In this document: positions 1 to 64,000 of the stretch, piece after piece
Position numbering within the stretch: position 1 is the first letter of the stretch
Layout: every line of letters begins with the position of its first letter
Source of the DNA: Rhizophagus irregularis
Taxonomy: Eukaryota; Glomeromycota; Glomeromycetes; Glomerales; Glomeraceae
Length of the DNA stretch: 64,000 bases
Reading direction: 5' to 3'
Assembly: GCF_026210795.1 (NCBI RefSeq)
Contig: NC_089442.1
Location: 1,240,001-1,304,000, forward strand
Program-made: the position numbers and the translations under genes
Notes under the pieces: generated by a model
Database searches by the model: none
What the model was told of the DNA's origin: nothing
What the model saw: the letters and a program-made list of their open reading frames with translations, nothing else

Positions 1-799
1 TTTCCATTGTAATTAAATCTATAAGGTCTTCATTATGAATTTCCATTATAATGCCAATTCAACCATTGAAAATTCCATTTTCATATAGCAATATCAAAGT
101 CATCAAGAGAGTATAAATCGAATTGCCATTTCAAATATTTATTAAAAATATTTTTTATTCTTATCTTTTCAATACTTTGATTTGAATGAAATGTAAATAC
201 TATTTTCTATGCTTGGTCTGGCCTGATGGTTAATCATATACCAATTACATCAAAAAAGAGAGGTATAGAAGCTTTGAAAATCTAGGTTGAATTGGATTAG
301 ATAGTTCGAATTGACCCGAAAAAGTCAACAACCCAATCTGATCTGATCTAACTCAATCTTATAAAATTTATTTAATCTCTATATGTTCTGGAACTTACAA
401 ATATAGTAATTTACCAATTATTTTTACAAATTATAGGAAACTGTAAATTCTGGAAACATATGGCGTTAAACGCAATAATTTACTAGTTATAATTCATAAA
501 ATTATTGGGAATTGTAAATTCTAGAAGCATATGATGTTGAATACAGCGAAAAAAAATTTTAGACAATCATTCACGACAATATCACGTTTCTGTATAAGTA
601 TGCATAAATTAAGAACATATATTGTACTTTTGACACAACTTACCATAAAGACAAACAATTTTATTAATAATTACTAATTATAACTTTATTAGTAAAAAAG
701 TAGAATATATAAAAAAAATAATATATATAATGAAAGATAGAATATATAATGAAAAAAAAATAGAATATATATGAAAAAATATAATGTATAATTATAACA
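1..799. other. Intergenic DNA, no gene seen
   Basis: AT-rich sequence without a convincing reading frame. About 410-550 holds two diverged direct copies of a roughly 70-bp segment, each with a near-identical GTAAATTCT followed by CATATG. Long A/T runs near 690-790 precede the end of the minus-strand F-box gene and probably include its 3' untranslated region. Confidence 0.5.
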
Positions 800-2308
800 T
801 TAATAATCGTTCACGCCATATAAAAAACTAGTATTTTTATCAATTACTCCTTCATCATAATATTTCTGTACAATTTCAACATGCTCTTTGGTAAAATGAT
901 AACATCTATCAAAACGTGTGATAAATTTAATTGGTTTTCTACCTCTCCAACCTTCAAAAAATTTTTTTAGATTATTAACTGAAAACCTCCAATTTTCATT
1001 AAAGGCAAATTCATCAAAATTTCTTGGTGAATAATTTAATAAATAATTTAATACTTCATCACAAATAGTTTCACGTTCATGATCATCACCATCATCTTCT
1101 TCAAAATTTAAACAAATGTCTAATTTTCTTAATTTATTACAATTTAAGATAATTTCTTTCACACCACCTAAATTTTTCAAATAAGTATTAATAATTAAGC
1201 TTTCAATATTTGGGCAATTTTTAGCAATTACTTTGAATAATTTTATATTATATACAGCATCTCCCCCCCGAAAATTATTCCATGTATCAATTTCTTTAAT
1301 ATTTTGAGAATTTTCAATTAACCTACAAACTCCATGAGGTGGTAAATATTGTGCTTTGAGATATTGAAGTTTTGGAAAAGAAGCAATTAATAAATACTTT
1401 TTCCAGTCTTTTTCTGATAAATAACAATAATTTTCAAATTTAAGCTTTAATTGCTCTAAATTTATTAATGATGGCAAGAATTTTAATGAGAGCAAGACAT
1501 TCTCTAAAGAAAATCGTTTTAATGTAACTGCTTTTTTTTCTATTGTTTCACTTAATTGTATACTTTTCCTTTCACCTTTTATGCTATTATGTAAGTAAAG
1601 TGATTGTAAATTTTTTTGATTATCAATAAATTTGATTAATCCTGGAATATATTTATCATAATTCCATAATTTCAAATTTTCAATATCTTGACAAATTTGC
1701 GCCATTCCTAATAATTTATCTGAAATCAAACTTTGATTACATGTAATACCAAGGGTACGAAGTTGAGAAAAGCAAGTTGATGCCCCAGGATATTGATATA
1801 AGGGTAATGATGTATTCCAACGAAAATTTGTAATATTCTTACAATTATTGATAAATAATTTATAATATTCTTGTTCTAATATTTTATATTTTTCCTGATA
1901 TTCATTGGAACAAATTGATTCTTCAATTAATCCAAGTCCCATCTCATTGATAAGATTTGGTGAAATTTCGGAAGAAAAACTAATATAATTAAATAATGGT
2001 TTATTTAAAAAAGGAGTTGAAATTGAAATAACATTATTTTCAATTAATAACTGCTTTGAAGATGTTGGTAATAAATCAATTATTGTATTATAAAATTTAA
2101 TAAATTGTAAAATTTCATAATTCCTTATATGATAAGCTTTTTTTAAACTTCGATGATTAAGAAGAAATTCATAAGGTTTTTCCCATAATATTTGTACTCC
2201 TATAATACACCAAAATCTATTCACCAAAATACATGAATATAAAGAATTTGGAACATATTTCAATTCAGTAAAAATAATCCTAAGACAATCTTCAACGAGT
2301 TGTGACAT
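800..2308 (-). CDS. F-box / leucine-rich-repeat-like protein
   Basis: Single-exon frame of 502 residues. Residues about 1-45 (MSQLVEDCLRIIFTEL, then LYSCILVNRFWC and ILWEKPYEF) match the usual start of the large F-box family of glomeromycotan fungi. The rest is a run of irregular leucine-rich segments such as NLQSLYLHNS and PKLQYLKAQYL, ending without a further known domain. F-box proteins bind Skp1 and choose substrates for SCF ubiquitin ligases, with the leucine-rich part making the substrate surface. The start is the first ATG and lies directly before the F-box, as expected. No frame damage is visible. The family assignment is confident; the substrate is unknown. Confidence 0.85.
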   Translation of the reverse strand: MSQLVEDCLRIIFTELKYVPNSLYSCILVNRFWCIIGVQILWEKPYEFLLNHRSLKKAYHIRNYEILQFIKFYNTIIDLLPTSSKQLLIENNVISISTPFLNKPLFNYISFSSEISPNLINEMGLGLIEESICSNEYQEKYKILEQEYYKLFINNCKNITNFRWNTSLPLYQYPGASTCFSQLRTLGITCNQSLISDKLLGMAQICQDIENLKLWNYDKYIPGLIKFIDNQKNLQSLYLHNSIKGERKSIQLSETIEKKAVTLKRFSLENVLLSLKFLPSLINLEQLKLKFENYCYLSEKDWKKYLLIASFPKLQYLKAQYLPPHGVCRLIENSQNIKEIDTWNNFRGGDAVYNIKLFKVIAKNCPNIESLIINTYLKNLGGVKEIILNCNKLRKLDICLNFEEDDGDDHERETICDEVLNYLLNYSPRNFDEFAFNENWRFSVNNLKKFFEGWRGRKPIKFITRFDRCYHFTKEHVEIVQKYYDEGVIDKNTSFLYGVNDY

Positions 2309-2385
2309 ATTTCAAAAATATTAAAAATATTGAAATGTTGGAAAAAAGATACCATAAATCATAGTCTCTATTTATTATTGTAAGC

Positions 2386-2458
2386 CACAAATTTGAGTCG
2401 CACAATTTGAGCGCACAATTTGAGTTGCACACAATTTGAGTCGCACAATTTACACAAT
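2386..2458. repeat. Short degenerate tandem repeat upstream of the F-box gene
   Basis: Four to five copies of a roughly 15-bp motif (CACAATTTGAGTCG with variants) lie about 80-150 bp before the F-box start codon. It is visible by eye. It could be promoter-proximal slippage sequence; no function is implied. Confidence 0.7.
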
Positions 2459-3333
2459 TCTAAGATTATCTATTATTCAATTAAAGCTTAACCCTTTTTA
2501 ATCTTTTTATAAGGAGTCTACATTGATTGATCAAGTATATTTTTTTCACACTGTGTACTATAAATTATATTTTTTCGATGGCGCTGTCATATCATTTATT
2601 TTGATAATCTACTCTGAATTTGGCTAGTATTTGGCTTATAGCAAGTTTGCATGATTATATAACCATATGCATGTTTGCCTTATGAAATAAAAGTATACTG
2701 CAATTACATTGGCTCTTACCTACTTAATATTTCATAAATCAATATAATGTATATCGGTAAAAATAAAATCGAGCAAGTTTCATCGGGAAATCAAGTCAAG
2801 TAAACAACCAGGATAATTTTGGTAAAGCCGATCATAATTTTAAGGAGAGTTCTATTGGTCATACAATAGAGTTTCAGATATTCATTGTTTAGTAGTCTAA
2901 AAGAAGGTAAACACGTTCCTTCAAAATATTACTGCTTTTGGTGAAGTCTAAATAGTCTAATGGCTTATTTGACAGTTGGATGACATCGTTGAATATTTAA
3001 TAAAAACTAAATTGTTCAAATAATGTAACCTTAACTATACATAGATTCATTTATTTTGTATCTAATAGCAGAATTCTTATAGCGTAAAATTTTTAATTAT
3101 AGTTAACACAAATTAAGATTCGTTGCCTGATACTGTATATGAGGTTACATTGTATGTAAATGAAGATTAAAATAATTTATTTATATTTTTTTAAGGTAAA
3201 GGTCGTTCTATAACTTTCCTTTTGGTAATTTAACTACTTTATATGCTTCATTTCTTCATAGTATAAATATTAGTTGTTTTTAAATTTATCTTCATAATAT
3301 TTCCTCCAAAAAGATACATTCTCAGGATAAATA
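2459..3333. other. Intergenic DNA, no gene seen
   Basis: AT-rich with stop codons in all frames. It separates the 5' side of the F-box gene from the 3' end of a decayed BTB-BACK-TLDc copy. No transposon ends were recognised. Confidence 0.5.
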
Positions 3334-4050
3334 TTAAATTAAGCTTGCTGTTACTGCACTTTTACGTTTAATATCTCCAATATCTCCAAATGAATCCCAA
3401 CTAGCACGATAAATAAGTTCAAATTTGTATATTGGAACATCTTCAGCACGAATATACACAGTTGAATCTTCTGATACTTTTTTACCAATATAATTAGTAA
3501 TTACATTAAAAAACCCTTGTTTGATAATCTTTGAATCATAAATATATAATTGTGATTTCTCTACTAAGTAATATGGCATAACTTCATCATAAATATTAAT
3601 TAATTGGAATAATAGCCTCATTCACTTAACGTATTTTATAAATATTCATAGTCTTCATCAGTTAACTCTTCATTATTTTTATTCTCTAATTCAGGTGTTT
3701 GTTCGATGCCCATTTAATCAAAGAATTCCAAATGATCACTTCTTCAATATAATTACGAAAATCATCTTGTTATCTTGTTTAAGTAAGTAAAAGAGCACAT
3801 GTTTGTCAAGTGACGGAAAATAACTTGAATTAAAAAATCGATAAGGAATATATAATTTAATATAATGTTCTTGTAATTTTTTTAAAATTAGGTATAAAAT
3901 TAAATATAGGACTCAAAACAAGAACAAAATTTTTTTTGAACCCAAAGTGTTTGTTATTCTATTATGTCACATTGTATATATTCGAATAATTCTTCGAGAA
4001 GCAAATGATCACATGCAATCAATAAATTAAAATCATTCAAACTAGATGTT
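3334..4050 (-). pseudogene. Decayed BTB-BACK-TLDc gene copy
   Basis: The longest open piece (3334-3621) encodes YDEVMPYYLVEKSQLYIYDS and then KFELIYRASWDSFG. It aligns in order with the BACK/TLDc junction and early TLDc of the intact gene at 37259-38785. Upstream on the same strand, scattered frames still read WNSLIKW (about 3700), NFKKLQ (about 3880) and NLLIACDHLLLEELFEYIQ (about 3985-4040), the BACK domain of the same family, now separated by stops and frameshifts. The BTB exon and most of TLDc are missing. The order of fragments shows one decayed gene, not chance matches. Confidence 0.75.
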
Positions 4051-5286
4051 CTGTACTTAAACATTACCAACTATGAGTTCATAATAAATCAATAATTTTC
4101 ATATTTGGTCAAATTACAATAGATCGACAATACTGAAATTTTATTTATTTTTCGACGGAAATTACTTTGGATGATTTTATTAAGATGGAAAACTCTTAAC
4201 CGTTCCAAGCTCTATATCATTAGGACCATTTTACAAATTAACATTAAAGAAATGTTTAAAACTTAGAGATAATATAGCTTCTGCTAGGATTAACCATATA
4301 TATCTGTTGCATGATTAAAAATTCATTCTATATACTTATTATTTTATATTAGTAAAATTACATAGTAAAATTATACTTCGATAAGCGTTAATAAAAACTT
4401 TATATTTCCAAATTGAAGCTTAATTCTGGCCGGAATTTTGCGTAGTGAATTAATTCCAGTCAAAAATTATTGCCGGCTAGCATTAAGTTTTTACTGTAAT
4501 GGATAAAGATTTTTAGACTGGTTCCAAGCTAGTGACATAATGTCGACTACCAATGAAGAATTCTGATGAAACAAGGTTATCATCTAAAATCTTGACGTTG
4601 GTAACTTTTATAAAATATAACCTTTAAATTCGTGTTACTTACTTTTCAATGAAAGGTATAAAAGTAAATTTTAGTATAATAAATAACGCAATATAGTATA
4701 GAATGTGATTAGTGTTCTTGAAATAAAGATTGTAATATTTGTGGAATATTTGTACTAGTTCGAATAGGTCTTTTAGTTAACTGAAAATTTAATGAAAAAA
4801 ACTAGCAGAAATTACCAACGACACAGAGATTGAATTTGAGAAATGCTAACTATCTGATAATTGTTCAATAAATTAATAATAAATTATGGATCATTATAGT
4901 ACAAAATTTTCAGGAATTATTTCTTACAATACATAATTTTTTGGGAATTTTTTTTTTTTCTAATGATTAATCTTGTTGCAATGCAACAGGCTACAACTAG
5001 TATTTACCTCTTACAATTTTTGCATTAAATAACTTCATACAATATGTCGTACATGCTTTGACCAAAATAGCTTTACTATATTATACAATTTCGGTTTCAT
5101 ATTTTAGTATTTCTACTGTTACAATGGAAAATAACATTTGCTAAGTGATAAATATAAGGTATTGATATTTGTAATAATAATTATCTTAACCTCTCATTAT
5201 ATACACATTAATATTTTTTAACTCCCAAACATAAAAATAATATATATAAATATTTACATCTGTTGTTAATCAGCGTTCAGTAAATG
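4051..5286. other. Intergenic DNA with a weak palindrome
   Basis: No gene is supported. Around 4385-4500 an imperfect inverted repeat contains GGCCGGAATT on one side and GCCGGC on the other, flanked by ACTT/AAGT-type arms. It may be a worn MITE. Otherwise AT-rich. Confidence 0.4.
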
Positions 5287-6328
5287 TTATTCCTCAATTT
5301 CAGTAATTTCATTAATTTGATTTTGATTCCTAGTTTTAAAATTCTGGATTCTTATTAAATGATGACTTTTAGGAAAGGAAGGTTGATATTTGATATTCAT
5401 ATTTATTTTTAATAAAGGTTGTTTAACTAAATAATATTCCATAATATCATCATAAATACCAATTGGAATAATTGCTTCATAAGGTCGAACATTATCATAA
5501 AAATCATCAGAAGTAATATTAGTAAATTTAATAAGGGGAATAAAAATACTTAATGTATTTTTTAAATATCCATAATCTTCTTTAGTTAAATTATTTTTAT
5601 TCTCTAATTCAGGTGTTTTTTTGATACCCCATTTAATTAAAGAATTCCAAATAATCAATTCTTTATCATATAAATGAATTTTTTTAAGTAAATGAAAAAG
5701 AATGTACTTATCAAGTAATAGAAAATCACTTGAATTAAAGAGTATTAAAGGATTTCTACAAATGAAACTAATACAATAATCTTGTAATTTCTTAAAATTA
5801 GGTAAATTAAATATTATATTTAAAATAAGAACAAAATTTTGTTGAATCCATGATTCTTGTTTATCGATTAAGTAGTATTGTACATATTTGACTAATTCTT
5901 CAAGAAACAAGTCATCACATGCGATCAATAGATCAAAATTATTTTCACCTGATTGATTCTCAATATTAAATTTGCCCGTATAAAAATATCTTCAAATATA
6001 TATATATATGTACAGTATATAAAAAAAATGTTAAAACAAAATTTTATAAAAAATTACTTATCAAATTAGAAAAAACATACTTTAAAATAATTTCAAAAAC
6101 GGTAGGAGTAATGTTTGGTTTATTTATTGTCAATATATTATATTTTTGAATTATATCATTTGAAATTATATATTTAAAATGTTGAGAATGTGCTCTTAAT
6201 ATATTTGTATGAGCATAAAATTCTTTTGTATCCTCATTTTCTCCAACTTTAATAATAACATTATAATTGTCAGCATTTAGCAATGAAGAAATATCTTCAA
6301 AAAAATCTGAATGAAATTTCAAAATCAT
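5287..6328 (-). CDS. BTB-BACK protein lacking TLDc (two exons)
   Basis: Exon 1 is 6328-6081 and exon 2 is 5989-5287, with an intron of 91 bp (donor GTATGT at 6080, acceptor AG at 5991-5990). The join is phase 2 and restores the family motif LKYFYTGKF. The product is 316 residues: BTB about 1-85 (YNVIIKVGENEDTKEFYAH), BACK about 95-220 (LIACDDLFLEELVKYVQYYL; WNSLIKWGIKKTPELENKN), then the pre-TLDc motif DNVRPYEAIIP. It ends about 45 residues later in a charged tail, where relatives of 460-553 residues carry TLDc. BTB-BACK proteins usually dimerise and bridge Cullin-3 to substrates. Whether this short form works is unknown. It is transcribed away from a similar gene at 6824. Confidence 0.8.
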
Positions 6329-6823
6329 TCTTATTGAAAATAAAAATAAAAATATAAATAAGTTTTTAAAAAAAAAATATGAATGAAATAGAACAGGTAA
6401 AATAATAAAAATAATTATAATATTTTTTTTTTGCCACGATGATTAATAATGCAAGATGACGCTGGTATTTAATTCTTTAAACAAAAATTAAAAAATGATC
6501 TTCAATCATATGACTGACCAGAATAACGAAAATGTCAGCCAGATTACTAAGAAGGTAATAAATTCAGCCGACATTAACCAACAACCAAATCATCATATGA
6601 TTCATTCTAATTTTGGTTAGAAATTTTCTTTCTAGAATACAAATTTGGGAAAATTCGGATTATCGGAATTTTGTTACCATGAGATTACCGAAATTACCAA
6701 ATATGGGTTAACAATAAGTCCATAAAAGCATAAAAGCTTTACATTTGGTCAAGAATAAAGATCGACTGTTAAAATTCACGCTCAACCATTTTATTTAAGA
6801 AAAATATTAAATCTTTTTAAAAA
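6329..6823. promoter_or_regulatory. Shared 495-bp intergenic region of a divergent BTB-BACK pair
   Basis: Lies between two start codons that point away from each other, so it should hold both promoters. It contains poly-A/T runs near both starts and no clear TATA box that I would defend. The promoter role is inferred from gene orientation only. Confidence 0.45.
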
Positions 6824-7848
6824 ATGAATATTGATTTTCATTCTACCTTTTTAGGAAACTTTTCTTCAATGTTAAATAATTCTGATGATTATGATATTAT
6901 TATAAAAGTTGGAAAATATCAAAATATTAAAGAATTTAAAGCACATTCAAATATTTTACGTGCTCGTTCTCAATATTTTAAATATGCAATTTTGAAAGAA
7001 TCTATTACAAAAGAGGATGGTATGATAATATTAAATAAACCAAATATCACTCCAAATACTTTTAAGATGATTTTAGAGTAAGTTATTATTATAATTTAAT
7101 ATTTATTAAATAAAGTCTTGGTTAACTTACAATTTCTCTTTTTTTTTTTAAAAAAAAAAGATATATTTATATCGGTGAAATTAATTTGACAAATCAAGCA
7201 GGCAAAGATATTCTTGATCTTTTAATTACATCTGATGATTTACTCTTTGATGAATTATTTTATAGTGTTCAAAATTATTTAATTGAAAAAAAATCAACTT
7301 GGATTTTACAAAATTTACTTATTGTTCTTCTTACTATATCTAAACTTGAAAAATACAAAAAGTTACAAAATCATTGCATCAAATCCATTTTTGTGGGAAC
7401 TAGACCATTTATTACTTCAAAGGATTTTCTATTATTAGATAAAGAAATGCTTTATTATATACTTAAAGAATATGAATTACGTGCTTTTAATATTGAAGAA
7501 TCAGTTGTTTGGGAATCTTTGATTAAATGGGGTATTAACCAATTACCTGAATTAGAAAATATATCTAATCTAAATGATTGGACTGATAAAAATTATGAGG
7601 ATTTAAAGAATATATTAAGTAAATTTATTCCCCTTATTAAATTTTTAGAAATTAATTCTAAAGACTTTTATCATAAAGTTCGACCTTACAAATTCATCAT
7701 TCCAAATGATATTTATGAAGAAATTACGGAATATTACTTAGTTGAATGGCCTAAACTATATAGTTATATTCAAGGTCTTCGAGACAGAGAAAATCTAAAT
7801 CTATATATACCCTACAAACCCAGGAAGCCAAGTCAGTGGCACAGCTGA
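6824..7848 (+). CDS. BTB-BACK protein lacking TLDc (two exons)
   Basis: Exon 1 is 6824-7077 and exon 2 is 7161-7848. The 83-bp intron has donor GTAAGT at 7078 and acceptor AG at 7159-7160, phase 2, giving the joined motif LEYIYIGEINL. The product is 313 residues: BTB about 1-86 (DDYDIIIKVGKYQNIKEFKA), BACK about 95-225 (LLITSDDLLFDELFYSVQNY; WESLIKWGINQLPELEN), the motif HKVRPYKFIIPNDIYEEI, then an unrelated 30-residue tail ending in QWHS. TLDc is absent. The stop lies 33 bp before the left inverted repeat of a Mutator-like element, so transposon activity may have removed the 3' half. I saw no TLDc remains beyond the element. Confidence 0.8.
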
Positions 7849-7880
7849 GCCACGGATTTTTTGTTTTTGTTTATGTGTAT

Positions 7881-7932
7881 TACCTGTATCACCTGTTTAA
7901 TTTATGAGTCGATACTACTATTTGTGTAACTT
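7881..7932 (+). repeat. Left terminal inverted repeat of the MULE
   Basis: 52 bp, exact reverse complement of 11099-11150. The match stops sharply at both sides, which fixes the element ends. Confidence 0.9.
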
Positions 7933-8644
7933 ATTTTATATATACGATAATAATAGTGAATTAGTGATCGTATTAAAATTTTTTTAACACTAAATAAAAT
8001 AAAAACTTATTTTTGTCTTTGATAGTTTCATTCCTGTTTCAGAATTTAGTTTAAAAGGATAAGACTTTAACGTTTATTAAAATTTTTGTTTGAAAAATTA
8101 AACGCGTTGCAAATAAAACTCAAGATTCCAAATGTAAAGAAAGTAAGTTATTAAATCTGTGTACTGTAACAAGTAAAAATTACGTTAGATTAGCTAAAAG
8201 TAATTTTTCTCTACTGTACAAATTAAATTATTACCTTTCTTTAAGTGCATTTTCGATAATATCATTATCGTCCTTTCTTCTTTTAACATTTAACTTATTT
8301 TTTCCCAAAACATTTGTAGGTCTTTTCCCACGAATTTTATTTGGTATCCCAGAAGAATTTTCCTTGTTTTCTTGGTTTTATTTGTTCTGTGTGATCTTGT
8401 AAATGGATGTGGTGTAATTTTTAGTTTATTACGATCTAAAAACTTTAACAAAAATTTTATTAATAATATATTTAGGTAATTACAAAAAATGAATAAAATT
8501 TTCTTACTTCTTTCATTTGAAACTCTGCTTGCTTTTTTATTTCAATTCCATTGTCTGTATTTGGTATATTTTGTATTCTTTGTATAATTATTTTTAAATC
8601 TTCCAGTTCTTCACATAAAAGTTGATTAGGATTAGCGTTTGAAT

Positions 8645-10900
8645 TTAATGACTTTGATCCGGAGTTTCTTCATGAAATTGATTAGCAGTATTTGAATTTA
8701 AGGTATATTGATCTTGCATCATGTTGTTATTTTGATAAAATGCTATCCTTTCAGAATCTAATGATAGATTCCATATTTCTAACCCTCCAAGAACACTAGC
8801 CGCTGCACGAATATGTTTACACAAAAGAGGACTGGTCTTGACAGTTACATCACATAAATATACCTCATATACTTTGGACGAATTTGATTGACTTTTAACA
8901 ATACAATATCCATTCATTGGATCTATAATGTCAATCATATTATTTTCTGCAATTTCACATGCTTTAAGTTCACGAGATTTAATTTCATTAAATTTCTATC
9001 AAAAATAAAAAAATAATAAATAAAAATTAATATTAGAACAAATTATTTAAAACAATAAATACTTACTTTTTCATTAAAAATTTGCTGATTAATTTGAGTG
9101 TAAAATCGAATAGTAAAAAAATCAGGGCATTGATTTATCAAAATATTTATTAGCGTGTCTATCCTTTTTTTTTCTTTCCATGCAAAAATTTCCACTTTAA
9201 TGTCTAGGAATTAAATAATTAATTTAGTAAATTATATAATTAAGAAGATAATATTACATTTATAATTACTATACTCACAGAAAAAAAATCTTTCTATTAA
9301 ATTATTTGTCTCATTAACCATCCAACCTGTAGCAAATTTTGGTTTATAAATACTTGCCCAAAGTTGTTGTCATGACTGCCATTCTTTTTTATAGTAAGAA
9401 AGTAATTTTGTTAAGTTGTTAGTAGTTAAAATCCATTTAATAAAATCTTGTTCTAATTGATTAAATCCTTCAATAGTAATAACTAATTTAAGCTTTCTAA
9501 CAAAAGCAATAACTGTTGGTCGTACATCTAAGGAAATTCTACGACACCATCTAAAAATTAAATTAAAAATTATTAATTAATTATTATTTTGTATTCAAAA
9601 CAATTATAATATACAACCTTTCCCATGCTTACATGTAATGGAAAAAACAAAGAAACATAAGAACTTTTTGTTCTTTATAAAAGATGTTAATAGCTAGAAT
9701 TTCAGTATCACTTTTATCAATTATAAAAACTTTTTGTGAAAAAGCTATACTGTAATATGAAGTACCTCAAAAAATTTTGTAATAGGTTCATGACTTTCCC
9801 AACTAGTAATCATAAAAGCTAATGGTATTCCATGACCTCCTTCATCTCCTATGATAATGCTATATAAAAGCCATCTATATTGATTAGTTGAACCAGTAGC
9901 ATCTAAACAGCACATATCCCAATTTATTTTCTCACAAGAATTGCGCATTTCTTGTGTTTGAATATGGATTACAGTTTGCAGATTTATAATATCCTTTTTC
10001 TTTTGAATCTTTATAACAAAGGCATTGTTGCTGTTGCCAAAATAAAATGGAATTATTTGGTGATAAATTTTCTACATTAAATGGTGATTGCTTTGATTCC
10101 AAACAGGACAAGTTTTTTAGTAAAAGTTCAGTAGAAATTTTATCATTAGCATCCAAATAAGAATTACGCCTAAATTTTTGAATAATATTTTCTATACATT
10201 TTTCTGATAAATGTCATGCTGAATTCAAAAATCCTTTAGGTTTAGCAGGAGGTTTTAAAGCTTCAATGGATATTAATTCTGGATGCAACCAAAATCTCAT
10301 AATTTCTTCAATACTGTGTCCCATTTCAACGAGTAAAGAACCCATTGAATAATCTGTGGATTAGTTTTTAGTGTAGAAGAATGTGTTTTGCATTCATCTA
10401 AATGCTGATTTTTAAAATAAACATGTACACTTCCAGGCTTCCTTGTTATAGTATTAAAATATTGCACTGCATATAATGCTCTTGGACATAATAACTTATT
10501 ACTATCTTTTGTCTAAATTCCTTTTCTTGGCTGATTTCTTTTTCTATCTCTATCTTTTTCACATTGCATCAAAAATAATTCTTGTTGGGATAAAGCTTGA
10601 GCATTAATCTGTTCACTATTATTTTTACTTTTAGATTTTCCAGCACATATACATACCCACATAGCTCGATGAAAGATGGAATTACTTCTCAACTTAGCAT
10701 TTGATTTAAGAAACCATGTTGAAGGGTCAGATTTTATAAAATATAAATTTTCTGTGTCTATACTACTACCAGGTTGGTCATAATTAAGTGAAAATGGAAG
10801 AATTTCTTGTTGTAAAAGACTCTCAACACATTTTATAGCACTGTTCCAGTTTGAATAAATTTCAACTTCTGATACATTAAAATTTTCAGAGTTCTCCTAA
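8645..10900 (-). pseudogene. Broken MULE transposase gene
   Basis: Read from 10900 downwards on the minus strand, conserved blocks appear in the expected order. A DNA-binding-like part around 10360-10500 contains CPRALYAVQYF and GSVHVYFKNQHLDECKTHSS. The catalytic-core start at 9745-9948 contains LDATGSTNQYRWLLYS and HGIPLAFMITSWES. A C-terminal SWIM-like zinc motif lies at 8645-8938 (CDVTVKTSPLLCKHIRAAAS). In-frame stops (for example after QPRKGI near 10515 and after GFLNSA near 10215) and frame changes separate the blocks, so no full transposase can be made. Some gaps could be introns, but several stops fall inside conserved stretches. Confidence 0.7.
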
Positions 10901-11098
10901 AAAGAGATTTTTTTAAAAATATACATATTAAACGAAAAAATTATATAGTAATATTCATACCAAATTCATTGATAAAATTCAAAATTTTTAAAAAATAACA
11001 CTTTGAAATTTTTTGAAAAAATTTGTTAGAAAAAAATACTTTAAAATTTTTTAAAAAAAAAATTATTAAAAAAAAACGCGTCTTGAAGTGTTTCATAC

Positions 11099-11150
11099 AA
11101 GTTACACAAATAGTAGTATCGACTCATAAATTAAACAGGTGATACAGGTA
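11099..11150 (-). repeat. Right terminal inverted repeat of the MULE
   Basis: 52 bp, exact reverse complement of 7881-7932. Confidence 0.9.
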
Positions 11151-12296
11151 GGATTTGTAAGGGTTACCAATCCAAATAGCTGAGATCGAAAACAGCACGT
11201 TATTGCATAAATATTATACAATAAGTATATACACATGTGTATTATTAAATTTAAAAACAAAAAATTTTAAAAGCAAGAAATCAATATTTTTTATACTTTA
11301 AAGTATGAAAATTTAATTTTTTAATATTTTATAAGTGCGAGAAGCAAAAAAATTTTGCAATTAAAATTTTTCTAAGATAAATGTTACGCAAAAAAGAAAA
11401 TGAGTGAATTTCTAATCTGACGTATCCAATCTGTTATAAAACGGTTGATGGATGATCATTCAGATTGGCGGAGAGTAATCCGTATAAAATTATATGATTA
11501 TAGATTATCAAAGTTACATCTCTTTTCTTAACAATGTCACAAAAAGAAATGACAATGGGGCCGGTCAAACCACATTCTAAGTATTTACACTCATTGAAGC
11601 AATAAATAGAATAGATTCAAGTTTCAGTGCAAGTTTTAGCGAAAATATGGGACGAAATTGAGAAGGGTAATAAAATGATACATTTTATTTTCCATTATTT
11701 AATTTCTCGTATATTTTATATAAATAAAATAATGTTGCCAAAACTTTTTTTTTTGTTTAAATTGTTTATTACGTTTTATTTTCAACTTTGAATAAATTTT
11801 TTTTTAAATTATAATGAGATTTCTATAGGATGGATAGGATGGATCCATTAAAGATTGGTTAAATTTTCAGATTCGAATTACTATCTGGATTCAGCTGGAT
11901 TCAGCTGAAGCGCCACGGCAGATGATGCTTGATGATGATGATCAGTGTTTAGAAATATGATAATAAGATTTATCAAATTAGTAATTTAATGCAACATCAT
12001 AAATAAATTATAAAACGAAAATTGAAAATAAACTTTTTGTTTTATTATGGTTAGTTACATAAACGTTAAATCAATAAAAATAAATGAAAAAAAGAATGAA
12101 AGAATAAAAATGAAAAAAAAATTATAACAAATTGTTATCCAATTAAAAAGAATAATTCACAATATCTATTTTATACATATATAAGGTTCATAAAAATTTA
12201 TCCATTATAGCTAACGAAATCTTTAACAAAAAATACGCAGTACGCACTTATGCCAATCCTTAGGATAAGTCATATAATAAAAAACCGGGTTCAATC
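11151..12296. other. Intergenic DNA, no gene seen
   Basis: AT-rich region between the MULE and the 3' end of the next BTB-BACK-TLDc gene. No reading frame or family remnant recognised. The last 200 bp probably hold the 3' untranslated region of the minus-strand gene. Confidence 0.45.
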
Positions 12297-13762
12297 CTAG
12301 AATATTAACCGTTCAAGAGATGCACTAATTATTGTAAATATTTCAATTTCTTCAATTACATTGCCTAAATAAAAATTATTAGTGCATAAATCTTGTTCTT
12401 GTCCAAACAATGCATCCCAACAAAAATTAAAACCGGTAATATCACCATCGTATATAGTCTTGGAAGAATTTAGGTTACGACTAATTTTCATATATCGAGT
12501 ATCCTCATTATTCTCAAATGAAAAAATGAAATTACCATAATAGTTACCATAAAACATTGGAGAGTTTTCAGTTGAAGTGCATCTATTAGAACTATATCCG
12601 CCAAAAATTTTTTTAGATTGTTTAACTTTAATTAAAACTAAAGTTTTCTTGTTATCATTCCATTCATTTTTAAACGATTCATTATCTATCCCATCACGAC
12701 TACCACGATAAATAAGATTAAACTTATATAGTAAATCCTTTTTAGTGCGTAAAGTTTCAGCATCCTTCTCATCAATCCAATTAACTATTATATTTGCAAG
12801 TTTTGGTTTGATAATCTTTGATTTGATTCGAGGCACAGTAATATTACTATACAATTTAGGTTGTTCGATGAAGTAATATGCTATAACTTCTTCATAAATA
12901 TCATTTGGAATAACATATTTGTAAGGTCGAACTTTATGATAAAAATCCTCAGAAGTAATTTTTGTAAACTTAATAAAGGGAATAAAATCTTCTAACATAT
13001 TCTTTAAACTTTCATAATTTTTGTTATTATATTCATGATTATTTTTAGACATCTGTTTGATACCCCATTCGATCAAAGAATCCCAAGCAACTATTTCTTG
13101 AATATGAAAGTTTTCAAGCTCGAATAGACGATAAAGTGAATCTTTATTTAATGAGAGAAAGTTTTTTGAAATAATAAAATTTCCAACATTTGCACAAATG
13201 ATATCAAAACAAACCCATTGTAATTCCTTACAACTTACAAGATTATATATACTATTAAGAACTAAAACATAATTATTTTTAATCCAAGCTTCTCGTTTAT
13301 TAATTAAATAATCTTGAAGGTGTTCAAATAATTCTTCAAAAAGCATTTCATCAGATGCGACTAAAAGTTCAAGAATGTCTTCACTTTTTTGTTCTGTCAG
13401 ATCAAGTTCACCTGTGTATATATATCTAAAAAAAAAAATAGAAATGTTAGAATTTTATGAATAAAAAAAATTTATTTAAGTCATAAATTTAATAAAATAT
13501 ATCTTTACTTTAGAATCATCTCAAGAACTGTCGGAGTTATATTTGGTTTATTAAAAATGATCATATTATTCTTTTTTGTAATCCAATTAGTTGAAAGTGC
13601 ACTTTTAAAATAGGTAGAACGAGCGCCCAAAATAACTGAATGTGCACGAAATTCTTTTATATTTTGATTTTCACCAACTTGAATAATAACATTAAAATCA
13701 TTAGAATCATTTAATATTTTGGAAAGGTCTTTTGAAAGATTAGAATGAAATATTAAAGCCAT
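12297..13762 (-). CDS. BTB-BACK-TLDc protein (two exons)
   Basis: Exon 1 is 13762-13509 and exon 2 is 13425-12297. The intron is 83 bp (donor GTAAAG at 13508, acceptor AG at 13427-13426), phase 2, joining to LKYIYTGELDL. The product is 460 residues: BTB about 1-85 (NDFNVIIQVGENQNIKEFRA), BACK about 100-215 (WDSLIEWGIKQM), the linker HKVRPYKYVIPNDIYEE, and TLDc about 270-455 (YKFNLIYRGSRDGI; TLVLIKVKQSKKIFGGYSS; GNFIFSFENNEDTRYMKISR). The BTB-BACK part suggests a Cullin-3 adaptor, and TLDc domains are linked to oxidative-stress resistance in other eukaryotes. No damage is visible. The join assigned here is supported by the same intron in four relatives in the window. Confidence 0.9.
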
Positions 13763-15797
13763 ATTTTTTTTAAAAAAAAAAAAAAAATTTTTTTTTTGAC
13801 AATTAATAAGTACCCGAAGGAAATTACCAAATGAAAGAACTATTTAGTTTAAATAATTTGAATTCTGGTGAAATTATACTAAATATAGCTAAGTTTAATT
13901 GTTTAACGTGATATCTTGCATTTGTATGACAAAATGACTATCACAATAATACACGTGACGTCGTGATAACGTCTATGATCAATATTCAAAATAACTAGTG
14001 ATAATAATGCAATTTATCAATTCGTATTAATTCTTGGATTGTAAGATTCCATAATTATTGGAAATTACAAATGATGTAATAGCTAGAAAATTAAGGTGCT
14101 AACTATTTTATTAAGTTTGATCAATCATTATTTAGTCATTAGAAATATTAATAATGATCATTGTCTGAAGCAGGGCGGAGAACATTTTACGTTCAGCACA
14201 AGACTATTCGTCTGTCCAAACACGTGATCAATGATCTACGTAACAACCGTAACGTATCCATTTTTTTTTATTTTTACGAGGACGCAGTTTCAGTACTATC
14301 TACATGCAACTATATAACTATAATTACTTGAATGGTAAGGGGAAACTTCGAAAGCCATGGGGCTGCGATATTATACTAAAAATGAAACTGTACTAAGCCA
14401 ATTGAAGGCAGAATCTTGTTCAATCTAAATGCTTAAACAATTCTATATTATTAATATTTTCGTGTAATATTGTGATTCTGTTCCCAACCTTTAAAAGTTT
14501 TTCCAAATCGTCTTCTTCGCCTTCACAAGGGAGAAAAATTGATCTGAAGAAAAGAATCTAAAGAATCTGGAAGTTAGGAGTTTTTTTCAAATTTTTTTTG
14601 TAGGGTTTATTAGGATGGGAAAATATGCGGTTTATATTTTTATATATTTCTTGATAATAAAGATTAATAAAATAATTTCATATAGAATTTAAAAATATTA
14701 TCTTGTCATTATTTATGTATAATATCTGCTATAAAATAATTATAATTTTAAAAATTTTAAAAGACTCCAAATTATACCAAACAATACATTAATTAAGATA
14801 TTGCAATTTTTCAGAATTCTTTCACGTTCTGCATTCGCTTGAAATTTAATAATTTATTTAACATATAAAAAAAATAAAATAAATACATATACAATTTAGA
14901 TCATTAAAATATAAAACCCTGCTTAAAAAAGCATCTCAATTACTTAATAATAACATCCGGAAATGGTAACCTTGAAAATGTCAGATTGTACATTTTGAAT
15001 AACTGATAATAATATAATATGTTTCATGTACTGTACATAGTAATTTTTGTTGTTTAAATACATTGAATTGATTTTAATATAATATTTATGTTGCAAAACT
15101 ATTCAGTTTAAACTCGTGTGATATTACTACGTTTATAAATGCCCGCATCTGAAAAAATAAGATAATTTATGACGCAATAATTATAAAATTGGCAAATAAA
15201 ATAAAAATTGAAATTACAAAAATTGAAATTTTCTTATCTTAAAAATTCATTGGTAATATTTTATGAATTATATACACTTTAAAGTAATTTCTTTATTAGA
15301 CACTTTTCCCATTATTTCATTTTGTATTCACATTCTAATAGGCCATCCATCCATATTGCTGAATATAACTGAATGCAGTGGAATTATTTCTGCCTATTTC
15401 TTTAGTATCATTAAACTAGTTATATGGTATATATTCAACTATTATATTATCAAATCTATTATTTTTAATAGCATTACTTGAATTAATTTATTAATTTTTT
15501 TGTTTTCACTGGTCCAATTTTTAAAAATTATGTCTTAAATTATCTATTTGGCATGGATTGTACTATTTAGACCGGCTAATTATATATAAATTACCACGGT
15601 ATTTACATACAAATCATATTTGGATGACACGATTTTGAATTAAAATTTAAAAAATTATTTAACAATTACGCAATTTTATGTGATAGTACAGATAAATTCA
15701 ACTGACGCCAATAATCTGTAATTTTCGTAAGAGGTTGATAAATGAATATTAATTCATTGTTTATGTTGACTATATAGGATAAATTATACGTTAATAT
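13763..15797. other. Intergenic DNA, no supported gene
   Basis: About 2 kb of AT-rich DNA with no family remnant that I can name. The 72-codon open frame at 15263-15481 is hydrophobic and has no family features, so it is left out as chance. The first 40 bp are A/T runs typical of the 5' side of these BTB genes. Confidence 0.45.
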
Positions 15798-16010
15798 AGG
15801 ACCCCGAAATATACATAAAAGGGTCAGGTCAGAGTTTGCGTATAATGAGCCAAAAAAATCATGTAGATCATTCCTTTTATGGATAATCCCAGTAAAAATA
15901 ATATTTCCTAATTTAGATAATGGCTGAAATTATCGTAATTCCGGCCCTGAAAGAATGCGTATTTTGGACCACTTCTGGACCTGACCTCTACATATATATT
16001 TCGGGGTCCT
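15798..16010. mobile_element. 213-bp hAT-type MITE with 8-bp target duplication
   Basis: The ends are inverted repeats starting AGGACCCCGAAATAT, recognisable for about 37 bp with a few mismatches (inner part GTCAGGTC). A perfect 8-bp direct repeat GTTAATAT flanks the element at 15790-15797 and 16011-16018. No coding capacity. The 8-bp duplication and small size fit a non-autonomous hAT element. Confidence 0.85.
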
Positions 16011-16018
16011 GTTAATAT

Positions 16019-16742
16019 GATGAGTTAGAATATAGATATACTATGAATCTTATTATATAATATAATTGAACAGTAATTTATACTATTTAAATTCACGAAA
16101 AAATATTCTTTGATGAATAGTGAATTTTAATCGAAATATAAACTATGCCATTATTTTGGCAAATTTGTTTAAGTTGATGGTCAATTTACCATTTGATAAA
16201 ATTTAAATTATTCATAAATTCAAAGAAATTCATCGAATTAAGCTAACAACTAACGGTAACGAAATCAGTTTTACGAGAATAGCGAAATTAATTGACAATC
16301 ATGCTCAGTAAAGTTGGCCAAAATCATTATAATGCAGGCTGACATTAATTTACTAACAATTATTAAGATCATAAAAGATGATGTAAAATTACTGAATATG
16401 TATGATATTCTTTTGTATATTTTTTGTCTTTAGACTTGAATAAGCATTATATTCAATTGCAATGTTAAAAATTAAGGAAATGAAAAAGAGTTATTAAGAG
16501 TAAAGTAAAGGTAGGAAAATACAAGTTAACAATGAATAAGTTGCTTAAATATACACCTTAGGTTCATTGTTAAATTAACTTTGAATTTAAATGACGTAAT
16601 TAAACCAATCTTTTACTTCATTAAATTATATTATCGGCTAGATTAAACTCAAAAATGTTACTCCTCTAAAAATATCAATGAATTCATTATCTTTATTTTG
16701 TTATTTAAAATAATACATAGTAAATATTGAAGAAGTATAAAA
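16019..16742. other. Intergenic DNA, no gene seen
   Basis: AT-rich. The last 100 bp are probably the 3' untranslated region of the minus-strand BTB-BACK-TLDc gene that ends at 16743. Confidence 0.45.
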
Positions 16743-18328
16743 TTATTGTTTAGTTACAATGAATGTTTCGATTTCTTCAATCTCATAAATTAAATCTGTA
16801 TTTAAATTATTTTCGTAACTTCTACTATAATTTTTAGCATATAAACATTGATTATGATACATAAACAACGAATCAAAACCAAAACCAAATCCAGTACCAT
16901 GATAATCGTATATAGCCTTATCATAATTTCTCACACGACTTATTTTCATATTTTGAGTATCTTTATCGTTTTTAAATGAAAAAATAAAATTATCCGATGA
17001 ATAATAATACTTTGAATTATTGAAACCATTAAGACTTGGAACATTATCTCCAATCGAATTAAACCCAATAGAACTATATCCACCAAATATTTGATTTGTA
17101 TGTTTAACTTTAATTAAAACCAAACTTTCCATTTGACCTTTACATTTATTTTTAAATATTTCATGATTAATACCATCAATACTACCACGATAAATAAGAT
17201 TAAATTTGTAACGTAAAATCCAGAAATCTTCTTTAACAATCCATTTGATAATTATTTTTGCGAGTTTTGGGTTGATAATTTTTGAATCAAATTTTCCTAT
17301 TCTAGGTGGTAATGTGTTTACTTTTGGAAAGGTACCTTTATTATAAAATTCTTCAATTTCTTCATAAACTTGATTAGGAATAATACCCTTATATGGTTTG
17401 ACTTTAATATTAAAATCATCGAAAGTTATATCTACAAATCGAATGAGAAGAATAAATTGATTTAATATTTCCTTTAATGCTTCATAATCTTCATTGTTCC
17501 ATTTGCTTATATCGCACTTCTCACTTCCCGAAACAGGAGTTTGCTCAATACCCCATTTAATTAAGTGATGCAAAGTTACATAGCAATTCTTATTTCCTGA
17601 ACCAGAAGTCTGTTCAATACCCCATTTAATTAAGCGTTCCCAAATGACAACTTCTTTAATTCGTAAGTCATCTCTTTCAAGTACTCTATAAATAATATCT
17701 TTATCTAGTGAAAGAAATTCGTTTGAAGTAATAAATGAGTGTGCATCTTCGCAAATAATTTCAATACAATAATCTTGTAATTTCTTGCAATCACTGATTT
17801 TAAACGCGATATGCAAAACAAGAAAAAAATTTTCCAGAATCCATTCAACTTGTTTTCCAATTAAATAATCTTGAACATAATTAAATAACTCTCCAATGAG
17901 TAATTCATCCGATGCGATTAGTAATTCAAGAATATCTTTACCAGATTTTCCAGTTAGATCAAGTTCACCAATGTAAATATATCTAATTATATTATTATTA
18001 CATTTTTTTTTAATTAATAAATTATTTAATTTAATTTGATAAGAATAATTAAAAAAATGAAAAATTATTCATACCTTAAAATTAAGTCAAAAACATTTGG
18101 TGTAATGTTTGCTTTGTTAAACATGATCATATCATTTTTCTTTGTGATCCAATTAGATGAAAGTGCACTTTTGAAATAAGGAGAACGAGCACGTAAAATT
18201 ACTGAATGAGCACGAAATTCTTTTGTATTTTCGTTTTCTCCAACGTTAATAATAACATCATAATCATCAGCATCATTTAAAATTAAGGAAAAATCTTTCG
18301 AAAGATTGGGATAAAAAAATGAAGTCAT
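16743..18328 (-). CDS. BTB-BACK-TLDc protein with internal duplication (two exons)
   Basis: Exon 1 is 18328-18075 and exon 2 is 17982-16743. The 92-bp intron (donor GTATGA at 18074, acceptor AG at 17984-17983) is phase 2 and joins to LRYIYIGELDL. The product is 497 residues: BTB about 1-85 (DDYDVIINVGENENTKEFRA), BACK about 100-240, and TLDc about 300-495 (YKFNLIYRGSIDGI; SLVLIKVKHTNQIFGGYSS). The segment LIKWGIEQT-GSGNK-C occurs twice in a row (LIKWGIEQTSGSGNKNC, then LIKWGIEQTPVSGSEKC), a tandem duplication of roughly 27 residues within BACK. The ATG at 18328 was chosen because it matches the relatives. The frame stays open upstream to 18490, but that extension (MKKFFSPQNFEK...) has no counterpart in them. 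Confidence 0.88.
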
Positions 18329-19319
18329 TTTAAGAAAAAAAAAAATGATAAGAGGTACAAATAAATAAATATGTAATAAATATTGACGATCAATGACTTC
18401 ATGCATACGTGACCTGCATAAAATGTCACCCCGTGTCACACCCACCGTTTTCATTTTTTCAAAATTTTGTGGTGAAAAAAATTTTTTCATGCCCCCTTAA
18501 ACATCACTGGTCACGTGGGATGAAATTTTACTTAGAAATCTTGGGGTGATACTGGGGTAAATGGACGCCATTTTTCTCGAATTTTTCATGTAGACGAGTA
18601 GAAGATATATAATAATTATTGTTTACTTTATGATTATCATAGATTATAATATAAAAGCATCATAAAAAAACAGACAACTACCATAAAAAAGAATTTTTTT
18701 TTAAAATAAAAAAAAATACCGTATATTGCAGGCCACAGCCGGGAATCTTGCAAATTTTGGGCGTTTCCAGAGGTATATTACATACTGTAAGTGGGTACTA
18801 TACATAGGAGGGTAGACAGGGTACAGAATTTTTAAAATACCCGGGTACTTATATTCGGGTATTGTGGATAATCACTATAATGTAATCTCTCGTTAAGAAT
18901 ATCTAAATGCATCCTATTTCACATATCTTGATACTTTTTAGGATATTTTGCACAAAATTACTTATCTAAATACTCCTATTAATACATAAAAATGTCTTGT
19001 TTGATTTACGTGTCTTCATTTTATGTGTCTTTTTTTTCTTTCTGCTAAAAGTAAAATGGTAGTTATTGGCAACAAGAGAAATAACACACAATTGTTTGCC
19101 ACAAAAGAAATAAAGACAATGAAACGTAAGGGAAAAATTAGAAAACAATAATAGAAATGTACGTGGAACTGCCAAAAGATTTAATATTCAGCTCAAACAA
19201 CTGCGTGATTAGAAAAATAAAAAAGGAACTTTGTTAATGACTACTCCTCATATGGCTAAACTCCATCTGGGTACACCTTCTAAATATCCAAATTAGAAGT
19301 GTATGGATAAGTGAAAAAG
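18329..19319. other. Intergenic DNA, no supported gene
   Basis: Contains an open extension of the preceding gene to 18490 that I judge non-coding, and a somewhat GC-richer stretch at 18720-18860 (CCACAGCCGGGAATCTTGC; ACCCGGGTACTTA) that could be a worn repeat. A 69-codon minus-strand frame at 18966-19175 is not supported. Confidence 0.4.
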
Positions 19320-19860
19320 GAGCCAATGCATGGAAATGTTGTTACGTAACTCGAAAATTAAGCCATTTCCTTATCCAAAAGTCCAGAATTATTAGCAAAT
19401 AATCTGGGTATTGCTGGGTTCAAATTATCTAGTAAGTGGTTTGATGAAGATATGACTAGAAGCAGGTTTGGTTAACGGTTCTATGGGCACTATCCGGGAA
19501 ATAGTGTTCGAAGAAGGTCAGGGTCCTCCACCCTTCCCAATGTGGTCCTAATAGAATTTGATAATTATACTGGTCCCGCTATTGCATAAAAGGCTTATCC
19601 CGATTCCACCCATTAGACATACCTGGGTTGCAAAAAGTGGCACTTGTTCGCGCATGCAAATCCCTATTAGTTTTACTTGTGATATCACTGTACATAAGAG
19701 TCAGGGGCTAACACTATAATAGAACTTGGGAGAAAGGAATATGCCGCTGGTCTCCCATTTGTGGCAATTTTCAGGGTCCGTGCTCTTAATGATGTACTTT
19801 TTGACTTCAACGCATTAAAAACTGTAAGAGGTTGCAAGAGAGGTTGTCTGAAGAAAAGCG
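19320..19860 (+). pseudogene. Pif1-like helicase C-terminal remnant
   Basis: Conserved helicase blocks appear in order but in shifting frames: AGLVNGSMGTIREIVFEEGQ (about 19465-19525), VLIEFDNYTGPAIA (about 19545-19585), CSRMQIPISFTCDITVHKSQ followed by GLTL (about 19645-19710), and IELGRKEYAAGLPFVAIFRV (about 19720-19780). The HKSQGLTL block is the late helicase motif of the Pif1/RecD group. Stops and frameshifts between the blocks make it non-functional. Pif1-type helicases occur alone or inside Helitron transposons. No Helitron ends or Rep domain were seen, so the origin is open. Confidence 0.75.
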
Positions 19861-20066
19861 ATTAATTTCAATGATTAAATCTTTAATAAAATAGTTTAAT
19901 ATGTAATTTTAAACTATTTGTGATAATAAATAAAATTTAGTTAAGAACTGTTTATCAATAAAAAACTTTAACAATTGAGTTTGACAATGAAGATAATATT
20001 TACAAATCGTTGCAAAATATAATAACACCAATAAGTTTCACTTCGGAAAAACATGCAGCGTGATGT

Positions 20067-20679
20067 TGTAACACCTGAGCCCATAGAGAATTATGTTTGC
20101 CACCTCAGGTATTAACAAAATGACTCTTTATTAATAATATAAATAAATACAATAATATGCTTGGTTTAATAACATTAAATAACAAAATAAATAATTCATA
20201 ACAAAATTCGTCTAGTTTTCTCTCTCTGTCCTTTCCAAAAGGTGATCTTCACGCCCTTTTATGTTTGTTTTTGTGTAACTAAATTCATAATTTCGATTCA
20301 TGGATTTAAATTATTAAAGTATTTCCATTGTTTTAAAGTATTTCCATTATCTTAATTTTGTATCCATTTGATCATCATGAACTCCTGAATTATGATTTAT
20401 AATATTAACGTAGTGATCAACAAATTATTCACTTGACATCTCAGATCACTTGATTTCATTCAATTTAGTATCTTTCGGATCTTCATTTATCCTTAAATCT
20501 CGTGACTAATAGTTTATGGTCATCACGGACCAATTATCCTTGATTCTCATGATTAATAGTTTAACGACTTTTCGGTCCAATTAAAAAATAAAAATAAGTT
20601 AAAATTTTTATACACTAAGACTAAATGTAATACTGCGCCTTACAATTAATAAATTTACTAGGTATACTACGGCATTACA
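20067..20679 (-). repeat. 3' LTR (element sense is minus)
   Basis: 613 bp, same sequence as 30031-30643 on direct comparison. On the sense strand it has a TATA-like TATAAAAA near 20613-20606 and an AATAAA at 20132-20127 that could serve promoter and poly-A functions. Confidence 0.93.
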
Positions 20680-20689
20680 ACTATCCCCC
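20680..20689 (-). promoter_or_regulatory. Polypurine tract candidate
   Basis: On the sense strand GGGGGATAGT sits directly before the 3' LTR. This is the position where plus-strand DNA synthesis is primed in LTR elements. Called from position and purine content. Confidence 0.6.
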
Positions 20690-21016
20690 GCATAAAAATT
20701 TAATGCCCACATTAAATTTATTCTAAGAATCGAACTCGTGTCTCGAAGTGGTAGGTGCGAATTATACCACTAAATCAAGCATGCATTGTCACTTGACTCA
20801 GCTGCGTTTTAAATATTCCTTTTTGCTGCGTCTACATCTGCGGTTTATCATGTGTTTGTTAAGTCTACGGTTTTCCTGTACCGGATTTCACTTCGGTCTT
20901 TCTTAGGAGATTTTCATTAGTTTTTCCTATTTTCGAAAATTATTTTTATGTCATGTGATTTTATTTCACATGATTATAAATTATCTTTATTTTTCTAAGT
21001 CCATTGATGATAGTTA

Positions 21017-21307
21017 TCATTTACTCATCGGTGTATGGTAAGTCTTTAATAATTCTCCATTTACAGGTATCTTCTTGATGACACCTTTAATATTTTTAAT
21101 TCTATAAGCTCCATTCGGTAGTATTTCATGAATGTAAAATGGTCCCAACCATTTTGATTCTAATTTTCCCGATAGTTGTTGTGCTTTGGCTTTATCATAG
21201 AGTAGTATTTTATCTCCAATTCCAAAGGTGTGTTCTTTGATTATTTTTCTGTCATGATACTCTTTTTGTTTTGTTTGAGATTTCAGTATTTGTTCTTTGG
21301 CTTCATG
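21017..21307 (-). pseudogene. Integrase C-terminal part beyond an in-frame TGA
   Basis: The integrase frame stays open for 96 codons after the TGA, ending at 21017. It contains DKILLYDKAKAQQLSGKL and then SKWLGPFYIHEI, the GPY/F module that ends many Ty3/gypsy integrases. The single TGA (a CGA to TGA change would explain it) therefore looks like a lesion or a read-through site, not the natural end. Confidence 0.8.
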
Positions 21308-22798
21308 TCAGATTTTTGGTAGTTCTTCTAATAATCCAACTATTCTATCACTTAGGTTAATTTCTTTGATATTTTCATCCATTATTGTCCGTACATTTCT
21401 TCCGTATGTTAAATAAAATGGTCGAATTTTTGTTGAACTATGCTTTTTATTTCGGTAAGCAAATAATATGGGTGCTATCCTTTGATCCCAATCATCTTTG
21501 GTTGATAATTTTGCTAATGCTTGACCTAACGTTCGGTTGAATCTTTCAACAAGTCCGTTTGTCTCTGGATGATAACTTGTAGAAAAATTCCATTTAATTT
21601 TGAATTTTTCCATTAATTCCTTAATCATTTCATTATTGAAATGACTTCCTCTATCACTCAATATTTTCATTGGACATCCATGTCTACAAATGATGTCTTC
21701 ATAAATAAATTTTGATACTTCTTTGGCAGTTGCTTCTTTTACTGCTTTGGCTTCTGGCCATTTTGTAAAATAATCCATTGCTACTATGATGTATTTATTA
21801 CCATTTGTTGTTGTGTTCAATGGTCCAACAAAGTCAATCCCGATTTGATACCATGGTTCTACTACTTTAATTGGGTGTAATTCATTTTTCCCTTGTGGTT
21901 TTCCTCTTCTTTGACATTCATCACATGTCCTTACATATCTTTCAACATCATTCAGCATATTTTCCCAATAATATTTATCTTTTAAATTATCATAAGTACT
22001 TTTGATTCCCATATGTGCCGATAATTCATGACTGTGAGCTAAATATAGTGCTCCCATCTTTTCAAAGTCTTCTATTATTCTTATGTTTTTACCATTTTTC
22101 TCAATATGCTTTTTACCATCAGTTACTCTGATGTTATCCTTAATCTCAACATTTTTAACCTCTATTGGTGGTTTATCTCCATCTAATTCTATTACTTTAT
22201 TATATACTCTTTCCCAATCTGTGTCATTATTCGATATTTTAATATTAGCATATCTTTCTCCTTCGTAAATATCTTGACATTCTTTAAATGATTTCACCAT
22301 CTCCATATATCTTTCTTCATCTAATAATGGATATGATGTTTTATGTCCTTGATCCTTTTTCGAATGTTCTCTACCTTTGTAATTTTCCCAACATTTTTCA
22401 TTTTCTAAAAATATCACTATTGATTCATCAATTATCCTTTTGTTCCTAAATACTTCCTTTTCTAATAGGTGGTTCTCATATCTTGTTATGTATCCTCTGT
22501 CGAATGATGGTGTTTGTTGATAAAAGTACTCACTATAGGGACTTTTATCTAATATTAACCAATCCTCATTATCATGTTCTTCCATTCTCCTGTTGATTTG
22601 TTCGACAACTTCCTTCCTGAATTCCCATTCTATACCTTTCTTTGGTATTTTATACTTATCATTGTCCTCTCTTCTCCTTTTAAAGGTGTTAAACCTCACA
22701 CTTTGTCCTACTTTTTCAAATTCTTTTATAAGTTTATTTACAATGAATGTTTTTCCAGTACCATCAACTCCACATATGATTATTATTTTAGGTCCCAT
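21308..22798 (-). CDS. Nucleotide kinase-integrase fusion of the retrotransposon
   Basis: 496 codons. Residues about 1-205 form a P-loop kinase of thymidylate-kinase type: Walker A GVDGTGKT at 10-17, DKSPYSEYFYQ at 84-94 where thymidylate kinases have the DR-Y/S-S-x-x-AYQ block, and an Arg/Lys-rich lid-like part near 140-152. Residues about 250-296 are the integrase zinc finger (H257, H262, C292, C295). The core follows with D322, D382 and E418, a D-35-E spacing. The kinase would phosphorylate nucleoside monophosphates; this could raise dTTP for reverse transcription, which is my inference. The ATG overlaps the end of the preceding frame by 11 bp. An in-frame TGA at 21310-21308 cuts off the C-terminal part. 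Confident on domains, unsure of kinase substrate. Confidence 0.88.
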   Translation of the reverse strand: MGPKIIIICGVDGTGKTFIVNKLIKEFEKVGQSVRFNTFKRRREDNDKYKIPKKGIEWEFRKEVVEQINRRMEEHDNEDWLILDKSPYSEYFYQQTPSFDRGYITRYENHLLEKEVFRNKRIIDESIVIFLENEKCWENYKGREHSKKDQGHKTSYPLLDEERYMEMVKSFKECQDIYEGERYANIKISNNDTDWERVYNKVIELDGDKPPIEVKNVEIKDNIRVTDGKKHIEKNGKNIRIIEDFEKMGALYLAHSHELSAHMGIKSTYDNLKDKYYWENMLNDVERYVRTCDECQRRGKPQGKNELHPIKVVEPWYQIGIDFVGPLNTTTNGNKYIIVAMDYFTKWPEAKAVKEATAKEVSKFIYEDIICRHGCPMKILSDRGSHFNNEMIKELMEKFKIKWNFSTSYHPETNGLVERFNRTLGQALAKLSTKDDWDQRIAPILFAYRNKKHSSTKIRPFYLTYGRNVRTIMDENIKEINLSDRIVGLLEELPKI

Positions 22799-23027
22799 TT
22801 TTACATAATTCTGATAATTTTAGCTTGTTTACTTTACTTAATATCACCTCTATTTGTAATATTTCCTCTTGAGTTTCCAATATTAATGGTCTTTCTTCAC
22901 TATCTTCAAAATTTTTGGCTTTGAATTTATAGTTATAATTTATCCTGTTTAATTCCTTTGTTATACCTTCTAAATTTTCGATTATATCCTTTATTTTATG
23001 ATTTGTATTTCTTACCACTTGTTCCAT
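22788..23027 (-). CDS. Small 79-residue frame between RT and kinase-integrase
   Basis: Starts MEQVVRNTNHKIKDIIENLE and is rich in Lys, Glu, Leu and Ile with heptad-like spacing, suggesting a helical or coiled-coil segment. It uses the same frame as the RT gene but follows two in-frame TAA codons. Its last codons overlap the kinase-integrase ATG (stop TAA 8 bases after that ATG begins), an arrangement that would suit reinitiation. I recognise no family. It may be a real small protein or a linker once continuous with the RT product. Confidence 0.4.
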   Translation of the reverse strand: MEQVVRNTNHKIKDIIENLEGITKELNRINYNYKFKAKNFEDSEERPLILETQEEILQIEVILSKVNKLKLSELCKNGT

Positions 23028-23063
23028 TTTTATTTTTGGAAAGTAACTCTTTTACCCATCTAT

Positions 23064-24545
23064 TTATATTATTCTTGATAAGGCATCTGCATTTTTATTT
23101 TCTTTTCCTGGTCTATGGGTTATTTCAAAATCATACTGTTCCAATTCCATGACCCATCTTGATCTCTTTCCTTTTGGTACTTTTGCAGTCATTAATCCCT
23201 TCAAAGCTGCATGGTCTGTTACTACCTCAAATTTTCTATTGATCAAGTATTTATGGAAATGTTGTATTCCCCATACAATTGCATAACATTCTTGTTCGGT
23301 TATTGGCCATCTTTGTTCTGTCCTGTTTAAACTTTTACTGGCATATTCTATTACATATTCTTGACCTTTATCATCTTTTTGAGCTAACACTGCCCCTAAT
23401 CCTATTCCTGAAGCATCTGTAATTAATATAAATTTCCTTAACCAATCTGGTTGTCTTAACACCGGTTCTTCGGTTAATTTCCTTTTTAATATTTCTAATG
23501 CTTCATGTTGTTTGATGCCCCATTCAAACTTTTCATCTTTTCTCAATAAAGATGTTATTGGTTTTACTATTTTTGAAAAATCTTTAATAAATTTTCTATA
23601 ATACGTACATAACCCTAATATTGACCTTACACCTTTTATATTTATAGGTGCTGTTAATTTTTGTATCTTTTCAACCTTTCCTGGACTTGGTTTTAATCCA
23701 TTCTTACCAACTACATGTCCTAAAAATTCTATTTCTGTTTTCCCAAATATACATTTCTTTAACTTTAGTATTAAACTGGCTTCCTTTAATTTTTCTAACA
23801 CTAACTTTATGTGTTTTAGGTAATCTTCGAAATTTTCCGAATATATCATTATATCATCAATGTATACTATCACAAATTCATTTAGGTACTCCTTTAATAC
23901 TTTATCCATTAACCTTTGAAAACTTGCAGGTGCATTTGTTAACCCAAATGGCATGACATTATATTCATATAATCCTGCCGAGCATATGAATGCTGTTTTC
24001 TCAATATCTTCCTCAGCCATTTCTATCTGATTAAACCCTGATGCTAAATCTAGACTGGTAAACCATTTTCCTGAACTTATCCTTTCTAATTGTTCATCAA
24101 TCCTCGGTAATGGATATGCATCTGTTATTGTAACTTTATTTAATTTTCTATAATCGATGCAAAATCTATAATTTCCTGACTTTTTCCCTGCTAAAGTCAC
24201 TGGTGAAGACCATGGACTTCTAGATTCTCTAATTTTTCCCAATTTTAACATCTCGTCAACCTCTTTTCTGATGAATTTACCTTTTTCATCATTTTCTTTG
24301 TACCTCTTTTGGGCTATTGGTTCAGTACCCCCTTTTAATCTGATTTCATGTTTTACTAGGTTTGTCCTATTATATTTTTCACCATCGTACTCAAATATAT
24401 CCTTATATTTTTCTACTAATACTTTTAATTTACCTTTTTGTTCATTGGTTATGTCCCCTACTTTAAATTTTTCAGTAAATTTTTCATGGTCACTTTTGTG
24501 CTTCTTTATCGTCTCTTCAGTATCATTCTGACCAAGACTTATACT
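23064..24545 (-). CDS. Reverse transcriptase-RNase H of the retrotransposon
   Basis: Open frame of 493 codons; the first ATG is at 24251 (395 residues from there), but the RT homology begins before it. Counting from that ATG: RFCIDYRKLNK at 29-39, first catalytic Asp in LDLASGFNQI (D68), YIDD at 130-133, FLGHVVGKNG at 176-185. RNase H shows TDAS (D279), E319, TDHAAL (D346) and the final NADALSR (D389). It copies the element RNA into DNA and degrades the RNA strand. Its frame is -1 relative to Gag, with only a 7-bp overlap and no obvious slippery heptamer. No internal damage. Confidence 0.95.
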   Translation of the reverse strand, partial: SISLGQNDTEETIKKHKSDHEKFTEKFKVGDITNEQKGKLKVLVEKYKDIFEYDGEKYNRTNLVKHEIRLKGGTEPIAQKRYKENDEKGKFIRKEVDEMLKLGKIRESRSPWSSPVTLAGKKSGNYRFCIDYRKLNKVTITDAYPLPRIDEQLERISSGKWFTSLDLASGFNQIEMAEEDIEKTAFICSAGLYEYNVMPFGLTNAPASFQRLMDKVLKEYLNEFVIVYIDDIMIYSENFEDYLKHIKLVLEKLKEASLILKLKKCIFGKTEIEFLGHVVGKNGLKPSPGKVEKIQKLTAPINIKGVRSILGLCTYYRKFIKDFSKIVKPITSLLRKDEKFEWGIKQHEALEILKRKLTEEPVLRQPDWLRKFILITDASGIGLGAVLAQKDDKGQEYVIEYASKSLNRTEQRWPITEQECYAIVWGIQHFHKYLINRKFEVVTDHAALKGLMTAKVPKGKRSRWVMELEQYDFEITHRPGKENKNADALSRII

Positions 24546-27500
24546 TTAAAATTTTCATCTTCCTGACCTTCATGGTCATCTTCATATATGTTATACAATT
24601 CATCCTGGTATAATTCTTCTAATATTTCCTCTTCATCAAATGTTTCTTCAAACCCTTTAATGGTCCTTTGTGTGTATCTTACTGGTATATCCATAGTTTC
24701 ATCATTCATTCTAATTATTATTGTTTTATCTGTGTAATCTATATTTGCTTTGAACATATCTAATACTCCATTTCCTAACACAATTTCGTTTTTTCCTGAA
24801 TCAATTACTTCAACCTTAATGGGTATTTCCTTATCCCCAAATTGTATGTATATTGTCGTGGTACCCCTAGATGCTAATTTATCCTCATTTATCATCACAC
24901 ATCTTACTGTACTCGGTTCCTCAATTTTTAGGTCCATTTCATCCATTATCTGACTAGTTATTACATTTACTGCTGCTCCTGTATCAAACATTACGTCCTT
25001 TAATTCTTGGTTTATTATTAATTTACCCCTTAATGCAGTTAAATGTTCTGCTTCAATGTTGTTCATTGATTCTTGTAGTAAATCTGTTTGTGGATACCTT
25101 CTCATTCCTTCATAATATATTTTCCTTTGCTCTGGACTCATGTTTATAATTTGTGAAAAGGTTGCATTTGCTCTGGTATTTTTCAGATCCTCTATTATGT
25201 TATATTCTGGTATGTTCCTCTGAAATGCGCTTGTCCTATGGATACCTTCAACACGTTCATTTTTACATTGTTTTGCATAGTGACCTCTTTGTCCACAATT
25301 TCCACATGTATTATTATTTCTCCTTGCTTCTTGTGCTTTCCTCAGACTTTCATCAGTGAATCCTCTTTTTGGTAATGCTGTTGCCCTTTCCTCTTGGCTT
25401 GCATATTTATTATTCCTTCTTCGTGTTTGTTCTTGGTCAATTTCCATATCTACATCTCGATTACTTGACCTATTCTTTATGTTACTTCTCGTTTGTCTTT
25501 CACCAATATAAAAATCTTGATCAACATGGTTAAATGTTACATCATTATCTTGGTAATACGGGTCATCATAACTATATCCTTGGTCATAATTATCCTGATA
25601 ATCCTGACTATCATAATCATATTGGTCATATTGGTCATTATAATTATCATATTCCACTACATTGAATCCTCGATTATTGTTTTGGTAGTTTGGTGGTCTG
25701 TTATAGTTATTTGGTCTTCCATTATAGTTATTTGATCTTCTATTATAATTTTGATTATTTGGTCTTCCATAGTTTCTTTGACCATTATTTACCCTACATT
25801 CATTTGCATAATGTCCTGGTTGTTTACAATTATAACATGCTCGAGGTGGTGGTCCTTGTCTATTATTATTGTTTGGTGGTCTCTTTTGCCCTCCAAGTTG
25901 ATTTACTAGTTTTACCTCTAATTTTTTAAACATGTCGGCAAGGTCATCCTCATAATTTTTCTCCAATGGTTTTTCAAATATATTCTTTGGTTTGTCATCT
26001 TGTATATCGATTCCTTTTCTTTGGGTACTAACTGATATACCACGTGTCTTTCTTATTAATTCATTAGTAGCTTCCTCTTCTCTTCTTGCTGTATTCACTG
26101 CATCATTTAAGTTTGCTGGGTTTTGTCTTCTGACTTGATATCCCAATGTTGGTGTTAATCCTTCGATATAATTATCCACTTGTAATTCATCATCTAATGC
26201 ATGGCCTCTGGTAGCTATCCTTAATATTTGTCTAAACCTTATCGTATATGCCTCAACATTTTCATTTACTCCTTGTGTTATTTTCCTTAATTCTAACATT
26301 TTCCTTTTTCTAACATCTTCCCTGGTAAATCTTTGTTTAATCCTATGTTTTAAATCATTATCATTATCGTTATCTTGCCAATTTACCAAATGACCATTGT
26401 TTGCTTCCTTCTTTTCATTATACCATTGTGCTGCTGCACCTTTCAAACAGGTAGCTGCCATTGCTGCTTGTCTAGCTCCATTTACTCCTGCTGCTTTTCC
26501 TATAGCAGTAAATGCTGTTTCAAATTGTCTTACCCAATCGTTTATGTCTTCTTCTTCCCTTCCATAAAATTGTGGCATACTAATTATTCCTCCAGCTACA
26601 TTTCCTGCATCCTCAATTGCATTTGCTAATGGGTTGGCTGCGACTAATCCAGCCCAATTACCTCCTATATCATGTCCCGTTGCTGCTAGTAAAGCCGCTC
26701 TAAAATCTTCCCTTACTTCAGCTCTTGTTGCTCCCATAATTATTGGTACTATTGGTGGGATTGGTGGTATCGGTGGTGTTAAAGGTGTTTCAAATAAATT
26801 TTCTATATTATAATCAGATATTTCACTTTTATCCTCAGAGTTTGATTCTGAACTTTCACTTGAGTCAAAACCAGGTCTATTTATAATGTTTTCTTCATAA
26901 GGTTCTTCAAAATTTTCATTGTTATCAGTATCATTTGGATTTAAAATTTCTCCGTCTTTTCCAGATCCATCTGATTTTTCATTATCAGATTCATTTCCAC
27001 TACTTTCACTATCCTCAATTCCAGCTTGCTGTTTTAGAAATTTATCTAATATTCGCCTTAAATTTTTCTCCATTTCATTTTTATTTCCTTGGAATATTTC
27101 AATAAATTCTTGATCCAATATTTCTCCATCAGTATATCCCATACTGATTAACCTCAATAACTCTCCATTAGTTATTTCTATTTTATTATTATCACATACT
27201 TGTTTCAATCTTTTAACCCTGATATCAATTTCATTTTCGTCATTTTCACAATCCCTACACTTGGTTTTTCCTTCGTCAAATTTATTGTTTATCCATCTTA
27301 TTTCACATTCATCACAAAATGTGGTATTTTCATTTGTCCATTCATATAATTTTATCTTTAATTCTTTATCATCTGAATCAATTTCTTGAAAATATTTTTC
27401 CATGAATTCCATCGTTAATATTATGCTATTGCTTATCCTTAACTCCTTTATTCTCCTTGTCTCTAAAATATCTAGTTCATATCCTAATTTTTCTAAATCA

Positions 27501-28642
27501 TCTTTTAATTCTAATACCTCGGTTAACTCACACTTTCTACATTGTTGTGAATCTTCCATCATATCAGGTAATTTTTTGTTTCCACAATCCTTACATGTTA
27601 ATGTTTCTCTTACTAACCATTCATTTATCTCATCTTTCAATTTTTCATCACTTAGTCCCATTAATTCGAAAAATGTACCTAAAAAGTCCTCTGTTAATAT
27701 CAATTCTATCCTTATCCTTAGGTCCCACATTCTTTGTATATCTTTGTCGGTGAACCTTCCACCCATTTCTTCAATTTTTCTTTTTAATGATTCCACTGTC
27801 CATTCGACATCATCCTCTATTTTTATTTCATAATGTATACTACCATCACTGTCCTCTAATTCATAACTTTCAGGACTAGCACTTTCTGGGTCTTCAGGTT
27901 CCCTTGTAAATTGTTTGGTGTCAATAAATCTTTGTAACACTTTCCGTATCAATCTTTCCCATTCTTGTTGTTTTGATTCTCCCTCTCTTAATGGGTTCCT
28001 GTAAACAATTGTACTTGTTAAATCTATTACTTTTCTCATATTTTTAGTTATGTTTTCTTCCATGTATAATAATTTCCTGAATATCACTATCGTTTCTGGT
28101 GTCGCATGGATTGCTTCCACCCCAAATTCTAATATTGAACCGTACCATTCCCAAAATTTTTGAAATCTGTTTTCAACATCCCAATCTTCCAAAATATATC
28201 CATGTTCCATTATTTCTGGACATCCAATTAACCGGTCAAATACTTCATTTTCTAAATTTCCTTCAATACAATCCCTTACAATTACTACAATTATTATCCT
28301 TAAACCTTTTTCCTTCATTTTTGGTTGTTGTCTGTACCTTATTGATTCAATTATTCTATCTACTATATTCCTACATTTTCCCTTATGTATTGTATCCTCC
28401 CTTTCTCTATTGTCCATACTTAATAAATTCAATAATTCTTTATGTGTTACATTATTGTACATTAGTATTGTATCCTCGAATTTAAACAAAGCATCCCAAA
28501 ATTTCTTGAATGCCGCTGATACATCTCTTTCTATTGGGTTACATATTTCACATGCTAAACATTCCTCTGGTTCTATCACTCCTAGGTCATGTTCTTGTTT
28601 ATGGTTTATATATTCAGCGTTCCAAACATGGTACCATTCCAT
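24539..28642 (-). CDS. Gag-protease polyprotein with long zinc-ribbon N-terminal extension
   Basis: 1367 residues. Residues 1-635 are an extension absent from usual Gag: helical repeats about 282-371 and 379-465, each ending in a CxxC...CxxC cluster (CKDC/CRKC at 350-371; CDEC/CRDC at 443-465), a third repeat without Cys about 475-540, then an acidic Ser-rich linker and PPIPPIPPI. Residues about 690-870 are the retrotransposon Gag domain (MPQFYGREEEDINDWVRQFE; AAAQWYNEKK). CCHC knuckles lie at 936-949 (CYNCKQPGHYANEC) and 1113-1126 (CGNCGQRGHYAKQC), separated by an Asn/Tyr/Asp-rich stretch. Protease follows, with DTGA at 1220-1223. An internal ATG (M636, MGATRAEVRE) could start a conventional-size Gag. 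Confidence 0.92.
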   Translation of the reverse strand: MEWYHVWNAEYINHKQEHDLGVIEPEECLACEICNPIERDVSAAFKKFWDALFKFEDTILMYNNVTHKELLNLLSMDNREREDTIHKGKCRNIVDRIIESIRYRQQPKMKEKGLRIIIVVIVRDCIEGNLENEVFDRLIGCPEIMEHGYILEDWDVENRFQKFWEWYGSILEFGVEAIHATPETIVIFRKLLYMEENITKNMRKVIDLTSTIVYRNPLREGESKQQEWERLIRKVLQRFIDTKQFTREPEDPESASPESYELEDSDGSIHYEIKIEDDVEWTVESLKRKIEEMGGRFTDKDIQRMWDLRIRIELILTEDFLGTFFELMGLSDEKLKDEINEWLVRETLTCKDCGNKKLPDMMEDSQQCRKCELTEVLELKDDLEKLGYELDILETRRIKELRISNSIILTMEFMEKYFQEIDSDDKELKIKLYEWTNENTTFCDECEIRWINNKFDEGKTKCRDCENDENEIDIRVKRLKQVCDNNKIEITNGELLRLISMGYTDGEILDQEFIEIFQGNKNEMEKNLRRILDKFLKQQAGIEDSESSGNESDNEKSDGSGKDGEILNPNDTDNNENFEEPYEENIINRPGFDSSESSESNSEDKSEISDYNIENLFETPLTPPIPPIPPIVPIIMGATRAEVREDFRAALLAATGHDIGGNWAGLVAANPLANAIEDAGNVAGGIISMPQFYGREEEDINDWVRQFETAFTAIGKAAGVNGARQAAMAATCLKGAAAQWYNEKKEANNGHLVNWQDNDNDNDLKHRIKQRFTREDVRKRKMLELRKITQGVNENVEAYTIRFRQILRIATRGHALDDELQVDNYIEGLTPTLGYQVRRQNPANLNDAVNTARREEEATNELIRKTRGISVSTQRKGIDIQDDKPKNIFEKPLEKNYEDDLADMFKKLEVKLVNQLGGQKRPPNNNNRQGPPPRACYNCKQPGHYANECRVNNGQRNYGRPNNQNYNRRSNNYNGRPNNYNRPPNYQNNNRGFNVVEYDNYNDQYDQYDYDSQDYQDNYDQGYSYDDPYYQDNDVTFNHVDQDFYIGERQTRSNIKNRSSNRDVDMEIDQEQTRRRNNKYASQEERATALPKRGFTDESLRKAQEARRNNNTCGNCGQRGHYAKQCKNERVEGIHRTSAFQRNIPEYNIIEDLKNTRANATFSQIINMSPEQRKIYYEGMRRYPQTDLLQESMNNIEAEHLTALRGKLIINQELKDVMFDTGAAVNVITSQIMDEMDLKIEEPSTVRCVMINEDKLASRGTTTIYIQFGDKEIPIKVEVIDSGKNEIVLGNGVLDMFKANIDYTDKTIIIRMNDETMDIPVRYTQRTIKGFEETFDEEEILEELYQDELYNIYEDDHEGQEDENFKV

Positions 28643-29190
28643 TTTTAATAAAATTCTCTAAAAATTTTCACGTCTTTTACTTTTTATCCTTCTTTTATAT
28701 TTTATTTGACCTATACTGGGCTTGCCTTTACCTCATTTGTTCATTACTGAGTATGGTAGTTTACAGGTTTGTACAAATAAATTTATATTCCATAAAATTT
28801 TCCAACCTAAGGTTGAAGTGTGAATCCATATTTGATTTGTCCGATTATTTGTTGTATTTCCAAGACTGATGTATCTTTCCTCGGTGTCAACAATTCATTT
28901 AATAAGTGGGAGATTCAAATCTCCCTCTTTCATATGCTCCTACTACGCCTCTAATTCTATTATATCCTAAAATTTACTGTGCTTTGATAATCTTTAATTA
29001 ATAATCTCGACACCTGTATTGACATTTTATATAATTTTACTACGCTACAAAATCTCTTATCATTTATATCCTTATTAATTTTTAATAACTTTCCTTGAAT
29101 ATATTTGTCCAGCAAACATTATTTTAATTTTTGTTAACGTTAATCATGATTCTTCTTGGGTACCCTCACACAGAATTGTTTTTGGAAGTT

Positions 29191-29437
29191 CACACAGAAC
29201 TATTCTCAATTGATCACACAGAATACCTCAATTGAGTTCACACAGAAAAAGCTCACACAGAACTATTCTCAATTGATCACACAGAAAACCTCAATTGAGT
29301 TCACACAGAAAAAGCTCACACAGAACTATTCTCAATTGATCACACAGAAAACCTCAATTGAGTTCACACAGAAAAAGCTCACACAGAACTATTCTCAATT
29401 GATCACACAGAAAACCTCAATTGAGTTCACACAGAAT
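29191..29437. repeat. 63-bp tandem repeat, about 3.9 copies
   Basis: Units start at 29191, 29254, 29317 and 29380 and are nearly identical. Each unit has three CACACAGAA words and two CAATTG palindromes in inverted contexts (CTCAATTGATC and CTCAATTGAG). It is multiple-of-three in length, so it stays open on the plus strand. Confidence 0.95.
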
Positions 29438-30011
29438 TACCCCACCATCGTATTTATAGTGTCAGCTTTTGGGTACACTTTTTATCCTTAACTTAACCTC
29501 AATTATTTATAAAAATTATTTTTAATCCTTAATTCATGGAACTTATTTACAATATTCTATTAAAACCCCTTCTAACTTGATTAGCCTCGCATTTCCCTTG
29601 ATAATCAATTACTACCATACATATTTGGTTCATATGTATGAAAATTATTATAATAATAATTTTTCATTGACTTATCAGCCGGTGGTCAAGTTAGATCAAA
29701 AATTTAATTTTGAACATTATCTCTTCATACATTTATGGTCATACTTACCCAAATTAATACTTTTTACATTGGTAACCATTGTTTTTACGTATCCTTTAAA
29801 ATATTTGACTTTATTTTATTAAAATTTAACGTTAATACGCCTTAAATTCTTTTTTTAACCAAGACTTAGAACTTTTAATTTTATAATTCCTTAACTTCGT
29901 CGATCCTTTATTTGTAACTTCTAATGATCACGTGGGGGTGATCATTTTCTTTTCTCAGAGATCCTGTACTTATAACCTGTAGTGATCATGTGAGGATGAT
30001 CACTTTTCCTT

Positions 30012-30028
30012 TCTCGGAGCATGCACCA
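30012..30028 (-). promoter_or_regulatory. tRNA primer-binding-site candidate
   Basis: Two bases after the 5' LTR the sense strand reads TGGTGCATGCTCCGAGA. TGG is the expected complement of a tRNA CCA end. I do not assign the tRNA; its 3' end would have to read AGCATGCACCA. Confidence 0.5.
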
Positions 30029-30030
30029 CT

Positions 30031-30643
30031 TGTAACACCTGAGCCCATAGAGAATTATGTTTGCCACCTCAGGTATTAACAAAATGACTCTTTATTAATA
30101 ATATAAATAAATACAATAATATGCTTGGTTTAATAACATTAAATAACAAAATAAATAATTCATAACAAAATTCGTCTAGTTTTCTCTCTCTGTCCTTTCC
30201 AAAAGGTGATCTTCACGCCCTTTTATGTTTGTTTTTGTGTAACTAAATTCATAATTTCGATTCATGGATTTAAATTATTAAAGTATTTCCATTGTTTTAA
30301 AGTATTTCCATTATCTTAATTTTGTATCCATTTGATCATCATGAACTCCTGAATTATGATTTATAATATTAACGTAGTGATCAACAAATTATTCACTTGA
30401 CATCTCAGATCACTTGATTTCATTCAATTTAGTATCTTTCGGATCTTCATTTATCCTTAAATCTCGTGACTAATAGTTTATGGTCATCACGGACCAATTA
30501 TCCTTGATTCTCATGATTAATAGTTTAACGACTTTTCGGTCCAATTAAAAAATAAAAATAAGTTAAAATTTTTATACACTAAGACTAAATGTAATACTGC
30601 GCCTTACAATTAATAAATTTACTAGGTATACTACGGCATTACA
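30031..30643 (-). repeat. 5' LTR (element sense is minus)
   Basis: 613 bp, appears identical to 20067-20679. It should hold the promoter of the element; the TATA-like run falls about 65-70 bp from its outer edge. Confidence 0.93.
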
Positions 30644-31905
30644 ACGTCCGATTCGGACGTTTAACGGTCACCGTTATCTAGTATATAAAAGCTAATCAAC
30701 TGTAGTTTTTTAAAAATGTAATTAAAAATGTTATATATTTGAAATTCATAAAGTTGATTATTTGTAAATAAATATATAAAAGAATTCTAAAAAGTTGCTA
30801 TAATTAACAATTAGACAATTCTTTTCATACTTTAAAAATTAAAATATCTTTTTTATTTGAAATTTAAAATCTAGATTTCAAATAAAAAAAAATTTGAGTG
30901 ATTTTCATCAGGAATTTATAAACTTTCATGAATGAAAATTACCAAGCATTTTTAATGAATCCAGTAATTTATTGTGGGTACGTGTATTACTTCTAGTTTT
31001 ATTTTCTTTTAAACAATCTTTTTTTTTATTTTTGCTTTTTTCTCTTCATAAAGGATCATAAAGGTAAATTCTAAAATTCTATGAACTAAATAAGTTTTAA
31101 AACTCTGACAAATTGATTTTGCAGTTTATGATTTTAGCTACGATATATTAATAGTTTAATATAAAAGTTTATTTAATCATATTTACGTTGTAAAAAAATA
31201 TTTTAAATATACTATAAGCTAAGACTATTTATTTATTAAACAAATGTATAATGCGCAAAAATTATTCTATTCTTTTTATAGAATCTTATTGTCCGAAGTG
31301 TTAGCTGAACTAGCAAAATTTGTTTTAACCCCGTTTTTGTCCCTGTCACAATCAATAATTTTATTTCCTTTTTTTGAATATGTATCACGATTTATGTAAC
31401 ACTACCTATTTGAACCCTGAAATATGTCAAATAAATAAATGACACGTAACACTTGCGAAGCGAAGGACTTAAACGGTTTCCGTTTCCTAGCTTAATTATT
31501 GCTATTTTCCTCTTAATAGTCCGCGAAAGAAATACTTGAATGACTGGGGCTAATTTTAATATGTTTTCCTAGTATTTTTAATTGAAAAAATAAATTACAA
31601 ATGAATATAAATTATATAAATAGATTAGATTGAATTAAACAAATATTTTACCATTATTTCTACTAGTATTAATATTTGATTCTTCAATATTTCGCTTAAT
31701 TCCGAGTAAATTTGACTTACTAGTGTATAAAATTGTATTGAGTAAATGATTTTTAAATTTAGATTTCGTAAGGATAGCGAAAATATTTTACTTTAAAATA
31801 CCTTTCAACTAGATCTATGTCAAAATCAAATTCTAGCGAAGCATAATCTATAAAAAGAAATTTAACATATTTATCCAAAGATTTGGTCAATAATATTTAT
31901 CTATC
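30644..31905. other. Intergenic DNA, no gene seen
   Basis: AT-rich; starts with the palindrome CGTCCGATTCGGACG right beside the retrotransposon. The remainder shows no family remnant. Its right end is the probable 3' untranslated region of the kinase gene. Confidence 0.45.
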
Positions 31906-33203
31906 TTATTTTTTAGTACACCACATACCTTTTGAAGAATATTTAGACGAGCATTTAGAAATGAAAGACTTCAATGATCTACTTGTATAAATAGCACTTG
32001 GATGAGGTTTTTCACTAAACTCGGGTCCAAGTTTCTTTAAACTTATTAATTCTAATCTTTTCGATTCAGCTTGATTAAAAGGTTCAATATTTTTATTTTT
32101 AAAAAACCATTTACCAAAGGTTTTACGAATTTCTGTCATAGAAGGTCTTTTTTTAGGATCAGGATCCCAACAACTTTTCATTAAACTAGCATAGCATTCT
32201 GGTGTATTTTCCGTAATTTTAGGTCGTTCCCCATCAAGAATTTTAAAAGCAAGCTCAATTTCATGTTCATCATTAGCAAAAGGTTTACAACCTGTTGTAA
32301 GCTCCCACATAATCATACCCATACAATAAACATCAGATTCTTTAGAAAATCCAGACCCTCTAAATATTTCTGGTGCAATATAAGGTATCACCCCATATAT
32401 TTCATTATTTGATGACGTATTATTTGAAGGTTGTGATAATCCTAGATCTCCAATTTGCCATTGATGTCTTTTTTTAATTGATGATTCTTCTCCTCGTCGT
32501 CGTAATTGGTTCATGCCTGATAACCTGGATAATATGTTTCCACTATGAAAATCTCGATGTATAAAATCTGAATTATGAATAGTTTCGAGTCTGAAATAAA
32601 AAAAATAAAATTAATAAATTGGAATTTATAATATTAATAATATATTTATCTAATTACCCTTCAGAAATTTGCCACAAAATAGCTAATTTTTGTTTATTCC
32701 ACGTAATTCCTCTAAAATTCTTTTGCAACCAGTTATGTAAATCTCCTCCTGATGCATATTGCATAACTAACATATAATCACCTAATTTATCTTTCGTAAC
32801 TCCATAAATTCTAATAATATGATATTTAATTTCATAACAATGTTGATTCGACTTTAGCTAAAATTTCATGATTAAGTATTTTTTAAGTTATATAATTTTA
32901 ATAAATAAATATACGAATATTTACGATTAAAATAATGTTTACCTCCTTTAAAAAATATTTGCTAAAGTCTTGAGAATTTTTAAACTTTTTTAAAACGACT
33001 GCTTCCCCATTATAACTTCTGCCACACCAAGTTGCTTGGTATATAATACTAAATCCTCCCTCCGCTACTTTTTTTACATCTTCAAATTGAATATATGGTA
33101 TCCATCCCATCAACTTTTCTGGTTGTTGAGTATTATAACTTCGGTCAATAGTTGAATTTATTTCTGATGGAAGAAAATAGTCAGTATTTTTTATTTTATC
33201 CAT
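31906..33203 (-). CDS. Tyrosine-kinase-like protein kinase domain (three exons)
   Basis: Exons 33203-32943, 32857-32658 and 32590-31906; introns of 85 and 67 bp with GTAAAC/AG and GTAATT/CAG borders. The join gives FLKE-LKSNQHCYEIKYHII and QISEG-LETIHNSDFIHRDFH. From the ATG at 33203 the product is 381 residues: glycine loop VAEGGFSIIYQATW at about 47-60, ATP-binding Lys in VVLKKF (K72), catalytic HRDFHSGN, GDLGLS in place of DFG, YIAPEIFRG, and the C-lobe end CWDPDPKKRPSM. This kinase-only family is greatly expanded in Rhizophagus. All catalytic residues are present. The frame continues upstream of the ATG into a zinc-binding part that is broken (separate entry), so the true start is uncertain. 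Confidence 0.85.
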
Positions 33204-34062
33204 AAACTCATCTACTTTATAAATATTTTGAATGTCAGGGAGTAAATTAAGGAGAAATTCATCTAATTCACTATTTCCACTCCAAATATTTGCGATATTG
33301 ATGATAGATGATGATACTCTTTTGCATTTTTTACATTGTGATTGAATTGTAAGTCCAAAAATAACATTTGTTGTTAAACAATATCTACATCCAGTATAAA
33401 ATATAAAACAATTCTTACAATATTTTTGACAGTCCGAATGTAAATATTAAGGATTCGTTGCAAGCACCACAAGAAGATTTAATATACCACCATGGTAAAT
33501 AAATAGTTGGAATATTAGGCTTTTTAGTCAAGGCCGATTCTACATATCCAGAAGAAATTAGATAATAATCTGAGCATAACTTGAATTTTAACATATTATC
33601 ATTTCCTTGATATAATTTTCCACATAATCTACAATATTTTTCACTTTCTAAAATATTATCACGTGCAATTTTGTAACTGTCTAAAACATCCATAATATTC
33701 ACACCATATTCTTCATCAAGTATTTATTTAAAATATAATATGTCCAAACAATTTTTGCAGCATTCTTGAATATTTTGTGGTTCCTTTAACCTACTTATCT
33801 CATGTTCATTACATTCTAAGTTCCTTGTGAATACATATACGTCCAAGTATATATTATTATCAGTTATATTAGTTAGATAATTCAATAAACATTTTTTGCA
33901 ATAATTTTGATCATGATAATGCGTTTTAATGTAATATTCTCCACAATTAAAACATTTTTTTTCCCATATATTAAAGGGAACAAAATTAATTGGTATAGGG
34001 CTAGATTTTAGTCTTGGTGTTGGATCAAAAGAATTTTCATCATTTGTATTTGTAAGTTCCAT
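33204..34062 (-). pseudogene. Zinc-binding N-terminal part of the kinase gene, disrupted
   Basis: From the ATG at 34062 the frame has CFNCGEYYIKTHYHDQNYC, then CCKNCLDILYFK, and meets an in-frame TAA (33726-33724). It stays open afterwards with LDEEYGVNIMDVL, YCRLCGKLYQ and SSCGACNES until 33415. The kinase frame is reached only by a one-base shift inside 33415-33446, continuing as DCQKYCKNCFIFYTGCRYC, CKKCKRVSS and ELDEFLLNLLPDIQNIY into the kinase domain. Several CxxC pairs suggest a zinc-binding module ahead of the kinase. The stop and shift mean the long form is broken, or there are sequence errors. I found no intron that removes both. Confidence 0.65.
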
Positions 34063-35388
34063 TTTATTATTTTATAGGAAATTATAGAAAATTCAAGTCA
34101 TATTTATAGTTTTAACAATATGTTTGATCAACTAGAAATGGATAACTAAGTTTTTCTATGGAATTCTAAGAATGGTTACACGGAATTTACATGGAATTTT
34201 GTAACAAAGAAATAACCGACTTGATTTTAATAAAAGTAACATGATAAATATCGAATGCTCTTTTTAGAATTCTATAACAACCGAAAATTCCAAGAATGCT
34301 TTATGGATTTATAGATTTAATAAATAGTTTATATATGGTGTTCATCAATTATTATTTATTTTAAAATCAAGCCCAAAATTATCGTATCACAAAAATAAAA
34401 TAAAGCTTCTAAAATTAGGGTCGATTCACTACATTTTTTAAATGTACTATTATAGTTAGTCGATATTAATTTGCATATTATCACAAAACAAAATATGCTA
34501 CCGTAACAATTAAAAATATCCTCAACAACTTTGAAAAACGAATTAAATCTGAAAACTCAATGACAATAATAAGTTCCCGTTTTCCGGTATTTATTGAAAT
34601 CACCTGAAGTAAATAGCAATTAATATCATGTAATACAATATAGTGAGGTCACTATATCAGAGTTACTAACTTTATGAATTTTTTTGATTGAGAATTAATA
34701 TTCATATATAAAAGACGGTTCATATTTTTTTTAGACTGCCCAAATCGAACAAATCTTATCTATATATTGGAGGTTGATTTTTGGCGGGTATTTTATGTTA
34801 AATGCAACAAATAACTTCGTAACTTCGTTTATAAGAGCATATTTGTTAGAGCAGTACATCAAGTTTAACAAGATGAATATATACAGTATAATCATACAGA
34901 TGCGAGTTCTAAATAATAAAAATTAGCAAATAAAAACTGACCAATCCAATGCTACAGGGCCGCCAAATAATAACGCACTTTTGACTTACAATTTGATATA
35001 AATAAAAGATCATGATAGACTTTATTAATTTAATTGTGCCCAACCTACCAAACTTTGATATGTTCTAAATATCAACAACTTTAAAAAATTATTATTATTG
35101 ATTTCAATTTAAATGTTTTTTAAATCAAATTATATTATTGCTTTCTAAGAATATTATCTCTTGAAAATTTAATTGTGGAAAGCTAATACATATATAATTA
35201 ATTTCTTAAATATTCGTTAAATTGAATAATAAGTCAAGCTCTTGTACACTTCATAAATGACAATGAAATGTTAATTTCTTCATAAAATATTTTTTTCTTA
35301 TTTTGTACTGTATTTGGAAATTTAAAATAAATTGCGTTTTAATTTAATGTATTTATTGATTTAATAATAAAAAAATAATTTAATGTTA
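34063..35388. other. Intergenic DNA, no gene seen
   Basis: AT-rich upstream region of the kinase gene. No reading frame or repeat end recognised. Confidence 0.45.
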
Positions 35389-35874
35389 CGGTCAAATCTC
35401 GATATACAGAACCTACGGTTTGGGAGTAAAAGTTCGGTATATAGGTAAAGAAAATTTTTTTTATTTACCGAAACCCTAAAGTTTTTTTTAGGAAGAGTTC
35501 ATATCCAGAGAATCACGTGATTAATATCCCAATTTCGGCCAGAATTAAGATGTTTTGGCATCAATTAATTTAGCTAGGCAAAAATTAAGTGGCATATCGG
35601 CTGATCAGAAAAGCCCCTCATAATTTTATATGCTAATGACAATAAGTAACCTATCAGTTATAATGAACCCATCAACTGAGCTTAAATATTGATTGGCTTG
35701 ATTTTTCCAATCAGTCGATATGGTTCTAATTCTGGCCGAAATTAATTAATTTCAGGCGAAATTGGAAAATCATGTGACTAAGTTCGGTATATCAAAAAAT
35801 TTTTGTTTTATAATAATAATAAGCGGTAATTCAACAAAAATTCGGTATACGTTATTCACATCGAGATCAGACTG
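35389..35874. mobile_element. Tc1/mariner-pogo type MITE, worn
   Basis: The left end CGGTCAAATCTCGATATAC and the right end (reverse complement CAGTCTGATCTCGATGTG) resemble the CAGTCAAACCTCGATAT ends of pogo/mariner elements. TA dinucleotides border both sides (35387-35388 and 35875-35876), as expected for TA-target insertion. 486 bp with no coding capacity; internal words GTTCGGTATA recur near both ends. Confidence 0.65.
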
Positions 35875-36045
35875 TATAATTTAACTATTAAAATACTTTT
35901 AACTCAGTTTTTTTTAACTATAATACTGGCACAACTTTGGCATTCTACTAATAATAACAGAATCCATTTTTTCCCCAGTTATGTTTTCTTTATTTTTTGG
36001 TTAACTATTTTATACCATAGGTTAATAATTATCCTGATTCTATCT

Positions 36046-36306
36046 TTCAGCAAGATGGAGCATCATGTTATACACTTTCCTATAGTGCATCCCAATTCTA
36101 GATTGGTAGCTGATCTCTATCCGATTGAGAGGGAACTTGTGGAACTATTTGGACCATCAAGCAACCTTACCTAATTATAAACAAGAATGTGATATAATAA
36201 GAGAAATGGAGAAACATTAGCATAGGAACATTATTATCCAATTTTAAGTGTACTGAAACACATTAAAGCAGTAATTAAAACTAAAGGTGGACACACTCAA
36301 TATTAA
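36046..36306 (+). pseudogene. Tc1/mariner transposase C-terminal remnant
   Basis: Reads FQQDGASCYT at 36046-36075, a worn DLYPIERELVEL (usual family form DLNPIENLW) near 36110-36150, and ends HIKAVIKTKGGHTQY followed by TAA at 36304-36306. The QDGA block, the DLxPIE block and the KGGHT-x-Y end are the last three landmarks of Tc1/mariner transposases. Frames shift between them, so it is dead. It lies 170 bp from the TA-flanked MITE, but whether they were one element is unclear. Confidence 0.7.
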
Positions 36307-37258
36307 ACTTCATAATTTTGTTTTTTGGTTAATTAATATACACAAAATTTTTTTTTGTAATATGTGAAAAAAATTGAAGTTTTAATGTATTTTTGTAGGC
36401 CAATATCTATTGTTGATGTCAGTCCCATCAAAAAATGCAAGATAAATTTAATAAATTAATTTCATCTCAAAACTTCTAATCCTTCTAATCTTCTAATCAT
36501 AATAAAATTTTACTTTTATTAATATATAAAGCTCTCTGCCATGTTTAATGTTTACTTGTTTATTATAAATTATTATTTTTAATTTATCGACTCAAAAAAT
36601 ATATAAGATCAACTTCAATAAATAAGCAAAATTGCAGCAAATTTGGCAGCAAAGCATCTAAATGGATAAGAATTACGTATTAATATTTTCTCTATCTTTC
36701 ATAGAGCAAAGTCTTGGAACAGTAATAATGCTTAATAAATTTTCCACAATACAGTAAATTTTGAGTTTAAATGGGACAGATTAGAATGCTTGTATCTAAC
36801 TTGGAGTGTTGAGGTTTTGAGTCTTTATAATTTATAATGAACTTTCTGGATTTGAGTCGGTCAACAATATATAATTTCTTTTTTCATTTTGAAATGAGTT
36901 AGTATATATTGCACATTGAACTAATGATATGGCAATCATTAAGCATTAATTATAAGAGATATTGTTGCTCCTTCATTTACACTTTATTTTTAACAAATAA
37001 ATAAACAAATAAAAAAAAATTCAAACATATCAACTACCAACAGATGCAATTATCAGAAGCATCCCTAGTATAATTATATGACCATAATCACTATCTAATA
37101 ATTTTCAATTATCGCTATATGGATTATTTTTATAATTTTTTTTTACAACTTATATCTGATTTTTTTTTCATAATTGCTATCCGATTGATTTTTATAATTA
37201 CTTTCCGATTTTTAAAGTAAGCGACATTTGAATTTTTTTTATCCATTTCTGTTTCCTT
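36307..37258. other. Intergenic DNA, no gene seen
   Basis: AT-rich. The words TATCCGATT / TTCCGATTT repeat near 37120-37220 just beyond the stop of the next gene. No further features. Confidence 0.4.
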
Positions 37259-38785
37259 TTAATAATTAACGCTATTTCCATTAACATTGCTATCCATTTT
37301 AGACAGCATATCTTTTAAATTATTCTTCAATGGTTTGACTACAGCATATGTTTCAATTTTTTCAATTTTTTCATTAGTATAAACCCTAGGTTTAGGTTTG
37401 AGCATATTTTTAGGGTCAAGTTTATAAAATCCCTCACTTATTACGTATAAGGAAGAACCATACAAAGCTTCAGATCCATCTTCAAAATATGAATCAGTTA
37501 ATTTTAATTTTATATTTTGATTTTCTTTATCATTTTTAAATGAAAAAACAAAATCACATGGTGAGTAGTTACGATAATCATCATAAGCACAAATACTTTC
37601 AATTTTTAATGACCCAATGCCGGCTGAACAATATCCAGCAAATATTTTATCTGATTCCAGAGTTTTAACTAAAATTAGATTTGCTACTTCATACTTATCT
37701 TGAAAAAACTCCTCATCAACTCCATCAAGACCACAACGACTAAAAAGTTTAAATCTGTATATTGGATCATCTTCAGTACGAATAAATATTGAAGGACAAC
37801 TCAATCGTTTTTTATCAATCAAATTAGAAATTACATTAACAAATCTTGGATTAATAATCTTTGAATTGTAAATACACAATTTAGGTTGTTCTATTAAGTA
37901 GTATGCCAAAATTTCATCATAAATAACACTTGGAATAATAACTTCATAAGGTCGAACTTTATCATAAAAATCTTCAGAAAGTATGCTGGTAAAATTAATA
38001 TATGGGATAAAAATACTTAATGTATTCTTTAAATTATCATAATCTATGTCAGTCCACTCTTTCTGGTTATTTTTATTCTCCAATCCATATGTTTGTTTTA
38101 TGCCCCATTTAATCAAAGAATTCCAAACAATCACTTCAATATTCTTCCCATGAAAGTCATCTTGTTTAAGGAAGTACAAAAGAATATATTTATTAAGTAA
38201 CTGAAAATCGTTTGAAGTGAGAAATGATAAAGGATTTCTACATATGGATTCAATGCAAAGATCTTGTAATTTTTTGTAATTGGGTAGGTTGAATATAGAA
38301 TTTAATATAAGAACAAAATTTTGTTGAATCCAAGGTGTTTGTTGTTCAATTAAATAAAATTGTACATATACGAATAATTTATCAAGAAATAAATAATAAC
38401 ATTCAAACATTAATCTAAAATTATCCGCTCCAGATTGATTCCTCAAATCAAGTTTTCCCGTGTAAATGTATCTTGATTATCAAAAAATAAATGTTAAAAT
38501 AAATTCATAAAAGTAAAAAAAAAAATTACCCACATACTTGAGAATAATTTCAAAGATAGAAGGAGTAATTTGTGGTCTTATTACTGTAAACATACTATCC
38601 TTTTTAATAATACCAGCCGGAATAATATCCTTAAAATACTGAGAACTAGCTCTTAAAATATTCGAATGTGCATGAAATTTTTTTGTATCGTTTGCTTCTC
38701 CGACTTGAATAATAACGTTATAGTCTTCAGCATTCAACATTGAGGAAATGTCTTTTAAAAGACTTGAATGAAATTTCAATGTCAT
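37259..38785 (-). CDS. BTB-BACK-TLDc protein (two exons)
   Basis: Exon 1 is 38785-38538 and exon 2 is 38471-37259. The 66-bp intron (donor GTATGT at 38537, acceptor AG at 38473-38472), phase 2, is the shortest of the family here and joins to LKYIYTGKLDL. The product is 486 residues: BTB about 1-83 (EDYNVIIQVGEANDTKKFHA), BACK about 98-215 (LFVYVQFYLIEQQTPWIQQN; WNSLIKWGIKQTYGLENKN), DKVRPYEVIIP, and TLDc about 255-450 (YRFKLFSRCGLDGVDEEFFQ; NLILVKTLESDKIFAGYCS). A Lys/Asn-rich tail follows. It is the closest match in the window to the decayed copy at 3334-4050 and shares its BACK wording with the gene at 5287-6328. No damage visible. Confidence 0.88.
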
Positions 38786-39429
38786 TTTTATTGAATATTA
38801 ATAAATAATAAAATAGAATTTTTTAAGTATATGAATGAACAAGTAAATTTTCGTTATTCTTATTATTAAATAGTTAAACTAATTAACCGGATTTGGATCA
38901 TGATTACTTCGAAAAATTCAGTTCGCAACTTGTCAAAAAAGCTAAGCGATATAATCATGTAACTATGTTTTTACAGGTGTACAATATACTAAATATACTA
39001 ATTATTTCATGCAATCATTTTGATTTTGGCTAAATGTTCTTTTAAAGAAGTAATGGCCCAATTTGGATCATCATTTACGAAATGTAGAAATGAAGTTTCA
39101 TATTTGGTCAAATTACGAATAGATCGACAATCTTAAAAAAAATTGGTTAAATAGGATTTGTTATTTCGTGAACCAGCTATATGATCGACAAAATCTAAGC
39201 TAACCTACAGTTGGATATTCATTTGAAATTTGAAGATACAATCTTTAAATGACGAACTAAATTAGATTATGTGCTTTTTAGCCATAAAGTTAAAAATATG
39301 GCAAATTAACTTAGTTGGACAATTCATTTAATAAATGAATTACATAATTTTTCGTTAATTTACTTTTTATATTCATATATTTCATTTTAATAAGAATGGT
39401 TTGAACGTCACTAAATCCTTTGAAAGACA
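38786..39429. other. Intergenic DNA, no gene seen
   Basis: Upstream region between an intact minus-strand gene and a decayed plus-strand copy of the same family. AT-rich, no clear motif. Confidence 0.45.
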
Positions 39430-40260
39430 TTTCATTAATGCAAAATTCTGAAGATTATAACACCATTATTAGAGTTGGAGAGAATCAGAATACAAGAGAA
39501 TTTCACGTCCAATCAGATAATTTCAGTATTTTACGTATTATGTAACAATAAATAAACCAAAAATTACTTTTGCTATTTTCGAGAATATTTGCGTGTCGAT
39601 CAGATCACGTGCAATAACCATATGTTTATCATCACGTGCGACTGAATTATAGTCTGTCGCAAATTGACATTTATATCGAAAATCAGCAATGTGACGATTG
39701 ATTTCTTAAAGGATTAGTTGAATGTTTACAGCAGAATTACGTTCGAATTATATATTCAATATACCTAATTGCAAGATCATTGTCTTAAATCCATATGTAG
39801 AATTACTCTACCATTTCTCACTTCAAATGATTTTTAGTCACTTGATTATATATCCTATTTTATTTTAATACCTAAACGAGATGACTTTCATGCATATATT
39901 GAAAAAAGTGATTAAACAAGCACCTGAATAGGAGTATAAAAAGAGTGGACTAACATAGATTATGATAATTTAAAGCATACATTAAAATACTTTTTATGAG
40001 ATTATTATCCCAATATAAACTTTATGGTGACCTTATAAAATATTACTTAGTTGAACGGCATAATCTGTATTTTATTCTTTTTATAAATGTAATTATTAAT
40101 TGGATTGACAAAAAAGAATTAAATTGGTCTTTATTATATTTATTCGTACTGAAGACGATCCAATATACAAAGCTCGATCTTATTTATCATGGTAGTCGTG
40201 ATGTATGGTACCAAGTACAATTATGGGAAAGTTTAGTTTTAATTAAGACTCGTGATTTAA
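39430..40260 (+). pseudogene. Decayed BTB-BACK-TLDc gene copy, plus strand
   Basis: BTB remains at 39440-39600: NSEDYNTIIRVGENQNTREF, then INKPKITFAIFEN. BACK remains near 39950-40000 (SGLT-x-IDYDNLKHTLKYF, matching TDIDYDNLKNTL of the gene at 37259). TLDc remains follow at 40020-40260 (LIKYYLVERHNLYF, KLDLIYHGSRDV, ESLVLIKTRDL). The order is correct but stops and frame changes lie between the pieces. It faces the intact gene at 37259-38785 head to head. Confidence 0.75.
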
Positions 40261-40372
40261 TGAACTTTCCGCGCAATGAAGGAAAATATTTTTGGCCTCA
40301 GATGGGAGATTATGCACAATCGTGCGATACTTGTCAAAGAAGATGAGGACCGAACCATTGCACCCAATCAAG

Positions 40373-40514
40373 CAGTGTTGTTAAATTGCCATGTCATTTG
40401 CCCATTTTTCAAATGACATTTGTCATTTCTCATACATTTTCATAGTAAAATCGACGTAATTTAATATCATTTGATGTCATTTCAATGTCATTTCAGTGTT
40501 ATTTGACAATACTG
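40373..40514. mobile_element. 142-bp hAT-type MITE in the integrase fragment
   Basis: The ends CAGTGTTGTTAAAT and (reverse complement of the right end) CAGTATTGTCAAAT pair with two mismatches and look like hAT termini. A perfect 8-bp duplication CAATCAAG lies at 40365-40372 and 40515-40522. The inside is built from repeats of ATGTCATTT. Removing the element restores the integrase reading LHPIKVGQP. Confidence 0.88.
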
Positions 40515-40551
40515 CAATCAAGGTTGGGCAACCTTACGACTCCCTATAAAA

Positions 40552-40865
40552 AAGAAATGTCCGGAAATTGTATCTAAAAATGTCCGGGTGCATCCAGCAG
40601 AAAATGTCCGGAAATTGTCCAGATATTGCAGGATTTAGGACGAAAACCAATTTTCTGAATGTTTGATTGTCCGGAATTTGTCTAGAAAAATGTCCAGAAT
40701 TTTTGATCATCTGGAATTTGCCCAAAAAAAATGTCCGGAATTTTTTAAATGTACAGAATATGTCTGGAAAATGTCCAAGGAATTTTGATCATCCGGAATT
40801 TGATATTTTTGATCGTCCGGAATTCGTCTATAAAATAAATATCCAGAATTTTTTTGATCATCCAC
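40552..40865. repeat. Subterminal TCCGGA motif cluster
   Basis: About twelve copies or variants of TGTCCGGAATTTG, spaced roughly 20-30 bp and often alternating with GATCATCCGGAATTTG. A smaller set (about five) sits near 41998-42090 at the other end. Such clusters are transposase-binding sites in several plant DNA transposons; the role here is inferred. Confidence 0.8.
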
Positions 40866-41280
40866 CATATTTAACGAGAATGTAGTGTATATAACTGACA
40901 GTTACAGCAAAATATCTCACAACTTTTTCCTCTACTATATTCAATAATTAATGGTTGAACAATAAAAAAATTAATTTTATAGAATTACTATACCACGTGC
41001 AGTTGATTTTTTCGCTTTACATAAACATTAATTTTATTAAGATCAAAATTCAAATGATCGTCACTGATATCACGTGATTACATTTTTTGTTTATTTGTTT
41101 ATTGTTTACGTGATAGCTGTAAAAAAATCTTTTCCCCCTTTTTTCCCTTTTTTTCAAAAGTACAAACTAACACATAATAAACTCTTTTAACTCAGTTTTT
41201 ATTACTTGTTCTTGTAAAGTTATAATATTTTATATAATATATAGTACCTTAATTTCTTCTTTTTACTTTTGTATTTTTAT

Positions 41281-41790
41281 TTTCTAGTTTTGAAGCGTAA
41301 TTTCACGCATAATCTCACCACTTTGGCCAAACGAAGCTATCTTTTATGAAGCAAAGTTGTCCAGCAATGTTAAATTATACTGCATAGGTATGATAATTAT
41401 AGAGGAAATCATGATTTTTTATAATAGTACTGGTTTTCAAAATTTTCGTTTTTCTGTTTTAAACTTCAGGGTGTAATTTCACCACTTTCACCAAAAGAAA
41501 TTACCCTTTTGTGCTTAAGTAAAGTTGTTCAATGAGGTCGAAATTACTTGTAATTTAGATTTCATAAGTGTAGGTACAATATTCATAGAGTAAGTTGCAT
41601 TTTTTAATTGAATACTAATTTTTAAATTTTACTTTTCTATTTTCCAACTTTAGAACGTAAGTTCATCACTTTATTCAAATGAAACTACTCTTTTATGCTT
41701 AAGTAAAATTATTCAGCAAGGTTAAAATTACTTGTATCTTAATTTTAATGAAAGTAGATTATAATATTAGTGGAGGCATATCGTATTAAT
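41281..41790. repeat. Degenerate tandem repeat, about 180 bp x 3
   Basis: Copies start near 41281, 41450 and 41630. Each runs TTTCT-rich start, then CACTTT...CCAAA, CTTTTATG/CTTTTGTG, AAGTAAAGTTGTTCA, and an AATTACTTG-like end. Identity is moderate by eye. Confidence 0.7.
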
Positions 41791-42239
41791 TGATTAATTT
41801 ATAATAAAGTTATTTTTTTTATAATATAATAAATAGTCTATGATTTTTATTGTTATGCTTTTAATTTGAATAAATAAATAATACTGCTAAAAAAACTATA
41901 AAGTAAATCATATAAGCAAATTACTTATTTATGAATAATCAAAATTTGGACAAATGACGGACAAATATATGGCAAAAACCGGACGAATTCCTTATTTATG
42001 AATGTCCGGAATATTGCAATATTCCGGATGTTTATAGATCCTGTTTTTGTCCGGAAAATATAGGCGGACGATTTCTGAACAAAAACTGGACATTTTTTTT
42101 TTATAGGGACTGGATAGGAACGGATATTGTAGGTCCTTTGCCTCTGACTAAGTCGTGAATCAGATAAAATCTTTGGTTGCTATACCTCCATTGACTTTAA
42201 TAAGATAAATCACATTTAGGTAAAAATTGTCAAATGTTA

Positions 42240-42960
42240 TAGTCATGTTTTCCTAGATTATCTATAGCAAATGCTTCAATTTCTTCAATAATATAATACA
42301 CTTATGGATATTGCAGTCGTAACGTTATCATGTAATTTTGTGTAATTTCCTTAACGTATTTATAATATCTAGAATAAAATAGACATTTCACTTTCATATC
42401 TTGAGTATCTTCACTATCTTTAAATGAAAGCAAGAATAATGTCACGTTCGTAACAATCATAAATATTTGTAAGATTATTTCTATTTGAGTTAAAACTATG
42501 AGAACTATAGACAATAAAGATTTTACTTGATTCATGAATCTTAATTAATCCAAACTTACTACTTCATCTCATCTTAACTTTATTATAAAAGTCTTCAGAA
42601 TTGATTTCTAGGAATATAATAAAGAGGAATAAAATTGCTTAACAAATTCTTTAAATCCTCATAAATTTAGCAATTCAACTCATCCTGTTTATTTTTATTC
42701 TTCAATGATTTCCCATTCTCAACTTGCAAAATACGGATTTTATCCAGCAAGATATTAATCCAATATTTAAAATACATACTGTATGATCTTGCGAAAACTA
42801 TTTCAAAAACAAAAATCTTTTAGTTCTTATATTTTTCAAAGTTTAAATACAGAGCGAAAAATAAACAACAAATTTTGTTTAATCCAGGTTGAGGTTGACC
42901 CTCCTTCAATCAAATAATCTTAAAACATCACTGATCAGATATAAATGAAAACTCGATAAC
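42240..42960 (-). pseudogene. Decayed BTB-BACK-TLDc gene copy
   Basis: Minus-strand order is correct: BACK-like pieces near 42660-42900, the junction motif EINSEDFYNKV near 42580-42612, TLDc piece LLSFKDSEDTQDMKVK at 42395-42435, and the typical C-terminal EEIEAFAI near 42260-42285. Stops and indels separate them. It ends next to the broken integrase fragment. Confidence 0.7.
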
Positions 42961-43189
42961 ACCGTTATGAAAAGCTCAGCTATATAGAAGAAAATTGCAA
43001 AATTTACGTTAAATTAAAAGTTTTAATAATCATAAGATATGATAATGCAATCAAGAATTAACTCAAAAAATTGATATTTGACTTAGTAAATATAAATATT
43101 TCATTCTTCTTGGCTACAAATAAGTGAAATAAATGGTGAAATAATTCTATTACTTTCTTTTTCATGCTTATTTTTGGATATAAAATTTT

Positions 43190-44180
43190 TATTATTTTTT
43201 AGAGCATTTGAATATTTTGGCGTGTACTTTGCAATTATCATTAGCGAAATTATTTATCTTCCTATTAAAGAAAAATGTAAATGATTCATTCAAGAGAGCA
43301 TTTTTTAAATGATTTATTAATAATTCCATCGTGACCACTACAATAAATTTGCATGGTTGATTCCTTTTTCCTTTCTCCAAAATCATATGAATCAGATTAA
43401 TAATTACATTAACAAGTTTTGATTTAATCAATGTAAGTTGTCTAATTAAGTAATATGTTATGGCTCTATCATGAAAAAATATACTTAAGATATACTCAAA
43501 ATAAACTTAAAGTTGCAAATTTTAAGAGTATTTCAAAATCTTTTTAGTATATTTTAAGTATATTTTAAAATTTAAATATATCTTTGGAAAATTTTAAAGA
43601 AATTTTTTTTTTTCATAGGGTAGATTCTTCATAAATATTACTTTAATTATTAATATATTAAGTCATATTTTATGATGAACGACTTCGGAATTAATTTCCT
43701 TTAGTTTAATAAAGAAAATAATATCACTTAAAACATTCTTTAAATCCTCATAGTTTTTGCCAGTCCAATCATCCTAGTTGTCTAATTCTAGTGTTTACTT
43801 TATTCCATTTAACCAGAGAATTCCTTATGCATCATGTGAAATACGAAAGTCATATCGTTTAAGTAAGAAATGGAGCATATCTTTATTTTAATAAGTGATA
43901 AATTGATTTTAATAAATGATGAATTGTTTTGTTCTGATTAAAAACAAAAATCTTTTAGTTTCTTGTGGTTTTCAAGATAATACTAATTCATCAGACGAGA
44001 TCATCTAATTGTATCGTCAAAAGTTCTCCGGTATAAATATATCTAAAAAAAAACTTAAAATAGTGAGAACGTGCACGTAAAATATTTAAATGTGCATAAA
44101 ATTCTTTAGTAATTTGATCTTTTCCAACCAAATAATAATCGTCAGCGCCATTTAAAAGGGTTTGTCAAAAGGATTTAATA
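43190..44180 (-). pseudogene. Second decayed BTB-BACK-TLDc gene copy
   Basis: The BTB exon end is recognisable at 44050-44170 (family words for AHLNILRARSHYF and the GKDQITKEF-like block). The exon-2 start with its splice-side IYTGEL-like motif lies at 44020-44050, BACK pieces at 43680-43990, and a TLDc start KSKLVNVIINLI at 43395-43435. All lie on the minus strand in the right order with many frame breaks. The open frame 43192-43431 belongs to this relic and is not a separate gene. Confidence 0.65.
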
Positions 44181-44439
44181 CTGTAGATAGCGCCGTTCTC
44201 ATTACGTAGAGATTGTGTCTAATTTTTAAAGTTTCTTTTAGACGGCGTCGATCTATAAAAATTTATTAACGATGACCCAAATTAATGAGGGATAGAATGA
44301 TAAATAATTAACGAATATATCTAGTGTTTTAAATTTTACTAATATTATATGACTATTATACCAAAATTATCCAAATTGAATTGATAAAAAGATACTCGTG
44401 GTGATGATCGATTTAAAGCTCATCTCTACGTTTATTTTT

Positions 44440-44500
44440 AAATGGTCTAGAATTAAACTATTAAATATATCGCGACTACCACGATAAAAGACTCATTAGG
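44440..44500 (-). pseudogene. Isolated TLDc scrap
   Basis: The minus strand reads VFYRGSRDIFNS, the YRGSRDG-type signature of TLDc in this family. It has no neighbouring frame, so it is a third relic or the displaced end of the one before. Confidence 0.5.
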
Positions 44501-47500
44501 TAAAATTTTTTTTATATTGAAGATTGTAAGATATCCAAAATAAACAAAATAGGTCATGTCATATCATTATTTTTACATTGAAAAAAATATTGAGTTTGCA
44601 GAATATGCTATTATGTTATGATTTACAGTATGTTGTAAAATTATAAAATTATTCATATTATACTTTTTTTTTATAAGAATTTATTAAACTTCGAATATTC
44701 CAGACTCCATCAAAGTTAAAATTATAATGATAGCCTTGAGAACTTTTATGACGAAAAAGAATAATTTTAATAATTTTACAATAAAATTAACAATTATAAT
44801 AACACTTAAGTGATTTTCGATCTTGATTCACATCAAATTTAACGAGAAATAATTTGTTTATATAAAGACGGAATAAAATATTTATCGTCCCTATTTATTA
44901 ACAAATAATATGTTAGTTAATTTCAAAGGAACTCGTAATAATAAATTAAAAATACGCAATATAATAATATTGAGAAATTGGCCCTTGCGAAACTTACCAT
45001 TTCGACGTTCCGGTCCGAAATCTATAAAAAAGAAGTATATAAAGATCATATTAAACTTAAAATTATTCTTATACATTAAAATAAGATTTTTTATTAATAG
45101 ATCATGAAGATATTATATATTATACAGATAGTTAATATAAATTTGTTAGTATAAATTATATAATTCATATAATGACGAATAAAAACTCGTGGAGTTAAAT
45201 AATTTTTCATTATTGAAGTTGAATTCTCAAATTCAGAAATAAATTCCGCATAAATTAATTTAATAAATTTTTTACAGAAGACGAAACTTACACATTACAA
45301 AAGAAAACTTAACCCACGGGCTTAAGTGGAATTTCTTCATCGTGAATTATGTTATAAATCAGCGCCAAGTTTGTTAGGAATTTAAAGAACTTTTATTTAA
45401 TTTTGTTAAGAAGGCGTTATTTACCATCACGGTTAATGCACGTATTTTGACGATTAGAATATGATACGTTCGATATAAACAGACAGTCGACGAACGTCCA
45501 CATAAAAAAATTATTATAATTTTAAAAGGTCAAATAAAAAACATTTATGAATTATGATTTATGAGTATTAAATAAATGTATTCTACGTTTAACGCCTATA
45601 TATATATATACATTGTACAGTAACATTCTTACATGCGACACACTAATTCGTTAGATTTCCGATTTCTAATAAAATAATAAAATGAAATACTTTATATGTA
45701 AATTAATTTTTTACCCAAATACTAACAAGTAAAGTTATTGCCATTAAGTATAAACTATTTATTTGTTTGTTTATTTATTCATTTATTTATTTATATATAA
45801 TATCTGTAGATATTCTGTATCTGTATACACAAAACAGATATTAAGTTACTATGAGTTCTTAAAATTTTTTATTAAAATATTTTTTTCACATGCTCTATTT
45901 TATAATAATATTATTATTTTTATTTAAATATTCTATTAAAGATATTTATTAATTTATTTAATTTATAAAGAAAAAGAAAAGAATATTAACAAAAAAAAGG
46001 TCGAATATTTTTAACTAAACATTTTATAATAAGAAAATTATTACCTAATAAAATTTCTTAAAAAATTTATATAATTTTATATTAAAAATAAATAATATAT
46101 TAATAGTTTAAAAAAATTAATAAATAATAAATAATAAATTATTATTAACGGCTTGAGTATATTTTTACGAAATTGGAATTTAATTATCATAATGAAAAAA
46201 AATTTTATCATGTGAATATACAGTAATGAATATTAATTTTTATCGTTGCACAACAGGATTTTTTATCAAATATGTCGTAATTGTTGCGCAACATGTGACA
46301 ATCCCTAACTGTATTTCATTAAATATGCAGTAATATGCGGTAAATGATGTGAGGATTGAAATAAATTCACATACACAATAATTAATTTATCCAAATCCTG
46401 ATTTAATTGAAACATCATATATAGGAACATTCGGAAGTCGTTCAGGCTCATGCAAAGAAAGTACAGCAAACGTTCCCCCTGAAAAGAGGCACGGTTTCTG
46501 CGCGCGGGTGTTATCCCTACTATTCCTGCTTATAAAGAGTTTTACACAATTTACACAAGTTATCTAATTTATAACTTCTTAAAGCTACAAATCGACATCT
46601 TACATAAATAAAATTAACATGAAACTTTTTTGTGCACTTTCTTCCCCCCTTTTTTTTCTTCTAAATATTAAAAATATATAAAGAACTACTAAAAAAAAAA
46701 AATTTTATTTAGTTGTACATAGTGGTAACCTTCCAATTTATAACAAGTTATTCAATTTATTTTTTCTTGAAATTCCTTTTTTCATAAAAACTTTTCAACG
46801 ATCATTTTTATTATTTACTTATAGAACTTCTAAATTCAAAACAAAAGTACAAGTCTTGAAAACGATAAATTATTCTAATATTTTTTTCTTTTAAAAAAAA
46901 AAAGTGAAAGTGCATAATCAAAAACTTCGATAAAAGGAACCAATTTTTTGACAAAAAAAAAAAAAAAAAAAAAGATTATCAGGATGCATTAAGCGTACAT
47001 GATATGTTTAAAAAAATTAAACGCAAATACAGAAACCCTTGCCCTTGGTTCATTTATTACGTAATTTTTGTAATTTCCTGAATAAAAATTTTTTTTTTTT
47101 TTTTTACGAAATCTTAGATATGAACGAACGCCCAAATTTTTTTTTTTTTTTTTTTGAAAATTTAGTGAATTTCTCCCCCCTCATTTATAAATGCCAATTT
47201 AACTTAGCGAATGACGTATTATTTTTCTCGAATTTCTCAACCATTTCTCATTTCGGAAACATTTCCGAAGTTATAATTTTTCAAAAAAAACAATGAAATT
47301 TTTTTATAGTCTAAAAAAAGAATTACGTTTCAGACAATAGGCGAATATATCAATTATTAAAGGAGCTAGCATTTTTTGTGTAAGTGAAATTATGTGTAAC
47401 TGTAGTGTAACTATAAACATGTACGCCCAAGTCCACATGTAGATGAATAACCAAATTCTAAATCGAGGGACAATGAAACTCCAGCCAAAATTTTTTTTAT

Positions 47501-47649
47501 TTGGTAAAATAATTTTTAAACTTTTACCGTTAAACTTTTTAACTGTTAAGGTTCGTTAAATATTTTTTGTTTTTTTTTTTAAATACAAACAAAAAAAAAA
47601 TTTTTTTTCCTTATTAAAAAAAAAAAAAAAACTTTACGTATATAAAGAC
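44501..47649. other. Intergenic DNA, no supported gene
   Basis: 3.1 kb, strongly AT-rich. A short open frame exists on each strand at 44890-45107, antisense to each other; neither has a family. A TA microsatellite lies at 45597-45611. A GC-richer stretch at 46440-46560 (GTTCCCCCTGAAAAGAGGC, CTGCGCGCGGGTGTT) is distinctive and could be promoter or transcript start for the gene at 47650. Long A and T runs fill 46920-47640. Confidence 0.4.
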
Positions 47650-49417
47650 ATGCTTTCAGACTTTCTTCCTTGTTTAAGTAAAAATTTATTGAATTTACTC
47701 CAAGACGCTGACGATTATAATGTTAGTATTCAAGTAGGAGAAAATGAAGATATAAAAGAATTTCGAGCACATTCAAATATATTAAGAGCTCGTTCACCAT
47801 ATTTTAAAATTGCTTTATCAAGTGATTGGGTTAAAAAAGAAAATGGTATCATTGTATTTATCAAACCGAATATTTCTCCTACCGTTTTTGAAATAATTTT
47901 AAGGTATTTTTTTTTTCTTTTTCTTATTCTTACTTCGTCGTAATTATATATTTGAATCAAGTTTTTATTTTTCCCTTCCTAATTTTTATTTATTTTTTTC
48001 GTAATAAAGGTACATTTATGCAGGAATATTGGACTTGGATAGATTTATAGGGGAAGATATATTAGATTTACTGGTGGCAGCGGATGAATTACTATTAGAA
48101 GAATTAATTTATCACGTACAAATTCATTTAATACAAAAACAATCAAGATGGGTTCAAAAGAATATGGTAGAGGTATTACATACCGTATTTAAACTTGTAA
48201 CTTGTAAAAAAATGCAAGATTATTGTCTAGAAAAGATTTGTGAAGACCCTACAACTTTTTTCACCTTAAAAAATTTTACTACTTTAGATAGTGATATTTT
48301 TTATTTATTATTATCTAGGGATGATTTACAAATTGAAGAAGTTTTGGTTTGGGATTATTTAATTAAATGGGGGACCTATCAAAAAAAATTATTAGAATCT
48401 GAATATGATGATTATCAAAGTGAACAAAGTGAGCAAAGTGAACCAGAGAATCAACAACAACAACAACAACAACAACAAGAACAAGAACAAGAACAAGAAC
48501 AACATCAGCATCATCATCATCATCAAAAACAACGTCATCAAAAAAATTGTTCAATTAATTCAACTTCATCAGTATCATCATCGGATGCATCTGATGCATC
48601 TGCTACATCTTTATCATCATCACCAACGTCAAATATTCCCACGACAAATATTCTTACGACAAAATGGAATGAAAAGAATTTTAAAGCATTAAAGCGTATC
48701 CTTGGTAAATTTATTCCATTAATTAGATTTTTTGAAATATCTTGGAGAGATTTTTTCGATCAAGTACGTCCTTACAAACCTATAATTCCACAAGAGATAT
48801 ATGAAGATATTATGGCTTTTCATATGAATGACGTAAAACCAAAGATGTGTACTTTATTTCCTAGATTGGGTCATATTCCTATAGAATCAAATATAGTCAA
48901 ACCTATACACGCTGCAATTATATCAAATTGGATTGAACGTAAGGATACGAAATCTTTTGTATCAACAAATGAATCTCATTTAAATTTTAAATTACTTTAC
49001 AGGGGAAGTAGGGATGGTTTTAATAATAGAGAATTTCGTTATAAATGTAATAATCGTGGTCCTTCCGTTGCTATCATAAAATTAAAATCTTCTGGTAAAA
49101 TAATTGGTGGTTATAATCCTTTCGGTTGGCAATATAATACTACTGCTTGGAAAAAGACCTCGGATTCTTTTATTTTCTCCTTAGAAAATGGTGAAAATTT
49201 TCATAAAATTAAATTGAGTAGAGTGAATATACCTGTAGCTGCTATTTATGAACATCAAAGTTCTGGTTTGAATTTTGGTGGTGGTGATTTAAATATGGAT
49301 AATCATATTGTCTCTTGTCAAAAGAAAATGCAATCTTATGAATATAGTATTTTAGATAATGATGCTTATTCTGCTGAAGAATTTGAAGTATTTTCTACTT
49401 CAATGAATTACGTATGA
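47650..49417 (+). CDS. BTB-BACK-TLDc protein with polyQ/polyH/Ser insert (two exons)
   Basis: Exon 1 is 47650-47903 and exon 2 is 48010-49417. The 106-bp intron (donor GTATTT, acceptor AAG) is phase 2 and joins to LRYIYAGILDL. The product is 553 residues, longest of the family here: BTB about 1-85 (DDYNVSIQVGENEDIKEFRA), BACK about 97-200 and 300-340 (WDYLIKWGTYQKK), TLDc about 375-545 (FKLLYRGSRDGFNNREF; VAIIKLKSSGKIIGGYNP). Between the two BACK parts an insert of about 85 residues holds nine Gln in a row, EQ repeats, a His-rich run, then Ser/Thr/Ala-rich sequence. Codon use and integrity suggest an active gene. The long low-complexity loop may be disordered. Confidence 0.92.
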
Positions 49418-51357
49418 ATTGAATTAGAGATTTAATGGAATTCAATGAAGGATTGTAAAATATTTGATGTATCTTTTTTGGATTTAGATAGATTTAATTT
49501 ATATAAAAAATGAGAATATTTAAATAGATTTTGATTCTTTTTTTTTTAGAGAGAGTTTTTTTTTAAGCGATTCAATATGTACGGTTGTATCTTTAAAAAG
49601 ATTTTGTAGTAGGTAAATAAGTTGTATAAAAAAGAAAAAAAATTATATATAAATTTATTTAAAAAAATTTGTACAGTTTAAAAAAAAGATTTCTCTTTTT
49701 TTTAAATAAAAATTATTAATTATTACCCTTTTTTTTGAATATTATTATGATTTTATGAAAAAGATATATAAAATCAATTCTAATATTTTTTTTACAAATT
49801 TACGAACTTTTTTTTATCTTAAAATAATTTCAAAGTTTCTTCTCTTAGAATATGATGACGTAAGAATGAGTAATGGGATCAGACCCGGCAGACCCGGCAA
49901 TAATTTTGGTATAGGACGATCATTAAAATTTTTAGTGTTGTCATTTCCAAATTAATCTCATAATAAATCGGACTCAAATAAAAATGATAATCACTATCGA
50001 CCGAGTTATCCTTTAAAAGATTAGAGTAAAAATTTGAAGTCATTATTATTAATCTTTTTTTTTTTATATGATGAACCAATCGGAAACAAATACTGTATTT
50101 GGTTAGTTACAATTGTATAGAATTTAAAACAATGGTTCGGACGAAAATTAATTAATTTGTAGAGCATTTATTATTTATTTATTATTTCAAAAAACGTTGG
50201 ATTACTTTATTTATAAATGTTGACTATAGAAGGTTAACTTCTTTGGATTCATTTTGTAGAAATTTCTTGTCGAAATAAAATCTGCGTGGTTATCATCCTA
50301 ATTTTTCTACTTTGCCAAAACAAGAAAATTTTATTATGCAATTTAAATCTTGTTTATCATAATTTTTTATCGAGTAATTATTATGAAATTTTTTACCAAA
50401 AAGAGAAAAAATTTGTTATGTCATTTAAACCTTGTTGTAATTCGTAAGGTAATTATTCTATTATAAAGTTCTTTATTCTTTACCGAAACAAGAAAAGTAT
50501 TGCTATGATCATTTGACATTTAAACTTTACCAATTATAATGCGTGAAATAATAACTTTATTATAAAGTTTTTTACCAAATGTGCTATTTAAACTTTATAA
50601 GGTAATAATATATTATAAAGTCTTTTACCGAAACAAGAAATGATATTTAACCTTTTGCCTATTATAATCTGAGTTAATTATTCCTAATTTCCGAAACAAC
50701 GAAAATCTTATTTACTACCTGTGAATTTGGATAGAATTAAGTTTAAATAACGATCATACATATTATACATTTGAAGTTACTGTTTTTTATGACATTTCTT
50801 TTTTTGTATCTTTGGACCGTTAACAAATATTATTATGTATTTCAATTTTTTAGAAAGTTGTGATCAGGTGATGATCAAGTATTACACATGACGTAGTTTT
50901 ATGTAATAATTTTATCAAACCTAAGTTTAATAGATGTATACGGTAGAATAAAAAATGTAGTACAAAATACTCACAATAACTACTTTGGAATTTGTTGTTT
51001 TATACTTTAATCTTAATTTATTATAAATAAATTAATTATAAGAGGTTTGTAATCAAAATTACATAAAAGATTTTTATGTTATATCATTAGTTAGTCCAAT
51101 AAATTTGTTGTAGAAAGGACGGAGGACGGAAAGAATCATAATATTTATAAAATTATGATTTGACAAAGAGACACGAATTAGAATTATAAAAATTTGCAGG
51201 GAATAAACAAATTTTCATCTTTTCATGTCGATTGAGAGAGTAAATAAACTCATATATATATAGAGTTAATAAACCAGAATATACATTCTTAAAGGGATCC
51301 AGTAAGAATAATAATTTTATAAAATGTTTTTTTAAAAAGATATTTCAAAAAAAAAGT
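49418..51357. other. Intergenic DNA, no supported gene
   Basis: Begins with the probable 3' untranslated region of the BTB-BACK-TLDc gene. The open frames near 49755-50079 have no family and overlap on opposite strands. A degenerate repeat field lies at 50305-50720 (separate entry). Confidence 0.45.
50305..50720. repeat. Degenerate tandem repeat, about 80-90 bp x 5-6
   Basis: The block TTTACCGAAACAAGAAAA (with variants) followed after some 20 bp by ATTTAAACTTT recurs near 50312, 50391, 50477, 50570, 50621 and 50689, with TATTATAAAGTT between. Spacing varies from about 50 to 93 bp. Confidence 0.65.
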
Positions 51358-51430
51358 GGGCTCATGGCCAAATGGATAAGGCGCCTGACTACGAATCAGG
51401 AGATTCCAGGTTCGACCCCTGGTGAGCTCG
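51358..51430 (+). tRNA. tRNA-Arg (anticodon ACG)
   Basis: 73 nt cloverleaf: acceptor GGGCTCA pairs with TGAGCTC (one G-T), D arm GCC...GGC, anticodon stem CCTGA/TCAGG with loop CTACGAA, variable loop AGATT, T stem CCAGG/CCTGG with loop TTCGACC, discriminator G. No intron and no encoded CCA. The T run about 160-240 bp later is too far to call a terminator with confidence. ACG would be read with inosine for CGN arginine codons. Confidence 0.95.
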
Positions 51431-54400
51431 AACTAGATTTAATCCTTTTACTATTTTGCTTCGATAAGCAAATAATATATCTTAGAAACACGATAGTCAA
51501 TCTATGTTACGTCAATTATTATTAAATGAACCACTTGCTAATACATTCTTTTGCGTGATCTTTAAAATCTATTTTTTATAGAATTTTTTATAGAATTTTA
51601 TAAATTATCTTTTATTTTCATTTAATTCTTAAATTTTTTTAGAATTTTATGTATATAATTTTAAATTAGACTTTTTTTATTATTAGAAGCAACGCCCAGA
51701 CGGAAAGGTATGGCTTAAGGCTTAATTATTTATGAGGCTGTGAAATTTATCTTTTTAGACTGTTCTTTAATAAATATTATTTTATGAGGCCATGTCTAGT
51801 TATTTTACTTGTTTTTCTTGTAATAAATTTAATAAGTTTGAGTAATAAATTGACTTAAACGTAAACGTATAACACGAATGGCATATGTCCGGTTAACATG
51901 TTTTGATGCGCCACAAGGTACAATTTTACAAAAAAAGATTCATCATAATCAATTTTTCCTGTAAATACAAACGGCCAATAAGAAGTTAAGAAATATTTAA
52001 GATCTTTTTTCGTTATGGATGAGTTATTTTAAACGAAAATAACAAAAATCATAAAAATTCACGTGATCAAAATTTTGAAGATCTTCAGCAGGGCTTGGAT
52101 GAGCGGGATCAAGTGCCAAAAATTACGGCATAAAATATTGATAAATTAAATGTTCTAGATTTCTAAAAGTATTATACAAATATATATGATTTTCGAAAGC
52201 ATAATTACAATTTTTCTTAATAATTTTCATGTAGATAGATAAAATCCCATAAAAGGAACAAAGAAATAAAATTATAAAATTAAAAAAAATATATACCAAT
52301 TTTCTTATTTATCTTTATTTACTTATTCAAAAAAAAAAATTTTTTAATAAAATCTAATTATGAAATAATTAATTTTAATGGCGTAAGCATATGAGAAATT
52401 AGCCAAGAAATTCTTATGTTATCAACAAATTTTCTGTAAAGAATTTCTATATATACAAAAGAAGAAAAAAAATTTCAAACCCTGTTTCATTTTATAACAG
52501 GTTTTAATAAGAATTTATTATTAATTTTTTAAACAATTTAATATAAAAATCTTATTATTCATTTGTGATCATATTAATAAGTTGATTGTTTGTTTTAATA
52601 AATATAACAAGTGAACAGCCTTATGGCTTGTAATGTTGGTCTGGCTTGTAATGTTTGCATGTGGTGCTACGGCATATCATCGGGTACTCTTTTTTTTCCA
52701 TGTGTTACACAACAGAATACATTCTAATATTTAAATGATTGAAATCCTTTACTTTTTTTCTTTAATTGTTGATATTGTGATATTTCCTTAACTAATATTC
52801 ACCCTATTATGTACTTCATATCATTAATATGGATTTATCTATAACATAATTTAAAAAAATATTATTTATCCAGAATAACAAGGAACAAATTTCTATTAAT
52901 TACTAGAGAAAGACAATATTGGATTAGAACTTCATTGATTTACAACAGTCATGAGTTTATTTAATAATTTTTAATAAAATATTAAACAAATGGCAAATTT
53001 GGATTGGAACATCACTAGAAACACAAAGTTTCAATATACTAAATTATGAATAGATATTGTGTTACTATGCTAATATTAAGTTTATACACTATGCAGGAGA
53101 TTCCAATTTGATTATTCACTCTTGTCAGTACAGAAAATCTACCAATCTTTTAATGCTTCATTATTTCCTTTCAGCAGATTATTCTTTATTGACATATGAA
53201 TTATTAAGGATTTATAATTTTCAAAATTATAAAATAAGAGACTCAATGAGAGGCTAAAACTTTACTTTCTAAAATGTACAATATACTCACTCCCTTTTCA
53301 TTATTTTTGGGAGATGATTGATGATACAACAACATGGTTTAATAATAAGATAGAGAATATATTAATTTTTTATTCTTTTATTTACATTTGTTTAACAAAA
53401 AAAATTAATATAAATGATCAACAGGCACCCAAGAAAAAAGTACTGATAATCACAGATATATATTAGAAGTGTAAAAGATAGAAATAGATGGCTTAAAAGA
53501 AATTTTGCAATTACTGTAAATGCACTTTAATTATGATGATGGGTTAAATATTATAATGATTTAATCATAATTTAAAAAATAAATTACTTTTCACAGATGA
53601 TTTGAAATTTGAATTTCAGATACTACTACAACTGATTAGATTAAGTAAAGTAAAAATATATGACATTCTTATTAATGACATTATGAAAGATAGAACAATT
53701 TCAAAAAGTTTACAAAATGAGAAATAATCATCTTAAGACCAAAATGAGATGTTACTTGAATTGAAAGTAAAATATTGATGGACAAATCCAACATTTTCAC
53801 CAGAATTTATAAATAAGCAGTGAAGAGAAAATCTTGATTAATGATTCATCATCAACAATCACCTGTCATTGTTTATGACAATATTAGTCAATTAGTTCAT
53901 ATAGATTCAGAAACTCTGATTTTTTTCAGGATTATGCAAAAGACAATGCTTTGCCACATTTGTCAGTCTTGAATACCTCAAAACACTATATGAGTGGTTA
54001 ACACCAATAGTAAAAATTCCTATTGGAGCTTTTAGCAGATATACATCAGTTTCTTCTCTCTGTTTACTCTCTATCCATTAGATTCCTTTTTTCTCTCTCA
54101 TAACTTTTTTTTTCTCATTTTTTTGGTGAAAAATAATGGACAAAACTAAAAAAAAAAAAGAGCACGGAAACAACAGTAGAACATACTGATAAACGTAGGA
54201 AAACTGATGAATCTGCTGATGAATTAATTATCAAGGTTAATAATTATATAATTTCTGCAATCATTTATTAGCATAGGAGAGAACTTTTGTTCAGTAGAAT
54301 AAAAGATATGGCAAATTTTCACTCCTGGTTTTGGTGAGGAGTTACAATCATTCATATTTAAACAGTTGAAAATTGGAATCTGGCAAATATAATACTAATA

Positions 54401-55132
54401 GTATTAAAAATAAGATTTAGTTTAGAAATTCTCTTTAATTATATAACAAGAATATGAATTTAATGAAAGGCTTTTATTTTATGAAACACATCTGGATTAT
54501 TTTAAAGATGCATGAATAATATACTAAAAGAACATCATTATACAAATGAACTATAGTATATTTGGATGATGCTCCCAACAAAAATTCTTCATGTAGTATA
54601 AAGAGGAATTTTTACTACAAATAATAAAAACAATTGGCATTATCCAAATAATCAATTCTACCACTTTAAAAACTGTGATTATTTAATGGAAGAATTCTGA
54701 GCAATTGTATATCAAGATCAATAATGCTTAAGCCAAATGAAATTATATAATAAAAAAAAATATTTCACATTGCCATTTAAAAAGAAGCGAAAGGAGACCT
54801 ATTCCATTTAAAAAGAATTATTTAAAGCCAGCCGATTTAATCCAGCTTAAATTGAATCAAATGGAATACAATTGTTTCTGATTGAAAACAGAAATAATTT
54901 TTTGATTTATTATTGATCATTTCATCTTTGCAAAATATAGACAGAAGCTCCTCATAATCATCTTATAGCTCATCTATCTTGCTGCAACTTCTTTTCTGCT
55001 AATGTAATACAATAAATTTACATACTGGAACAATATCATAAATATCATTGTGAAAATGTCAAAGATGCCATATTCAAAGTAGAAAAATTATCTGATCAGC
55101 AATCACTGCTAGTCTAATGTCTTTGCATTATT
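51431..55132. other. Intergenic, repeat-like DNA without a supported gene
   Basis: 3.7 kb. Small direct repeats occur (GGCTTGTAATGTT twice near 52625-52660; TTATGAGGC twice near 51730 and 51783). Short plus-strand frames such as 53057-53257 have no family features. Parts of 53880-54700 keep coding-like wording broken by stops and may be the decayed front part of the transposase relic further right; I cannot prove it. Confidence 0.35.
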
Positions 55133-55507
55133 AGGCCACTCCAATTTAATAGTTTGTTTAACGTACCCCACCCCCCTCATTTTTGAAAAATTTTTAAAAA
55201 TAAACAAACATATGTTATATCACGTGACTTATAATAACATCACCGATCTGTATAATATTTAAAAGAATTTCTTTCCAGTGTATTTGAATCTACCAAAGAA
55301 AATGGTATAATTAATAAAAGTAATATATGTAAACTTATTAATTGCATTATCTGTAATAAATTAAGATGTATTTTTAGTAAAAATGCATTGAGTAATAAAG
55401 AAAAAACTATGTTTATTTTTAAATGTTTACTTAATTTGACCCCCTCCCTCCCCTCAATTTTTATATAAAGTTAGGACGTTAAACAAACTATTAAATTGGA
55501 GCAGCCT
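55133..55507. mobile_element. 375-bp MITE
   Basis: The left end AGGCCACTCCAATTTAATAG and the reverse complement of the right end AGGCTGCTCCAATTTAATAG continue to pair through GTTTGTTTAACGT (about 33 bp, two mismatches). A 4-bp direct repeat TATT flanks it (55129-55132 and 55508-55511). C-rich patches (CCCCACCCCCCTC and CCCCCTCCCTCCCC) lie just inside each end. No coding capacity; superfamily not assigned. Confidence 0.78.
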
Positions 55508-55879
55508 TATTGTGTAAATGTAGTGTAACAAGATAATTATACAATATATAAAGACTGTTTCAAATAATTAACAAAACAGATATGGTATATAATACAAATA
55601 ATAGAAGAACTCTATATACATAAAATTACTTAAAGATATGTTTAGATTATATTTAGACAACTGAAAGAGTATTTAAAAACAAAATACTCTTGTTTACAAC
55701 TTGTAGATATTGTAATAATACAAATAGAAAACTGGAATGAATCTTATGCTATACTATAATCAATACTTCAACATAAATGCAATGTGTCATCATTGTCATT
55801 GGTAATATTATACATGTCAGAAAATGTGCTGCTATCTCCAAAAAAATAATTGGTTGGTTGCAGTAGGTTCATATAATAC
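55508..55879. other. Repeat-like DNA, no supported gene
   Basis: Stop-rich in all frames. A Cys/His-rich reading (CHHCHW, TCQKMCC) near 55787-55830 could be another worn zinc-binding piece of the relic beginning at 55880. Confidence 0.35.
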
Positions 55880-56083
55880 ACCATGTCATGCATACCTCTA
55901 TTTCGGATATGGTTAAACAATTGTTTTAACATTCAACCAGAAGAACCAAATAATGATAAATGTACCTATTGTTTCAAATCGGGACATTGGTTAAAGGATT
56001 GTAAACAAATTCCAGATAAATATAAGAGTTATTGTTTTAAATGCTGGAGGTCAAAGTCCCATAAAGTCACCAAATATCCATGA
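55880..56083 (+). pseudogene. CCHC zinc-knuckle remnant of a mobile element
   Basis: Encodes CTYCFKSGHWLKDC, a complete CCHC knuckle, then CFKCWRSKSHKVTKYP, a second knuckle whose last Cys is Tyr. Paired CCHC knuckles are typical of Gag or of element-linked proteins. The frame has stops close on both sides, so this is a relic. Family not identified. Confidence 0.55.
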
Positions 56084-56989
56084 ATAACCAGTAAACAAAC
56101 CCCATGGTTAAAAAAATAAGGTAAATTTTAGAGCAGACTTATTAGGTTGTTGTGCTAAGTATTAGAACAGAAATTATCACTGTTGGTAATACCAAAGTAG
56201 TGCAGAGAAACTTGAGTGGAAACTTCATTCAAAAACAATTATATTAGCCTGAACTTAGTTCAATTAATGTTGGATAGACTAAAATAGGGGTGGCATGCAT
56301 TTTTTTTGGTTTTTTTTCAAATTGCTGAATGGTTTGCTTATTATAAAAAGAGTAACAATAGCAATAACATTCATTATTTAATTTAATTGGACTTTATTCT
56401 AGAAATTTGAATATATACTATATGGGTTAAACATCTGGAACACAAAAATTTAGATAATTTTGATAAACTACTATGGGAGAAATCTGAGGAATAATATTAG
56501 TCATAAATTATGTTTATTGGTGTAAAAACATAAAAAATTGTAAATCAATTGAGATAAATAGTATTATTGAAAATGGCTATGAACAATTGTGCCTAATAAT
56601 GGAGTTGGTGTATCAGATAATAAAGAAGACTATCTTGAAAATATAGAAGAAAAGTTATCTGTTCAAGATATAAAAATATCAGTGAATCAATCTATAACAA
56701 CAAGGAATAACTCAAATACTATTAATAAATAACAGTAATATTTCTTCAAAAATAAAAATATAAAAAAAAATGAAAGAAGGATGAAATTTTATTTCAGGAT
56801 TTGAAATTAATTTTTTTGATGTTAAAAATTAAATATAATTTACTATATGAAATAATTAAAGAGGATCAACAAAAAAATAGAAGAATCGACCAAAGACTAT
56901 AAGAAACCATCAGTTAATGAGCCATCAGTTAATGATAATCAGGAACAAGAAACTAGTAATTATTTTTTTAAGCATAAAAATTATAGTAG
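56084..56989. other. Repeat-like DNA, no supported gene
   Basis: AT-rich with short open stretches on the plus strand (for example near 56600-56700) that may belong to the same decayed element. No motif recognised. Confidence 0.35.
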
Positions 56990-58290
56990 AAACTTATTTT
57001 TAATTTAAAAACTTAAATCATTAATTGCATCTGAATACCAGAATTTGATGAAAGTTATGTTATTCGCTTTAGATGATTTAATATCAAATAGAAATCTTAA
57101 TAAGAAATTATGTGATCTTTTTCATTATGGATTGATATGTATATATGGAGCCAGCAACAAGAATATACTGAATCTAATCTTTATGAATTTAAAATAAGTT
57201 TATTATAATAATATCAATTTTTTTAAAACAAAGAAACTAATAATTTTAATTAACAGAAGTCAATCATTAAATGGAGTAACTTGTTTATTAGTCTTATATT
57301 AAAATTTCTCCATCAAATTTAAATTTACCTAAGTTGCATAGTTGGCAATTTCACTTAATACCATCAATTCATCAGTTTGTGCTGTCAATGGATTTACAAG
57401 TGAAACTTATGAATTGCTACACAAAACTAATGTTAAACAACCATATTATATGACAAATAAATGTAATGTAATACTCAAATGCAGGCTATTATAAGTAGTA
57501 TCTTTAATCATGTTATATTTTTTTAGTTAAATATATTTAATATTATTATATTTTTTAAGGTATGTCATCAAAATATTTTTACAGTTTTAACAAAATTTCA
57601 GTCAATATTTTATTATAATAATTATCATAAAATTATGTCAAAAAAATTTACCAAACGAATAATACAACATACAATTGACCAAACAATAAATCAACTAAAA
57701 AATACATCAAGTTCAAATAATTTTTGGTTGTGTGATTTTGAAAATCTCAAAGCTTGTATTTATGATTACTTCCAAGATGTTGAAGAATGGACTTTTCAGG
57801 AAATTGAAAATGAAACAATTCAAATTGATATATTTGAATATACATATTTATTAGATAATAATAATAAAATTATTATTTGTGCATAACCTAATTATTATGG
57901 AAAAGCTATTTTTTCAGATGTTTGTATTGAAATGGATGAAGCAGAACAAGGAGATTATTTGACAAATGATGGTTTATGTTATTAATTAATATTTAATATA
58001 ATAGATTACTAATAAATATTGTTTATTAATTTACTTAGATTCTTCTAATTATACAAATTATATCAACAAAATTAAGTGAGAAGTTGGATTTTGCTCTTGT
58101 TCATTGGTATGATTTTGCATATCCAACCAATATACAACTTCATTATTTTTACAAATGTGTAATTCTTAAATAAGTTGAACTTTATACTTTAATTCCTATT
58201 GCTTCAATTGCAAATATAGTACATATTATACCAAAATTTAGTGAACCAGAAATTTTTTATGTAAATAAACTAGTGTACTTTTGGATATAG
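56990..58290 (+). pseudogene. Decayed transposase-like gene, possibly Plavaka/CACTA-related
   Basis: Plus-strand pieces in shifting frames: SEYQNLMKVMLFALDDLISN, then NKKLCDLFHYGL (57030-57140); PKLHSWQFHLIP (57330-57365); AVNGFTSETYELLHKTNVKQ, then PYYMTNK (57383-57460); a 83-codon frame 57635-57886 followed past its stop by YYGKAIFSDVCIEMDEAEQG (57890-57985); and LDFALVHWYDFAYPTN, then HIIPKFSEPEIFYVNKLVYF (58085-58290). The order, especially the GFTSETYE-LLHK block, recalls the C-terminal half of Plavaka/CACTA-type transposase genes of fungi, from memory of the family. Several stops make it dead. Confidence 0.45.
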
Positions 58291-59750
58291 TGAGTGAGTT
58301 TATTTTTGAAAGTATACTAATAAATTAATAAAAGATTTTTTTATAACAATAGATTGTGTTAGTGAGATTTATAAAAAAATTTAATGAGATTTTTTTTTAA
58401 TAATAGTTTGGTATAAAAAAATTTTCATGATTTTTTTTAATAACAATATATTGGTAATAAACAATTAACTTATTAACTGAAGTTAATAATTGTTTTTAGT
58501 AAGATTTTTTTTATAGTTCACAGTAACACTAATATTACTGATAAGTAATATAAATAAAACAATAGATTACATTTAATAAGGTTAATAAAAAAATTTTCCA
58601 AGATTTTTTTAATGGTATAGTACAATAGATAGATATAATAAAATTTTCTGAGATTTATATTAATAACAATAGGTATGCTAAATTTTTGGTGATTATTTTT
58701 TTTTTTAATAACAATGATAGATTGGTATCATAGTACAATGGATGGTATAGTACAATGGATTGATTTAATAGAATTTTTTGTGTTTTTTTTAATAACAATA
58801 GATTGGTAATAGACAATAAAAAATGTTGCAAAAACATTAAAAACTGAACTGATAATGAATTGGCAAATCATATTGGTTTTCAATAATTACTAGTCGCAGT
58901 AATAATTGTCTATTACCAATCTATTGTTATTAAAAAAAAGTCACCAAAAATTTTATCATACCTATTGTTGTTAAAATAAATCCCAAGAAATTTTATACCT
59001 AGTATCTTTTGTACTATACCAATTAATTTGTCATAAAAAATTCCAGAAACTGATCTATTGTATTAATAAAAAATCTTAGAAAATTCTTTATATCTATCCA
59101 TTATAAGTTGTAACATACCAATCTGTTGTTATCAAAAAATTTTTTATATTGATCTAATGACTCTATTGTTAAAAAAAAGTTCAGAAAATATATTTATATC
59201 AATCTATTATTAAAAAAAAAATTCAGAAAATTTTTTTATATCTATTCATTGTACTATACCAATCTATTGTTAAAAAAATCTCAAATTTTTTTTATATATC
59301 TTAATCTATTTTATAAAAGTTTATTAAGTTATCTATTACCTATTAGTAGTATTAGTATTACTGGAAAAATTTTACTAAAAAACAATTATTAACTTAATAA
59401 GTTAATGATTGTTATTACCAATTTATTGTTATTAAAAAAATCACAAAAATCTTATTAAATAAATCTATTGTACTATGATACCAATCTATTGTTTAATATT
59501 AAAAAAAAATCACCAAAAATGTTATCATACCTATTGTTATTAAAATAAATCCCAGAAAATTTTATTATATCTATCTATTGTACTATACCATTATATTATT
59601 AAAAAAAAAATCCTAGAAAATTTTTTTATACCAAACTATTATTAAAAAAAAGTCTCATTAAATTTTTTTATAAATCTCACTAAACACAATCTATTGTTTA
59701 TAAAAAAATCTTTTATTAATTTATTAGTATACTTTTACAAAAGTACACTA
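58271..59750. repeat. Large imperfect palindrome (about 1.5 kb)
   Basis: The outer ends TAGTGTACTTTTG (58271) and CAAAAGTACACTA (to 59750) are inverted. Further in, AGTATACTAATAAATTAATA and its complement match, and the inner arms meet at TAGATTGGTAATAGACAAT (near 58800) against ATTGTCTATTACCAATCTA (near 58905). The left arm is about 550 bp; the right arm is about 845 bp because it holds an extra copy of a part (58900-59025 resembles 59480-59590). The left tip lies inside the end of the transposase relic. Confidence 0.85.
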
Positions 59751-59756
59751 TTTTTT

Positions 59757-60840
59757 TTGATTTTTAGCTAACAAAAACGTCAAGTCTGACGTTTTTAGCT
59801 AATAAAAATCAAATTTCCTTGATTTTTAATAACAAAAACGTCAAGTCTGACGTTTTTAGCTAATAAAAATCATTTTTCCTTGATTTTTAATAACAAAAAC
59901 GTCAAGTCTGACGTTTTTAGCTAATAAAAATCATTTTTCCTTGATTTTTAATAACAAAAACGTCAAGTCTGACGTTTTTAGCTAATAAAAATCATTTTTC
60001 CTTGATTTTTAATAACAAAAACGTCAAGTCTGACGTTCTTAGCTAATAAAAATCATTTTCCCTTGATTTTTAATAACAAAAACGTCAAGTCTGACGTTCT
60101 TAGCTAATAAAAATCATTTTCCCTTGATTTTTAATAACAAAAACGTCAAGTCTGACGTTCTTAGCTAATAAAAATCATTTTCCCTTGATTTTTAATAACA
60201 AAAACGTCAAGTCTGACGTTCTTAGCTAATAAAAATCATTTTCCCTTGATTTTTAATAACAAAAACGTCAAGTCTGACGTTCTTAGCTAATAAAAATCAA
60301 ATTTCCTTGATTTTTAATAACAAAAACGTCAAGTCTGACGTTTTTGATTAAAAAATCATTTTTTTTTGATTTTTTAATCACAAAAACGTCAAGTCTGACG
60401 TTTTTGATTAAAAAAATCATTTTTTTTTGAATTTTTAATCACAAAAACGTCAAGTCTGACGTTTTTGATTAAAAAAATCATTTTTTTTTTGATTTTTTAA
60501 TCACAAAAACGTCAAGTCTGACGTTTTTGATTAAAAAAATCATTTTTTTTTTGATTTTTTAATCACAGAAATGTCAAGTTGATTAAAAAAATCAATTATT
60601 TTGACGTTTTTGATTAAAAAAAATCAATTATTTTTGATTTTTCAATCACAAAAACGTCAAGTCTGACGTTTTGATTAAAAAAAAATTAATTTTTTTTTGA
60701 TTTTTCAATCACAAAAACGTCAAGTCTGACGTTTTGATTAAAAAAAAATTATTTTTTTTTTATTTTTCAATCACAAAAACGTCAAAAATTTTTGACGTTT
60801 TTGATTAAAAAAAAATTTTTTTTTTTTTCACATTTTAATA
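59757..60840. repeat. Satellite of hairpin units, 61 bp, about 17 copies
   Basis: The core AACGTCAAGTCTGACGTT begins at 59776 and recurs every 61 bp ten times to 60325, then near 60385, 60446, 60508, 60564 (worn), 60653, 60716 and 60778. Each unit folds as AAAAACGTCA-AGTC-TGACGTTTTT. An outer arm GATTTTTA / TAAAAATC flanks it in the first ten units; in the later units it is GATTTTTTAATC / GATTAAAAAAATC. ACGTCA/TGACGT is the half-site of bZIP (CRE/ATF) factors. No coding. Confidence 0.95.
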
Positions 60841-60948
60841 AAAAATGATCAACATACTATTTCATGATCTGTCAAGTTAACATTCTTTTTGAGCAGCACA
60901 GTTAAACTCAGCGCAAAAAGTTTCCATAGTGAATGTTCACTTTCTCTG

Positions 60949-61045
60949 TACATGTACATGTACTGTACATGTTCATGTTCATGTTCATGTTCATGTTCAT
61001 GTTCATGTTCATGTTCATGTTCATGTTCATGTACATGTACAAGTA
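60949..61045. repeat. (GTTCAT)n microsatellite with GTACAT borders
   Basis: About eleven GTTCAT units at 60971-61030, flanked on both sides by GTACATGTAC repeats. It is open on both strands as Val-His or Met-Asn repeats, which are not genes. Confidence 0.95.
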
Positions 61046-63702
61046 CATAATAATATAAAGATTAACTGGAGACTTTTTTACCAAAAAGGCAATTTTTTTC
61101 GTATCCACGGCAACTGTGCATGTGGTGATTTTTAAAAATGGAATGGGAAAATTTTGGCGAAAATCTGGTCAAAATGGGATGATCGACTAAAATTTTTTCC
61201 CCTTAAAGATAAAAATTACCAGAAAATCTTATCTTTGGGTTAATATATTAAATATTACTAAATAAATGTATAATTATTAAATCCTTAAATACTTAAAAAA
61301 TATTTTGATTTATTAGCATTTTATTTTTTACTTTAATAATAAATTAGTATTAATTAAGTATTTATTTATAGATTAATCATAAAATATTTATAATTAATAT
61401 TTTATTTGTATTATAATATAGTAATAAATAAAATTTTTAATACTTATTAAATAATTGCGCTTATTAAATATAGGCTAAACTTCATGATGGTATATGATAT
61501 ATTGGGTTTATAATCTATATTGTGAGGAGTATAGTGGATATGCCTTATATTACTTGCTAATCACTTTTTTTTTTATTATAAATATTAAAAATTTAAAAAA
61601 AGTATAGCAAAATAAACTGGATAAAATCAGATATAGAACCATATTATTCCATACTTTAAATCATTTAAATTTTTAATATAGTTTTTATTTTTTATATGAT
61701 AAATTGTTAATATATGATAATTTGAAGGTTCAGACAAAATTTGATGGCTAGAGCCAAATATGTACTAAGACCAGAACTTAAAATTTTGCACAGATACTCT
61801 TTATATTATATGTAATTCATGACAAGATATTTCAATGTTTTTGGTCCATAATCCAGGTTTTTTACTTATAGAGAAATTGGTAAATTTATAATAATAATGC
61901 TATGAAATTCAATATGTAAATGCCACAAAATTTAGTGAACAAATGCCATATTAATACGTAGAATTTTTCAATAATGGCATTTATATTGCAACAAGATTGA
62001 ATAAATGATCAACAAATAATCAATGAATGATCGGCAAAAATTGTGATAAAATAAGAATGTCCACTATACTATTGTGAGGTCAGAACTAAAAATTTAATTT
62101 GAATAAAGAAGCTTGCACTTTTATTTAATAATCAAAAATATTTATAATATTGGGATAAATTGAATGATAATTGATGAGGTGATTTGTTGATAATGATGTA
62201 GAATATTGGATAAAAGGAAATTGCAGCATAAAAACATTTTGTATACAAAATAAGGTTAAATTGACAGGAGGAGTTTGATTGGTACCTGGATTAACATCTT
62301 GCATGGTAATTTCTAGAATTAAAGGATTTTTAGGGCATCTGTAGAAATGCATTGAGAATCATAATATGTGACCTATAGAGGTGGTAAGATGATTTCTCCT
62401 TGTATTATACCAGTTTCATTATATATTGCTTACTGATTGAGTCTGATAATATAATACTATTTTTGTGGTCTGCAATTAAATAAATAAGAAAAGAGATTAT
62501 CTTATTAGGTAGAGTAATTCTTTTGAGTGTATGCTAATTCTAATAAGAGGATATCAACATAGTTATATTATATCTTAGGTCCATATGCGCTGATCTTTGG
62601 AACTAAGGATTTAACAATTTAATTTTGAAAAACGTGATATTTGTTTCACAACCCCTAATTTTAATTGCGTTACATGATCATCTTTTGCGGACTGATAAAA
62701 AAAATGGAACTTTTACTTTTGAAATAAAGAATATACTATCTATAAACACAAATAAACAACGTGAAAGAAGATGGGTTTTTAACGTTTAGATGGGTTTATG
62801 ATATAGAAAAGTCTTTCACGTTATTTGTACATTAAATATAATAAGTAACTATTTTTATTTGTTTCTAAAGGTTTTTAATGTGTAGTAAAGTTGTAAAAAA
62901 GTGTAAAAGCCTAAAACTTAAAGCAAAACTTGGTATGATTTATTTGTTTATTTATTTGTTTATTTTATATCATATTTTAAAGAATTTTAAGTAATAAAAA
63001 GTTTTATCATTTATTTTAAACTTAGGCAAATTTTATTCAAGAATCTGATAGTGGGAAACTTATGTGATCTCTTTAACTCCTTGTCAATAATAGGTTTATT
63101 TTAATATCATTGGAATTATCTTATTTAAAGCTTTATTTTGGTATAATTTTACTATATTTGAATCATAAGTTACAGAAAAAATATTTTTATTTAAATAATA
63201 AATAATATATTACAAAAATTAATAACTTAACTAATATAAAATTTATTTTTATGAAAATATTATTAGTAGATTCTACTCAAATAGAGCTTTCAATTAAGCA
63301 TAATTTTGTTTGGTTTAAATAATAGGATGCCAAAATATATGAGTTTTTTGAAAATTTCACGTACGCTTATTACAAATGTTAAATGCACGTGATAGTATTG
63401 TCCATCCGATCATTTCCATAATGGTTTTTGGAATATTTTTATCATAAACTAAATGACTAAAGGATAATTAATCCTCAATTCTGCAAATTGGCAGATATGC
63501 TTGTAATAATAGATAGAAGGGTGAAAATGTATTATTTTAGTATTTGACAATGGTTTGTATATTAAGGATGATTTCACTACACAAAATAGTATAATATTGA
63601 TCAAAAAAAATTTTTTAATTTCATTTTAAGGTATATGATATGGATATCCTGTACCCTACTTTTGTTATACAAGATCTGAAGTGTATAAAAATTGTTTAAA
63701 TT
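61046..63702. other. Intergenic DNA, no supported gene
   Basis: 2.7 kb of AT-rich DNA. Short hairpin at 62759-62822 with AACGTGAAAGA / TCTTTCACGTT arms. The 75-codon minus-strand frame at 62125-62352 has a protein-like composition but no recognisable family or splice context. Confidence 0.4.
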
Positions 63703-63843
63703 CTAAAATCTTTCTTCTGGAGCTTTTACTAGGTCAGTATAGTGCTGTGACTGCATTTGGGTTTGTGTCTGGAGTTGTGACAGTGACTGCATTTGAATTT
63801 GCATTTGGAGTTGCAACTGTGATAACGGGCTTGAATCTGACTG
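63703..63843 (-). CDS. Possible last exon of a Gln-rich protein
   Basis: The minus strand reads QSDSSPLSQLQLQMQIQMQS, then LSQLQTQTQMQSQHYTDLVK and ends EERF with TAG at 63705-63703. Directly upstream are an acceptor-like TTCAG and a branch-site-like CTAAC about 30 bp before it, so a spliced terminal exon is plausible. The upstream exon could not be joined in a sound frame within the window. The same DNA is also open on the plus strand as a hydrophobic repeat, so this is a weak call. Confidence 0.22.
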   Translation of the reverse strand, partial: QSDSSPLSQLQLQMQIQMQSLSQLQTQTQMQSQHYTDLVKAPEERF

Positions 63844-64000
63844 CTGAATCACCAGCAATAATGGTGGTTAGAATTAGTTAAGGTTACTTTTTACTTAAGA
63901 GAACATACCTAATAGTTACTCTTATTTTAGGAATCCTGAACGGACAGATGAGCAAATGACTAGTGATCATATTTGTAGAAGAAATCTTTTAGTGGCTGGA

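Follow-up and report, generated by a model that had tools for sequence, protein, structure and literature searches.

Architecture of the element

The window, namely the whole stretch of 64,000 nucleotides of Rhizophagus irregularis DNA that was analysed (for the species, see the accessible parts of PMC8647823 and PMC11075540), contained a Ty3/gypsy element on the minus strand at 20067-30643, which was a young insertion with identical LTRs. A preliminary description, made from the letters of the sequence, had already called the two LTRs apparently identical, and there was no mismatch across 616 bases (20066-20681 versus 30030-30645); the TG...CA ends gave an LTR length of 613 bp. In the genome as a whole, 40 of 258 candidate LTR matches were scored, among them 17 LTR pairs. 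The target repeat of 4 bases was exact in nine of ten other copies, and three of the four bases agreed in the tenth copy and in the window element itself (ATGT/ACGT). The Pfam domains of the element were arranged in the order gag-PR-RT-RNaseH-IN (Table 1), and its G+C content was 30-33%.

Table 1. Features of the Ty3/gypsy element, in window coordinates
Feature	Position	Strand	Basis or remark
3' LTR (TG...CA)	20067..20679	-	same sequence as 30031-30643; ends fixed from 10 other copies
polypurine tract GCGGGGGATA, adjoining the 3' LTR	20682..20691	-	sequence reading
integrase C-terminal part, lying beyond the stop at 21308-21310 that severs it from the core in this copy	21017..21307	-	
integrase core (rve)	21566..21847	-	Pfam E 7e-11
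integrase H2C2 zinc-binding domain	21902..22048	-	Pfam E 1.4e-17
predicted nucleotide-kinase domain, 198 aa, GVDGTGKT P-loop, DKSPYSEYFYQ	22205..22798	-	phrog_761 E 1.5e-13; AF2 model
79-aa ORF separating RT-RNaseH from the kinase	22788..23027	-	its stop overlaps the kinase start
RT-RNase H frame, 493 codons	23064..24545	-	Pfam E 1.7e-40 and 3.1e-36
RNase H	23133..23438	-	Pfam
RVT_1	23712..24185	-	Pfam
gag-protease frame: capsid, two CCHC knuckles, aspartic protease, N-terminal extension of ~690 aa	24539..28657	-	
leader (5' LTR to gag): 63-base tandem repeat in four units	29186..29436	-	98% alike
5' LTR	30031..30643	-	LTR identity and comparison of copies

The minus-strand frame at 21308-22819 comprised 503 open codons and ran without interruption from the kinase to the integrase core (residues 325-418), with the H2C2 zinc finger (residues 258-306) in between, just as the preliminary description had read it. 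The kinase started at its own ATG at 22798, within the 3' end of the 79-aa ORF. The frame ended at 21308 because a stop lay inside the integrase, and the C-terminal part beyond it had a weak Pfam match to SH3_Tf2-1 (E 0.01). Five of the 35 copies of the window family, the window copy included, had a frame of 503 codons, and 22 had one of at least 600 codons; therefore, intact copies existed in the genome.

The gag-protease frame matched Retrotrans_gag (E 1.4e-11), zf-CCHC (E 4.7e-8, in two stretches) and RVP_2 (E 9.1e-6). Its long N-terminal extension, located before the capsid at 26588-28657, held CxxC pairs and had a weak match to HypA under the cut-off (E 0.00035). The gag-PR and RT frames overlapped briefly at 24539-24545, as they also did in loci L001-L003, L006 and L007, and GTCTTGG or TCTTGG just past this overlap was common to several families. 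A host gene with BTB, BACK and TLDc frames adjoined the element (16743-18496). An Rfam search of 18000-33000 gave no match.

Distribution, frame partners and history of the kinase

A search of the 147-Mb genome for other elements with the window kinase yielded 150 scored match pieces among 179 candidates, which made up 146 places after pieces less than 1 kb apart were merged. Identity to the window kinase was 88-100% for 35 of the matches and near 60% for most of the others. For RT-RNaseH, 110 of 341 candidates were scored, at 64-100% identity to that of the window, and in 108 of these 110 closest matches a kinase followed in the same orientation at a distance of no more than 2 kb. In the remaining two, the next kinase piece on the same strand was 4.4 and 15.3 kb downstream; the copy with the greater distance had an LTR pair 24.6 kb apart, a spacing that a nested insertion would explain. 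Of the 30 longer kinase loci (L001-L010 and L021-L040), 28 had an integrase match, and L033 and L035 had none. Taken together, the 108 of 110 and the 28 of 30 ruled out both a neighbouring host gene or assembly artefact and a one-off fusion. Thus, the kinase belonged inside the LTR element, as had been supposed, and other copies carried it as well.

The frame in which the kinase was encoded differed between families. Outside the window family, RT, RNase H and kinase shared one open frame of 641-779 codons in 66 of 76 RT rows, and at least 180 kinase residues were held by 65 of these 66 frames; the RT frame reached at least 600 codons in 67 of the 76 rows. Approximately ten residues separated the end of RNase H from the kinase in L006, and the integrase of L003-L008 was in a separate frame. 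A kinase in frame with integrase was found only in the window family (the window copy, L001, L002 and L039), where a stop closed RT-RNaseH and the 79-aa ORF then intervened before the kinase. Within that family, L039 was without the 79-aa ORF, and its kinase was in the same frame as RT-RNaseH with two stops between them. Since the window family was nested in the RT tree (support of the forks 81 and 86), the arrangement with the kinase on RT was probably the older one.

Accordingly, the kinase-integrase fusion claimed in the preliminary description stood for the window family, whereas elsewhere the partner was RT-RNaseH. The conserved unit was a kinase located after RNase H and before integrase, which in most cases shared the RT-RNaseH frame. 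Since this was the usual frame, the kinase was unlikely to have a role tied to integrase and more likely to act at reverse transcription. Between kinase and integrase, L007 had an additional ORF (about 118 aa, L007:3028-3381) with no clear match in Pfam (best DUF4659, E 0.036), and L034 aligned at 91-94% along this stretch.

The RT tree was made from 36 rows, each matched over 360 of 371 residues, and in it one branch with SH-aLRT 100 parted 21 rows with a kinase from 15 without. The kinase-free set was drawn from 17 RNase H matches chosen as outgroups for varied frame lengths, of which 15 were kinase-free and 2 had a kinase. The RT of the kinase-free relatives was 49-58% identical, with L045, L047 and L053 as the nearest (57-58%); in these relatives RT-RNaseH was apart from integrase and a linker occupied the site of the kinase. 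The simplest history would be that the kinase was captured once, at this site between RNase H and integrase. On the IN tree (matches over 183 of 196 residues) a second change was counted, because L040 was tagged as having no kinase by a length filter, yet it held kinase residues 1-177.

Several other loci were of separate interest. RT-RNaseH and integrase were separate ORFs in L045 and L047 as well as in the kinase clade. In L042 and L043, from a kinase-free gypsy family, a Cys-containing stretch of about 280 aa followed RNase H and might represent another capture at this site. Finally, L010 (on C17) was a diverged kinase-integrase copy with an interrupted kinase and the second motif NKSPYCK, and there was no RT match within its fetched stretch.

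The kinase phylogeny differed from those of the neighbouring domains. The kinase set comprised matches over 190 of 198 residues, excluding L040 and L057, and the kinase tree additionally excluded L009 and L011-L020 (nine doublets and L015). The kinases of L007, L034 and L038 were of the L006 type (support 99). The integrases of the same three loci grouped with L004 (support 94), and so did the RTs of L007 and L034 (support 99). In comparisons per 100 bases, L007 was 96-100% identical to L004 from RT through the linker (901-2400) and 70-79% identical to it in the kinase (2401-2900), where its identity to L006 was 89-92%. These alignments indicated that the kinase had been swapped as a cassette between element families, with the first edge of the exchange at a domain boundary.

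The codon model, applied to copies free of stops, gave an omega of 0.079 for the kinase (24 sequences), compared with 0.038 in RT (14) and 0.055 in IN (22). For the kinase, the log-likelihood was -3990.2 with free parameters versus -4458.8 when omega and kappa were held at 1 and 2, a loss of 468 units. Pairwise medians (dS 0.1-1.2) were 0.085 for the kinase, 0.146 for RT and 0.119 for IN; their order was opposite to that of the tree-based values, and every value was far below 1. Thus, the kinase was under purifying selection, with an omega of 0.08 across families.

In favour of a passive passenger or an inactive ATP-binding domain, stops were found in 6 of 32 distinct fetched kinases (26 were without a stop) and the tree-based omega was somewhat above that of RT. 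However, stops are expected of any old copies, and the codon test contradicted this reading, as did the invariant active-site motifs and the presence of the kinase after the closest RTs in 108 of 110 cases within 2 kb and in the other two at a distance. We therefore consider a passive domain very improbable.

Sequence, predicted fold and relatives of the kinase

The P-loop kinase of thymidylate-kinase type named in the preliminary description was recovered by profile searches, which gave significant matches to kinase families. Residues 3-194 of the window kinase matched phrog_761, 'thymidylate kinase', and a phrog_761 match was found in all 11 copies chosen across families (best E 5.1e-15). 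Among Pfam families, AAA_28 was above the cut-off for the 198-aa kinase piece (28.6 versus 27 bits) and Thymidylate_kin (PF02223) was under it (21.9 versus 27 bits); both were under the cut-off when the whole 503-aa frame was scanned. Sequence comparison with solved structures gave weak matches, which were for the most part P-loop-wide.

The P-loop GxDGxGK[ST] was present in all 32 distinct fetched copies with more than 190 kinase residues matched, and DKSPY[SC]EY[FY]YQ was present in 31 of them. Kinases of dTMP have a DR motif after the third strand. This expected DR was absent from the retrotransposon kinases (hereafter retro-kinases): the second motif was DK in 31 of the 32 copies and NK in L010.

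From an alignment with 48 viral relatives, AlphaFold2 modelled the window kinase at a pLDDT of 78 and a pTM of 0.74, and a single-sequence model was poor (pLDDT 34.4). Because the former drew on phage kinases that were 12-25% identical to the window kinase, it leaned to the TMPK/dNK fold. Foldseek found 124 PDB chains at E<=0.001, and the 50 of them that were listed included thymidylate, UMP-CMP, adenylate, deoxynucleoside, polyphosphate and adenylyl-sulfate kinases as well as two GPN-loop GTPase rows. In VIA-align, the top match was the bacterial thymidylate kinase 4edh (Z 13.8, 177 residues, 3.1 A); human deoxycytidine kinase followed within 1 Z (13.1), and the best dGK had 12.5. Phage Tmk ranked first in the viral structure library. 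The window kinase was thus predicted to have a thymidylate/deoxynucleoside kinase fold, subject to the alignment bias just described.

The fusion seen in the window family would also suit an ATPase of transposition, similar to IstB or TnsC, that guided integrase to its targets, and the NCBIfam IstB helper model matched the window kinase at E 0.009 within the P-loop region. On the other hand, the kinase of most other rows shared a frame with RT-RNaseH, the integrase of L003-L008 was separate, and a nucleotide kinase fold was predicted. This reading appeared to us highly improbable. The fold matches listed, which were part of all matches, included no AAA+ family, although such a list does not prove its absence.

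Relatives among phages were remote. The window protein had no match to phages at E 0.01 and none in viral_contigs, and the kinase alignment A1 gave no match in viral_contigs or, by pattern scan, in the prokaryote genome collection. With the L003 kinase and a limit of E 10, tblastn matched 116 phage records, the best at E 3e-3, with an identity of about 25% over 91% of the L003 kinase. A profile of the retro-kinases matched viral ORFs weakly (best E 3.6e-5; 32 rows at E 0.01). When 11 retro-kinases were aligned with 25 viral relatives by hhalign, the result was 98.6% over 106 columns with E 4.8e-16, a value that applied to that single comparison. Membership of phrog_761 was confirmed for two phage proteins that bore the annotation thymidylate or polynucleotide kinase (E 1.6e-22 and 3.3e-22). 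All 25 viral relatives in alignment A4 had DR at the second motif, whereas the retro-kinases had DK.

Seven phage regions were chosen from the 116 matched records, and in all seven the kinase relative was near dUTPase, MazG or thymidylate synthase; these were seven records from about four phage groups, two were confirmed as phrog_761, and one, Acj9, matched at E 8 only. Some of the relatives in Gordonia phage records were annotated 'polynucleotide kinase'. This annotation would be in line with a polynucleotide 5'-kinase that mended nicked template RNA, primer tRNA or cDNA ends prior to integration. However, the RefSeq copies of SheckWes and Cozz named the same gene thymidylate kinase instead, the phage neighbours were dNTP enzymes, and the listed matches of the modelled fold were mostly kinases of dNMPs, nucleosides and other small molecules. 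We thus regard a polynucleotide kinase as improbable.

The thymidylate kinase gene of the fungus itself (C13:3242213-3242981) encoded a canonical eukaryotic TMPK in several exon-like pieces. The origin of the retro-kinase from this gene was unsupported, given its canonical sequence and its exon-like pieces; a very old origin from a host thymidylate kinase is possible.

Proposed function and comparison with known systems

The explanation that we favour, and hold to be reasonably probable, is that a clade of Ty3/gypsy elements captured once a kinase of the TMPK/dNK fold related to phrog_761, that this kinase is packaged with RT, and that it phosphorylates dTMP to supply dTTP. The capture would have placed the gene between RNase H and integrase, so that the kinase became part of pol; in most families it would form a C-terminal domain on RT-RNaseH, and in the family of the window the N-terminal domain of the integrase. 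Packaged together with RT, it would phosphorylate dTMP, and perhaps other dNMPs, beside the polymerase, and the NDP kinase of the host would complete dTTP from its product. The cDNA would need much dTTP because the G+C content of the element is low. In this way AT-rich cDNA could be synthesized despite low dNTP pools, which would benefit the element in non-dividing hyphae or spores. The boost to dNTP supply suggested in the preliminary description would thus fit these data. The host is a coenocytic fungus with resting spores. The single capture, catalysis, the dTMP substrate, packaging and the gain for the element in hyphae or spores that do not divide are what we infer.

We favoured dTMP as the substrate because the phage neighbours, the fold and the profile agreed, and deoxynucleosides were the main rival. 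The domain could be a salvage kinase that acts on thymidine or other deoxynucleosides rather than on dTMP, with the same benefit for cDNA. The dCK and dGK structures were near the thymidylate kinases in the comparison with the model, and since the deoxycytidine kinases tied structurally, the fold does not single out dTMP. Moreover, Pfam dNK matched 4 of the 11 chosen members at E<0.01, and the DKSPYSEY motif resembles the 'ERS' motif of dNK. On the other hand, Pfam Thymidylate_kin matched all 11 members at E<0.01, the P-loop GVDGxGK is TMPK-like, and the phage relatives annotated as thymidylate or polynucleotide kinase were located near dUTPase or thymidylate synthase. We consider a deoxynucleoside kinase rather unlikely.

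Several observations counted against the favoured dTMP kinase packaged with RT. The second motif was DK and not the DR of the viral relatives, PF02223 was under the cut-off for the window protein, and the phage relatives were remote. Stops occurred in some of the kinases, and the tree-based omega of the kinase was about twice that of RT. Moreover, a dTMP kinase alone would yield dTDP, and no dUTPase domain was found among the Pfam matches at E<=1 of five ORFs (for the 503-aa frame, among the best 25 of 26 matches).

A more far-reaching version of this proposal, which we put forward tentatively and with rather less than even confidence, is that a single chain would combine RT and RNase H with a dTMP-type kinase, which would feed precursor to the polymerase on site. 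This would be a stable trait of the whole clade that enabled copying in the non-dividing, nutrient-limited hyphae of an arbuscular mycorrhizal host, and the cassette would be traded between families.

The kinase was a real, selected and clade-wide module of gypsy retrotransposons. In the accessible parts of the open-licence literature searched, no retroelement with a nucleotide kinase was described, consistent with the view of the preliminary description that such a fusion was not known, and an account elsewhere is possible. The module was a further case of the capture of nucleotide enzymes known from retroelements. It offers a simple enzyme amenable to testing in an abundant gypsy group, and an example of the exchange of a protein cassette between element families with an edge at a domain boundary.

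Similar to the phage thymidylate kinases of phrog_761, the retro-kinases had the sequence profile, the P-loop and a D[RK]xxxSExxY motif. Unlike them, they were encoded in pol and had DK, whereas the phage kinases were free-standing genes with DR. The host thymidylate kinase was likewise a P-loop kinase, but its gene had the DR motif and consisted of exon-like pieces, and the retro-kinase was not a recent copy of it.

In retroelements, a captured dUTPase keeps uracil out of the cDNA. According to the parts of the sources available to us, the dUTPase of non-primate lentiviruses was located between RNase H and IN and was needed in non-dividing cells (PMC4531489; see also PMC2427051). The retro-kinase resembled it as an enzyme of nucleotide metabolism captured between RNase H and integrase. 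Its fold and reaction were unrelated to those of the dUTPase, and it was mostly encoded in the RT-RNaseH frame. In fungal Ty3/gypsy elements (PosPlaTy3), as far as the accessible text describes them, dUTPase was found at one or the other end of pol, or else between PR and RT (PMC2864245). This was similar to our case in that a nucleotide enzyme was added to the pol of a fungal gypsy element, but the enzyme was a kinase here and a dUTPase there. LTR elements of bdelloid rotifers had captured ORFs for dUTPase, DEDDy exonuclease and GDSL esterase, and in both systems enzyme ORFs were captured and shared as modules; unlike here, a nucleotide kinase was absent there, the word 'kinase' appearing nowhere in the main text of that source as available to us (PMC5408684). 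The presence of a captured kinase at the site in pol where others have dUTPase suggests that the supply of precursors can itself limit retrotransposition, and that elements bearing RT may solve this supply in more than one way.
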